Of a stretch of 55,233 nt of DNA, positions 1 through 55,233 are shown one piece after another (the first letter of the stretch is position 1; the number at the start of each line of letters is the position of its first letter). Below the pieces are notes generated by a model that saw nothing but the letters and a program-made list of their open reading frames with translations, did no database searches and was not told the origin of the DNA. The position numbers and the translations under genes are program-made. The stretch comes from Sterolibacterium sp. (GTDB lineage Bacteria > Pseudomonadota > Gammaproteobacteria > Burkholderiales > Rhodocyclaceae). The stretch covers positions 1 through 55,233 of the forward strand of contig JAHRWT010000109.1 in assembly GCA_019105045.1 (NCBI GenBank). Direction: 5' to 3'.

Positions 1-105
1 GCTCTCGCCTTGCTCCGTCAGGATAAGCAATACCCAAAACGCAGCCTGCGATCCAAACGCAAAACGGCTGAGCGCCTCCCCGATTACCGGGCTTCTTTGC
101 TCGGC
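1..105. other. Left-edge segment without a recognised gene
   Basis: This is the short stretch between the window edge and the stop codon of the diguanylate cyclase gene. I see no convincing open frame, hairpin or promoter in it. It may be the downstream flank of that gene or the tail of a neighbour outside the window. Confidence 0.4.
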
Positions 106-1362
106 CTATCTACTCGGGGGTAAATGCGATTGCCCTAAGGGTGCGGTCAGGGTCTTGTTCTTGCGATAAAAATGCCAGCTGTTGCGCGTCTGCTTGGCGG
201 TATACATGGCATCATCCGCAGCCTTCATCAGTTCCTTGATCTCGACTGCGTCCAGCGGAAACATCGCAAAGCCCAGGCTGCCGGTGACACCGACGATGCC
301 GATGCTGGTCTTGATCGGCTGCGCAATCGACGAGAGCGTACGGTCAGCCATGGCTTCCAGCGCTTCCTGGCTGCCCACTGAATCCAGCAGCAGTAAAAAT
401 TCGTCTCCACCATGACGGGCGACGAAATCGGAACCGCGCAAGGCCGCCCGCAGGCGTTCTGAAACCACCCGCAGGACTTCATCGCCGATCGCATGACCAT
501 ACTGGTCGTTGATCGGCTTGAAACCATCCAGATCAAGACAGCCCAGGGCAAATCGGCGTGGGGGCCGCTGTGCGCCATACAGCTCGATCCGCTCCTTGAG
601 CATCTCGTCGAAATCGCGCCGGTTGGCCAGCCCGGTCAGGGCATCGGTCTTGGCCAGCTGTATGTATTTCTCGTGTTCGAGATCGCGCTCGCGCTTGAGC
701 GCGGCGGCAGTGTACTCATAGATGAAGGCCATGCCGGAAATCACGGCCAGATTGAGGAAAGTGATGATGCCCCGGGCCAGATCCATCTGTGCTTCGGTTG
801 TCACCGTCTGCAGAAACGGCACATCCAGCAGATGCAGGGCGATCAGAAGCAACAGGGTTGGGAAAACAACCATCAGGGCACGCCCGCCCCAACGCAAGCC
901 ACCAAAGAAATAGGCAACCAGCGGCGGAATGACCAGCAACTGCACCACAGGAGAAATCGCCGGCCCACCGGAAACGCAGATACCCACCACGATGATGATG
1001 TAAATCACCAGTACGCTGGCGATGCTGCAGAACATGTAGCGCCCCTTGCGGCGCACCAGTGCCAGCAGGGCAGCAAAGATCAACGTCGTCGGCAGCAGGA
1101 TCAGGCTGGCCCACACGACCGACGTGCTCATGAAAGGAGTTGCCAGCACCGACAGATAGGAGGTGGTGGTGACAGTGACGAACACCAGCATGGCCGCAAT
1201 CAGGATGCGGCCGCGGAAAAAAATGTCCGAATCGAGGCGGTAGCTGGGGTGAACAAAATAATCCACCACCCGCGACAACAGACTTCTCCTTGGCTCCTGC
1301 TGCTGTATCACGTGCCCTTCCCTATTGAGTCCATCAACAAGCCGGCCCACAGATTGCTGCAT
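106..1362 (-). CDS. Membrane-bound diguanylate cyclase (GGDEF)
   Basis: Makes cyclic di-GMP from two GTP, a second messenger controlling attachment and motility. The 418-residue protein has about six hydrophobic segments between residues 50 and 215, then a short linker and a GGDEF domain from about 235 to 405. The active-site motif GGDEF is intact at 318-322. An RGSD motif lies five residues upstream at 309-312, which is the standard product-binding inhibitory site, so feedback control is expected. The membrane part does not match a sensor family I can name, so the input signal is unknown. The ATG at 1362 is the first in frame. The gene is divergent from the RND operon. Catalytic activity is predicted from the motif, not shown. 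Confidence 0.93.
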   Translation of the reverse strand: MQQSVGRLVDGLNREGHVIQQQEPRRSLLSRVVDYFVHPSYRLDSDIFFRGRILIAAMLVFVTVTTTSYLSVLATPFMSTSVVWASLILLPTTLIFAALLALVRRKGRYMFCSIASVLVIYIIIVVGICVSGGPAISPVVQLLVIPPLVAYFFGGLRWGGRALMVVFPTLLLLIALHLLDVPFLQTVTTEAQMDLARGIITFLNLAVISGMAFIYEYTAAALKRERDLEHEKYIQLAKTDALTGLANRRDFDEMLKERIELYGAQRPPRRFALGCLDLDGFKPINDQYGHAIGDEVLRVVSERLRAALRGSDFVARHGGDEFLLLLDSVGSQEALEAMADRTLSSIAQPIKTSIGIVGVTGSLGFAMFPLDAVEIKELMKAADDAMYTAKQTRNSWHFYRKNKTLTAPLGQSHLPPSR

Positions 1363-1530
1363 CGAATTGCCGCGTCACTATGCAAGACAAATTAGCGGCG
1401 GAGTATACTCTTTCGCCATTATTTTGGGTTTTGAGCATCGAACTTATTCCTGTCTCCCTGACCATAACACGCCTGCCAGCGCAGACTCGACCGCTGGACA
1501 CTCTGGCCAGTGAATTTTGCACAGCCCCTC

Positions 1531-1563
1531 TTGAATTCCATAAACATTAGCATATACTAATGT
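1531..1563 (+). promoter_or_regulatory. Promoter embedded in a palindromic operator
   Basis: A -35-like TTGAAT (1531-1536) and a -10-like TATACT (1553-1558) are separated by 16 bp. A perfect inverted repeat ACATTAG-N6-CTAATGT spans 1544-1563 and covers the -10 box. The predicted transcription start, about seven bases after the -10, falls on or next to the ATG at 1566, and no Shine-Dalgarno sequence is present. An AT-rich palindrome over the -10 is typical of repression by a small helix-turn-helix regulator (ArsR, TetR or MarR type). The regulator is not in the window. Confidence 0.6.
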
Positions 1564-1565
1564 TC

Positions 1566-2630
1566 ATGAAGACACGATACCACTCCCGTTCGGCAGGGTC
1601 GTCAGTTTGGACTGCCCTCATTTTCACGCTGCTGGCCAGCTCGACAGGCTGGGTATGGGCGCAGGCGGTGCCAACCGGCGCACCTGCCACCTCTGCCACT
1701 GCGCTGGCCACGACGACGGCCGCGCTGCGTGAAGTGGCGCAGACCTACCCTGCCGAAGCCGTGGTTGAGGCGGTCAAGCAGGCCACGCTGGCAGCGCAAG
1801 TGACTGGCCGCATACTGGAAGTGCGCGTTGATGCGGGCGATCAGGTCAAGGCGGGGCAAGTCCTGTTGCGCATCGATGCCCGTGAAGCGGCTGAAGGGCT
1901 GGCGGCGGCACGCGCTCAGTTGGGCAATGCCCAGGCCAACCTGCAGCGGGTGAAGAATCTGGTCGCGCAGAAATTCGTCAGCCAAGCGGCACTCGACAAG
2001 GCTGAAGCCGATTACCAGACCGCAGCGGCCAATGCTGCCCAGGCCAGTGCCACCAGTGGCCATGCGCTGATTGTCGCGCCCTTTGCCGGCGTGGTCGCCC
2101 AGCGCCTGGCCGAGGCCGGTGAGATGGCCAATCCGGGCCGGCCGTTGATCAGCCTGTTCGAACCCAAGGACATGCGCGTGGTAGCCAGCATTCCACAATA
2201 TCAACTGGCGGCCGTGCGGCAGGCCCAGCAGGGCCAGATCGAATTTCCCGGCAACGGTCAGTGGCTGGATGCCCGCCGCATCGAAATACTGCCGACCGTC
2301 GATGCCAGCAGCCATACCGTGCGCGTGCGCCTGTATCTGCCGGTAGATGCCGCAGCAGCAGGCGGCATCGTGCCCGGTCTGTTTGCCCGCGCCCATTTCG
2401 TTACCGGCACGGCGCGCAAACTGCTGGTGCCGGCCAGCACCATCGTGCGCCGTGGCGAGCTGACGGCACTCTATGTGGTAACCGTGCAGGGCCAGCCGCG
2501 CCTGCGTCAAGTGCGGCTGGGTGAAGTGCAGGCCGGTGGCCAGATCGAAGTGCTGGCCGGGCTGAGTGCCGGCGAGAAAGTCGCCCTTGATCCATTGAAA
2601 GCCAGCTTTCAGGCCAGCCAGAGCCGCTGA
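1566..2630 (+). CDS. RND efflux periplasmic adaptor (HlyD/AcrA type)
   Basis: Periplasmic membrane-fusion subunit that links an inner-membrane RND pump to an outer-membrane channel. A signal peptide with a basic start and hydrophobic core ends near WAQA about 30 residues in. Next come a biotinyl-lipoyl-like half (QVTGRILEVRVDAGDQVKAG), an alpha-helical hairpin (about residues 110-160), the second lipoyl half (IVAPFAGVVAQRLAEAGE) and a beta-barrel domain. At about 354 residues it is of normal length. I prefer the ATG at 1566 over 1560, because the latter lies inside the promoter/operator and would precede the predicted transcript start. The pump gene follows 45 bp downstream. No outer-membrane factor gene is nearby, so a TolC-like channel must be encoded elsewhere. 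Confidence 0.9.
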   Translation: MKTRYHSRSAGSSVWTALIFTLLASSTGWVWAQAVPTGAPATSATALATTTAALREVAQTYPAEAVVEAVKQATLAAQVTGRILEVRVDAGDQVKAGQVLLRIDAREAAEGLAAARAQLGNAQANLQRVKNLVAQKFVSQAALDKAEADYQTAAANAAQASATSGHALIVAPFAGVVAQRLAEAGEMANPGRPLISLFEPKDMRVVASIPQYQLAAVRQAQQGQIEFPGNGQWLDARRIEILPTVDASSHTVRVRLYLPVDAAAAGGIVPGLFARAHFVTGTARKLLVPASTIVRRGELTALYVVTVQGQPRLRQVRLGEVQAGGQIEVLAGLSAGEKVALDPLKASFQASQSR

Positions 2631-2675
2631 ACGTATCCAGCCGCCACGTTCGCATCGCAGACAGGACTTGCCCGC

Positions 2676-5600
2676 ATGAATATTTCCGGTCGCATCGCCG
2701 CTACTTTCCAGCGCCACTCGCTGACGCCGTTGATCGGTCTGGTGGCGCTGCTGTTCGGCATCTTTGCCGTGCTCATCACGCCACGCGAGGAAGAGCCGCA
2801 GATCAACGTCACCATGGCCAATGTGCTGATTCCCTTCCCTGGCGCATCGGCCAAGGATGTCGAAGCACTGGTCGCCCGCCCGGCAGAGCAGGTGCTGGCG
2901 CGCATGTCCGGCATCGAACATGTGTATTCCGTCTCGCGGCCGGGCATGGCGGTGATCACCGTGCAATATCAGGTGGGTGAAGATCACACTCAGGCACTGG
3001 TGCGGCTGTACGACACCATCATGTCGAATCGCGATTGGCTTTCGCCCCAACTGGGAGTGCTGGAGCCGATCGTCAAGCCCAAGGGCATCGACGATGTGCC
3101 CATCGTCAGCCTGACCCTGTGGAGCAACGATCAGCACAGCGGTGCTTTCGAGCTGCAGCAGGTGGCCCGTGCGGCGGAAATCGAGCTGAAGCGCATCGCT
3201 GGTACGCGTGATGTGGTGACCATCGGCGGGCCGGGTCATGTCATTCGTGTGGTGATCGACGTCGAGCGCATGAACGCGCATGGCATCACCGCCCAGGATA
3301 TCCGCGCGGCCTTGCAGCTGTCGAACGCGGCCCAGCCTTCCGGCACGCTGGTCAGCGGCAATCGCGAAATTCTGGTGGAAACCGGCACTTACATCGAATC
3401 CACCGCCGATGTGAAGCGGCTGGTGGTGGGCGTACATGATGATCGCCCGGTATTCATGGCCGATGTGGCCGACATACTCGACGGCCCCGATCAGCCGGCG
3501 CGCTATGTCTGGCATGCCGATCGTACCCAGGGCGAGCTGCCAGCGGTCACCCTGTCGATTTCCAAGAAACCCGGCGTCAATGCCGCCGACGTGGCCGATG
3601 CGGTGATCGCCCGCGCCGAGGCGCTGAAAGGCACGGTGATTCCTGATGGCGTGGAATTCACCGTGACCCGCAACTACGGTGCGACCGCCACCGAAAAAGC
3701 CGAACAACTGATCGGCAAGCTGATTTTCGCCACCGCCTTCGTCGTGCTGCTGGTGTTGTTTGCGCTGGGCCGGCGCGAAGCCTTGATTGTCGGCCTGGCC
3801 GTGGTGCTGACCCTGGCTGCCACGCTGTTCGCTTCCTGGGCCTGGGGCTTCACGCTCAACCGCGTCTCGCTGTTTGCCCTGATCTTTTCCATCGGCATTC
3901 TGGTTGATGATGCCATCGTGGTGGTGGAAAACATCCATCGTCATCACGCCCTCTATCCCGACCAATCACTCTGGCAGATCATTCCCGGCGCGGTCGATGA
4001 AGTCGGCGGGCCGACCATCCTCGCCACTTTCACGGTGATTGCCGCCCTGCTGCCGATGGCTTTCGTCAGTGGTCTGATGGGGCCCTACATGAGCCCGATT
4101 CCGATCAATGCGTCGATGGGCATGTTTCTCTCGCTGCTGATCGCCTTCATCATCACACCCTGGCTGGCCTTGAAATTGATGAAAACCCAGCCGGCAAGCC
4201 AAGCACCAAGCCACCAACCGGAGCAGGCCAGCGCCGAGCCGCCGCCTGCCGGCACGCTGGAGCGCCTGTTCCGCCGCGTGCTCACGCCTTTTCTCAATGA
4301 ACAACCTCCCCGCCGGGGCAAGACCGCACGCAGCACGCTCTGGCTGGCGGTGCTGGTGGCGATTGCCCTGTCGGTCTCGCTGGCCGCGGTCAAGCTGGTG
4401 GTGTTGAAGATGCTGCCTTTTGACAACAAGAGTGAATTCCAGGTTGTGCTCGACATGCCGGTGGGCACGCCGGTGGAAGAAACCGCCCGCGTACTGCGCG
4501 AAATCGGCGGTTATCTGGGCTCGGTGGAAGAAGTCGACAACTGGCAGGCTTACGCCGGCACGGCCAGTCCGATCAACTTCAATGGGCTGGTGCGCCAATA
4601 CTATCTGCGCAGCAATGCCGAAATGGGCGACCTGCAGGTCAATCTGGTCGACAAGAAACAGCGCAGCCGGCAAAGCCATGAGATCGCCATTGCCGTGCGC
4701 GACGAGGTGATGGCGATTGCCGCCCGTTACCAGGGCAACGCCAAGGTGGTGGAAGTGCCGCCCGGCCCGCCGGTGCTCTCGCCCATCGTGGCTGAAGTCT
4801 ATGGCCCGGATTACGCCGGCCAGATCGCTCTGGCCAAGAAAATCCGGGCTGAATTCGCCGCCACGGCCGACATCATCGGCATCGACGACAGCAGCAGTGC
4901 GCCCACAGAAAAACAGCTGCTGCGGGTGAATCAGGCCAAGGCCGCCCTGCTGGGTGTCAGCCAGGCCGATATCGTCGATACCATGCGTATCGCCCTGGCC
5001 GGCGAGGATGTCACACCGGTGCATGGCGGCGATGCCAAGTACGAGATACCGGTGCACATCACGCTGCCGGATACGCAGAAGGACAGCCTCGACAACCTGC
5101 TGCGGCTGCGCGTGCGCGCCCGTGATGGCCGCCTGGTGCCGATCACCGAACTGGTCGAAGTGCGCACGACAAGCAGCGAGCAGGCCATTTTCCACAAGAA
5201 TCTGCTGCCGGTGGTGTATGTCACCGCCGACATGGGCGGCCGACTGGATTCACCGCTGTACGGCATGTTCGACATCCGCGACCGACTGGCCGACATGTCG
5301 CTGGATGATCTGCCCGGCGGCGGCAAGCTGACGGAGTATTTCATCAATCAGCCGGATGATCCCTACGCTGGCTACAGCCTGAAATGGGACGGCGAGTGGC
5401 AGATCACCTATGAAACTTTCCGCGACATGGGAGCCGCCTATGCCGTCGGCCTGATCCTCATCTACCTGCTGGTGGTGGCTCAGTTCAAGAGCTATCTGGT
5501 CCCGCTGATCATCATGGCGCCAATTCCGCTGACCATCATTGGTGTGCTGCCCGGCCATGCCATTGCCGGCAGTCAATTCACCGCCACTTCGATGATCGGC

Positions 5601-5942
5601 ATGATCGCTCTGGCCGGCATCATCGTGCGCAACTCCATTCTGCTGGTCGACTTCATCAACCATCAGTTGATGGCCGGCCTGGAATTCAGCGAAGCCGTCA
5701 TCCAGGCCGCCATCGTGCGGGCCAAGCCGATCGCCCTGACAGCCCTGGCCGCCATGCTGGGCGCCCTGTTCATTCTCGATGACCCGATCTTCAACGGTCT
5801 GGCGCTGGCGCTGATCTTCGGCATCCTGATTTCCACCCTGCTCACGCTGGTGGTGATTCCAGTACTGTACTACGCCGCCTTCCGCAACCGTGTCCAGCAA
5901 TTACGCAATTCCCTCATGACCGAAAAGGAGATAACCTCATGA
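2676..5942 (+). CDS. RND efflux transporter permease
   Basis: Inner-membrane, proton-driven pump of the AcrB superfamily, 1088 residues. One N-terminal membrane helix is followed by a large periplasmic loop, a membrane block from about 345 to 500, a second periplasmic loop and a second membrane block from about 915 to the end. This is the duplicated 12-helix RND layout. The proton-relay aspartate pair is present in GILVDDAIVVVEN (about Asp411-Asp412), and the late-helix motif GIIVRNSILLVDF is conserved. A Pro/Gln/Ala-rich insertion near residues 505-530 lies in the cytoplasmic linker. The substrate cannot be read from sequence. The stop overlaps the next gene (ATGA), so the two are probably translationally coupled. 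Confidence 0.93.
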   Translation: MNISGRIAATFQRHSLTPLIGLVALLFGIFAVLITPREEEPQINVTMANVLIPFPGASAKDVEALVARPAEQVLARMSGIEHVYSVSRPGMAVITVQYQVGEDHTQALVRLYDTIMSNRDWLSPQLGVLEPIVKPKGIDDVPIVSLTLWSNDQHSGAFELQQVARAAEIELKRIAGTRDVVTIGGPGHVIRVVIDVERMNAHGITAQDIRAALQLSNAAQPSGTLVSGNREILVETGTYIESTADVKRLVVGVHDDRPVFMADVADILDGPDQPARYVWHADRTQGELPAVTLSISKKPGVNAADVADAVIARAEALKGTVIPDGVEFTVTRNYGATATEKAEQLIGKLIFATAFVVLLVLFALGRREALIVGLAVVLTLAATLFASWAWGFTLNRVSLFALIFSIGILVDDAIVVVENIHRHHALYPDQSLWQIIPGAVDEVGGPTILATFTVIAALLPMAFVSGLMGPYMSPIPINASMGMFLSLLIAFIITPWLALKLMKTQPASQAPSHQPEQASAEPPPAGTLERLFRRVLTPFLNEQPPRRGKTARSTLWLAVLVAIALSVSLAAVKLVVLKMLPFDNKSEFQVVLDMPVGTPVEETARVLREIGGYLGSVEEVDNWQAYAGTASPINFNGLVRQYYLRSNAEMGDLQVNLVDKKQRSRQSHEIAIAVRDEVMAIAARYQGNAKVVEVPPGPPVLSPIVAEVYGPDYAGQIALAKKIRAEFAATADIIGIDDSSSAPTEKQLLRVNQAKAALLGVSQADIVDTMRIALAGEDVTPVHGGDAKYEIPVHITLPDTQKDSLDNLLRLRVRARDGRLVPITELVEVRTTSSEQAIFHKNLLPVVYVTADMGGRLDSPLYGMFDIRDRLADMSLDDLPGGGKLTEYFINQPDDPYAGYSLKWDGEWQITYETFRDMGAAYAVGLILIYLLVVAQFKSYLVPLIIMAPIPLTIIGVLPGHAIAGSQFTATSMIGMIALAGIIVRNSILLVDFINHQLMAGLEFSEAVIQAAIVRAKPIALTALAAMLGALFILDDPIFNGLALALIFGILISTLLTLVVIPVLYYAAFRNRVQQLRNSLMTEKEITS

Positions 5943-6169
5943 CCGTCAATCAACTGATCCGCATCATCGCCGGCAGCTTCATTATGTTGTCACTGGCCCT
6001 TGGCCTGGAAGCCAGCCCATTGTTCGTCAGCAGCAACTGGCTGTGGTTCACCCTGTTCGTCGGCGCCAATCTGTTTCAAAGCGGCTTCTCCAAATTCTGT
6101 CCGCTGGAAACCGCCTTGCGCAAACTGGGCGCCAAGGACAGCAACCAGTGCAACAGCGGCTGCGCCTGA
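5939..6169 (+). CDS. YgaP-like DUF2892 membrane protein
   Basis: A 76-residue inner-membrane protein with two hydrophobic segments (about 8-25 and 32-50), followed by a conserved tail with CPLETALRKLGAK. This matches the membrane domain (DUF2892) found at the C-terminus of the E. coli rhodanese YgaP, here without the rhodanese domain. Its ATG overlaps the stop of the RND pump gene, so it belongs to that operon. DUF2892 proteins often sit beside sulfur or persulfide-handling genes under ArsR-type repressors, and the palindrome ahead of this operon fits that kind of control. Any link of the pump to sulfur stress is inference. Confidence 0.8.
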   Translation: MTVNQLIRIIAGSFIMLSLALGLEASPLFVSSNWLWFTLFVGANLFQSGFSKFCPLETALRKLGAKDSNQCNSGCA

Positions 6170-6210
6170 AGCCCGGCCCCTGAAACATCATGAATGATGG
6201 ACAGGCACGC

Positions 6211-6990
6211 ATGCCGCGCAATTTCGGCGCCCTCATCATTGGCGATGAAATCGTCCGTGGCAAGCGCCCGGATCGTCATTTCCAGCATCTGGTCGAGACG
6301 CTGGCAGCGCGCGGCCTGCATCTGAGCTGGAGCCTCTATGTGGCCGACGACCGCCCGCGTCTGATTCACATCCTGCAGCGCACGCTGCAATCCAGCGACA
6401 TCGTGTTCAGCTTTGGCGGCATCGGCGCCACCCCGGACGACCACACCCGCCAGGCCGTCGCCGCTGCGGCGGGCGTGGCGCTGCAACTGCATCCTGACGC
6501 TGCAGCGGAAATCCATGCCTATTGCGCGCAACAGAAAACCGCCGTCACGCCGCAGCGCCTGCGGCTGGGCGAGCTGCCCGCCGGCAGCCGCATCGTCCCC
6601 AACCCGGTCAATCGTATGCCGGGTTTTTCATTGGGCGACCATCATTTCTACCCCGGCTTTGCGCAAATGGCCTGGCCGATGCTGGCGTGGACGCTGGACA
6701 CCTATTACCGCAGCGAATTTCATGCCGTCGCCGAGAGCGAACAATCCATCTTCATTGCAAACGGCATGGAAGGCCCACTGCTGCCCCTGATGCAGCAGAT
6801 GGAAATCAAATACCAGCAGGCGCATCTGTTCAGCCTGCCTTCACTGGGTGACAGCACTTGCGGCCGCGTGCTGGAACTGGGTATGCGTGGTGAACCCAGC
6901 CAAGTCGTCGCCGCCATGCTGGAAATTCGCAGCGAAGTCACCCGCCTGGGTTTTGACTGGCTGGAAGCCCCGGCAAAAACGCCGGAATAA
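6211..6990 (+). CDS. Stand-alone molybdopterin-binding domain protein (CinA N-terminal type)
   Basis: About 259 residues, with the MoaB/Mog fold at the front: GALIIGDEIVRGKRPD near the start and the glycine-rich FSFGGIGATPDD about 65 residues later, both hallmarks of the MoCF-binding domain. It resembles the N-terminal half of CinA but lacks the C-terminal amidase domain. Proteins of this shape are usually annotated as competence/damage-inducible A family, and their biochemical role is unclear. The ATG at 6211 has GGACAGG just upstream. An earlier in-frame ATG at 6190 lacks a ribosome site. It follows the DUF2892 gene after about 40 bp and may be read from the same promoter. Confidence 0.75.
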   Translation: MPRNFGALIIGDEIVRGKRPDRHFQHLVETLAARGLHLSWSLYVADDRPRLIHILQRTLQSSDIVFSFGGIGATPDDHTRQAVAAAAGVALQLHPDAAAEIHAYCAQQKTAVTPQRLRLGELPAGSRIVPNPVNRMPGFSLGDHHFYPGFAQMAWPMLAWTLDTYYRSEFHAVAESEQSIFIANGMEGPLLPLMQQMEIKYQQAHLFSLPSLGDSTCGRVLELGMRGEPSQVVAAMLEIRSEVTRLGFDWLEAPAKTPE

Positions 6991-7119
6991 AACACAATGC
7001 CACCATGCGCCGCCCGGAGACAACCGGGAAACAGGCGCGGGAAACAGATGCTTACCGGATTGGCCGGCGGGGTCTTTTCCCCTGCAGTTTCCCGAATGAA
7101 GTTTCCTGAAAAATGCCCC

Positions 7120-7155
7120 AAAAAAAACCCGGCGGCCATCCAGTGGCGCCGGGTT
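7120..7155 (-). terminator. Rho-independent terminator of the phasin gene
   Basis: On the minus strand a perfect 9-bp stem (AACCCGGCG with CGCCGGGTT) closes a 12-base loop and is followed by eight T residues. It lies 65 bases past the phasin stop codon. Confidence 0.88.
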
Positions 7156-7219
7156 GAAACCAGCCAAAAACGGCTGGAGGAGGAGACTTTACAGGCTACA
7201 GTCTGACTGCCATCAGTAA

Positions 7220-7786
7220 TCAGGCAGCCTTGCGGCCCTTGCCAGCAGTGGCGGAAGCGGAGCCAACAGCCTTGACGGTGGCGTTGGTGGCAGCAGCAAC
7301 GTTGGCCTCGGTGATTTCAGCCACTTGCTTGGCAGCCTTGCTGATGCTGTCGTAAGCGGAGTTGGCGGCAGCGATGGCGGACTTGACAGCAGCCACAGCC
7401 ACGTCGGAACCGGCCGGGGCGTTCTTGCTGGCTTGATCCAGAGCGCTGGTCACAGTCTTGTTGGCTTCGGTGAATTGAGCTTCGACGATCTTGGAAATTT
7501 CTTCCTGGGTCTGGGCAGCGATTTCGTACAGGCTGCGCGAGTAAGCCACGGCCTTTTCAACCGAAGGCTGAGCCAGGGTGGTTTGCAGGGCCAGCAGCTC
7601 TTGCACGTCCTTCACACCGAGCAGCGCCTTGGTGTTGGCAACGCTGTCTTCCAGCAGGCTGCGGGCGGTGTTCAGGTTCAGGGCGGCGAAACGCTCGGCG
7701 CTGGCAAAAGCGGTGTTGGCCAGGTTCAGCAGGGTTTCGATGTTGGCCTTGTTGGTGGCGGTAAATTGTTCGGTCGTGTTAAACAT
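7220..7786 (-). CDS. phaP: Phasin (polyhydroxyalkanoate granule protein)
   Basis: A 188-residue, Ala-rich amphipathic helical protein that coats polyhydroxyalkanoate granules and sets their size and number. The start MFNTTEQFTATNKANIETLL and the pattern of long helices without cysteine match the betaproteobacterial phasin family (Phasin_2 / TIGR01841). The C-terminus is basic (GKGRKAA). A good ribosome site (GGGAGAT) precedes the ATG. The gene is monocistronic: it has its own strong promoter and terminator. The very biased, abundant-protein codon use fits a major cellular protein. No PHA synthase or granule regulator gene is in the window. Confidence 0.93.
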   Translation of the reverse strand: MFNTTEQFTATNKANIETLLNLANTAFASAERFAALNLNTARSLLEDSVANTKALLGVKDVQELLALQTTLAQPSVEKAVAYSRSLYEIAAQTQEEISKIVEAQFTEANKTVTSALDQASKNAPAGSDVAVAAVKSAIAAANSAYDSISKAAKQVAEITEANVAAATNATVKAVGSASATAGKGRKAA

Positions 7787-7822
7787 TTGTATCTCCCAAA
7801 AGAAAGTGAAGTCAGAGTGGTC

Positions 7823-7849
7823 AAATAGCGGGTGAAAAATAGCGGGTGG
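7823..7849. repeat. Direct repeat in the phasin leader
   Basis: AAATAGCGGGTG occurs at 7823-7834 and again at 7838-7849, offset by 15 bp, in the untranslated leader of the phasin transcript. The role is unknown; the copies could be a protein or RNA-binding site, or a simple duplication. Confidence 0.6.
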
Positions 7850-7950
7850 AATAAACGTTGATGTTGCATTTTTCTTGCCTGGCCACCTGAACGCTCGCGG
7901 CCTTCCAGTTGGCTGTCGCAGTAAGCTTGCAGATACCTTGCCGGTTACTT

Positions 7951-8002
7951 TTGCTGCACTGCATTACGATCCGGATTATAGACCTGCCAGACCCGCTGTC
8001 AA
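7951..8002 (-). promoter_or_regulatory. Consensus sigma-70 promoter and TGC-rich operator of the phasin gene
   Basis: Read on the minus strand, TTGACA (7997-8002) and TATAAT (7975-7980) are both perfect and 16 bp apart. The predicted start is near 7968. Just beyond it lies the TGC-rich element TTGCTGCACTGCATT (7951-7965, plus-strand reading), placed where a repressor would block the start. Phasin genes are commonly repressed by PhaR through TGC-rich sites, so this is a candidate PhaR operator. The leader is about 180 bases. Such a strong promoter would need tight repression. Confidence 0.75.
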
Positions 8003-8005
8003 GTA

Positions 8006-8036
8006 TTTTTTGCGCACCGCACAAAATTTTTGCGCA
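8006..8036. repeat. Phased TTTTTGCGCA repeats upstream of the phasin promoter
   Basis: TTTTTGCGCA is present at 8007-8016 and 8027-8036, exactly 20 bp (about two helical turns) apart, and begins four bases beyond the -35 box. Same-face spacing suggests an activator or a second regulator site. Nothing further between 8037 and 8134 is recognisable. Confidence 0.5.
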
Positions 8037-8134
8037 TCGAATCGCGTTTGCCAACAGACTGTTTTTATTGGATATTTTTCATACCCAAATCAAGGCAGAC
8101 ACTTTCGGTGTCGCAACGCACAAAAAAATCACAC

Positions 8135-8180
8135 AAAAAAAAAAACAGCGCCTGCCACAAGGCTTCCATGTGGCGGCGCA
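8135..8180 (-). terminator. Terminator after the enoyl-CoA hydratase gene
   Basis: On the minus strand an imperfect GC-rich hairpin (GCGCCGCCACA pairing with TGTGGCAGGCGC) is followed by eleven T residues. A second small perfect hairpin, GGCCTGT-N4-ACAGGCC at 8184-8201, lies between it and the gene. Confidence 0.85.
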
Positions 8181-8211
8181 GCAGGCCTGTTGCGACAGGC
8201 CAAGGCGGCAG

Positions 8212-8994
8212 TCAGCGGTTCTTGAATTCCGGCTTGCGCTTTTCGATGAATGCGGCCATGCCTTCCTTCTGATCCTGCGTGGCGAAAGTGGCGTGAAAGC
8301 TGCGGCGCTCGAACAGCAGCCCTTCCTGCAGCGATGATTCGGCGGCGCGATTGATGGCTTCCTTGATCATCATCGTGACCGGCAATGAATTGGCCGCAAT
8401 TTTTGCAGCGGTGGCCAGCGCCTCCGGCAGCAGTTGATCCAGCGGCACGATGCGCGCCACCAGTCCGGCCTGCTCGGCTTCCCGGGCGTCCATGTTGCGG
8501 CCGGTCAGACACATTTCCATCGCCTTGGCCTTGCCGATGGCACGCGGCAGACGCTGCGTGCCGCCGGCCCCCGGCAGGACACCCAGCTTGACTTCCGGCT
8601 GGCCGAACTGGGCGTTTTCCGCCGCCATGATGAAATCGCACATCATCGCCAGTTCGCAGCCGCCCCCCAGCGCATAACCCGCCACGGCCGCAATCATCGG
8701 CTTGCGGCAGCGAGCGACGCGATCCCAGTTGGCACTGATGTAATTGCCCTTGTAGACATCCATGTAGCTGAAATCCTTCATTGCGCCAATGTCGGCACCG
8801 GCGGCAAAAGCCTTTTCCGAACCGGTAATGACGATGCAGCCGATGGTCTCATCGGCTTCGAACGCATCCAGCGCTTGTCCGATTTCATTGATCAGGGCAT
8901 CGTTCAGCGCATTCAGCGCCTTGGGCCGATTGAGAGTGATCAGCCCGACCTTGCCATGGTTTTCTGCAATGATGTTTACAAATTGAGTCGACAT
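8212..8994 (-). CDS. Enoyl-CoA hydratase (crotonase family)
   Basis: A 260-residue crotonase that adds water to trans-2-enoyl-CoA in fatty-acid or related acyl-CoA beta-oxidation. The two catalytic glutamates are in place: Glu114 in [10 protein letters not shown] and Glu134 in FGQPEVKLG. The oxyanion-hole region around AFAAGADI (about 62-70) and the [10 protein letters not shown] segment are also conserved. Length and motifs match the short-chain EchA/PaaF-like group. It follows lptA by two bases on the same strand, in the place where lptB is usual, so it may be co-transcribed with the lpt genes through read-through. Confidence 0.93.
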
Positions 8995-8996
8995 GT

Positions 8997-9602
8997 TCAG
9001 TCATCCTGAAAGTTCTGATGGGTATTGGAAATCTGCTTATCCGGCTTGAATGCCGGCGTCTCCGCCGTGCTGGCCGCTTCGGCAGCGTGGCGTGACTTGG
9101 GTTGGATCACGGCGCGCACCCGCTGCTCGCCCCCCGCAGCCGTAGCAGCACTGCTCACCACATAGGTTTCCGTGCGACCATCATACAGAACGTATTCGCC
9201 GCGCACTTCATCATTGCCGCTGCTGAGATAAGCCCTCACGAAAAACTCGGTCTTGTCGCTGTTGGCATCGTACACAATGCGCTCCGCTTCGCCATCGACA
9301 TAGTCATCCTTGCCTTCACGTTTCTGCCGGAAGCGCGCCAGACCGCGGTCACCACCACTGGCCACACCACGCTGAAAACCGTTGGCATCCTGGGTAATCA
9401 CCAGCTTTTCGCAACGAATCACCAGCGTTCCCTGAACCAATTGCACCTTGCCTTCCAGGATATGCTGTTTCTTCGCATCATCAACGATGATGCGATTTGC
9501 TTCCAGATTGATCGGTTTGTCGCGATCGGCTTTTTCGGCGCAGGCCAGGCCCGGAAGCAAGCCGGCAAGCACCAGCGGGATCAGAAAATTCAGATGTTTC
9601 AT
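8997..9602 (-). CDS. lptA: LptA, periplasmic LPS-transport bridge protein
   Basis: Periplasmic protein that polymerises into the bridge carrying lipopolysaccharide from LptBFGC to LptDE. The 201-residue product has a signal peptide ending near LACA, then an OstA/LptA beta-jellyroll ([29 protein letters not shown]). The C-terminal tail of about 45 residues is polar and low in structure. The start ATG at 9602 has AAGG eight bases upstream; the longer frame runs back into lptC and is not needed. lptC lies 13 bp upstream. The usual partner lptB does not follow. Confidence 0.92.
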
Positions 9603-9615
9603 ATGATGACCTTGC

Positions 9616-10185
9616 TCAATGACGTGGCTGCAGGCTGCCATGCACGCGCCCCAGAAGCATGAATTTCTGCGTGAGGTTATTAGCTTCCAGACCGCTGCCA
9701 TGCAAGCGGCTTCCGCCTTGCAACAGGGTGACCGGTGTGTTTGCGCGGGCCGTTTCCTCATCAGGATAAACATGCAGTTCAGCCGTTTCCATGACCAGCT
9801 CCGCCTGGTTGATGCCGGCGGCGCGCACCATGCGAACATCGTCAACCAGGCGCACTTCCTTGCCTTCCGGACTGATCCAGGCCTGCCGGGCATTGAGATA
9901 GAGCGGCGGATTGCGCAGCGCATAAACAACCTGTGGCGTAGTGACCTCGGTGGTATCGTCATCCGGATAGTGCAACATTCTTGCCGCACGCAAGGTGTGC
10001 TGCAAGCGGCCTTCAAGGTCAAAACGGCGGGTCGTGAAATTGTCGACAACAAAATCCGGATCATGCCGCAACTTGCCGTCGTTGGTGCCTTCATCCAGCC
10101 GACTGGCACGTTCCAGCCAGAACGTGCCTCCGGCCAGCAAGGCCAGCAGCACCAGCGGCAACAGCGGGGCCAGCGAAATCCTCAC
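9616..10185 (-). CDS. lptC: LptC, LPS export inner-membrane anchor
   Basis: A bitopic inner-membrane protein that receives lipopolysaccharide from the LptBFG ATPase complex and passes it to LptA. One N-terminal membrane helix (about residues 5-24, LLPLVLLALLAGGTFWLERA) is followed by a periplasmic jellyroll of about 150 residues, giving 189 in total, as usual for the family. Its ATG overlaps the stop of kdsC by four bases. The order kdsD-kdsC-lptC-lptA is the standard one and ties core-sugar synthesis to LPS export. Confidence 0.92.
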   Translation of the reverse strand: MRISLAPLLPLVLLALLAGGTFWLERASRLDEGTNDGKLRHDPDFVVDNFTTRRFDLEGRLQHTLRAARMLHYPDDDTTEVTTPQVVYALRNPPLYLNARQAWISPEGKEVRLVDDVRMVRAAGINQAELVMETAELHVYPDEETARANTPVTLLQGGSRLHGSGLEANNLTQKFMLLGRVHGSLQPRH

Positions 10186-10745
10186 GACGCCACTCCGCCC
10201 GCCGGTGCCAGATAGGCGGCCAGCATGTCGTCGAGCCGGCCCTGGGCGGCCAGGATCAGTTCGCAGACTTCACGTACGGCGCCATGACCAGCGGCTGCAA
10301 GCGTCACATGATCGACATGCTGGCGGACCAGGGCATGACCATTTGGCACGCTGGCAGAAAATCCGCAGGCCCGCAGCAGCGGCAGATCCACCACATCATC
10401 ACCCATATAGCCTGCCTCACTGAAACTCAGTCCGTGCCCGGCCAGCAGCTGACGCATCGCCTCATGCTTGTTCTCGACACCCTGCAGCAGCAGCTTGATG
10501 CCCAGGTTGGCCGCCCGCAGTTCGACGGCGCGCGAACGCCGTCCGGTAATGATGGCCAGCGTCACACCACTTTCGGCGAGCATCTTCAGCCCATGGCCAT
10601 CAAGTGTGTTGAAGCCTTTCATTTCATCGCCCTGGGCACTGAACCAGAGCGTACCATCGGTCATCACGCCATCGACGTCAAATCCCATCAACCGCAACGC
10701 GCCGGCCCGGGCGCGAAGCTGTGGCGCGATTGCCGGCAAGATCAT
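10182..10745 (-). CDS. kdsC: 3-deoxy-D-manno-octulosonate 8-phosphate phosphatase
   Basis: HAD-superfamily phosphatase that removes phosphate from KDO-8-phosphate, making KDO for the inner core of lipopolysaccharide. The 187-residue protein has the catalytic DVDGVMTDG motif (about 25-33), the IITGR motif II and GDDVVDLPLL motif IV. It has no cap domain, as expected for the tetrameric C0 group. It directly abuts kdsD (stop next to start) and overlaps lptC, forming a compact minus-strand operon. Confidence 0.94.
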   Translation of the reverse strand: MILPAIAPQLRARAGALRLMGFDVDGVMTDGTLWFSAQGDEMKGFNTLDGHGLKMLAESGVTLAIITGRRSRAVELRAANLGIKLLLQGVENKHEAMRQLLAGHGLSFSEAGYMGDDVVDLPLLRACGFSASVPNGHALVRQHVDHVTLAAAGHGAVREVCELILAAQGRLDDMLAAYLAPAGGVAS

Positions 10746-11753
10746 TCAGACCACCTTGGCGCGGAACAGGTCATGCATGGTCAATGCACCATGCAGCACA
10801 CCATCGGCATCAACCACCGGCAACTGGGTGATGCTGCGCGCCTCCATCAGCTGCACGGCCTCTACCGCCAGTTTTTCCGGTTCGATACTGCACGGCGTGC
10901 GGGTCATCACGGTCGCCACCGTGATGTTGCGCAAGTCACCCAGTTGCTGCAGCGACCGGCGCAAATCGCCATCGGTGAAAATACCGCCCAATCTGCCACG
11001 GGCATCCTGCACCAGCACCATGCCCATGCCACCACGCGAACTGGCCGCCAGCACGTCGACGATCGTGGCTTCTTCGGTGATCAGTGGCACCTGCGCCAGC
11101 GGACGCATGACATCACGCACATGGGTCAGCAGCCGCCGTCCCAGCGCGCCACCGGGATGCGAACGGGCAAAATCCGCCGCGCCAAAACCACGGGCATCCA
11201 GCAAGGACACCGCCAGCGCATCACCCAGCGCCAGGGCGGCTGTCGTACTGGCCGTCGGCGCCAGATTGAGCGAGCAGGCTTCCTCCTTGACGCTGGCATC
11301 AAGATAAATATCGGCCTGACGCGCCAATGATGACTGCTGATTGCCACAGAGGGCGATCAGCAGGCCACCTTCACGCTTGAACAAGGGCACGATGGTCAGC
11401 AGCTCATCCGTTTCGCCGGAATTGGAAATCGCCACCAGAATGTCGTGGCGAGTAATCATGCCCAGATCGCCATGCACGGCTTCGGCGGCATGTACGAAAT
11501 AGGCTGGCGTGCCGGTACTGGCCAGCGTCGCGGCAACCTTGCGACCGATATGGCCGGTCTTGCCCAGGCCACAGACGATCACCCGGCCGCTACAGGTCAG
11601 GATTGCCTCGACCGCACGCTGGAAATCCTCTCCCAGCCGCTGTTGCAGATCGACAATCGCGGCCGCCTCGATCTGCAGCACACGTCGTGCCATGACGATC
11701 GAACGGGCAACCGGAGCAACGGAATTTGTTGCGGAAACGCCTGACAGGCTCAT
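10746..11753 (-). CDS. kdsD: Arabinose-5-phosphate isomerase
   Basis: Interconverts ribulose 5-phosphate and arabinose 5-phosphate, the first committed step toward KDO. The 335-residue protein has an N-terminal SIS sugar-isomerase domain (VIVCGLGKTGHIGRKVAATL, ISNSGETDELL) and a C-terminal CBS pair that starts near LLTHVRDVM. Length matches the KpsF/GutQ/KdsD family. I chose the ATG at 11753, because the longer frame would run over the -10 box at 11781-11786. The Shine-Dalgarno is weak. The neighbours kdsC, lptC and lptA point to KdsD rather than GutQ. Confidence 0.92.
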   Translation of the reverse strand: MSLSGVSATNSVAPVARSIVMARRVLQIEAAAIVDLQQRLGEDFQRAVEAILTCSGRVIVCGLGKTGHIGRKVAATLASTGTPAYFVHAAEAVHGDLGMITRHDILVAISNSGETDELLTIVPLFKREGGLLIALCGNQQSSLARQADIYLDASVKEEACSLNLAPTASTTAALALGDALAVSLLDARGFGAADFARSHPGGALGRRLLTHVRDVMRPLAQVPLITEEATIVDVLAASSRGGMGMVLVQDARGRLGGIFTDGDLRRSLQQLGDLRNITVATVMTRTPCSIEPEKLAVEAVQLMEARSITQLPVVDADGVLHGALTMHDLFRAKVV

Positions 11754-11774
11754 GGGAATGTTACATTTACGGGA

Positions 11775-11803
11775 TTGCGAATTATAACAAACCACACTAT
11801 TCC
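11775..11803. promoter_or_regulatory. Back-to-back promoters of kdsD and the KefB-type gene
   Basis: On the minus strand a perfect TATAAT (11781-11786) lies 28 bp before the kdsD start but has no good -35. On the plus strand TTGCGA (11775-11780) and TATTCC (11798-11803), 17 bp apart, could serve the antiporter gene. The two share bases, so they may compete. Confidence 0.45.
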
Positions 11804-11867
11804 TCCTGGCATTCGGGCGAAATGGCACTCTCTTGATCTCATACGCCAAACAGATTCAGCACCAATC

Positions 11868-13841
11868 ATGAGCACCACACTGGAACTTGTCATCCTGCTG
11901 CTGGCTTCCTCCGTGGTGATCGTGGCGCTGTTCCGTTCCCTGCATCTGCCGCCGATCATTGGCTACCTGCTGGTCGGCGCACTGATCGGCCCGAATGCCC
12001 TGAGGCTGATGCCGGACGCCGAAAATGCGCGTCACCTGGCAGAATTTGGTGTGGTATTCCTGATGTTCACCATCGGCCTGGAATTCTCGCTGCCACGTCT
12101 GTTCAGCATGAAGCGCGTGGTCTTCGGTCTGGGCCTGGCGCAGGTCATTCTGACCATGCTCGTCATCCTGTTGCTGTCCATCCTGTTCGGGTTGCCCTGG
12201 CAAGGCGCACTTGCGCTTGGTGGCACACTGGCAATGTCATCAACCGCAGTTGCCAGCAAGCTGCTGGTCGAACGCGGCGAACTGGATTCGCCGCATGGCC
12301 GCCAGATCATGGGGGTTCTGCTCTTTCAGGATCTGGCGGTTGTGCCCATGCTGATCCTGCTGCCTGCACTGGCCGGCGATGATGATGCCCTGTTCACCAC
12401 CCTGCTGATCGCCCTGATCAAGGCTGCCGTCGTGCTGACCATCGTACTGTTTCTTGGTCAGCGCCTGATGCGGGCCTGGTTCACCATGGTCGCCCGCCGC
12501 AAATCGACCGAACTGTTCATGCTGAATGTCCTGTTCATTACCCTGGGACTGTCCTGGCTGACTGAAAAAACCGGCCTCTCACTGGCACTTGGCGCATTCC
12601 TCGCTGGTATGCTGATTTCGGAAACGGAATACCGTTTCAAGGTGGAAGAAGACATCAAGCCTTTTCGTGATGTGCTGCTGGGTCTGTTTTTCATCACTGT
12701 CGGCATGTACCTCGATCCGCTCCTGATCGCCCAGCATTTCCTGTTTGTGATTGCCTTGCTGGCCGCCCTGCTGTTGCTCAAGCTACTGATCGTCCTGGGC
12801 CTGGCCCGCGCGTTTGGTGCCTCGCCAGGCACAGCCCTGCGCTCCGGCCTGTGGCTGTGTGCCGGCGGCGAATTTGGCTTCGTTCTGCTCACGCTGGGAC
12901 TGGAACAACACCTGCTTGAACCTTCGGTTACCCAGACCGTACTGGCCGCCATGGTCATGTCCCTGCTCACCGCACCCCTGCTGATTCACTTCAGTGACCG
13001 CATCGTGCTGCGCCTCGTGGCTTCGGAATGGATGCTGCGCTCGATGGCACTGACGCAGATCGCCGCACGCAGCATCACCAGCGACAAACATGCCATCCTC
13101 TGCGGTTATGGACGTACCGGGCAACATCTGGCCCGTTTTCTGGAAAAAGAAAACATTCCGCTGGTCGCACTCGATCTCGACCCCGAACGGGTGCGCGAAG
13201 CCGCCGCTGCCGGTGATCCGGTGGTCTTTGGTGATGCTTCACAGCGTGAAACCCTGGTTGCCGCCGGCATTCATCGCGCCAATGTCATCGTCGTCACCAC
13301 CAATGATGCCCAGCTGGCCTTGCGCGTGTTACATCATGCGCACGAATTGCGCCCGGATCTACCGGTCGTGGTGCGCGCCATGGAAGAGCGCGACATTGCC
13401 CGTTTCGAAGCCGCGGGCGCAGCCGAAGTCGTCCCCGAAACCATAGAGTCCAGCGTCATGCTGGCCACCCATGCCCTGGCCCTGCTTGGTATTCCGATGC
13501 AGCGCGTCATCCATCTGCTGCGTGAAGCACGACAGCAGCGCTACACATTGCTGCGCGGCTTTTTTCATGGCTTGAGCGACAGCGGCGAACAGCTCTCCGA
13601 CGAGGAACAAATCCGTTTGCGCAGCGTCGCCCTGCTGGCTGGCAGCCACGCCATTGGCCACACACTGATCGAACTGGAACTGGAAAAACTCGATGTCAGC
13701 GTTCTTTCCCTGCGCCGTCGAGGCGCGCGCAGCATCGCACCCGGCGCGGACACCCTGCTTGATGACAGCGACACCCTGGTACTGCAGGGCACCAGCAGCG
13801 CACTGGCGGCTGCGGAAGAAAGGCTGCTGCGCGGGATCTGA
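11868..13841 (+). CDS. KefB-type monovalent cation:proton antiporter
   Basis: CPA2-family inner-membrane antiporter or ligand-gated K+ efflux system, 657 residues. About twelve membrane helices cover residues 5-380 (Na/H exchanger domain). A TrkA-N Rossmann domain follows, beginning at ILCGYGRTGQHLARFLEK, with nucleotide or glutathione-binding capacity, and a TrkA-C domain occupies the last 80 residues. The presence of both TrkA domains places it with KefB/KefC/YbaL. No KefF/KefG-like partner is present. The ATG at 11868 begins a typical MSTTLELVILLL helix; the 31-codon upstream extension lacks family features. It is divergent from kdsD. Confidence 0.88.
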   Translation: MSTTLELVILLLASSVVIVALFRSLHLPPIIGYLLVGALIGPNALRLMPDAENARHLAEFGVVFLMFTIGLEFSLPRLFSMKRVVFGLGLAQVILTMLVILLLSILFGLPWQGALALGGTLAMSSTAVASKLLVERGELDSPHGRQIMGVLLFQDLAVVPMLILLPALAGDDDALFTTLLIALIKAAVVLTIVLFLGQRLMRAWFTMVARRKSTELFMLNVLFITLGLSWLTEKTGLSLALGAFLAGMLISETEYRFKVEEDIKPFRDVLLGLFFITVGMYLDPLLIAQHFLFVIALLAALLLLKLLIVLGLARAFGASPGTALRSGLWLCAGGEFGFVLLTLGLEQHLLEPSVTQTVLAAMVMSLLTAPLLIHFSDRIVLRLVASEWMLRSMALTQIAARSITSDKHAILCGYGRTGQHLARFLEKENIPLVALDLDPERVREAAAAGDPVVFGDASQRETLVAAGIHRANVIVVTTNDAQLALRVLHHAHELRPDLPVVVRAMEERDIARFEAAGAAEVVPETIESSVMLATHALALLGIPMQRVIHLLREARQQRYTLLRGFFHGLSDSGEQLSDEEQIRLRSVALLAGSHAIGHTLIELELEKLDVSVLSLRRRGARSIAPGADTLLDDSDTLVLQGTSSALAAAEERLLRGI

Positions 13842-13880
13842 TGCCTGATGCCGGATACCTGATATCCGCCCATCACGACG

Positions 13881-13913
13881 CGGCAAGCCTGGCGGCAACT
13901 TGCCGTTTAATTT
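13881..13913 (+). terminator. Terminator after the KefB-type gene
   Basis: CGGCAAG at 13881-13887 pairs with CTTGCCG at 13899-13905 and is followed by TTTAATTT. It lies 40 bases past the stop, between convergent genes. A second inverted repeat, GGATA-N5-TATCC, is at 13853-13867. Confidence 0.7.
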
Positions 13914-13920
13914 ATGGCGC

Positions 13921-14318
13921 TTATCCCCGATAAATCGTCTGCGGATCTTTCAACACGGCATCGACCTCCCGCCACTGGCCGCCATTCAGCTGACGATAGA
14001 AGCAACTGCGCCGCCCGGTATGGCAGGCGATGCCACCGGTCTGTTCGATCTTGATCAGCAGCGTATCGCGGTCGCAGTCCAGGCGCAGATCAATCACTTT
14101 TTGTGTATGGCCGGATTCTTCGCCCTTGTGCCACAGCTTGCCGCGCGAGCGTGACCAATACACGGCCTCACCGCGCGCTACCGTCAGTTGCAGCGCATCG
14201 CGATTCATCCAGGCGAACATCAGCACTTCACCTGTGGCCGCGTCCTGGGCGATGGCCGGAATCAGGCCCTGCTCATTCCAGGCGACGTCGTCCAGCCAGG
14301 CTGGCCGGGCCGAGTTGC

Positions 14319-14322
<4 letters not shown>
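13921..14322 (-). CDS. hisI: Phosphoribosyl-AMP cyclohydrolase
   Basis: Third step of histidine synthesis: opens the adenine ring of phosphoribosyl-AMP. A 133-residue single-domain protein with the metal-binding Asp/Cys motifs ([26 protein letters not shown]). It is the monofunctional form, so the preceding reaction (phosphoribosyl-ATP pyrophosphatase, HisE) needs a separate gene, which is not here. Its start overlaps the hisF stop by four bases. It is the last gene of the minus-strand his run and meets the KefB-type gene tail to tail. Confidence 0.95.
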
Positions 14323-15077
<755 letters not shown>

Positions 15078-15142
15078 GATGAATGAAGTGGCTGCGAACG
15101 GATGACAGAAAGAAGAAAGGAAACAGAAACAGCAAGCAAGAT

Positions 15143-15886
15143 TCAGCCTTGTGTCAGGCGATCGGCTTCCGCCTGAGCCTGCAGGAAATCCAGCTTGCCT
15201 TCGTAAATGGCGCGACCGGTAATCGCTCCCGTGATGCCCTCATCCTGCACTGCACACAGCGCCCGGATATCTTCAAGACAGCCGATGCCACCGCTGGCGA
15301 TCACCGGAATCGTCAATGCCTGGGCCAGCTTGACGGTCGCTTCGACATTCACTCCCGACAGCATTCCGTCACGGCCAATGTCGGTATAAATGATGGCTTC
15401 CACGCCATAGTCTTCGAATTTCCTTGCCAGATCGATGACATCATGTCCGGTCAGCTTGGACCAGCCGTCGACGGCTACCTTGCCATCGCGCGCATCAAGA
15501 CCGACTATGACGTGACCGGGAAAAGCGCCGCAGGCATCATGCAGAAAACCGGGATTCTTCACCGCTGCGGTACCGATGATGACATAGGAAATCCCGTCAT
15601 CGAGACAACGCTCGATGGTATCCAGATCGCGCAGCCCCCCCCCCAGTTGAACCGGAATTTCATCTCCTACTTCACGCAGTATGGATTTGATGGCTGCCGC
15701 GTTCTTCGGCTTGCCGGCAAACGCCCCGTTCAGATCGACCAGATGCAGTCGGCGGGCGCCCTGCTCGATCCAGTGGCGCGCCATGGCGGCCGGGTCTTCT
15801 GAAAAAATCGTGGCATCGTCCATATCGCCTTGTTTCAGGCGCACACAATGACCATCCTTGAGGTCAATCGCAGGTATCAGCAACAT
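15143..15886 (-). CDS. hisA: Phosphoribosyl-formimino-AICAR ribotide isomerase
   Basis: Isomerises ProFAR to PRFAR in histidine synthesis. A 247-residue barrel homologous to HisF, with [16 protein letters not shown] at the front (catalytic Asp) and the second catalytic Asp in [16 protein letters not shown] three codons upstream is an alternative start; the ATG at 15886 begins where family members normally do. The gap of 111 bp to hisH has no evident gene or hairpin. Confidence 0.95.
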
Positions 15887-15997
15887 AGTTGTCAAACGTG
15901 ACGAAAAATGAAATTTAGAGGAATGTCCGAAAAATCAGGCGCAAACCGCAACACTGGCGCGCGCAACACATGAACATGCGTCGCTCAGAAGCCAGTC

Positions 15998-16657
15998 TCA
16001 GGGCTTCCAGCGCATGAAGTTGGCCAGCAACTGCAGACCATCACGAGCACTTTTTTCCGGGTGAAATTGCACGGCAAAGATATTATCGCGCGCCACCGCA
16101 CTGGTAAAGGGGATGCCATAACATGTCATGCCGGCGCACATCGTCATGTCTGCTGGCGCGACATAATAGCTGTGTACAAAGTAGAAGCGCGCCCCTTCGG
16201 CAATGCCATGCCACAAGGGATGCGGCGGATGCGACTGGCCTGGGCACTGCTGCTGCACGTCGTTCCAGCCCATGTGCGGCACTTTCAGCCGGCTGCCGTC
16301 AGCGGCAAACATCTGATTCCCGGGAAAGCGCGGCACCCGCCCCGGCAAGATGCCCAGCCCCTCTACCTGGCCTTCTTCGGCAGCGCCAAACAGCAGTTGC
16401 AGGCCGACACAGATACCGAGAAAAGGTTTTTCTGCCGCTGCCTTGACGACCGCTGCACGCAATCCTCGTTGCGCCAATTGATGCATGCAGTCAGGCATCG
16501 CCCCCTGACCGGGAACGACGATGCGATCGGCCGCTGCCACTTCGGCGGCAGTTGCCGCCAGCACGATGCGTTCGCCATTGGCCACATGTTCGAGCGCCTT
16601 GACGACCGAGCGCAGATTGCCCATGCCGTAATCAACGACGGCGACGGTTCCTGCCAT
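15998..16657 (-). CDS. hisH: Imidazole glycerol phosphate synthase glutaminase subunit
   Basis: Class I glutamine amidotransferase that feeds ammonia to HisF. The 219-residue protein has the nucleophile elbow GICVGLQLLFG (catalytic Cys) and the C-terminal VQFHPEKS with catalytic His and Glu. Length and position, between hisB and hisA, are usual. It follows hisB after eight bases. Confidence 0.95.
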   Translation of the reverse strand: MAGTVAVVDYGMGNLRSVVKALEHVANGERIVLAATAAEVAAADRIVVPGQGAMPDCMHQLAQRGLRAAVVKAAAEKPFLGICVGLQLLFGAAEEGQVEGLGILPGRVPRFPGNQMFAADGSRLKVPHMGWNDVQQQCPGQSHPPHPLWHGIAEGARFYFVHSYYVAPADMTMCAGMTCYGIPFTSAVARDNIFAVQFHPEKSARDGLQLLANFMRWKP

Positions 16658-16665
16658 GATGGCGA

Positions 16666-17253
16666 TTACAGACGACCTTTGGTGGAAGGAATGCTGCCCG
16701 CTGCCCGATCATCGGCTTCGACCGCCATGCGCAAGGCCCGGCCAAACGCCTTGAATATCGTTTCCGCCTGATGGTGGGCATTCTCGCCACGCAGATTGTC
16801 GATGTGCAGCGTGATGCCGGCATGATTGACCAGCCCCTGAAAGAACTCGCGCACCAGGTCGACATCGAATCCGCCAATGCTTGCCCGCGCAAAATCCACG
16901 TTGAAGACCAGGCCCGGCCGCCCGGACAGATCGACCACCACGCGCGTCAAGGATTCATCGAGTGGCACATAGGCATGGCCATAGCGGCGCAGCCCTTTTT
17001 TATCGCCAATCGCCTGGGCCAGCGCCTGTCCCAGCGTGATGCCGACGTCCTCGACGGTGTGATGGGCGTCGATATGCAGATCGCCCCGGGCGTCGATTTC
17101 CAGATCGACCATGCCGTGACGGGCAATCTGTTCCAGCATGTGATCGAGAAAACCCACCTTCGTGGCCAGTTGGTTGCTGCCTGTGCCATCAAGATCAAGT
17201 TTGACGCTGACCTGGGTTTCCAGAGTGTCGCGAGTAACGCTGCCCTGCCGCAT
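16666..17253 (-). CDS. hisB: Imidazoleglycerol-phosphate dehydratase
   Basis: Dehydrates imidazole glycerol phosphate to imidazole acetol phosphate. A 195-residue monofunctional enzyme with the two metal-binding His motifs ([14 protein letters not shown] near the middle and [16 protein letters not shown] near the end). It lacks the N-terminal histidinol-phosphatase domain of the enteric fusion, so that activity must come from another gene. I take the ATG at 17253 ([10 protein letters not shown]) because the longer frame adds 54 residues unlike the family. It now faces hisC head to head, so it needs a promoter in the 136-bp gap. TTGTTT-N16-TAAGGT is a weak candidate. Confidence 0.95.
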
Positions 17254-17389
17254 GATGAGAGTCGCTGCAAAGTTGTAAAAGTCGAACCTTACGCAAAGGC
17301 GGGCGAAAAAACAATGGGTAGGCGATAATTCACCCTGCCAATTCGTCCTTTCTTGTGTCCCATTCTGTCCTGCTCTCCCCAGCCATCTC

Positions 17390-18493
17390 ATGAACAGCAA
17401 ATACTGGAGTGCCACCGCTCGCCGCCTGACACCCTATGTTCCCGGCGAACAGCCCAAACTCGCCAATCTGGTCAAACTCAATACCAACGAGAACCCCTAT
17501 CCGCCTTCGCCACGCGTGTTGGCGGCCATGCAGGCGGAAATGGGCACAGACGGCGCAACGTTGCGGCTTTATCCTGACCCGAGTGCGACTCAGCTCAGGC
17601 AGGTGATTGCTCAATATCACCAACTGCAAGCCGAGCAGATCTTCGTTGGCAATGGTTCGGATGAAGTGCTGGCCCATGCTTTTCTGGCTCTGCTCAAGCA
17701 GGATCGTCCGCTGCTGTTTCCCGACATCACTTACAGCTTCTACCCGGTCTATTGCGGGCTGTACGGCATTGAGTACACGCCGATCGCACTGGCTGCCGAT
17801 TACGCCATCGAGGTGGCGGCCTACCCGAGCGACAACGGCGGCATCATCCTGCCCAATCCCAACGCCCCCACCGGCCGCCTGCTGGCGCGCAGCGACATCG
17901 AGCAGCTGCTGCAGCGCAATCGCGAATCCGTGGTCGTCGTCGATGAAGCCTATATCGACTTCGCCGGGCCGGATGCCTCGATGCTGCCACTGATCGACCA
18001 ATATCCCAATTTGCTGGTGGTGCACACCCTGTCGAAATCGCGCTCACTGGCCGGTCTGCGCGTTGGCTTTGCTGCCGGTCATGTCGATCTGATCGAAGCC
18101 TTGCACCGCGTCAAGGACAGTTTCAATTCCTATCCACTGGATCGTCTGGCCCTGGCCGGGGCGGTGGCGGCCTATCAGGATCAGGCCTGGTTTGAACAAA
18201 ACTGCCAGGCCGTGATGCGCAGCCGTGAGCAGCTTGATCAAGGCTTGCAGGCACTGGGCTTTGAGGTTCTGCCCTCGGCGGCGAACTTCATTTTTGTCCG
18301 CCATCCGGCCCATGAGGCAGCTCAGTTGGCTGCGGCATTGCGGGCGCAGGGCATTATCGTGCGGCACTTCAAGCAGCCACGCATCGAGCAATTTCTGCGC
18401 ATCACCATTGGCACCGATCAGCAGTGCGCCCTGTTGCTCGACGCCCTGCGCAAGATATTGACACCAACGGCGCCTTCGCCTTCTCTAGCCTGA
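17390..18493 (+). CDS. hisC: Histidinol-phosphate aminotransferase
   Basis: PLP enzyme that transaminates imidazole acetol phosphate with glutamate. The 367-residue fold-type I protein has [12 protein letters not shown] near the start, [14 protein letters not shown], the conserved [10 protein letters not shown], and the PLP lysine in [15 protein letters not shown]. All expected motifs are present, so it looks functional. It is the only his gene on the plus strand: it lies exactly between hisB and hisD, where hisC normally sits in the same direction as the others. It is therefore divergent from hisB and convergent with hisD (32 bp apart). Confidence 0.95.
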
Positions 18494-18525
18494 GTCAGCA
18501 GCGCATCAGGCTGACGATGAGGACT

Positions 18526-19890
18526 TCAGGTCTTCGCCATGCGCAGTTCTGCCGAACGAGCATGAGCCGTCAGGGCTTCGCCGTGGGCCAGGCGGGAGGC
18601 GACCGAGCCAAGTTGCTGGGCGGCGCTGGCGGAGACTTCGATCAGGCTGCTGCGTTTCTGGAAATCATAGACCCCCAGCGGGCTGGAGAAACGGGCACTG
18701 CGTGAGGTGGGCAGGACGTGATTGGGCCCGGCGCAGTAGTCACCAATGGATTCGCTGCTGTAGTGGCCGAGAAAAATAGCGCCGGCATGGCGGATGTGGT
18801 CGACCAGGGCGCGTGGGTCGGCTACGGCCAGTTCCAGGTGTTCCGGCGCGATGTGGTTGGCAATCTGGCAGGCTTCGTCCAGGCTGCGTGTCTGGATCAA
18901 GGCACCACGGCCAGCCAATGAGGCCGCAATCACGGCGCGGCGCGGCATCTGCGGCAGCAGTTTGGCCATGCTGGCGGCGACTTGCTCGATGAAGGCTGCA
19001 TCCGGGCACAGCAGAATGGATTGCGCCAGTTCGTCGTGCTCGGCCTGGGCAAACAGATCCATCGCCACCCAATCGGGGTTGGCGCTGGTATCCGCGATGA
19101 TCAGCACTTCTGACGGCCCGGCCACCATGTCGATACCGACCACCCCAAAAACACGGCGCTTGGCGGCGGCAACATAGGCATTGCCCGGACCGACGATCTT
19201 GTCGACCTGGGGGATGGTTTGCGTGCCATAAGCCAGCGCTGCCACCGCTTGGGCGCCGCCGATGGTAAACACGCGATCGACCCCTGCCAGGTGAGCAGCG
19301 GCCAGCACCAGTGGATTCTTCTGTCCGCCCGGCGTCGGGGTGACCATGATCAATTCGCCCACTCCCGCCACCTTGGCCGGCAAGGCGTTCATCAACACCG
19401 AGGAGGGATAACTGGCCTTGCCGCCGGGCACGTACAGGCCGACGCGATCCAGCGCGGTGACTTTCTGCCCCAGGCGGGTACCGGTAAACGGCGGCGCCGT
19501 GTCCTCGTATTCCCAGGAATCGGCTTTCTGTTTTTCGTGAAAACTGCGGATGCGCCCGGCGGCGATTGCCAGCGCCTCGCGCTGGGCATCCGGCAGACTC
19601 TGCCAGGCAGCAGCGCATTCGGCGGCGGGCAGCTCCAGGGCGCTCAGATGGGCGGCCTCCAATTGATCGAAACGCCGGGTGTAATCGAGCACCGCCGCAT
19701 CGCCCTGGCTGCGTACCTGCTTGAGAATTTCAGCCACACTGCGTTCGATGTTGTCATCGGTCGCAGTTTCAAAAGCCAGCAGTTGATCCAATTGCCGGGC
19801 GAAATCATCGGCGCGGCTGTCCAGGCGGCGAACCTGCACGCTGCTCAAATCATCGGTATCCATCGTGTTCATGCCGCTCATGCCGCTCAT
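18526..19890 (-). CDS. hisD: Histidinol dehydrogenase
   Basis: Zinc enzyme that oxidises histidinol to histidine in two NAD-dependent steps. The 454-residue protein has [16 protein letters not shown], the conserved [11 protein letters not shown], the active-site [10 protein letters not shown] and EHLEL histidines, and the GPNHVLPT segment. The first codons are a tandem repeat with ATGs at positions 1, 4, 7 and 10. GGGAG seven bases before the first ATG supports that one. The start overlaps the hisG stop (ATGA). Confidence 0.95.
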
Positions 19891-20546
19891 GCAATGGCTC
19901 CCGCGAAAGCGTCGATGACCGGCTGCAGGATTTCCCGCTTCATTTTCAGTGCGGCCTGATTGACCACCAGACGCGAAGAAATCGGCATGATTTCCTCCAC
20001 TTCCACCAGATCATTGGCGCGCAGGGTGCCGCCGGTGGAGACCAGATCGACGATGGCATCCGCCAGGCCGACCAGTGGCGCCAGTTCCATCGAACCATAC
20101 AGTTTGATCAGATCCACATGCACGCCCTTGGCGGCGAAATGCTCGCGGGCGGTCTTCAGATATTTGGTGGCGATGCGCAGGCGGGCACCGCTTTTCACGG
20201 CCTGGCTGTAATCAAAATCCACCGGCGCGGCCACACTCATGCGGCACTTGGCGATGTTCAGATCCAGCGGCTGATACAGACCCGTACCGCTGTGCTCGAT
20301 CAGCACATCCTTGCCGGCGATGCCCAGATCGGCTGCGCCGTATTGCACATAGGTCGGCGTATCGGAAGCGCGCACGATGACCACGCGCACATCGGGCCGG
20401 TTGGTGCCGATGATCAGCTTGCGCGACTGCTCGGGATTCTCGTCCGGCACGATGCCGGCCGCTGCCAGCAAGGGCAGGGTTTCTTCAAAGATGCGCCCTT
20501 TGGAAAGAGCAATGGTAATGCCTTCGTTCACTGGAAGTTTCCGCAA
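19887..20546 (-). CDS. hisG: ATP phosphoribosyltransferase, short form
   Basis: First and rate-limiting step of histidine synthesis, joining ATP and PRPP. At 219 residues it is the short form, which lacks the C-terminal regulatory domain and works only with the HisZ subunit; no hisZ is in the window. Motifs include [18 protein letters not shown] at the front and the PRPP-binding [15 protein letters not shown]. It overlaps hisD and follows murA by about 40 bp in the usual betaproteobacterial order. Confidence 0.95.
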
Positions 20547-20588
20547 TCTGATCGGGGAGAAACGCCGATTTTACTTGATTGGCCTGAT

Positions 20589-22116
<1,528 letters not shown>

Positions 22117-22155
22117 GAGAAGCTCCTTGATTGATGCGTTCAGGTATGCCGATGT

Positions 22156-22950
22156 TCAGGCGCGCAGCTTGTAGCCGTGCTTGAGCAGCCGCAAGGTAAA
22201 GACGGCCAGCACCAGCGTGCAACTGGCGACGATGCTCAGGCTTTGCCAGGGCGATACATCGGAGGCGCCGAAAAATCCGTAGCGAAAGCCGTCAATCATA
22301 TAGAACACCGGGTTCCAGCGGGAAACCGTTTGCCAGAATGGCGGCAGGCTGTGTATCGAATAGAACACGCCGGACAGAAAAGTCAGCGGCATGATGAGGA
22401 AGTTCTGGAAGGCGGCGAGTTGATCGAATTTATCTGCCCAGATACCGGCAATGATGCCCAGATTGGCGAACACCGCGCCACTGAGCAGGGTAAACAGCAG
22501 CACCCAGCCTGGCGCGATCATTTGCATCGGCGCAAACCACCAGGTTGCCAGCAGCACACCCGCCGCCACGGCCAGCCCGCGCAACAGCGAAGCCAGTACA
22601 TAGGCCAGAAAGAACGCCGGGTAGGAAATCGGCGGCAGCAGCACAAAGACGATGCTGCCGGTGACCTTGGATTGAATCAGCGAGGAAGAGCTGTTGGCGA
22701 AAGTGTTCTGCAACATCGACATCATCACCAGGCCCGGAATCAAAAAGGCCGTATAGGGAATGCTGCCATGCACCTGTGTCTTGCCTTCCAGAACATGCGA
22801 GAAGATCAGCAGATAGAGCAGCGCCGTCACCACCGGCGCAACCACCGTCTGAAAACCGACTTTCCAGAAACGCAGCACTTCCTTGTAGAACAGGGTGGCA
22901 AAACCGATCACGCCGGTCTGGTCCTGGTTGTTCTGCCGCTTCATGCGCAT
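22156..22950 (-). CDS. ABC-2 type transporter permease (YadH-like)
   Basis: Inner-membrane permease of an ABC exporter with six hydrophobic segments, about 264 residues. Conserved ABC-2 features are LIPGLVMMSMLQNTFANSSSSLIQSK and MPLTFLSGVFYSIHSLPPFWQ. Two start ATGs are possible, at 22950 and 22944. A GGAGG site lies three bases before the first and nine before the second, and the second forms an ATGA with the stop of the ATPase gene. The pair resembles E. coli YadGH, whose substrate is unknown. Confidence 0.88.
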   Translation of the reverse strand: MRMKRQNNQDQTGVIGFATLFYKEVLRFWKVGFQTVVAPVVTALLYLLIFSHVLEGKTQVHGSIPYTAFLIPGLVMMSMLQNTFANSSSSLIQSKVTGSIVFVLLPPISYPAFFLAYVLASLLRGLAVAAGVLLATWWFAPMQMIAPGWVLLFTLLSGAVFANLGIIAGIWADKFDQLAAFQNFLIMPLTFLSGVFYSIHSLPPFWQTVSRWNPVFYMIDGFRYGFFGASDVSPWQSLSIVASCTLVLAVFTLRLLKHGYKLRA

Positions 22951-23861
22951 GTTCCTCCACCCTGCATCAGGCGCACGAAAACGTCTTCCAGATCGGGCTT
23001 GCCGATTTCCATTTCTTCCAGCACACAACCCTGAACGCGCAACTCGGCCAGCAAGGCTTCGATTTCCTGAAAATCAGTGAGCGCCATGCACCAGGTGCCA
23101 TCGCAGTGCTCGGCGCGCGCGGCCAGCGCCGCCGGCAGCGCGGCACCGCCCGCCAGCCGGAAACGCAGGGTATGCGCCGAAAAACGCTGCAGCAGATTGC
23201 TTGTGCTGTCCAGCGCCACGATACGCCCGCTTTTCAGCATGGCAATGCGCTGGCACAGGGATTCGGCCTCTTCCAGATAATGCGTGGTCAGAACGATGGT
23301 GTGACCATCGCGATTCAGCCGTCGCACGAACTGCCAGAGCGTCTGTCGCAATTCCACATCCACGCCCGCCGTCGGCTCATCGAGCACAATCACCGGTGGC
23401 CGATGCACCAGCGCCTGGGCCACCAGAACGCGACGCTTCATGCCGCCGGACAGCATGCGCATATTGGCATTGGCCTTGCTGGTCAGATCCAGGTTGTCGA
23501 GTATCTCGTCGATCCAGTCATCGCGCTGGCGGCTCGCGCCGATGCCGAAATATCCGCACTGGATGTTGAGCGTTTCGCGCACACTGAAGAAAGGATCGAA
23601 CACCAACTCCTGCGGCACCACGCCCAGCTGACGACGCGCGCTGCGGTAATCGCTGACCACATCACAGCCCATCACCTTGATCTTGCCGCTGTCCATGCGC
23701 ACCAACCCGGCCAGGGCGGAAATCAGTGTGGTCTTGCCGGCACCATTGGGGCCGAGCAGACCAAAGAACTCACCGGGCTGCACCGTCAGGTCGACACCAT
23801 CCAGTGCCGTCAGACGGCCATAGCGTTTGACGACCTGATGGATTTCAATTGCACAAGACAT
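22941..23861 (-). CDS. ABC transporter ATPase (YadG-like)
   Basis: Nucleotide-binding subunit of the exporter whose permease follows. The 306-residue protein has Walker A GPNGAGKTTLIS, signature LSGGMKRRVLVAQAL, Walker B VIVLDEPTAGVD and the switch His in VLTTHYLEEAE. A C-terminal extension of about 80 residues is typical of the CcmA/YadG group. The gene is coupled to the permease by overlap and follows mlaB after 86 bp. Confidence 0.92.
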   Translation of the reverse strand: MSCAIEIHQVVKRYGRLTALDGVDLTVQPGEFFGLLGPNGAGKTTLISALAGLVRMDSGKIKVMGCDVVSDYRSARRQLGVVPQELVFDPFFSVRETLNIQCGYFGIGASRQRDDWIDEILDNLDLTSKANANMRMLSGGMKRRVLVAQALVHRPPVIVLDEPTAGVDVELRQTLWQFVRRLNRDGHTIVLTTHYLEEAESLCQRIAMLKSGRIVALDSTSNLLQRFSAHTLRFRLAGGAALPAALAARAEHCDGTWCMALTDFQEIEALLAELRVQGCVLEEMEIGKPDLEDVFVRLMQGGGTCA

Positions 23862-23947
23862 GGGATAGGGCAGTCATCAGACAAGGCCGGCAGTGGCCGA
23901 AAAACGCAAGGCCCGCACGACTGGCGGCGGAAACTGCCGAGCGACGT

Positions 23948-24250
23948 TCACGCCGTACTGCAAAGCGGAAGCAATTCGGTCACACCGTAAAGCGCGGCAA
24001 GACTGAGCAGATCACGCGGCGGATGGGCGATACATAGGGTTTTTTCTTGCGCTTGTGCCTGGCGCAACCAGCCAAAAATCACCGCCAGCGAGGAAGAATC
24101 GACGGATTCGACAGCGGACAGATCGAAGACCGTTTCGGCCTCTGCCAGCATACTCGCGCCGGTAGCAAGCAGAGCGCTGGCTTCGGCCAGTGTCATTGCG
24201 CCCTTGACTGCGACACGAGCCTCCTCACCCTCACCCAGCCTTTGCATCAT
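23948..24250 (-). CDS. mlaB: MlaB, STAS-domain subunit of the Mla transporter
   Basis: Cytoplasmic STAS protein that stabilises the MlaFE ATPase-permease complex. About 100 residues, with the STAS core VFDLSAVESVDSSSLAVIFGWLRQAQ; the Ser-Ser pair at the helix start is typical. The ATG at 24250 lies seven bases after the mlaC stop. The longer frame runs inside mlaC and is rejected. Position at the end of mlaFEDAC supports the call. Confidence 0.88.
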   Translation of the reverse strand: MMQRLGEGEEARVAVKGAMTLAEASALLATGASMLAEAETVFDLSAVESVDSSSLAVIFGWLRQAQAQEKTLCIAHPPRDLLSLAALYGVTELLPLCSTA

Positions 24251-24257
24251 GCGCGTA

Positions 24258-24896
24258 TCACTTCCGGCTGGCAGCCTGGCCGGCGGCCTTTTCGCTGCTG
24301 GCGTTTTTCTCCTGCAGCGCACGGATCAGACCATCGACACCGGCCTTGCGGATTTCACTGGTAAAGAAATCACGGTAGTTGATCACCAGACTGATGCCAC
24401 CGACCTCGATGTCATAGACCTTCCATTCGCTGCCCTGCTTTTCCAGGTAGTAGTCCAAGGTGATCGGTTTGGCGCTGCCCGCCTGGCTGATCCGGGTCAG
24501 CACCTTGACATCGGTGGCCTCCGGCTTGGCGTTGAGCGGCTTGAACTCCATGGTTTGCGATTTGTATTCGTTGAGCGCCTTTGAGTAAGTGCGCACCAGC
24601 AAGGTACGGAACTCATCCGTCAGCATCTTTTGCTGGGCGGCATCGGCCTTGTTCCAGTTGCGCGCCATGGCCAGCCGCGCCATGTGCGAAAAATTGAAGT
24701 GCGGCAAGACCTTGCTTTCCACCAGGGCGATGGTTTTCTGGGTGTTGCCGGACTGGATATCCTTGTCGTTGCGCACGACTTCCAGCACTTCATTGGTCAC
24801 GCTCTTGACCAGCACATCCGGTGCGGTTTCCTGGGCACCGACAAAACCGGCGGCCAGCAACATCAGACCGGCAAACAACAGATTAACGAATTTCAT
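24258..24896 (-). CDS. mlaC: MlaC, periplasmic phospholipid shuttle
   Basis: Soluble periplasmic protein that carries phospholipids between outer-membrane MlaA and inner-membrane MlaFEDB. About 212 residues, with a signal peptide ending at VGAQ. Tol-Ttg2 family motifs include LARNWNKADAAQQKMLTDEFRTLL and the late WKVYDIEVGGISLVINYR. Of two nearby ATGs, 24896 has GGA at better spacing than 24902. The C-terminal tail is Lys/Ala/Ser-rich. Confidence 0.92.
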   Translation of the reverse strand: MKFVNLLFAGLMLLAAGFVGAQETAPDVLVKSVTNEVLEVVRNDKDIQSGNTQKTIALVESKVLPHFNFSHMARLAMARNWNKADAAQQKMLTDEFRTLLVRTYSKALNEYKSQTMEFKPLNAKPEATDVKVLTRISQAGSAKPITLDYYLEKQGSEWKVYDIEVGGISLVINYRDFFTSEIRKAGVDGLIRALQEKNASSEKAAGQAASRK

Positions 24897-24954
24897 GAAC
24901 ATTCCAGACATCCAAAACAGATAATGGTCAGGTAACAGATGCGCATCAAGCGGA

Positions 24955-25926
24955 TCAGTGAGCGGATCGGTCAGCCAGCAACAACAAGCGGCTGCCCTCT
25001 GGTGCCCAGGCCATATTGACCAGCGTCGGCCGCAGCGGTTCGGTAATCCAGGATGTGGGCGCGATGACAGAAGGCGTGCTGATATCCACCGATTCACGCT
25101 CGACAACCAGGTTGGATGCACCGATCACCGGCTCCAGGCGTATCGTGGTCACCCCATTGCCCGGAGCAGGAGCAAAGGACAGGTAATCTGCCGAGTCTTC
25201 GGTTTCCCGTGGCGGATTGCCATCGTAAATCAGGCTGCGTCGCCGCTGCAGATAGGCATCACGCATATAGGAATAACGATCCAGCGCAGCTTCTTCGATG
25301 ATCTTGTCGGCTGCCAGCAAACCAGCGCGGTTGTTTATGGCGCGGGTCGCCAGCAGGCTGTTGCGTGTCGGCACATGATCCAGCCAGACGACCGGGTCCG
25401 CAGAAGTATCCGCTGCCAGACCAAATGAATCGCGCAACGTGCTGGGGCCAAGCAGCGGCAGAACCAGATAAGGGCCCGATTCGACGCCCCAGCGTCCGAA
25501 TGTCTGTCCAAAATCCTCTTCGTGCTTTTCCAGCCCCAGATCACTGGCCACGTCGATCACCCCCAGCAGACCGAAGGTCGTATTGACGGCCAGTCTGCTG
25601 ACATCACTCAAGGCTTCGGGCACCTTGCCTTGCAGCAGGTTGTTGATGGCAATGAACAGATCACCGATGTTGGCAAAAAAGTTGGTCACGCCTTTGCGCA
25701 CCGGCGAAGGCAATACCGTTTCATAGCCCTGAGCGATCGGCCTGACGATGGTCTTGTCGAGGCCTTCATTGATGTCAAACATCGCCCGGTTGAATCCTTC
25801 AATCGGATCGCGTGGATTACCCGATGTGGCACAACCACTGAGGACACCAGCCGCCAGAAACAGCGCCAGCATAGCCTTGCGATATCGATGCCCAACCTGC
25901 CATTTATTCACGAAATGTTCATCCAT
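24955..25926 (-). CDS. mlaA: MlaA (VacJ) outer-membrane lipoprotein with a long tail
   Basis: Removes mislocalised phospholipid from the outer leaflet of the outer membrane and hands it to MlaC. The signal peptide ends in the lipobox LSGC. The MlaA core follows: DPIEGFNRAMFDINEGLDK, LPSPVRKGVTNFFANIGD, the hydrophobic ring segment and YLVLPLLGPSTLRDS. The product is about 323 residues versus roughly 250 in E. coli. The extra length is a C-terminal region of about 80 residues, with no known domain and a beta-like hydrophobic pattern. The start could also be the ATG at 25944. Placement between mlaD and mlaC is normal for the class. Confidence 0.9.
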   Translation of the reverse strand: MDEHFVNKWQVGHRYRKAMLALFLAAGVLSGCATSGNPRDPIEGFNRAMFDINEGLDKTIVRPIAQGYETVLPSPVRKGVTNFFANIGDLFIAINNLLQGKVPEALSDVSRLAVNTTFGLLGVIDVASDLGLEKHEEDFGQTFGRWGVESGPYLVLPLLGPSTLRDSFGLAADTSADPVVWLDHVPTRNSLLATRAINNRAGLLAADKIIEEAALDRYSYMRDAYLQRRRSLIYDGNPPRETEDSADYLSFAPAPGNGVTTIRLEPVIGASNLVVERESVDISTPSVIAPTSWITEPLRPTLVNMAWAPEGSRLLLLADRSAH

Positions 25927-25989
25927 GTTGTCGTTCCGACGCATTGTGGCGTTGCCGCACTGGATCACGCGCAACACCCGCCTGGCTTC

Positions 25990-26011
25990 ACTTGTCCTGC
26001 ACTTGTCCTGC
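25990..26011. repeat. 11-bp tandem duplication between mlaD and mlaA
   Basis: ACTTGTCCTGC is repeated head to tail at 25990-26000 and 26001-26011, with a third partial copy beginning ACTTGCC. It begins just after the mlaD stop codon on the minus strand. It looks like a replication-slippage product. Confidence 0.8.
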
Positions 26012-26019
26012 ACTTGCCG

Positions 26020-26490
26020 TTACTGTCCGCTGTCATCCTCGGCGGCCTTGTTGAACATGAACTGACTGATCAACTTCTCCAGAACCACGGCTGACTGTGT
26101 TTTCCTGATCGTATCGCCGGCGCTCATCATGTCTGCGGATCCGCCCACTTCCAGACCGACATACTGTTCGCCAAGCAAGCCTGAAGTGTTGATGGTAGCA
26201 ACAGTTTCCTTGTCGAACCGATAGCGATGATCGATCTGCAGACCGACCACCGCTTCGTAGTCCTCACCATCAAGCCGGATATCCGCCACCCGACCGATCA
26301 CCACACCGGCCATCTTGACCGCACCACGCACTTTCAGACCGCCAATATTATCAAATTTGGCTTCCAGACGATATGTCTCACCCATACTGGATGAAGCCAG
26401 ATTACCCACTTTCAGCGCCAGAAAAAGCAGCGACGTCAAGCCAATTGCGACAAAAATGCCAACCCACAGGTCGATGGTTGCACGGTTCAT
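26020..26490 (-). CDS. mlaD: MlaD, MCE-domain subunit
   Basis: Inner-membrane-anchored MCE protein whose hexamer forms the lipid-binding ring of the Mla transporter. The 156-residue protein has one N-terminal helix (about 8-28) and a single MCE domain (YRLEAKFDNIGGLKVRGAVK, TSGLLGEQYVGLEVGG). Length matches the single-MCE MlaD type. It abuts mlaE. Confidence 0.94.
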   Translation of the reverse strand: MNRATIDLWVGIFVAIGLTSLLFLALKVGNLASSSMGETYRLEAKFDNIGGLKVRGAVKMAGVVIGRVADIRLDGEDYEAVVGLQIDHRYRFDKETVATINTSGLLGEQYVGLEVGGSADMMSAGDTIRKTQSAVVLEKLISQFMFNKAAEDDSGQ

Positions 26491-27285
26491 TCAAGCCCCC
26501 CGGAACATGAGTGCAGTCAGGATGAAATCGGCGGCCAGTACCGCCAATGAGGAAGTGACAACTGTGCGCGTGGTCGCCCCCGAAACGCCCTCGGCGGTCG
26601 GCTCGGCGTCATAGCCTTCGAAGACAGCGATCCAGCTGATGATGGTACCGAACACGCAGCTCTTGATGAAACCGTTGAGGATGTCCTCACGAAAATCGAC
26701 GGAGGCCTGCATCTGCGACCAGAACGAGCCTTCATCAACACCAATCAGCTGCACGCCAACCAGATAGCCACCAAACACACCCATGGCGGAAAATAGCGCG
26801 GCCAGCAGCGGCATGGAAATCACACCAGCCCAGTAGCGCGGCGCGACGACGCGGGCAATAGGATTGACGGCCATCATTTCCATGGCGGAAATCTGCTCGG
26901 TGGCTTTCATCAAACCAATTTCAGCGGTAATGGCCGATCCGGCACGACTGGCAAACAACAGGGCGGCCACCACCGGACCCAGCTCGCGCACCAGCGACAA
27001 GGCCACCAGCACGCCCAGCGCTTCGCTCGAACCATAGCGTTGCAGAGTGTCATAACCCTGCAGACCGAGCACCATGCCAACGAACAGGCCGGAAACCAGG
27101 ATGATGATCAGGCTGAGCACACCAGTGAAATAGATTTCACGGATGGTCAGATGAAAACGACGCAGCGCCGTCCCCGAATGCAGCAGGATCGCCAGGAAAA
27201 AGCGACTGGCAAAACCCAGGCGCCAGATGCGGCGGGTCACGTTGTTGCCCAGCTGAACCAGCCCATTCTTCAGCCGCTCAAGCAT
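26491..27285 (-). CDS. mlaE: MlaE, Mla transporter permease
   Basis: Permease of the phospholipid transporter, 264 residues, with five to six membrane helices. The MlaE (DUF140) signature is clear: LGLQGYDTLQRYGSSEALG, LVRELGPVVAALLFASRAGSAITAEIGLMKATEQISAM. It overlaps the mlaF stop by eight bases and is followed directly by mlaD. Confidence 0.95.
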   Translation of the reverse strand: MLERLKNGLVQLGNNVTRRIWRLGFASRFFLAILLHSGTALRRFHLTIREIYFTGVLSLIIILVSGLFVGMVLGLQGYDTLQRYGSSEALGVLVALSLVRELGPVVAALLFASRAGSAITAEIGLMKATEQISAMEMMAVNPIARVVAPRYWAGVISMPLLAALFSAMGVFGGYLVGVQLIGVDEGSFWSQMQASVDFREDILNGFIKSCVFGTIISWIAVFEGYDAEPTAEGVSGATTRTVVTSSLAVLAADFILTALMFRGA

Positions 27286-28126
27286 GATTGTCTCCTTTGG
27301 CGCGCAGGGGTTGATTCACGATCTCCTCGGCGTAAGCCGGCGCCGGATAGTGGAAAGCCACCGGCCCATCGGCCTCGCCCCAGATGAACTGATGCACATA
27401 CGGCGTGGTCGAGGCCCTGAGTTCGTCAGGCGTACCTTCCGCCACGATGCGGCCTTCGGAAACGAAATAGACGTAATCGACGATTTTCAGCGATTCCTGC
27501 ACATCATGGGTGACGATGATGGAGCTGGCCCCCAGCGCATCGTTCAGACGACGGATCAGATCACCCACCACCGCCAGCGAGATCGGGTCCAGCCCGGCAA
27601 AAGGCTCGTCATACATGATCAGCAAGGGATCAAGAGCAATCGCCCGCGCCAGCGCCACGCGCCGCGCCATGCCCCCGGACAGCTCGGCCGGCATCAGATC
27701 ATGTGCCCCGCGCAGGCCAACGGAATGCAGTTTCATCATCACCAGGTCACGAATCAACTCTTCCGGCAGATCGGTATGCTCGCGCATCTGGAAAGCCACG
27801 TTCTCATAGACCGACATGTCGGTAAATAGCGCACCGAACTGGAACAGCATCCCCATGCGCCGGCGCAAGGCGTACAGGCCATCGCCATCCAGATCATTCA
27901 CCCGCTGGCCATTGACCCACACATCTCCACTGCTCGCCTTGAGCTGGCCGCCGATCAGACGCAACGTCGTGGTCTTGCCACAGCCGCTGCTGCCCATGAT
28001 GGCAACGACCTTGCCGCGCGGAATCTCCATGTTGATGCCGGAGAGCACCGGGCGCTGATCGTAGGCAAAATTTACGTTGCTGAGTCGTACCAGACAGTCG
28101 TCAGCAGCATGGAATGCGGTTGCCAC
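27278..28126 (-). CDS. mlaF: MlaF, Mla transporter ATPase
   Basis: ATPase that powers Mla lipid transport, 282 residues. Walker A GSSGCGKTTTLRLIGG, signature ELSGGMARRVALARA, Walker B LLIMYDEPFAGLDP and the H-loop IVTHDVQE are intact. The start is a GTG at 28126; no ATG occurs before the Walker region except within it, so the GTG is needed for a full ABC domain. It is the first gene of a long minus-strand run reaching murA and hisG. Confidence 0.95.
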   Translation of the reverse strand: MATAFHAADDCLVRLSNVNFAYDQRPVLSGINMEIPRGKVVAIMGSSGCGKTTTLRLIGGQLKASSGDVWVNGQRVNDLDGDGLYALRRRMGMLFQFGALFTDMSVYENVAFQMREHTDLPEELIRDLVMMKLHSVGLRGAHDLMPAELSGGMARRVALARAIALDPLLIMYDEPFAGLDPISLAVVGDLIRRLNDALGASSIIVTHDVQESLKIVDYVYFVSEGRIVAEGTPDELRASTTPYVHQFIWGEADGPVAFHYPAPAYAEEIVNQPLRAKGDNHA

Positions 28127-28156
28127 GCAATCGTCTCGTATTTGATGAAATGCGCG

Positions 28157-28165
28157 ATTCTAGCA
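28157..28165 (-). promoter_or_regulatory. Extended -10 promoter ahead of mlaF
   Basis: Read on the minus strand, TGCTAGAAT fits an extended -10 (TG-N-TAGAAT) 31 bp before the GTG start. No good -35 is seen, as allowed for extended -10 promoters. Confidence 0.45.
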
Positions 28166-28318
28166 TCCTGCGACAAACCACCTCGCCAACTCGCCGACGG
28201 CTTGTGTCATGTACGCAGTTTCCGCGACAATTCCCACCCAGGCCGCCGCCAGCCGCCGTGCGTCTTATCCCCTGCTCACGTTATCGCGAGCGTCCCTTTT
28301 ATCCGCCCAGGTACTGCC

Positions 28319-28756
28319 ATGCCGCGCGTAAAAATCGAATTGCCCGAACAGTTTTCCTTCCACACCGAACTGGACATCTACCAAAGCCATATCAACTATG
28401 GCGGACATCTGGATAACGCCCTGTTGCTGACCCTGGTTTCGGAAGCACGGGCGCGCTACTTCAAGTCGCTGGGCTACCATGAAGGCAATATCGAAGGCGT
28501 CGGCATCATCATGGCGGATGCCGCCGTGCAGTACAAATCGGAAGCCTTTCAGGGCGAAACCCTGATCGTGGGCATGGCAGCGGCCGACTTCAGCAAGAAA
28601 GGCTGCGACCTGGTCTGGCAGATGCACGAAAAAACCCATCAGCGCGAAGTCGCCCGTGGCAAGGCCGGCATCGTTTTCATGGACTACGCGACACGCACGA
28701 TTGTTCCTGTACCAGCGGCCTTCCGCCATCGTGCGAGCCCTCCTGATCCGTGCTGA
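28319..28756 (+). CDS. Hotdog-fold acyl-CoA thioesterase
   Basis: Probable acyl-CoA thioesterase that frees CoA from acyl-CoA. The 145-residue protein has the 4-hydroxybenzoyl-CoA thioesterase/YbgC pattern: TELDIYQSHINYGGHLDNALLL near the start, then a long helix with EARARYF and a strand GIVFMDYATRTIVPVP. The usual catalytic Asp of the YbgC motif is replaced by a YQSHINYGGHLDN arrangement seen in related thioesterase-like proteins, so the substrate and even the activity are uncertain. The ATG at 28319 has AGG nearby; the longer frame overlaps the mlaF promoter. Divergent from mlaF. Confidence 0.8.
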   Translation: MPRVKIELPEQFSFHTELDIYQSHINYGGHLDNALLLTLVSEARARYFKSLGYHEGNIEGVGIIMADAAVQYKSEAFQGETLIVGMAAADFSKKGCDLVWQMHEKTHQREVARGKAGIVFMDYATRTIVPVPAAFRHRASPPDPC

Positions 28757-28833
28757 AGCCATGCGGAGAAAAGGCAGACAAAACCTACTGCATCATGCCA
28801 TATGGAAGTAAAATATCCGGCTTTGAATTTCCT

Positions 28834-28848
28834 GTCGGCCTGGCCGAC
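28834..28848. repeat. Perfect GC-rich palindrome before the 87-residue ORF
   Basis: GTCGGCC-T-GGCCGAC ends 11 bases before the ATG at 28860, where a ribosome site would be expected; none is visible. It could form a hairpin in the leader. Confidence 0.5.
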
Positions 28849-28859
28849 CACGCACTGCC

Positions 28860-29123
28860 ATGAAGAAATCGACGGGTACCTCCCAGCGCAATGCCATGCG
28901 CTACCACCTCTTGGGCAATGACGGGCTCTATACGCCCATCCCCTTTCTGTTCGTTACCGACCGGATGTCCCAGGAAATCATCGCCGAACGGCAGCAGATC
29001 CTTGCAGCTCTGTCGGCCAACCAGCGCGAGCGGCAACTCAAACTGTTCGAACGTTACGACCCGCAGCACAGTTCGGCCGCGTTCAATGCCATGCTGCATC
29101 TGTTTTCGCCGACCAAAAAATAA
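28860..29123 (+). CDS. Small hypothetical protein
   Basis: An 87-residue open frame I do not recognise. It is rich in Arg, Gln and Ser and has no signal peptide or membrane helix. A helical stretch (IIAERQQILAALSANQRERQLKLFER) occupies the middle, and it ends LFSPTKK. Codon use resembles its neighbours and it fills an otherwise empty 0.5-kb gap before leuS. No ribosome site is visible, and a palindrome sits where one would be. It may be a real lineage-specific gene or a chance frame. Confidence 0.45.
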   Translation: MKKSTGTSQRNAMRYHLLGNDGLYTPIPFLFVTDRMSQEIIAERQQILAALSANQRERQLKLFERYDPQHSSAAFNAMLHLFSPTKK

Positions 29124-31877
<2,754 letters not shown>

Positions 31878-31909
31878 ACATGCTGGCTCTGGGCATGGGG
31901 AACACCTGC

Positions 31910-32440
31910 ATGACACACACCTGGAAAATCACCTTGGCGCTGCTTGTCAGCGCTGCGCTGACCGCCTGCGGCTTCCAGCTGCGCGGCGCCTATCCACTGG
32001 CCTTTGACAGCATTTACCTGGGCCTGCCTGAAACCGGAGAAATGCACGCCCTGCTCAAACGCTCCATCATGGCCGGCAGCCAGGTCGTGGTGACCAGCGA
32101 ACGTGAAACCGCCCAGGTTGTCTTGCAGGTACTCACTGACCGTCAGGCCAAGAACATCCTCAGCCTGTCTGCCGCCGGGCGGGTCAGTGAATATCAGCTG
32201 GTACGCACATTCGGTTTCCGCCTCATCGATACGGACAACCGTGAATGGCTGATACCCGGCCAGATCACGGTGAAACGGGATGTCAGCTACAACGACGACC
32301 AACTGCTGTCCAAGGAAGCCGAAGAAAACCTGCTCTGGCGCGACATGCAGAATGACTTGGCGCAACAAATCCTGCGCCGCCTGGCCACCGCCCGAATGCC
32401 TCCCGCAACAGCCAGCGCCACTCCGCAACCGCAACACTGA
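31910..32440 (+). CDS. lptE: LptE, LPS-assembly lipoprotein
   Basis: Outer-membrane lipoprotein that plugs LptD and helps insert lipopolysaccharide. About 176 residues; the signal peptide ends in the lipobox LTAC, followed directly by GFQLRGAYPLAFDSIYLG, the typical LptE/RlpB start. A TTG at 31874 gives a longer frame overlapping leuS, but the ATG at 31910 places the signal peptide correctly and has GGGGAA upstream. Located between leuS and holA as usual. Confidence 0.92.
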   Translation: MTHTWKITLALLVSAALTACGFQLRGAYPLAFDSIYLGLPETGEMHALLKRSIMAGSQVVVTSERETAQVVLQVLTDRQAKNILSLSAAGRVSEYQLVRTFGFRLIDTDNREWLIPGQITVKRDVSYNDDQLLSKEAEENLLWRDMQNDLAQQILRRLATARMPPATASATPQPQH

Positions 32441-32443
32441 TTC

Positions 32444-33478
32444 ATGCAACTGCGCCCGGACCAGCTTGATGCCCATCTGAGCAAATCGCTTGCCGCCTTG
32501 TATCTGCTGCATGGCGATGAGCCGCTGCTGGTGCTCGAAGCTGCCGACAGCATCCGCCGCGCCGCGCGCGCCCAGGGCTATGACGAGCGCGAAGTACTGG
32601 TTGCCGGCCCGGGTTTTCGCTGGAATCAACTGGCTCTTGCCGGCGACAACCTGTCATTGTTCGGCGGCAACAAATTGATCGATCTGCGCATTCCTTCGGG
32701 CAAGCCTGGCCGCGACGGCGGCGAAGCCCTGCAACAGCACGCCAGTCAGTCTATGGACGGCGTACTGACACTGATCACTCTGCCGCAACTTGACTGGCAG
32801 GCAAAGAAAGCCGCCTGGTTTACCGCCCTGACCAATGCGGGTGTCGCCATCGAACTCAATGCCCCCGGCCTGCGTCAGCTGCCTGACTGGATCGCCGCAC
32901 GACTGGCGCGCCAGCAGCAATCGGCTGAACCGGCAGCGCTCGAATTCATCGCCAGCCACGTCGAAGGCAATCTGCTGGCCGCCCATCAAGAAATCCAGAA
33001 ACTCGCCCTGCTTCATCCGCAAGGGCAACTGAGCCTGGTCCAGGTTGAAGCCGCCGTGCTTGATGTCGCCCGTTTCGACGTCGACAAGCTGCGCAGCGCC
33101 CTGCTGGCCGGCGATGGCGCCCGCTGCGCCCGCCTGCTCGAAGGCTTGCGCGCCGAAGACACCGCCCCGCCCTTGATACTCTGGGTGCTGGCCCAGGAAA
33201 CCCGCACCCTGGCCCAGCTGCGTGGCCAACTCGATCAAGGCAGCAGCTTTGATGCCGCCTGCAGTGCCGCCAGAATCTTTGGCGCCCGACAAGGCGCCTA
33301 TCGCCAGGCTGTCCAACGTTGCACAACGCCCCTGTTGCGCAACGCCCTCTTGCACGCCGCGCGAATCGATCGCATCATCAAGGGTCTGAGCCAGGGTGAC
33401 CTGTGGGACGAATTCCTGCAACTGATCCTGCGCCTGACGCAAATCCAGACCCGACTGACACCGAAGAACCGCCCATGA
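32444..33478 (+). CDS. holA: DNA polymerase III delta subunit
   Basis: Clamp-loader wrench subunit that opens the beta clamp. The 344-residue product has the family pattern: [27 protein letters not shown] at the front, the AAA-like middle ([19 protein letters not shown]), and the C-terminal collar domain. It begins three bases after lptE and overlaps proA by four bases. Confidence 0.94.
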
Positions 33479-34743
33479 CAACCACCGACGACATCCAGAC
33501 CTACATGCACGCGATCGGCCAGGCCGCGCGCGCAGCCTCGCGCCTGACGGCCGCCGCCTCCACCGCCGCCAAGAACACCGCACTGCTGGAAATGGCTCGC
33601 CAGATTCGCCTCCAGCAGGATGCGCTGCTCGCCGCCAACGCCGCCGACCTCGCAGAAGCCCGTGACAACGGGCTCGACGCAGCGATGATCGACCGCCTGA
33701 CGCTGACAGCCAAAAGCATTGAAGCCATGGCTCAGGGCCTCGAACAAGTGGCCGCACTGCCCGATCCAGTCGGCGAAATCACCGATCTCAAACGTCGCCC
33801 CAGCGGCATCCAGGTTGGCAAGATGCGCGTGCCGCTGGGCGTGATCGGCATCATTTACGAAGCCCGCCCCAACGTCACCGCCGACGCCGCCGCGCTGTGC
33901 CTGAAATCCGGCAATGCCGCCATCCTGCGTGGCGGCAAGGAAGCTCTGCGCGCCAACCAGGCCCTTGCCGCCTGCGTGCGCGCCGGATTGACGTTTGCCG
34001 GCCTGCCGGAAAGCGCCGTGCAGGTGATCGCCACCACCGACCGCGCCGCCGTGGGCGCGCTGATCACCATGCCGCAGTATGTGGATGTGATCGTGCCGCG
34101 CGGCGGCAAGGGTCTGATCGAACGTATCGCCAATGAAGCCCGGGTGCCGGTGATCAAGCATCTGGATGGCAACTGCCATGTCTATGTCGATGAAACCGCC
34201 GATCCCGAAAAGGCGCTGAAAATCGTCGAGAACGCCAAGACGCAACGGCTGGGCACTTGCAACACCGCCGAATCGCTGCTGATCGCGCGCAGCATCGCTG
34301 CCAGTCAATTGCCACAGATTGGCGCCATGCTGGCCGCCAAAGGCGTTGAGATCCGTGGCTGCGCCGAAACCTGCGCTCTGCTGCCAGTTGCCAAAGCCGC
34401 CACCGAGCAGGATTGGGGCGAGGAATATCTGGCCGCCATCATTGCCGTCAAGGTGGTGGCCGGTCTGGATGAAGCGATCGAGCACATCACCCGTTATTCC
34501 TCGCAGCACACCGAAACCATCATCACCGAAAACCACAGCCACGCCATGCGTTTTTTGCGTGAAGTCGATTCAAGCAGCGTGATGGTCAATGCCTCGACCC
34601 GCTTTGCCGATGGCTTCGAATACGGCTTGGGTGCGGAAATCGGCATTTCCACCGACAAGATCCACGCCCGTGGCCCGGTGGGCCTGGATGGCCTGACCAG
34701 CCAGAAATGGATCGTGCTCGGCAACGGCGAGATCCGTCACTGA
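33475..34743 (+). CDS. proA: Gamma-glutamyl phosphate reductase
   Basis: Second step of proline synthesis: NADPH reduction of glutamyl phosphate to the semialdehyde. The 422-residue aldehyde-dehydrogenase-fold protein has [26 protein letters not shown], the active-site Cys in [14 protein letters not shown], and a glycine-rich [20 protein letters not shown] near the end. The ATG at 33475 forms an ATGA with the holA stop, so the longer frame is not used. No proB is adjacent. Confidence 0.96.
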
Positions 34744-34752
34744 ACACTTGCC

Positions 34753-35253
34753 ATGCTGCCCGGCCTCGAACAACTGCTCCTCCACTGCGCGCCCAATGTC
34801 GCGCCAACGACGATGATGGCCATCATCAAGGTCGAATCGGGCGGCAGGCCCTGGGCGCTCAACGTCAATGGCAAGCAACGCCTGGCACGCCAGCCTGCGT
34901 CAGCCAGTGAAGCGGTCAGCTGGGCCGAATGGCTGATTGCCAAGGGGTATTCGGTTGACCTGGGGCTGGCCCAGGTCAATTCGCGTCATCTGCAGCGTTT
35001 CGCGCTGACGCCGCAACAACTGCTCGATCCCTGCATCAACATCGCTGCCGGCGCCCAGATACTCAGCGAAAATTACGCCGGCGCCAGCCGCAAATATGGC
35101 TCTGGCCAGCAGGCCTTGCGCGCGGCGATTTCCGCCTACAACACCGGCAACCACACACGCGGCCTGACCAATGGTTATGTACGCAAGGTTTCTGCTGCCG
35201 CGCACCTGCCCACCTCCAGCCCTGCCCTGATCAACCGTCGATCCAGCCAATGA
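34753..35253 (+). CDS. VirB1-like lytic transglycosylase
   Basis: A 166-residue SLT-fold protein predicted to cleave peptidoglycan between MurNAc and GlcNAc. The catalytic Glu is in AIIKVESGGRPWALN; GLAQVNSRHLQRF and AISAYNTGN complete the goose-type lysozyme pattern. It is closest in shape to VirB1/TrbN proteins of type IV secretion systems, but no other secretion genes are present. No signal peptide is evident at the N-terminus, so export is unexplained; the true start could also differ. It begins nine bases after proA and is probably co-transcribed. An orphan left from a mobile element is one explanation. Confidence 0.8.
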   Translation: MLPGLEQLLLHCAPNVAPTTMMAIIKVESGGRPWALNVNGKQRLARQPASASEAVSWAEWLIAKGYSVDLGLAQVNSRHLQRFALTPQQLLDPCINIAAGAQILSENYAGASRKYGSGQQALRAAISAYNTGNHTRGLTNGYVRKVSAAAHLPTSSPALINRRSSQ

Positions 35254-35314
35254 AGCCGCTTGTTTTTTTGCTAACATCGCACATTTACGTGTCCATTTTT
35301 TCCTGGAGCCACCC

Positions 35315-36019
35315 ATGAAACATCGCCCACCGCTTGTCGCCAGTCTGATCCTGGCCTGTACCACTCTTGCCGTTGCCAACTCGGTGCAAGCCCTGGAGTT
35401 CAGTGAAGACATGTACCTGGTTGCCAGCGTCGGCAAAGCCATCAAGAAGCACACGCCCATGCAGCTTGACAGCGACGCAAGGATAAAAGCTGGCGTCCCG
35501 GGCGGCACTCTCGTCGGCTTCAATTCAGCGCAAACCGCTGGCAAGAACGGCTACAAACTGCAACTGGGCTACCAGCTCACCGAAAACTTTGCCCTCGAAG
35601 GTGGCTACGTCAATCTGGGCAAGCTCGATTACAACGCCGCGTATACGTATAACGCGGGCCTTCAAAAAAAGACGGGAGAGGCCAACCGTACGGTCAAAGT
35701 CAGTGGCATCAATGTTTCCCTGCTCGCCAGCAACCCCATCAACGAAGACATTTCCGTGTTCGCCAAGGCGGGCGGCATCTACGCCCAGGTCAAGACCAGT
35801 CATAACAGCAGCAGTAACGGCGCGGCTACCGGGCTGGGCAATGGCACACTGGACAAGACCCGCTGGCGCGGTGTCATGGGGGTGGGCGCGAACTACCGCA
35901 TCGATGAAGATTTCGGCATTCGCGCGGAATTCGAGCGTTACAACAAGCTGGGAGACAAAAACACAGTCGGTACTCTCGATATCAACATGATGTCCCTGGG
36001 TCTGATCGGCAAGTTCTGA
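35315..36019 (+). CDS. Outer-membrane eight-strand barrel protein (OmpA/OmpX-like)
   Basis: A 234-residue outer-membrane protein with a signal peptide ending at VQA. A beta-barrel pattern follows, with alternating hydrophobics (YKLQLGYQLTENFALEGGYV, FGIRAEFERYNKLGD), ending in the terminal Phe typical of barrels recognised by the Bam complex. There is no peptidoglycan-binding OmpA C-terminal domain. Ribosome site CTGGAG precedes the ATG. The precise role is unknown. Confidence 0.85.
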   Translation: MKHRPPLVASLILACTTLAVANSVQALEFSEDMYLVASVGKAIKKHTPMQLDSDARIKAGVPGGTLVGFNSAQTAGKNGYKLQLGYQLTENFALEGGYVNLGKLDYNAAYTYNAGLQKKTGEANRTVKVSGINVSLLASNPINEDISVFAKAGGIYAQVKTSHNSSSNGAATGLGNGTLDKTRWRGVMGVGANYRIDEDFGIRAEFERYNKLGDKNTVGTLDINMMSLGLIGKF

Positions 36020-36048
36020 AGCGCCGCATCACCTGCAATACCTTTCGC

Positions 36049-36084
36049 AACCCGGTGGCGCTACAGCGCACCGGGTTTTTGTTT
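36049..36084 (+). terminator. Terminator after the outer-membrane barrel gene
   Basis: AACCCGGTGGCGC and GCGCACCGGGTT form a strong stem with a four-base loop and one bulge, followed by TTTTTGTTT. It lies 30 bases after the stop codon. Confidence 0.9.
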
Positions 36085-36213
36085 GGCGCACATGATCTGC
36101 GCCACGATTTACTTGCCAACCCGCTGGTGCCCAGTGCTGGGTAAAGTCGCTAAAATCGCCGTTTCCACTGGCCAGTCGGACACGGCGGGTCATGCCTTGA
36201 CTCTGGAGGATTC

Positions 36214-37485
36214 ATGAAATTCGAAACCATCGCCGTCCATGGCGGCTATACACCCGATCCCACCACCAAGGCGGTGGCCGTGCCGATCTACCAGACCACC
36301 TCCTATGCGTTCGACAACACCCAGCATGGGGCGGATCTGTTCGACCTGAAAGTGGCCGGCAACATCTACACGCGACTCATGAATCCGACCACCGACGTGC
36401 TGGAAAAGCGCGTCGCCGAGCTCGAAGGCGGCATTGCCGCATTGGCTTTTGCCTCCGGCATGGCAGCGATTACGGCGGCCATCCAGAATCTGGCCGAAGC
36501 GGGCGACAACATCATTTCCACCAGCCAGCTGTATGGTGGTACCTACACGCTGTTCCGTCACAGCCTCAAAGCCATGGGCATCGAAGCCCGCCTGGTGGAT
36601 GCCCGTGATCCGGCCGCCTTTGCCGCCGCCATTGATGCGCGCACCAAGCTGATCTACTGCGAATCGCTGGGCAACCCCGCCGGCAACGTGGTCGATCTGC
36701 AGGCACTGGCCAAGCTGGCCCACGACCACGGCCTGCCGCTGGTGGTGGATAACACCGTGCCCACGCCCATCCTTTGCCGTCCTTTTGAACATGGCGCCGA
36801 CATCGTCGTCCATGCCCTCACCAAATACATGGGCGGCCATGGCAACAGCCTGGGCGGCATCATCGTCGATTCCGGCCAGTTCGACTGGAAGAACAATCCG
36901 CGCTTCCCGCAGTTTTCCACCCCCGAGCCGGCCTATCACGGCGTGGTGTATACCGAGGCCTTCGGCCCGGCAGCGTTTGTTGCCCGCGCCCGCACCGTGG
37001 CGCTGCGCAATACCGGCGCGGCGATTTCGCCCTTCAACGCCTTTCTCATCCTGCAAGGCATAGAAACCCTGCCACTGCGCATGGAACGCCATTGCAGCAA
37101 CGCGCTGGCCCTGGCGCAATATCTGCAAAATCATCCCAAAGTCAGCTGGGTGAATTTCGGCGGCTTGACGGGTGACAGCCAATATGCACTGGCGCAAAAA
37201 TACATGCGCGGCGGCATTCCATCTTCGCTGTTCACTTTCGGTATCAAGGGCGATGTCGATGCCTGCGCCCGTTTCATGGACAAGCTGGAAATCGTCAAGC
37301 GCCTGGTCAATATCGGCGATGCCAAGAGCCTGGCCTGCCATCCGGCCAGCACCACCCATCGTCAGCTCAATGACGAAGAGCTGAAGAGCGCAGGCGTGAG
37401 CCGCGACCTGGTGCGCATCTGTGTGGGCATCGAACATATCGATGACCTGAGGGCCGATATCGAACAGGCGCTGGCGGCTGTCTGA
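36214..37485 (+). CDS. metY: O-acetylhomoserine sulfhydrylase
   Basis: PLP enzyme of the Cys/Met metabolism family that makes homocysteine from O-acetylhomoserine and sulfide. The 423-residue protein has ETIAVHGGYTPDPTTKAVAVPIYQTTSY, the ALEGG-type ELEGGIAALAFASGMAA, the PLP-lysine motif HALTKYMGGHGNSLGG, and the C-terminal HPASTTHRQL with SRDLVRICVGIEH. The length (over 420) and the GHGNSLGG segment favour MetY over MetZ or cystathionine gamma-synthase. GGAGG precedes the ATG. The upstream gap has a perfect CCCAGTGCTGGG palindrome at 36130-36141. Confidence 0.92.
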   Translation: MKFETIAVHGGYTPDPTTKAVAVPIYQTTSYAFDNTQHGADLFDLKVAGNIYTRLMNPTTDVLEKRVAELEGGIAALAFASGMAAITAAIQNLAEAGDNIISTSQLYGGTYTLFRHSLKAMGIEARLVDARDPAAFAAAIDARTKLIYCESLGNPAGNVVDLQALAKLAHDHGLPLVVDNTVPTPILCRPFEHGADIVVHALTKYMGGHGNSLGGIIVDSGQFDWKNNPRFPQFSTPEPAYHGVVYTEAFGPAAFVARARTVALRNTGAAISPFNAFLILQGIETLPLRMERHCSNALALAQYLQNHPKVSWVNFGGLTGDSQYALAQKYMRGGIPSSLFTFGIKGDVDACARFMDKLEIVKRLVNIGDAKSLACHPASTTHRQLNDEELKSAGVSRDLVRICVGIEHIDDLRADIEQALAAV

Positions 37486-37506
37486 CGTTCTTTGCAAGGA
37501 GCTGCC

Positions 37507-38922
37507 ATGTCATTGCTGCCGCATCCAACCATGTCACTACCTGCCCTGCTGACCTCTGCGCTGGCCACCTTGCTCTGCCTGGGCAGCGGCCCTTTGCAGG
37601 CCAAGGCCAGCCCCGAAGAAATCAGCCAGCTGGGCAAACAACTGACCTGCATCGGCGCCCAGAAAGCCGGCACGCCCAGCGGTGTTGCCGAGTACAGCGG
37701 CAAATGGCTGGGGGCAGCACCGGGTATGCAGCAGGAAGCCGATCGTCTGCCCAGTGATCCCTATGCGGCCGAAAAACCGCTATACACCATCACGGCGGCC
37801 AATCTCGCGCAATATGCCGACAAACTCAGCGAAGGGCAGAAAGCACTGTTCCGCAAGTATCCCAGCAGTTTTCGTATGTCGGTTTATCCTTCGCACCGCG
37901 ACTTTCGCTATGACGACGCCATTTGCCAGGTGATCGCCAAGAACGCCGCCAATGCCGAACTGGCGGCCGATGGTCTGTCGGTCATCAACGGCCACATGGG
38001 CGCCAGTCCCTTTCCCCTGCCGAAGAACGGCCAGGAGCTGCTGTGGAATGCCGCCCTACCGGCGATGACCCATGTCGAATACCGCGATACCGATCTGGCC
38101 ATCGTCTATCCCAACGGCAACATCACCTGGGGCGCACAGAAAGTCTGGGTGCTGGCACGCGCCAACGATCCGCAACTGCGGGGGCAACCGCACGAAGGCC
38201 TGGCCGTGATGGCGCGCGCCGCAACGCTGCTGCCAGAACGTGAAAAAGGCCTGATGACCCGCGTCATCGACAAATTCACCATGGGCAAGGAAGCGCGCCT
38301 GGCCTGGCAGTACATCCCCGCCACCCGCCGCGTGCGCCAGGCGCCGGGCTTCGGTTTCGACATGCCGATGGCTTCATCGGCCAACACGCTGACCATTGAC
38401 GATGCACGCATCTTCAATGGCTCGGGAGAACGCTATGACTGGAAGCTGCTCGGCAAGCGCGAAATCCACATTCCCTACAACAACTACCGCCTCGAATCGC
38501 GCAGTGTGGGTGACAATAAATATGCCGCCCTGCTGACACCGAATCACGAAAACCCCGATCTGGTGCGCTGGGAACTGCACCGCGTCTGGGTGCTGGAAGC
38601 CCGCCTCAAGGACGGTTTTCGCCACCTCTATCCACATCGGGTGTTCTATATCGATGAGGACAGCTGGCTGTTCACCATGGCCGACACCTACGATGCCCAG
38701 GGCAACATCTGGAAATTCAACTGGCTCAACAACGTCTATCAGCCCGGGCCGAATGTCTTCAACCAGTTCTCGGCCTTCTATCACGACCTGAGCTCAGGCG
38801 CCTATACGGTCTATGACCTGAGCCAGGGCAAACCGCAGGGCATGGTGGTCGACGCGCCAAAAGCCGAATACAGCAAGCCGGGCTTCTACTCGATCGACAA
38901 CCTCAAGGTTTCTGGCTACTGA
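37507..38922 (+). CDS. DUF1329 outer-membrane lipoprotein-sorting-like protein
   Basis: A 471-residue exported protein of the DUF1329 family. The signal peptide ends near LQAKA; the conserved start is SPEEISQLGKQLTCIGAQKAG. Later family blocks are VWVLEARLKDGFRHLYPHRVFYIDEDSW and YDLSQGKPQGMVV. The fold is LolB-like, which suggests binding of a hydrophobic ligand or lipid at the envelope, but the function is not established. In many degraders such genes stand near FadL or RND/MMPL exporters. A good AAGGAG site lies before the ATG at 37507; it begins 21 bases after metY. Confidence 0.88.
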   Translation: MSLLPHPTMSLPALLTSALATLLCLGSGPLQAKASPEEISQLGKQLTCIGAQKAGTPSGVAEYSGKWLGAAPGMQQEADRLPSDPYAAEKPLYTITAANLAQYADKLSEGQKALFRKYPSSFRMSVYPSHRDFRYDDAICQVIAKNAANAELAADGLSVINGHMGASPFPLPKNGQELLWNAALPAMTHVEYRDTDLAIVYPNGNITWGAQKVWVLARANDPQLRGQPHEGLAVMARAATLLPEREKGLMTRVIDKFTMGKEARLAWQYIPATRRVRQAPGFGFDMPMASSANTLTIDDARIFNGSGERYDWKLLGKREIHIPYNNYRLESRSVGDNKYAALLTPNHENPDLVRWELHRVWVLEARLKDGFRHLYPHRVFYIDEDSWLFTMADTYDAQGNIWKFNWLNNVYQPGPNVFNQFSAFYHDLSSGAYTVYDLSQGKPQGMVVDAPKAEYSKPGFYSIDNLKVSGY

Positions 38923-38981
38923 ATCTTGCCCAGGCAGGGCACCTGCGCCCCTGCCCCCAAGGTTTGTACAGATTCAAAGAT

Positions 38982-40598
38982 TCAGATCTGGTACTGGCGA
39001 GCAGACGCCAGCATACGCACGCTGATGGTTTCCAGACGCTCGGCCACGGCCTTGGCCTGAATGGCGGCGGTCGCATTGTTCTGGGTCATGATCGAGACAC
39101 GCTCCACGTCACTGGCAAACAGGTTCATGGCATTTCTCTGCTCGCTGGTTGCATGAGAAATTCCCACCACCATGTCGATTGCCGACTGCATGCTTTCACT
39201 GATCTTGCTGAGCGCCTTGCCGACTTCATGAACCACGGCCACGCCTGAATTGACGCGCGCCACACCACTGTCCATGGCCTCGACCGCACTGGCCGCCTCA
39301 TCACGAATGGCGCCGGTCATGCCGCTGATTTCGTGAGTCGCCTGCGCGGTCCGTTCGGCCAGCTTGCGTACCTCATCGGCCACCACGGCAAAACCCCGAC
39401 CCTGCTCACCGGCCCGGGCGGCTTCGATGGCTGCATTCAGCGCCAGCAGATTGGTCTGATCGGCAATCTCGCGAATCAACCCAACGATACGATTGATTTC
39501 ATCCGAACGCTGTCCGAGCACAGCAATCTGCTGCGCCGTCGTCTGGATGAAGCTGGCCAATGCCTGAATCTGCCGGGCCGCATCGTCGCTGACGGCCATC
39601 GCCACCTGCGCCTCATCGCCCGCCCTCAGTGAAGCCTCGCGCGACATTTCTGCCTGGGAGGCCACTTCGCTGATGGAAACCGCCATCTGTTCGACCACCG
39701 CTGCCGACGATGCCGTCGCCTCGCTTTGCACCTGGCTGGCTTGATGCACATTTTCAGCGCTCGCCCTGGCTTCCTGGGTCGACGCAGCCACCTGCTGTGC
39801 GACATCCTCCACTCCGCGCACGGTGGCCCGCATGGCACCGACGAAATCAAACATGCGCTGGCTGATCGTCCCGACAAAACGGTGCCGCAGCAGATTCTGC
39901 GGCAAGGCCTGGCGCAGATCGCCGGAAATCAGCAACTGGTCTATCCAGTCGCCCAACTGCTCCAGCGCCTGCTTGTTGCGATAGTGGAACAGACTGATGA
40001 AGCCCACCACGAACACTATCGAAAACAGCGCCAGCGGCTTGCTTTGCACATCCAGCAACATGGCAATCGCTGGTGCAATCGCGGCCAGAGCCAACGGCGC
40101 CCACAACAGCCAGTCCGAACGCCAGAGACGCCCCAGCGTCAGGCCTTGTTCAACGATCTTGCCCTGCCGAATACCGATCGAACGATCCCCTTTGGCCATG
40201 CGCTGGTAAGCCTGTTCCGCCGCACGGACTTCCTCCTTGGTCGGCGCAAAGCGTACCGACTGGTAACCCACCACCTTGCGCTGCGCATCGCGTACCGGGG
40301 AGGCATTCGCCACCACCCAGTAATAACCCCCGTCCTTGCGCCAGTTCTTGACCACACCGCGCCAGGGGCGGCCCTGCTTCAGATCATCCCAGAAATCCTT
40401 GAAAACTGCCGGCGGCACATCGGGATGGCGCACGATGTTGTGCGACTTACCCAGCAGCTCCTCGCGGGTGAAACCACTGACATCGACAAAAGCATCATTG
40501 ATTTCCTCGATCTGCCCTTTCAGGTTGGTGCGCGAATACAGCGATTCACTTTCGGCAAAGCGTTTTTCGATATTGTTAACCGGCGAATTGATCTTCAT
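38982..40598 (-). CDS. Aer-like chemoreceptor with N-terminal PAS domain
   Basis: Methyl-accepting chemotaxis protein of the aerotaxis receptor type, 538 residues. A PAS domain (about 20-120: [40 protein letters not shown]) probably binds FAD and senses redox or oxygen. Two adjacent membrane helices lie at about 160-205. The cytoplasmic signalling domain contains the near-invariant hairpin tip [31 protein letters not shown]. The topology, with PAS in the cytoplasm and no periplasmic sensor, is that of Aer. No che genes are in the window. Confidence 0.92.
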
Positions 40599-40634
40599 TA
40601 CCCACCAACCTCAAACCATGACTATGACTTTTGA

Positions 40635-40663
40635 AATATTACCCCAGTAATATTCCAAATCAA
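40635..40663 (-). promoter_or_regulatory. Promoter and palindrome of the Aer-like gene
   Basis: Minus-strand TTGATT (40658-40663) and TAATAT (40636-40641) are 16 bp apart. A perfect inverted repeat AATATTAC-N4-GTAATATT (40635-40654) covers the -10 and most of the spacer, a position suited to repression. The regulator is unknown. Confidence 0.5.
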
Positions 40664-40717
40664 AACATTTGTTTGGAACTGGCCTGTATTCCTCTTGATT
40701 ATCGTTGCTTGCCGTTT

Positions 40718-42292
40718 TCAGTTGCCCACTGTCGACGCCTTGGCTGCGTTGATGATGACGCGCGCATCCGCCGGCAACAGGACCCCCTTTGCCTCGGCAT
40801 CGCCAGTGAAGACTTTCACATGGGTCACGTATTCCTCGTGCGTTGGGTACAGGGTTTTCAGCTTGTCTGGGCTGAACAGTTTAGTCGTGCCAAACAGGAA
40901 ACAGAAACTTTTTGCATCGTTGCCCATGTCGCCCATGCTGCCCGGCTGACCATAGGCGGAAATCTTCGCTGTGGGCGCATCGACATAGGGGGTGCGGATG
41001 CCGCCGCGCACATTGCCGTGTTCATCGAGCAAATAGCCGGTACCTGCCGAATTCACCGTCAATCGCGGTGCAATGCCGGGGCGCACGCCAGTGGCGACCC
41101 ACTTGTTCAATGCCGCATAGGCGGCATTGACGATGAAATGCTGAGGTCCGGAATTGACCGGCTCGTCACAGGTCACCATACCCGGCATCGGCTCCTTGTT
41201 TTCCGCCACCTGGGCATTGCCGACATCATTGCCATAAATATCGAACAAGCCTTTCAAGGTATAAAGATCCGCATGTGAGGTACCCGCCATTTCCCACAGC
41301 CGGAAATTGTTGTCATCTGGCTGGCGGCCTGCATAGTAATTGAGCAGGAAATTCTCGCTTTCGGTCTGCAGCAGCATCACCGGTACCTGATCGGTGCGGA
41401 TTTTCATCACCTGATCCAGATTGATCGTCAGATCCAAGCCATCTTTATCCAGCGGTCCCATGCCAAAGGGCTTGCTGTGAATCATGAAACCATCAAACAA
41501 CTTGGTCAGCGGCTGGATGCCGTTCACGTAAGTGGTCATGTACATGGCCGATTGTGACTGACCGCTGGCGATCATTCTCTTGATGTCCAGACCTTCCAGC
41601 GGGTCCAGCCCCTGCGGATGACGGATGGCCTGTGCGGCCTGCGAGAAGATATCGAAGGCATAGCGGTTGCCCGGATGCCGCAACGAGCCATAGCGGAAAA
41701 TATCGAATTTCTTCAGCGGCAAATCCATCATGCTGATCGAACCACCGCCATCAATGCCTTCTTTCTGCGCCGATACACCCACCCAGGCATAGCCGCTGCG
41801 CGTCAATTCAACATGGGCATTGATCCAGCCCGGCGCCGTATCCAGCCCGCCGCTGACATTCAGCCATTCCACAATCACCGTGCCATTGAATTTCGCCGGA
41901 TTCTTCGGCTTATAGACCACGATGCGCGTCTTGTAGGGCTTGCTGTCGGGTACGGGCTGCACGTTCCACTTGCCGTCTTCCGACAACTGGTCGAAACCGC
42001 CACTGACGGGAGCATAGCGTGCAGCATTGCCGGAAATGAAATATTCATCTGCGGTATAGCCAACCAGCTCCAGCGGAAACATGGTCGAGCTGACGGAAAT
42101 CATGCCCAGTCCCTTTTTTTCAGGGCGTGTGATCAACGGACTGGACGCATTCCCTTGCGGGGGCGGCGTGGTTGCGCCTGGCAAGGAAGGCAAACCCGCC
42201 ACAAAGTCATTCAAAGAATTCTCGTTACACCCCGCCAGCAACAGACTGATCGAACACCCCATCACCCATGCCACCTTGCGCCAGCTTTTCAT
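40718..42292 (-). CDS. Exported alpha/beta-hydrolase-domain lipoprotein
   Basis: A 524-residue secreted protein with a lipobox LLAGC about 20 residues in, so probably membrane-anchored in the periplasm or outer membrane. It belongs to the alpha/beta hydrolase domain-containing group (Abhydrolase_10 type). The nucleophile elbow is ASGQSQSAMYMTTY, and the late MAGTSHADLYTL supplies a likely catalytic His. Family blocks NGTVIVEWLNVSGGLDTAPGW and GYAWVGVSAQKEGIDG are present. Esterase or lipase-like activity is expected, but the substrate is unknown. It could help process hydrophobic esters before uptake by FADL-type channels. Confidence 0.85.
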   Translation of the reverse strand: MKSWRKVAWVMGCSISLLLAGCNENSLNDFVAGLPSLPGATTPPPQGNASSPLITRPEKKGLGMISVSSTMFPLELVGYTADEYFISGNAARYAPVSGGFDQLSEDGKWNVQPVPDSKPYKTRIVVYKPKNPAKFNGTVIVEWLNVSGGLDTAPGWINAHVELTRSGYAWVGVSAQKEGIDGGGSISMMDLPLKKFDIFRYGSLRHPGNRYAFDIFSQAAQAIRHPQGLDPLEGLDIKRMIASGQSQSAMYMTTYVNGIQPLTKLFDGFMIHSKPFGMGPLDKDGLDLTINLDQVMKIRTDQVPVMLLQTESENFLLNYYAGRQPDDNNFRLWEMAGTSHADLYTLKGLFDIYGNDVGNAQVAENKEPMPGMVTCDEPVNSGPQHFIVNAAYAALNKWVATGVRPGIAPRLTVNSAGTGYLLDEHGNVRGGIRTPYVDAPTAKISAYGQPGSMGDMGNDAKSFCFLFGTTKLFSPDKLKTLYPTHEEYVTHVKVFTGDAEAKGVLLPADARVIINAAKASTVGN

Positions 42293-42378
42293 GGTACTGC
42301 CTCCTGTTGTTTTTCATATTCCGGCTCATCTTCAGTGATGCGCCTGGGTTTGCAGATGTTGAAAACAGAAAAATACCA

Positions 42379-42403
42379 TGTAACACACGCCGCTGTAACA
42401 CAC
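42379..42403. repeat. Direct repeat upstream of gdhA
   Basis: TGTAACACAC occurs at 42379-42388 and 42394-42403, 15 bp apart, in the 215-bp gap between the divergent hydrolase and gdhA genes. It is a possible regulator site. A TAAAAT about 40 bases before gdhA may be its -10 box. Confidence 0.45.
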
Positions 42404-42507
42404 TCGCGGCCATGAAACCCCAACACAAAAAATTTCCATGTCCCTGAAAAAAATGGGAGTAAAATCCCCGTCCCTTTCAATCACGCGTACGGAACCGGGA
42501 TTTCATC

Positions 42508-43851
42508 ATGAAATACAATTCGCTCGAGAATTTCCTGCTTTATGTCGCCGACCGCAATCCCGGTCAGCCTGAATTTCTTCAGGCAGTTACCGAAGTCATG
42601 GAGAGCCTCTGGCCCTTTATTACCCAGAACCCGCGCTATGCCGAACAAGGCCTGCTCGAACGTCTGGTTGAACCGGAGCGCGTGATCACTTTCCGTGTCT
42701 CCTGGATCGATGACCGTGGCGATGTCCAGGTCAATCGCGGCTATCGCATCCAGCACAGCTCGGCCATTGGCCCTTACAAGGGTGGCTTGCGCTTCCATCC
42801 CTCGGTCAATCTGTCCATCCTCAAGTTCCTCGGCTTCGAGCAGACATTCAAGAATGCCCTGACCACCCTGCCCATGGGCGGCGGCAAGGGCGGGGCCGAC
42901 TTCGATCCCAAGGGCAAGAGCCCGACCGAAGTCATGCGTTTCTGCCAGGCGTTCATCAGCGAACTGTATCGCCACATCGGTTCGGACACCGACGTGCCCG
43001 CCGGCGACATTGGCGTGGGTGGCCGCGAAGTCGGCTACATGGCCGGTATGATGAAAAAACTCTCGAACCGCGCCGATTGCGTATTCACCGGCAAGGGCCT
43101 GAGCTTTGGCGGCTCGTTGATTCGCCCGGAAGCCACGGGCTATGGCACGGTGTATTTCGCCGAAGAAATGCTCAAGCAACAAGGCCGCAGCTTTGAAGGC
43201 GCACGCGTCAGTGTCTCGGGGTCAGGCAACGTGGCCCAGTACGCCATCGAAAAATCCATGGCGCTGGGCGCCAAGGTGGTCACGGTTTCCGACTCCAGCG
43301 GCACCATCGTCGATGAAGACGGTTTCAGCCCGGAAAAACTCGCCGAACTGATGGAAGTCAAGAATCATCTCTACGGCCGCGTCAGCGATTACGCCGAACG
43401 TGTCAAGGTGAAGTTCCTCGCCGGTGCCACGCCATGGCATGTGCCAGTGGATATCGCGCTGCCCTGCGCCACGCAGAACGAACTCAACGGCAAGGATGCG
43501 GAAATTCTCGTCAAGAATGGTGTGACCTGTGTCGCCGAGGGCGCCAACATGCCATCCACCATCGAAGCATTCAAGGTATTCGAAGCCAATGGCGTGCTCT
43601 ACGCACCAGGCAAGGCCAGCAATGCGGGGGGGGTTGCCACCTCCGGCCTGGAAATGAGCCAGAACGCCGTGCGCCTGAGCTGGACGCGCGAAGAAGTCGA
43701 TCAACGTCTGCACCGCATCATGCGCAACATTCATGAAGCCTGCCTGGAGCATGGCCGTCGCGCCGATGGTTCGGTCAGCTACGTGAATGGCGCCAACATT
43801 GCCGGCTTCGTCAAAGTGGCCGAAGCCATGCTGGCGCAGGGTGTTGTCTAG
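42508..43851 (+). CDS. gdhA: Glutamate dehydrogenase, NADP type
   Basis: Assimilates ammonia by reductive amination of 2-oxoglutarate. The 447-residue hexameric-type enzyme has GPYKGGLRFHPSVNLSILKFL, the catalytic-lysine region LPMGGGKGGADFDPKGKS, and the Rossmann motif VSGSGNVAQYAIEK. Length and GGGKGG pattern match the biosynthetic NADP enzyme of E. coli type. A strong hallmark is EGANMPSTIEAFKVFE near the end. Confidence 0.96.
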   Translation: MKYNSLENFLLYVADRNPGQPEFLQAVTEVMESLWPFITQNPRYAEQGLLERLVEPERVITFRVSWIDDRGDVQVNRGYRIQHSSAIGPYKGGLRFHPSVNLSILKFLGFEQTFKNALTTLPMGGGKGGADFDPKGKSPTEVMRFCQAFISELYRHIGSDTDVPAGDIGVGGREVGYMAGMMKKLSNRADCVFTGKGLSFGGSLIRPEATGYGTVYFAEEMLKQQGRSFEGARVSVSGSGNVAQYAIEKSMALGAKVVTVSDSSGTIVDEDGFSPEKLAELMEVKNHLYGRVSDYAERVKVKFLAGATPWHVPVDIALPCATQNELNGKDAEILVKNGVTCVAEGANMPSTIEAFKVFEANGVLYAPGKASNAGGVATSGLEMSQNAVRLSWTREEVDQRLHRIMRNIHEACLEHGRRADGSVSYVNGANIAGFVKVAEAMLAQGVV

Positions 43852-43901
43852 ACACCACGACTATAATCCCAAGCAGAAAACCACTCGTTTCCGGAGTCCT
43901 C

Positions 43902-45170
43902 ATGTCCCACCAGCTTTCCACCAAGATTGCAGCCAATACACTTGTGCTGACCTTGCTTTTGCCGTTGCCGGCCTTCGCCACCAATGGCTATTTCCAGCAC
44001 GGCTACGGTGTCAAATCACAGGGGATGGCGGGAGTGGGCATTGCCTTGCCGCAGGACGCCCTGGCGGCGGCCAACAATCCGGCAGGTCAGGCTTTTCTGG
44101 GCAACCGCACCGATCTCGGGCTGACCTGGTTCAGCCCCCGGCGCGGTGCGGAAATTGTCGGCAACGGCGCCATCAGCGGCAACTATGACGGCAGCGGCAA
44201 GAAAAATTTCTTCATGCCCGAGTTTGGCTATGTCACTCAGCTCTCGCCCGAACTGGCCGCGGGTGTCGCGGTATATGGCAACGGCGGCATGAACACCGAC
44301 TATGCCGTCAATCCCTTTGCCGGCTTTGGCTCGACGGGGCCGCTGTACATGAATCTCGAACAGCTGTTCATCTCACCAGCCCTCTCTTGGAAGCTCAATC
44401 CGCAACATGCATTCGGCGCCGCGCTCAACCTGGGCTACCAGCGCTTTTCCATGAAAGGCGCCCAGGCCTTTGCCGGCATGTCGCAAGACCCTGCCAACCT
44501 GACCAATCGCGGCACTGACAGCAGCACCGGTTACGGTGTGCGTCTGGGCTGGACTGGCCAGGTCCTGCCAACCTTGACGCTGGGTGCAACCTGGGCCTCC
44601 AAGGTACGCATGGGCCGTTTCGACAAATATCAGGGGCTGTTTGCCGAAAGCGGTGATTTCGACGTGCCCGCCAACTATGGCGTGGGGGCGGCCTGGCAGG
44701 CCAGCAAGAACCTGACCCTGGCGCTGGATGTGCAACGCATCGAATACAGTGACATCAAAGCGGTGGGCAACCCAATCAACAACCTGTTTGCCGGCAATCC
44801 GCTCGGTTCCGGCAATGGCGGCGGCTTCGGCTGGCGCGATGTGACGGCCACCAAGCTGGGCATGAGCTATGTCTATAGCCGCGATTTGACTTTGCGCGCA
44901 GGCTACAGCCGCAATACCCAGCCCATTCCCGCCGACCAGACGTTCTTCAACATCATCGCGCCCGGCGTCATCAAGCAGCACCTGAGCGTGGGCGGCACCT
45001 GGAAGTTGGGCAATAGCGAACTGAGCGTGGCCTATACCCGCGCTTTCAAGAACACCGTCTTCGGCGCCAATTCGATACCGCCGGGCCCACCGCCTGGAAT
45101 GGGTGGCGGTGAAGCCCATCTTCACCTCGCAGAAGATATCCTCGGTGTTTCCTGGGGCTGGGGAATGTAA
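43902..45170 (+). CDS. FadL/OmpP1-family outer-membrane channel
   Basis: Predicted 14-strand barrel for uptake of long-chain fatty acids or other hydrophobic compounds. The 422-residue protein has a signal peptide ending at PAFA, then the plug segment TNGYFQHGYGVKSQGMAGVG and ALPQDALAAANNPAG, the classic family start. Strand patterns follow (GVRLGWTGQVLPTLTLGATW; SYVYSRDLTLRAGYSR). A Pro/Gly-rich loop with GGGEAHLHL comes just before the last strand. The gap after gdhA is 50 bp. The substrate could be fatty acids, sterols or aromatics. Confidence 0.9.
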   Translation: MSHQLSTKIAANTLVLTLLLPLPAFATNGYFQHGYGVKSQGMAGVGIALPQDALAAANNPAGQAFLGNRTDLGLTWFSPRRGAEIVGNGAISGNYDGSGKKNFFMPEFGYVTQLSPELAAGVAVYGNGGMNTDYAVNPFAGFGSTGPLYMNLEQLFISPALSWKLNPQHAFGAALNLGYQRFSMKGAQAFAGMSQDPANLTNRGTDSSTGYGVRLGWTGQVLPTLTLGATWASKVRMGRFDKYQGLFAESGDFDVPANYGVGAAWQASKNLTLALDVQRIEYSDIKAVGNPINNLFAGNPLGSGNGGGFGWRDVTATKLGMSYVYSRDLTLRAGYSRNTQPIPADQTFFNIIAPGVIKQHLSVGGTWKLGNSELSVAYTRAFKNTVFGANSIPPGPPPGMGGGEAHLHLAEDILGVSWGWGM

Positions 45171-45250
45171 CTCCCGGTTTTGTCAGGCCCGCGGACGGGC
45201 TCTGGATCGCTTTCTTTGATCCTTTGCCCGCAAGCAACAAGCCAAGCAGC

Positions 45251-46771
45251 TCACCCCAGAAACAGCCGATATGCCGGGTTGTTGCTTTCGTCCTGATGGC
45301 GGTAGCCCAGTGCCTTGAGGAAAGCGCGGAAGTTGCGCATCTCGCCAGGGGGAACTTGCATGCCGACCAGCACTCTGGCCGTGTCGGCGCCGTGGTTGCG
45401 GTAGTGGAATAGCGAAATATTCCAGCCTGCACTCATGCTTTCAAGAAAACGCATCAAGGCGCCGGGGCGCTCGGGAAATTCGAAGCGATAGAGCAATTCA
45501 TCGCCGACTTGCGGGGCGCGGCCGCCGACCATGTGGCGGATATGCAGCTTGGCCATTTCGTTGTCCGACAGATCCAGACTGGCCAGCCCCTTTCTTTCCA
45601 GCTGCGCGATCAGGCGCGCCGTTTCCTCGCGATTGGCCACCTGGATACCGACAAAGACCTGGGCCTCATCGGGCCGGTCAAAACGATAGTTGAATTCGGT
45701 GATGTTGCGTCTGCCGAGCAAAGCGCAGAATTTGCGGAAACTGCCTGGACGCTCAGGAATGGTGACAGCCAGAATGGCTTCGCGCTGCTCACCGACTTCG
45801 GCGCGCTCGGTGACAAAGCCCAGCCGATCGAAATTCATGTTGGCACCCGAGGCCACCGCCACCAGGGTTTGCTCACGCAGACCGTGCGCGGCAGCATAGA
45901 CTTTGAGGCCAGCCACGGCCAGGGCGCCAGATGGCTCCAAAATGGCGCGCGTATCCTCGAAAACATCCTTGATCGCCGCGCAGATGGCATCGGTATCGAC
46001 CAGCACCATCTCATCGACATGTTCCTGGCACAAGCGAAAAGTCTCACGGCCCACCTGCTTGACGGCCGTGCCATCCGCAAACAGACCGACATCATCCAGC
46101 ATCACGCGGCGGCCAGTGGCCAGCGAACGCTGCATGGCGGCGGCATCGACGGCTTCCACGCCGATGATCCTGGTTTCTGGCCGCAGCCGTTTGACGTAGG
46201 CCGCAACACCGGCAATCAGCCCGCCGCCACCCACTGGACAAAAAATCGCGGCGATGGGGTCAGCCTGCTGGCGCAGAATTTCCATGCCGATGGTGCCTTG
46301 TCCGGCGATCACTTCGGGGTCGTCATAGGGATGGACGAAAGTCATCTTTTCCGTCGTCGCCAGCGCGCAGGCATGATCAAACGCCTCCTTGAAGGATTCG
46401 CCGGCCAGCACCACTTCGCCGCCGCGCCCGCGCACGGCATTGACCTTGATCTGCGGCGTGGTTTCCGGCATCACGATCACCGCCCGGCAGCCCAGTCGAT
46501 GTGCAGCCAGCGCCACGCCCTGGGCATGGTTGCCCGCAGAAGCGGTGATCACCCCGCGCTGCCGCTGGGCGGGCGATAGCTGCACCATTTTGTTGTAGGC
46601 ACCGCGCAGCTTGAAAGAGAACACCGGCTGCAAATCCTCTCGCTTGAGCAGCACACGATTTTTGCTGCGTGCAGAGAGCTGCGGCAAGGCGTCCAGGGGT
46701 GATTCGATCGCTACATCGTAGACACGGGCGTTGAGGATTCTTTCCAGATAATCGATTTTATTGATGCTCAT
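45251..46771 (-). CDS. ilvA: Threonine ammonia-lyase, biosynthetic
   Basis: First step of isoleucine synthesis: threonine to 2-oxobutyrate. The 506-residue PLP enzyme has the lysine motif VFSFKLRGAYNKM, the phosphate loop PVGGGGLIAG, and two C-terminal ACT-like regulatory domains (PERPGSFRKFCALLG; PERPGALMRFLESM). The long form implies feedback inhibition by isoleucine. The ATG at 46771 is preferred over a TTG two codons upstream. Convergent with fadL. Confidence 0.95.
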   Translation of the reverse strand: MSINKIDYLERILNARVYDVAIESPLDALPQLSARSKNRVLLKREDLQPVFSFKLRGAYNKMVQLSPAQRQRGVITASAGNHAQGVALAAHRLGCRAVIVMPETTPQIKVNAVRGRGGEVVLAGESFKEAFDHACALATTEKMTFVHPYDDPEVIAGQGTIGMEILRQQADPIAAIFCPVGGGGLIAGVAAYVKRLRPETRIIGVEAVDAAAMQRSLATGRRVMLDDVGLFADGTAVKQVGRETFRLCQEHVDEMVLVDTDAICAAIKDVFEDTRAILEPSGALAVAGLKVYAAAHGLREQTLVAVASGANMNFDRLGFVTERAEVGEQREAILAVTIPERPGSFRKFCALLGRRNITEFNYRFDRPDEAQVFVGIQVANREETARLIAQLERKGLASLDLSDNEMAKLHIRHMVGGRAPQVGDELLYRFEFPERPGALMRFLESMSAGWNISLFHYRNHGADTARVLVGMQVPPGEMRNFRAFLKALGYRHQDESNNPAYRLFLG

Positions 46772-46851
46772 GGGCAAACAGAAAAGGCAAAGAGCGCAAG
46801 CCTATCCAGAAGCGCCGTTGCTGACAAGCACAGCCCACAGCCTGTCACCGT

Positions 46852-48468
46852 TCATGGCGGCGTCAGGCTGTCCAGACAGTCATCCACATGATCAAACAGA
46901 TTGTTCTCCCCGATGTCATCAAGAATACCGGCGCGTTGCAGCTTGCCACGGACATTGCCGCGCATTTCCGTCAGGATCAAACGCCTGCCCCGTTTGCGGC
47001 AACTGCGCTGCAACTCGGCAAGCACGCGCAAACCGGTGGCATCGACAAAAGGCACATTGCCCAGATGCAGCACCAGCACCTGCATCCTGCTTTGGATGGC
47101 ATCAAGAATGGCATCGAGCTTTTCTACCGCGCCAAAGAAAAAAGGCCCATCGATGCGATAGACCAGCACCCCGGCCGGCAACACGCCGCGCCGGGTGGCC
47201 GTCGCCGGCACTTCGACGACATCCACGCTTTGCGCCATGCGCCGCATGAACAGCAGCGATGACAGGATCACGCCGACATTCACCGCGATCACCAGATCGG
47301 CAAACACCGTCAGCCCGAAAGTGATCAGCAGGATCAGCACATCCGCCCGCGGTGCGGTGCGCAACAGGCGCAGAAAATGCGGCAGTTCGCTCATGTTCCA
47401 GGCGACGATGAACAGGATTGCCGCCAGCGCACAAAGCGGTATGTCGCTGGCCAGCGGCGCCAGCAAGACGATGATGAGCACCAAGGTGATGGCGTGCACG
47501 ATGCCGGCCAAGGGGCTGGTCGCCCCATTGCGAATGCTGGTGGCCGTGCGGGCAATCGCTCCGGTGGCAGCAAAGCCACCGAACAGCGGCGCCAGGACAT
47601 TGGCCAGGCCCTGGCCGATCAACTCCTGATTCGGCTCGTGACGCGTGCCGGCCATGCCGTCGGCCACCACTGCCGAGAGCAGCGATTCAATCGCGCCCAG
47701 CAAGGCGATGGTAAAGGCCGGGCCGATCAGTTTCATCACATCGGCAAAACTCAGGGCGGGCGGCTCGAACTGCGGTAGCGTTTGCGGAATGCCGCCAAAC
47801 GCGCTGCCGATGGTGGCCACGCCATCGAAGCGGAAGATGCCCTGCAACAACGTGGCCAGCACCAGCGCCACCAGTGGCGCCGGTATGCGCTTGAACAGCC
47901 GGGGAGAAACCAGCAGCACGGCCAGACTGAAACTCGCCAGCAGCGTGGTCGGCCCATGCAGATCGGGCAGGGCCAGAATCAGTTGCTGGAATTTTTCGTG
48001 AAAATGGCTGCCACCGGTGGCAGGATGCAAGCCGAAGAAATCCTGCCACTGGCCAACGAATATGATCAGCGCAATGCCGCTGGTAAAACCGGTAATCACC
48101 GGATAGGGAATGTATTTGATCACCGTGCCCAGCCGGGCAAAGCCCAGTGCCAGCAAAATGCCACCAGCCATCAACGTGGCCACCTGCAGGCCGGCAAAGC
48201 CATATTTGGCCGTCACGCCGGAGAGAATCACCACGAAAGCGCCGGTCGGTCCGGCAATCTGCAAGCGGGTTCCACCAAACAGCGAAACCGCCAGGCTGGC
48301 AACGATCGCCGTATACAGCCCATGCTCAGGTTTGACACCGCTGGCAATGGCAAAAGCCAGCGCCAGCGGCAGAGCAACCACACCGACAATCACCCCAGCC
48401 ACCAGATTGCGCAGCCAATGCGCCCGCCCCCACAAGCCGGCTTGGCGGGCTTCAACCAGAGCGATCAT
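46852..48468 (-). CDS. SulP-family anion transporter with STAS domain
   Basis: Inner-membrane anion transporter or antiporter of the SLC26/SulP family, 538 residues. About 12-14 membrane segments (VAGVIVGVVALPLALAFAIASG, the family signature near the start; AIESLLSAVVADGMAGTRHEPNQEL) are followed by a C-terminal STAS domain from about 425, with LHLGNVPFVDATGLRVLAEL. Substrate could be sulfate, bicarbonate or a dicarboxylate; no sulfate or carbonic anhydrase gene is adjacent. The ATG at 48468 starts the protein; the longer frame adds a segment without family features. Confidence 0.92.
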   Translation of the reverse strand: MIALVEARQAGLWGRAHWLRNLVAGVIVGVVALPLALAFAIASGVKPEHGLYTAIVASLAVSLFGGTRLQIAGPTGAFVVILSGVTAKYGFAGLQVATLMAGGILLALGFARLGTVIKYIPYPVITGFTSGIALIIFVGQWQDFFGLHPATGGSHFHEKFQQLILALPDLHGPTTLLASFSLAVLLVSPRLFKRIPAPLVALVLATLLQGIFRFDGVATIGSAFGGIPQTLPQFEPPALSFADVMKLIGPAFTIALLGAIESLLSAVVADGMAGTRHEPNQELIGQGLANVLAPLFGGFAATGAIARTATSIRNGATSPLAGIVHAITLVLIIVLLAPLASDIPLCALAAILFIVAWNMSELPHFLRLLRTAPRADVLILLITFGLTVFADLVIAVNVGVILSSLLFMRRMAQSVDVVEVPATATRRGVLPAGVLVYRIDGPFFFGAVEKLDAILDAIQSRMQVLVLHLGNVPFVDATGLRVLAELQRSCRKRGRRLILTEMRGNVRGKLQRAGILDDIGENNLFDHVDDCLDSLTPP

Positions 48469-48491
48469 GATGCTGTCCTTTCCGTGCAGCC

Positions 48492-48532
48492 AAAACAAAC
48501 AGGCCGGTGCCCTCAATGACGGCACCGGCCTG
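48492..48532 (-). terminator. Terminator of the thiolase operon
   Basis: On the minus strand a perfect 12-bp stem CAGGCCGGTGCC / GGCACCGGCCTG with a 9-base loop is followed by TTTGTTTT. It lies 28 bases past the thiolase stop. Confidence 0.92.
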
Positions 48533-48541
48533 CAAATTGTG

Positions 48542-48559
48542 GAACGTCTGAATTTAGAG

Positions 48560-48571
<12 letters not shown>
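48542..48571. repeat. Inverted repeat straddling the thiolase stop codon
   Basis: GAACGTCTG (48542-48550) and CAGACGTTC (48563-48571) form a perfect 9-bp stem around a 12-base loop containing the stop codon (48560-48562). It is separate from the terminator hairpin next to it. Confidence 0.75.
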
Positions 48572-49735
<1,164 letters not shown>

Positions 49736-49810
49736 GTTGCATTCCTTTCATTTGAATTCGGCTGAAGTACGACTACCCCTCTCAAGACTGCGGCCTTGAG
49801 AGGCGGCAAA

Positions 49811-50275
49811 TTACATGTACTTGATGATCATTTCGTAGAGCAGGGCCGGCTTTTCGGAGCCGACGACATGAATCGCGAATTCACGCGTCAGTTCCATGCC
49901 ACCCTTGGCGCCGGCTTCGGCCTTGACCACGCGCGAACGCATGTGGATCTTGCTGTTGGAAGGCACGGCACCGACAAAACGCAGTTTGTTGGAGCCGTAG
50001 TTCATCATGAACTTGAAACCTTCGATTTCGAAAGTATCCGGCACTTTCATTTGCGGCATCAAGGCCAGGGTCAGGAAACCATGGGCGATGGTGGTGCCAA
50101 AGGGTCCATTTTTGGCCGCTTCGGTATCGACGTGGAGAAAATACTTGTCGCCAGTCAGTTCGGCAAACTGGTTGATGAGATCCTGAGTGACCAGGAATTC
50201 ATTGCTGAACTCGCCCCACTCATCGGTCACCAACGCCTGCAGCGCAGCGATATCGTCAAACTTGAATTTTTGCAT
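49811..50275 (-). CDS. MaoC-like enoyl-CoA hydratase
   Basis: A 154-residue hotdog-fold dehydratase of the MaoC/R-specific hydratase group, forming or using R-3-hydroxyacyl-CoA. Catalytic Asp/His region: TQDLINQFAELTGDKYFLHVDTEAA followed by GTTIAHGFLTLALMPQM. AAGGAG lies before the ATG. The R-stereochemistry matches the neighbouring SDR dehydrogenase, so the two probably act in sequence. Confidence 0.9.
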   Translation of the reverse strand: MQKFKFDDIAALQALVTDEWGEFSNEFLVTQDLINQFAELTGDKYFLHVDTEAAKNGPFGTTIAHGFLTLALMPQMKVPDTFEIEGFKFMMNYGSNKLRFVGAVPSNSKIHMRSRVVKAEAGAKGGMELTREFAIHVVGSEKPALLYEMIIKYM

Positions 50276-50289
50276 GTCGTCAAAACTCC

Positions 50290-51195
50290 TTACATCGCCG
50301 GGACGGCAAAGCCATCCTTGATCGGCGTGCGCTTGGCGAAGTAATCGCCCAGATGCTGAGCCACGCCATCCACGCTCCAGGCGTCTTGGCTGTCGAAGTT
50401 GGGGCCCACGGTCGGGCGCTGGACGACGGAAATCTGCTTGCCCCAGACGACGAAGACTTCGCCAGAGACGTTGGCTGCACGCGGGCTGGCCAGGTAGCCC
50501 ACCAGCGGTGCAATGTGTTCGGGCGCGAAGTAGTCGAAGCCGGTTTCGGGCTTTTCAAACATGGCGGCGATGGGGCCGGTGGACGTCATCGCGGTGCGCG
50601 CGCGCGGGCAGATCACGTTGGCGGTCACCCCCGCCTTGAACAAGGCTTGCGCCGCGCCCATGGTCATGGCCACGATGCCCGCCTTGGCTGCGGCATAGTT
50701 GGGCTGACCCACGGAACCGAACAGGAAAGCTTCGGACGAGGTGCTGATCAAACGACCATACACCGGCGCACCGTCGGCCTTGGACTTGTCGCGCCAGTAT
50801 TTGGCGGCATGACGCATGTTGCAGAAGTGTCCCTTGAGATGCACGCGCACCACGCTGTCGAACTCCTGCTCGGTCATGTTGAAGAGCATGGCATCCTTAC
50901 AGAAACCGGCGTTGTTCACCATGATGTTGACATCGCCATAGGTATCGAGCGCAGTCTTGAACAGCGCTTCGGTCGTGCCCCAGTCGGCACAGTCACCAAA
51001 GAAAGCCGTGGCCTCACCGCCGGCCGCCTTGATGTCCGCAACGGTCTTGCGCGCCGGCTCTTCGCCGGCATCCGAGCCACCCAGGTCATTGATGACCACG
51101 CGGGCGCCCATCTTCGCCAGCAACAGGGCGTGCTCGCGGCCCAGGCCGGCGCCACCGCCGGTAATGATCGCAACCTTGCCGTCCAATTCGCTCAT
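50290..51195 (-). CDS. SDR-family 3-hydroxyacyl-CoA dehydrogenase (17-beta-HSD4-like)
   Basis: Short-chain dehydrogenase, 301 residues, expected to oxidise an R-3-hydroxyacyl-CoA. The NAD site TGGGAGLGREHALLL with the following VINDLGGSDAGEEPA is typical of the peroxisomal multifunctional enzyme type 2 group and of Hsd4-like steroid enzymes. The catalytic Ser/Tyr/Lys are in SSEAFLFGSVGQPNYAAAK. It is longer than simple SDRs because of an extra C-terminal 60 residues, also seen in that group. The ATG at 51195 has GGAGAAAC upstream. An extended -10 TGCTAGAGT about 40 bases before may start the operon. Confidence 0.9.
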   Translation of the reverse strand: MSELDGKVAIITGGGAGLGREHALLLAKMGARVVINDLGGSDAGEEPARKTVADIKAAGGEATAFFGDCADWGTTEALFKTALDTYGDVNIMVNNAGFCKDAMLFNMTEQEFDSVVRVHLKGHFCNMRHAAKYWRDKSKADGAPVYGRLISTSSEAFLFGSVGQPNYAAAKAGIVAMTMGAAQALFKAGVTANVICPRARTAMTSTGPIAAMFEKPETGFDYFAPEHIAPLVGYLASPRAANVSGEVFVVWGKQISVVQRPTVGPNFDSQDAWSVDGVAQHLGDYFAKRTPIKDGFAVPAM

Positions 51196-51314
51196 GGTTT
51201 CTCCTCGATTTGATAAGAGTAAGGTAAACATGAAAACTCTAGCACAGGCAAGCGGGCCCTTCATAATCCAGACGGACTACAGCACGGATGACGGCGCATC
51301 TGCTGAACACGGGA

Positions 51315-53042
51315 TCACCGGCTGATAAGCAAGGGCGGCCGTTGCGTAAAGTGCAGGCTGCGCTGGATTTCCACCACATCCTGACCACGCCGCAAACTGG
51401 GCGGAAATGCTGCAAATGGCGCACTCATTTCGATGATGCGCCGAGCCGCTTCATCCAGCACTGAATGGCCGCTGCTTTTGAGAATATCGACGCTTTCCAG
51501 GCTGCCATCGCTGCGTATGCGCACACTCACCACCACCGGGCCATAACTGCGGTTGCGCGACAGACCAGGGTAATTGACATTGCCAATTCGCCTGACTTTT
51601 TCTTCCCAGGCATCGCTGTAAAAGGAAATCTGCACATCCAGCGGATTGCGTCCCAGCAAACCGCCTTGCGAAAACGCCGCACTGGCTGACGCCCTGCCGG
51701 CCGTCTCGTCAACAGCGCGCAAAGGCACGCCCTCCGCCATGCCATGCCGCGCCATGTTGAGCGCCTGACTGGCCAGACTGCTGCCCCGACCAGAGGCTTC
51801 ACCTGCACTGGCCGCTGCGACAGGCCCCCCACCCGATCCAACCGTTTCATTCGCCGGCGCAGTCATGCGGTCATTGTCCGCCATCGCCTGCGCGCGCTGC
51901 CGCTGGGCTGCCGCTGCTGCCTCCGCTGCTGCCTGAGCCCTGGCTTCAGCTTCAGCCTCCGCTTGCGCGCGCGCCAGGGACGCGGCCTGTTCTTTCTGTT
52001 GCTGGCGCTCCAGTTGTTGCTGGCGTTCTTTTTCCTGACGTTCCCGAGCAGCTTTTGCTGCCGCGGCCTGCGCCACCTGGCGGCGGTGCTCTTCCAGTTC
52101 AGCCTGGCGACGGGCACGTTCTTCGGCCTCAAGCGCTGCCCGGCGCGCTGTTTCTGCTGCCGCCGCGTCGGCTTGTTGTCTTGCCAGCGCCTGGGCGGCG
52201 GCCAACTGTTGCAAGCGCGCCTGCGCCAGCACTGCCTGGCGCTCGGCCTCGGCCTGCGCGGCTAGTCGCTGCTGCTCTGCAACCGCCTTTTCGCGGGCCA
52301 GCGCCTGGGCGGCGGCCAACTTTTCCTGAGCTTCCTGATGCTGCTGTCGTTGCCGCTCAAGCAAGGCTTCTTCGGCAAGTTGCGCTGCCGCCTGTGCTGC
52401 CGCGCGACGCTGCGTTTCCTCTTCCTGCGCGCGCTGCGGCTCGACGGGCAACGGCACATCCTTGATTTCCAGCTCGGCAGGCGCCACCGCCAATCGCGGC
52501 GTTTGCGCTGTCTCCGCCTCCTTCATATCCTCCGGCACCGGCGGCTCAGGCGGCTCAGGCGGCTCAGGCGGCTCGGGCGGCTCGGGGGCGGCTTGCGGCG
52601 CGATCTGCCAATCCGCAGGCTGTTCATCCGCAGTCAGCGCAATGACGGCAGGCCCCTCGCCCGGCGGCGGCAGCACAGGCTGGCTTCTGACAGGCTTGGG
52701 CAAGCGCTTGCGCGGCGTGCGCGGCGGCGCGGTTTTTTTCTGCGGCTGGACTTGGCTCGTCTTCACCGAAAGCAATTGCACCGCCGGCACCTGGGGCAGC
52801 AGACGGCTCTGTATCACTCCTCTGACGGCTGCCAACTGCCCGCTCACCTCGGCGGGTAGCGGGGGCGGCGGCATCTTCTGGGTGGCCGGCGGCAATTCAA
52901 CCTGCAAGGCGGGCGGTGGCTGATCCCAGCCCAGTTTCGGCAAACCCTTGCCTGGCATCCCGAACTGCAAGGACAGCACCAGCAAATGCAGAATGAGACT
53001 GAACAGCAGAGCCGGGCCCAGATGATGTTCACCGCGTCGCAT
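51315..53042 (-). CDS. TonB/TolA-like energy transducer with long Ala/Gln-rich stalk
   Basis: A 575-residue bitopic protein. One N-terminal helix (about 10-30) carries SLILH, the S-x3-H motif by which TonB and TolA engage the ExbBD or TolQR motor. A Pro-rich region follows (about 35-195) with a PEP repeat. A TolA-like charged Ala/Gln/Arg/Glu coiled coil runs from about 200 to 390. A TonB-type C-terminal domain comes last (YGPVVVSVRIRSDGSLESVDILKSSG; LDEAARRIIEMSAPF). Ordinary TonB is about 240-280 residues, so the stalk is unusually long. No exbBD or tolQR is adjacent. It may energise an outer-membrane receptor or take part in an unusual envelope-spanning system. Confidence 0.85.
   Translation of the reverse strand: MRRGEHHLGPALLFSLILHLLVLSLQFGMPGKGLPKLGWDQPPPALQVELPPATQKMPPPPLPAEVSGQLAAVRGVIQSRLLPQVPAVQLLSVKTSQVQPQKKTAPPRTPRKRLPKPVRSQPVLPPPGEGPAVIALTADEQPADWQIAPQAAPEPPEPPEPPEPPEPPVPEDMKEAETAQTPRLAVAPAELEIKDVPLPVEPQRAQEEETQRRAAAQAAAQLAEEALLERQRQQHQEAQEKLAAAQALAREKAVAEQQRLAAQAEAERQAVLAQARLQQLAAAQALARQQADAAAAETARRAALEAEERARRQAELEEHRRQVAQAAAAKAARERQEKERQQQLERQQQKEQAASLARAQAEAEAEARAQAAAEAAAAAQRQRAQAMADNDRMTAPANETVGSGGGPVAAASAGEASGRGSSLASQALNMARHGMAEGVPLRAVDETAGRASASAAFSQGGLLGRNPLDVQISFYSDAWEEKVRRIGNVNYPGLSRNRSYGPVVVSVRIRSDGSLESVDILKSSGHSVLDEAARRIIEMSAPFAAFPPSLRRGQDVVEIQRSLHFTQRPPLLISR
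52540..52584. repeat. 9-bp tandem repeat encoding the PEP array
   Basis: Five in-frame units of GGCGGCTCA or GGCGGCTCG in a row, read on the minus strand as Pro-Glu-Pro. Units are three codons long, so gain or loss keeps the frame. Confidence 0.85.
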
Positions 53043-53106
53043 GGTCAGTTATGAAAGGGTGAGATAAAAGGGCGCCAAAAACAAGCTGCACGACAAAAGG
53101 GGAAAT

Positions 53107-53134
53107 GGCTCACAGGCCAAATGGCCTGTAAGCC
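53107..53134. terminator. Hairpin after the toxin transcript
   Basis: GGCTCACAGGCC and GGCCTGTAAGCC form a 12-bp stem with one mismatch and an AAAT loop. On the minus strand it lies three bases after the stop of the tiny ORF behind the toxin and is followed by ATTTCCCCTTTTG, a weak T-run. It may end transcription from the toxin-antitoxin unit; strand assignment is uncertain. Confidence 0.5.
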
Positions 53135-53136
53135 CT

Positions 53137-53226
53137 TTATTCTATTGGTTGCGTGGTGTTTTCAACCAACCACTCGCTATTGGGACCCATGAGCACTGCG
53201 ACGCGTTGCTGCGAGTCAAGCGCCAA
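53137..53226 (-). CDS. Possible 29-residue ORF overlapping the toxin stop
   Basis: A TTG-initiated frame that overlaps the last codons of the toxin in another frame. The peptide contains QRVAVLMGPNSEWLVEN and ends three bases before the hairpin. It shares the AVLxGPNxE core with the small ORF at 53918-54070. Coding is a guess based on that parallel and the position; no independent ribosome site is seen. Confidence 0.25.
   Translation of the reverse strand: MALDSQQRVAVLMGPNSEWLVENTTQPIE
53173..53216. repeat. Diverged 44-bp repeat, copy A
   Basis: Aligns without gaps to 54014-54057 with 32 of 44 identical bases by my hand count, in the same orientation 841 bp away. It ends at the toxin stop codon. 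On the minus strand both copies translate in the same frame to a similar peptide. Confidence 0.5.
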
Positions 53227-53557
53227 GTAGACGGCGAGCAAGCACGGATTGCATGTCACGGCGCCCGTCCGCAATCAGGTAAATAATGATCTGGTTGCCT
53301 ATGACACGGTAGATCGCGCGATAGGGTTTGAAGAAGGTCTGGCGGTATTCCTTGATCCCAAGGCCGATCAGCTCCTTTGGATAGCTGCCGCGTTCCGGGA
53401 ATTTCGACAGACGCTCCACAACGTCCATCAGCCCATCCAATGCACAATTGGCGTTGGCCACACAGTCGAACTCGGAGAGGTAGTCGTGGATGGCTTCCAA
53501 GTCCTGCTCCGCACCCTCGGTGAGCAGGGCCTCAAATTTGGCAGACGTGCCTGCCAT
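53216..53557 (-). CDS. RelE/ParE-family toxin
   Basis: A 113-residue toxin of the ParE/RelE superfamily, which acts on gyrase or on ribosome-bound mRNA depending on the subgroup. Typical pattern: LTEGAEQDLEAIHDYLSEF at the front, LSKFPERGSYPKEL, then YRQTFFKPYRAIYRVIGNQIIIYLIADGRRD. The C-terminal basic RRLLGA completes the fold. Its ATG overlaps the antitoxin stop by one base (TGATG). The PYRAIYRV segment and length favour ParE-like proteins. Confidence 0.9.
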   Translation of the reverse strand: MAGTSAKFEALLTEGAEQDLEAIHDYLSEFDCVANANCALDGLMDVVERLSKFPERGSYPKELIGLGIKEYRQTFFKPYRAIYRVIGNQIIIYLIADGRRDMQSVLARRLLGA

Positions 53558-53832
53558 CAATCTGAGGCTCGCTTGGCGCGGAGGCGGGCAACGACGTCAG
53601 CCACAGGCTTGATCTTGCCTGCGACCACATCCTGATTGCCCAGCGCGAGAATCTTTAGCAAGGCCAATGTTTCTTGCGTCTCTTCGAACGAAGCGACGTC
53701 CTGCAGGACAGCCTTCGCTTCACCGTTTTGGGTGATGACCATGGGCTCTCGCTGTTCAGCGAGGTGCGCCAGAACCTCGGCTGCATTGGCTTTGAGATAG
53801 CTGATCGGTTTGACTTGTGATGAATAGCGCAT
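53557..53832 (-). CDS. YefM/Phd-family antitoxin
   Basis: A 91-residue antitoxin that neutralises the following toxin and represses its own promoter. The N-terminal YefM/Phd DNA-binding fold is seen in VKPISYLKANAAEVLAHL and PMVITQNGEAKAVLQDVASFEET; the C-terminal half is the charged helix that binds the toxin. The ATG at 53832 starts the family motif; the longer frame upstream runs over the promoter. Translation is coupled to the toxin. Confidence 0.9.
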   Translation of the reverse strand: MRYSSQVKPISYLKANAAEVLAHLAEQREPMVITQNGEAKAVLQDVASFEETQETLALLKILALGNQDVVAGKIKPVADVVARLRAKRASD

Positions 53833-53860
53833 GGCTGTGCCCCAGTCGCGAGCAGGACTC

Positions 53861-53906
53861 AATATAGTCTTTTTATGGTCTTGCGACAAGATATGGAGAC
53901 GGTCTC
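53861..53906 (-). promoter_or_regulatory. Promoter and operators of the toxin-antitoxin operon
   Basis: Minus-strand TTGTCG (53884-53889) and TATATT (53861-53866) are 17 bp apart, 28 bp before the antitoxin ATG. Two inverted repeats sit over and beyond the -35: TCTTG-CGA-CAAGA (53879-53891) and GAGAC-G-GTCTC (53896-53906). These are candidate sites for autorepression by the antitoxin. Confidence 0.6.
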
Positions 53907-53917
53907 AGGAGAATTCG

Positions 53918-54070
53918 TCATCGTTTCAAAGTCACATCAGAACCCACCCTGTACACTGCGTCGGATAGAGGCAATGCCAAAACGCCCGCTGACTTGCAAC
54001 GGTTGGTTACGATCTCGGTATTGGGGCCACTGAGCACGGCTGCGGGATTCTGCGTATTCCCGGAATCCAT
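53918..54070 (-). CDS. Possible 50-residue ORF coupled to the RhuM gene
   Basis: A frame whose ATG overlaps the stop codon of the RhuM gene (TAATG), the usual arrangement for translational coupling. It encodes 50 residues starting MDSGNTQNPAAVLSGPNTEI and ending DVTLKR. I do not recognise it. Its N-terminal part resembles the tiny ORF behind the toxin. A competing 61-residue frame in the same stretch lacks such a start. Function unknown, coding status unproven. Confidence 0.35.
   Translation of the reverse strand: MDSGNTQNPAAVLSGPNTEIVTNRCKSAGVLALPLSDAVYRVGSDVTLKR
54014..54057. repeat. Diverged 44-bp repeat, copy B
   Basis: Partner of 53173-53216, lying 13 bases past the stop of the RhuM gene. 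The two copies bracket the toxin-antitoxin pair. Similarity fades quickly on both sides. Confidence 0.5.
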
Positions 54071-55170
54071 TATTCCTCAGCTTTCTTGCCGCGTTTTCGC
54101 GTAGCGGTCTTCTTTGCCTCACTCCCGAGCGCCTTGGTTGCCTTGAGGACTTTGTCGAAGTCCGACTCGATTTTCTGTGTTCGGTTGAATTCCGCGTATT
54201 CGGCCAGCGCCTTCTGGTCGGCTTGGGTTTTGCTGATTTTCCCCCGATTGGTCAGCACCTTGAATTCGTTGAAGGTGAGGAACTTGTCCACGCTGGTCGC
54301 CATATCGGCCATGGTCATCTGCACCCGATTCTCGATGATGGTCTCGATGTGGTCGAAGAAGCCGGAGATGGTGCGCTCCAGCCGCTTGATCTCCGGCTCG
54401 GCCAGGTAATTTTTAGCGACGGTGACATCGGAGGCCAGGATGCGACCGTGCGGCGCATTCTTCCAGGTGAGCAGGCCAGCATACGGAGCATTGTGATCAA
54501 CCTTACTGTGAATTATCTCAGCGGCGGTCTGGCCGGTGATGGCGAAATGGAACTTGTTCTGCACCATGGCGTAGAAGTTCTGCGTGATATCGGATTTTGG
54601 ATCGTAATCGACGCTACATTCGGCGAAGATATCGGTAATTTGTTGGTAGATGCGCCGTTCGCTGGCTCTGATGGAACGTACCCGCTCCAGCAGCTCCAGA
54701 AAATAATCCTCGCCGAAGACCTGTTTTCCTTGCTTCAGGCGCTCATCGTCCAGCACAAATCCTTTGCGGATGTACTCATTCAGAATCTGAGTGGCCCAGA
54801 TGCGAAACTGGGTCGCGCGCTTGGAGCTGACCCGGTAGCCGACGGCGATGATGGCATCCAGGCTGTAGTGCCTGAGGGTACGCCGGACGGCGCGCCCTCC
54901 CTCGTTTTGAACTACCGAGAAATCCTCGGCAGTTGCCGATTCCTCCAGTTCTCCCTCAGCGTAGATATTCTTGAGGTGCAGGCCGACGTTGTCCGGGGTG
55001 GTCTGGAAAAGTTCAGCCATCAAGCGTTGCGGCAACCAGAGCGTCTCGGCGTGGATGAGGACGCGTACATGGACTTTCTCATCATCGCCCGCATAAAGGA
55101 GAAATGGCGAATCCGCCCCAACGGTTACCGTGACGGATTGTTTTTCGGATGGCGTTACTTTCTTGGTCAT
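54070..55170 (-). CDS. RhuM-family protein
   Basis: A 366-residue protein of the RhuM (virulence protein) family. Conserved segments are HAETLWLPQRLMAELFQTTPDNVGLHLKNIYAEGEL, the GGRAVRRTLRHYSLDAIIAVGYRVSSKRATQFRIWAT block (the family hallmark) and KNYLAEPEIKRLERTISGFFDHIE. The N-terminal part resembles phage antirepressor or KilA-type DNA-binding modules. The biochemical function is not known; such genes are common in pathogenicity islands and beside type I restriction-modification genes. The C-terminus is Lys-rich (KKTATRKRGKKAEE). I use the ATG at 55170; a TTG at 55218 is also open. Confidence 0.88.
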   Translation of the reverse strand: MTKKVTPSEKQSVTVTVGADSPFLLYAGDDEKVHVRVLIHAETLWLPQRLMAELFQTTPDNVGLHLKNIYAEGELEESATAEDFSVVQNEGGRAVRRTLRHYSLDAIIAVGYRVSSKRATQFRIWATQILNEYIRKGFVLDDERLKQGKQVFGEDYFLELLERVRSIRASERRIYQQITDIFAECSVDYDPKSDITQNFYAMVQNKFHFAITGQTAAEIIHSKVDHNAPYAGLLTWKNAPHGRILASDVTVAKNYLAEPEIKRLERTISGFFDHIETIIENRVQMTMADMATSVDKFLTFNEFKVLTNRGKISKTQADQKALAEYAEFNRTQKIESDFDKVLKATKALGSEAKKTATRKRGKKAEE

Positions 55171-55233
55171 TGGTTCGGCCCTTCCATGCGGATTGTTTTT
55201 GTCATGGTCGCCTTTCAAATCGAGTCGAGCGCC

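Follow-up and report, generated by a model that had tools for sequence, protein, structure and literature searches.

Inverted hisC is an old trait of the Rhodocyclaceae and is found in other families of Burkholderiales too. Probably the gene was turned round once in the distant past and stably inherited, with hisB and hisC sharing a two-way promoter in most sampled relatives and that promoter being replaced in the genus analyzed here. The window, meaning the whole stretch of DNA that was analyzed, is a 55,233-nucleotide contig of Sterolibacterium sp. (GenBank assembly GCA_019105045.1, contig JAHRWT010000109.1, forward strand).

In the proposed course of events, hisC would have been inverted anciently inside a hisGDCBHAFI cluster, splitting it into murA-hisG-hisD upstream and hisB-hisH-hisA-hisF-hisI downstream, with hisC opposite. 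This would have left hisB and hisC back to back, both transcribed out of the short spacer that separates them. The word CATGATANCATY, which most of the sampled Rhodocyclaceae carry and which is also found in several further families of Burkholderiales, would drive transcription in both directions from starts 23 bp apart, and the genus of the window would later have swapped it for two separate divergent promoters. A fuller version of this proposal, to which we would give about even chances, holds that the inversion gave hisB and hisC one shared core promoter, that CATGATANCATY is a dedicated two-way word kept at a few housekeeping gene pairs, that the orientation in which polymerase binds divides expression between HisC and HisB-H-A-F-I, that the word kept the pair back to back through several families, and that in one small-genome family, at loci like those of f18 (described below), both messages may be leaderless.

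The histidine cluster of the window

Genes were assigned from open reading frames and NCBIfam searches. hisI (13921..14322), hisF (14319..15077), hisA (15143..15895), hisH (15998..16657), hisB (16666..17253), hisD (18526..19890) and hisG (19887..20546) are all on the minus strand, and murA (20589..21866, minus strand, NCBIfam) adjoins hisG upstream, as in many relatives. The histidinol-phosphate aminotransferase gene hisC (17390..18493) is on the plus strand, opposite to the remaining his genes, in its usual slot between hisB and hisD. The gene order G-D-C-B-H-A-F-I is that of the compact his operon; the single strand of that operon is not kept. The preliminary description had reported this layout correctly, and was also right that hisC is intact: the 367-aa product scored 307.5 bits against TIGR01141 (cut-off 276.55), was the one HisC above that cut-off in the whole assembly, and carries a lysine, invariant in a 13-row HisC alignment, which we take to be the PLP site. 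A partial second HisC-like gene, truncated by a contig end, is found elsewhere in the same genome (C88:13843-14367; 75.7 bits, below cut-off).

The hisD and hisB halves both adjoin hisC, with a divergent intergenic region of 136 bp (17254..17389) on the hisB side and a convergent junction of 32 bp (18494..18525) on the hisD side, so that the his operon is split as had been described. The junction contains no terminator-like site, the single such site found falling within hisD (1.3 expected by chance). RNA folds of the junction and the divergent region gave z-scores of -1.92 to 1.00, the hisB-side strand of the divergent region forming a slightly stable fold (6 of 200 shuffles equally low), and Rfam returned no leader or attenuator at the gathering threshold between 13000 and 23000. 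hisE is absent 3' of hisI (13842-13920), and the sole PRA-PH (hisE family) match of this genome is on another contig (C115:8344-8604). A kefB-like gene (named by eye) is convergent toward hisI.

Inverted repeats were considered as a cause of the flip and set aside, just short imperfect pairs being present among the 25 longest of 40 pairs. Within that set the longest pair with one arm on either side of hisC was 19 nt at 79%, in agreement with the earlier observation that the borders carry no long repeat.

Orientation of hisC in relatives

The hisC and hisB genes of the window were used as queries against the window's own genome and 60 relatives, and the DNA around hisB was read for 59 of the relatives. 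For this analysis we coined the labels type A for the kind of hisC present in the window (at least 55% identity) and type B for copies of roughly 30-38% identity. The family of the window (f1) was recognized as the Rhodocyclaceae by G013, identical over 14,001 bp to Candidatus Desulfobacillus denitrificans (L037), and G017, identical over 12,283 bp to a Rhodocyclaceae MAG (L038).

Type A hisC adjoined hisB in inverted orientation in 31 of 37 Rhodocyclaceae genomes and was colinear in none. The exceptions were four genomes with colinear type B (G007, G016, G027, G030), one with hisC elsewhere and hisB adjoining hisD (G026), and one without a hisB match (G019). Among 24 genomes of other families, type A was inverted in two (G037, G053) and colinear in four (G050, G054, G058, G060), type B was colinear in 15, and in three the slot held no hisC (G040, G043, G055); type B was thus colinear in 19 of 19 cases. 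Four Rhodocyclaceae genera (L143, L156, L128, L140) have a colinear type B gene and lack the two-way word, a state pointing to replacement of hisC in the orientation of the operon.

The best 80 named records listed included inverted loci labelled Dechloromonas, Accumulibacter, Thauera, Zoogloea and Propionivibrio, colinear loci of Methylophilaceae and Thiobacillus, and a colinear hisG-hisD-hisC in Pseudomonas and Marinobacter. Polynucleobacter (L088) and Malikia (L113) were also inverted. In family f18 the gene was inverted at 22 of 22 loci (26 genomes searched) and in family f2 at 3 of 3 (5 genomes). In family f8, 19 of 60 genomes had type A hisC; it was beside hisB in three of these, inverted in all three, and in the other 16 no his gene was found in the 1.5-kb flanks.

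The preliminary description had treated the flip as private to this genome and had named an assembly error as what would refute it. The draft is indeed fragmented (121 contigs, 84.78% complete, 5.78% contamination), which would favor such an error; the same orientation is nevertheless present in all three other genomes sampled from the genus, one of which is assembled in 4 contigs, as well as in family members with a single-contig chromosome (G008, G013, G021, G029, G036). An error in this MAG was therefore rejected and has a negligible probability. The comparison of gene order with relatives that had been proposed as a check likewise gave inverted hisC family-wide, in the 31 of 37 genomes above, so this is no one-genome flip.

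Origin of the inversion

A locus tree was built from HisB, HisH, HisA, HisF, HisI, HisD and HisG (84 rows); the window itself was left out since its locus was too short, and its genus was represented by G001-G003. The f1 rows except G018 fell in a 49-row clade (support 93), of which 44 rows were inverted type A. Nested among the inverted rows were the four colinear type B genomes and G026, with its slot lacking hisC, which indicates that inversion came early in the family and later gave way to other states here and there. Inverted type A required 9 changes across the whole tree (at least 8 when counted by starred branches, with gains and losses combined), and the inverted loci of Burkholderiaceae, f18 and f2 were separate from Rhodocyclaceae with weak support (32). 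In a HisC tree of 117 rows the three states were strongly clustered (10 changes, where shuffling gave 51.5 on average), the deep forks being poorly resolved.

A reduced set of 49 rows (33 inverted, 16 colinear) was prepared for an AU test by dropping 6 solitary copies and 24 others that were long or redundant. In this set a single clade of all inverted HisC was not rejected (p 0.636), which is no proof of a single origin; the tree constrained to one clade scored 7.06 log units above the free quick tree, and the free tree needed 2 changes. Since Methylophilaceae, Thiobacillus and gammaproteobacteria have colinear copies, the simplest reading is one ancient inversion, and a single inversion is what we infer as the origin. 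Several flips, transfer and loss are also possible, given the poor resolution of the HisC tree and the at least 8 changes on the locus tree.

One such course is that type A hisC was lost from its slot and returned, or was transferred in, in the opposite orientation with its own promoter. The HisC of Malikia L113 is nearest Thauera (80%) and its other His proteins are not, so a transfer of hisC, or a mixed bin, is likely there; the L113 locus, from a MAG, also has large hisB-hisH and hisA-hisF gaps. The 16 of 19 type A genes of f8 that stand apart from other his genes would fit re-insertion as well, one of them (L182) having the full word upstream, as would a genome, G164, with hisC and hisB at separate places, each with its own copy of the word. 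Against these cases, inverted hisC occupies the same slot in several families, further families of the order have colinear type A there, and the AU test leaves one clade unrejected. Re-insertion is given a minor, though appreciable, share of probability, and the single ancient inversion is retained as the preferred origin.

Junctions on either side of hisC

Gaps were compared at 32 inverted loci (30 from f1, with G037 and G053; G002, L119, at a contig end, was left out) and at 22 colinear loci counted by hand (G042, at a contig end, left out). The hisB-hisC gap was 67-270 bp in 32 of 32 inverted loci. The hisC-hisD gap was below 200 bp in 11 and at least 300 bp in 14, and in the other 7 hisD was not found within ~5.4 kb. 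Thus 21 of the 32 inverted loci and 3 of the 22 colinear ones had hisD far away (at least 300 bp) or absent (Fisher p 0.0002, the genomes being related and not independent). The hisC-hisD inserts were varied and comprised chromate-transporter-like, TerC-like, reverse transcriptase and cytochrome c genes (named by eye). They were present in G001, G006, G020, G023, G024, G033, G036 and others, the chromate-transporter-like inserts in three genera and the reverse transcriptase gene in G036 (also named by eye). A divergent side that is kept beside a convergent side that is free is expected if the promoters of both genes sit between hisB and hisC.

These gaps bear on the idea of a non-contiguous operon, in which transcription from murA-hisG-hisD would run through antisense hisC into hisB-hisI. 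The 32-bp convergent junction of the window, with no terminator-like site, would allow it, and operons of this kind are described (PMC7154746). Read-through is unlikely at the 21 of 32 loci where hisD is at least 300 bp away or not within ~5.4 kb, and a conserved promoter-like block precedes hisB; we regard this explanation as quite improbable. At those loci, at least, hisB-hisI need a promoter of their own, as the preliminary description had anticipated.

A conserved word between hisB and hisC

The hisB-hisC spacers of most relatives have in common a near-symmetric word, CATGATANCATY; this point, which goes beyond the preliminary description and required the relatives, concerns a promoter-like element that the genus of the window has lost. 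At least 9 of 11 word bases were present in 46 of 52 intergenic regions (L046, with a gap of -1, excluded), whereas 200 mononucleotide shuffles gave 0.52 regions on average and never more than 4 of 52. The exact form ATGATANCAT was present in 41 of 52, always in one orientation and never in the reverse sense. Six of the 52 regions fell under 9 of 11 bases (G000-G003, G009, G053); within the 46 matching spacers, the word of G006 is a variant. The match in G020 (CTTGTTACCAT) is probably due to chance.

On the strand toward hisB the word reads TGNTATCAT and on the strand toward hisC TGATANCAT. The hexamers TATCAT and TANCAT overlap by 2 bp on opposite strands, giving overlapping -10 elements on both strands in relatives with the word. 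The TG of each strand pairs with the CA in the hexamer of the opposite strand, and the only freely variable inner base of the word is the n of the hisB-side TGn. With -7 placed at the outer T of each hexamer, this geometry predicts starts 23 bp apart. No -35 element emerges on either side of the word in the 52 intergenic regions. Over ten core positions the word holds about 19 bits (hand sum over the 46 matching spacers). Where hisB and hisC do not form a divergent pair, 9 regions upstream of hisC, hisB or hisG were listed with at least 9 of 11 bases, the single full match being that of the solitary hisC of L182. As judged from its sequence, CATGATANCATY seems readable as two overlapping extended -10 elements and hence as a candidate bidirectional promoter, and we infer that it would be a promoter firing both ways.

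Genome-wide distribution of the word

The word was present in 72 copies in 61 f1 genomes, and a reversed control pattern in 3. All copies except that of the G004 his locus were examined (71 of 72), and 66 of the 71 lie between divergent genes: 40 at hisB/hisC, 12 at maf/yceD, 10 at smc with dapC or dapD, 2 at gluQ/arnT-like, and one each between hisC and a histidine-phosphatase-superfamily gene (L252) and between earP and uvrC (L265). The non-divergent copies consist of one at a hisB that follows cheB on the same strand (L267) and four that are elsewhere or unclear. The maf/yceD copies are at L221, L227, L230 and nine more loci and the smc copies at L229, L231, L245, L246, L260, L261, L268, L275, L281 and L286; the sense of the word relative to the genes is constant at both sets. 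For the smc/dap loci, 7 were named by search, the DapD of L245 by Pfam, and the DapD of L281 and the DapC start of L286 (contig end) by eye. Of the representatives searched, Maf, DapC and GluQRS scored above the family cut-off, YceD and the ArnT-like protein below theirs, and SMC, a fragment, below its own; UvrC and EarP of L265, the histidine-phosphatase-superfamily protein of L252 and CheB of L267 were named by Pfam.

In G164 (L252 and L267), where hisC and hisB are apart, each has CATGATACCATTGCCCG, an identical 17-base stretch with the word, as if hisB and hisC each need it. The four type B genomes of f1 contained no copy. Words with one base broken were found at 44 sites (T at the hisC-side -7) and 83 sites (base at the hisB-side -7). 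Twenty of each were examined, and 1 of these 40 had even one named gene in divergent position, so that divergent placement is lost when either end of the word is broken (1/40 against 66/71 for intact words). Long open frames did not separate intact words (47/71) from broken ones (13/20 and 11/20) and gave no evidence either way.

A transcription factor site that regulates several divergent pairs, rather than a core promoter, might produce a similar pattern. The word is rigid (~19 bits), rare (72 copies, 61 genomes) and near-palindromic, with no -35 element, all of which would suit an operator. Its targets (hisB/hisC, maf/yceD, smc/dapC or dapD, gluQ/arnT-like, earP/uvrC) are, on the other hand, unrelated housekeeping pairs, and its free inner position coincides with the n of TGn on the hisB-side strand. 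The hexamers of f18, moreover, have start codons 6-7 nt away, too near for an upstream operator. We consider a regulator site unlikely and prefer the reading of the word as a two-way promoter.

In f18, 15 of 22 loci have ATGATACA[GT]T in the same geometry, the word being degraded or absent in the remaining 7. The nearest in-frame hisC ATG is 6-7 nt past its hexamer in 14 of 15 word loci. The hisB ATG is 6-7 nt past its own hexamer in 9 of 15, all of genus g51; in the other 6, all of g102, it is 18 nt away and AAAGGAG precedes it. Both start codons are at 6-7 nt in 8 of 15 (positions taken from the sequence). The spacers between hisB and hisC matches at L196-L210 are 21-36 bp in 10 of 15 and 63-84 bp in the other 5, in some of which hisC seems to start earlier. 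Start codons placed where transcription is expected to begin agree with leaderless messages, and an upstream operator would hardly account for them. Messages in f18 are possibly leaderless in both directions, and the whole spacer may be little more than the predicted promoter.

Loss of the word in the genus of the window

No copy of the word was found genome-wide in the window's own genome or elsewhere in its genus (G000 and G003 searched), and the best match in the window intergenic region is 6 of 11 (7 of 11 in the other sense). Overlapping opposed -10 elements are not present in the window, and with the genus lacking the word a bidirectional promoter there is unsupported. A candidate hisB promoter (17286..17314, minus strand) consists of a -35 TTGTTT (17314-17309), a 17-bp spacer and a -10 TAAGGT (17291-17286). 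It is weak by consensus (3/6 in each hexamer, hand count) and lies within a block that is shared by G000-G003 and retained in part by G020. A candidate hisC -10, GATAAT (17324..17329, plus strand), is conserved within the genus. A consensus scan picked neither of these; the one promoter-like site that it returned (17279-17252, minus strand; 0.5 expected) overlaps the hisB start and was set aside.

The two candidates predict starts ~57 bp apart (by hand), which, if they are promoters, makes them two separate divergent promoters and not one bidirectional promoter. These candidate sites would then be the promoters of the window, and its genus seems to have replaced the word by two ordinary, separate divergent promoters.

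Comparison with known systems

The his operon is a classic case in operon evolution; here its order is kept, yet across a family one of the genes faces the other way without having left its slot. Should the word be a two-way promoter, it would offer a natural and deeply conserved example in which both starts serve one pathway, and one that recurs at several unrelated gene pairs; it would then be testable whether selection keeps bidirectional promoters for the coupling of two genes. No description of the divergent hisB/hisC arrangement or of the word was found in the open-access papers searched; the titles of ten among the 29 papers that contain the ten-base string concern other subjects.

Excerpts of a review state that his gene order is conserved in proteobacteria (PMC10138114), and those of a 2007 paper that the complete his operon formed in beta-proteobacteria (PMC1963479). 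The cluster of the window resembles the compact his operon in having the same genes in the same relative order, with hisC between hisD and hisB, and differs in that hisC is on the other strand and transcription is divided. The partial text used for this comparison contains no match to "orientation" or "inver-". With the non-contiguous operon (PMC7154746), it shares the feature of an oppositely directed gene that lies amid genes of a single pathway; the difference is that the flanking halves are often separated in relatives here, the flanks not having been kept together across the 32 inverted loci (hisD far or absent in 21).

The closest likeness in the promoter is to the symmetric -10 bidirectional promoters of Warman, Grainger and others (PMC12825309, PMC10268837), in which opposing -10 elements overlap as they do in the word. 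Divergent starts of that class are 7-25 bp apart; distances of 18 bp are the commonest, 10 and 23 bp also being common (PMC12825309), and the 23 bp predicted here is one of these three classes. Set against those bidirectional promoters, the hisB/hisC element, predicted from sequence, is a 12-base word of fixed form that carries a TG extension on either strand, and it is conserved over families at the same gene pairs and absent in the window. The class of bidirectional promoters is already known; the hisB/hisC case is a new instance of it, from which the lineage of the window has since moved on.
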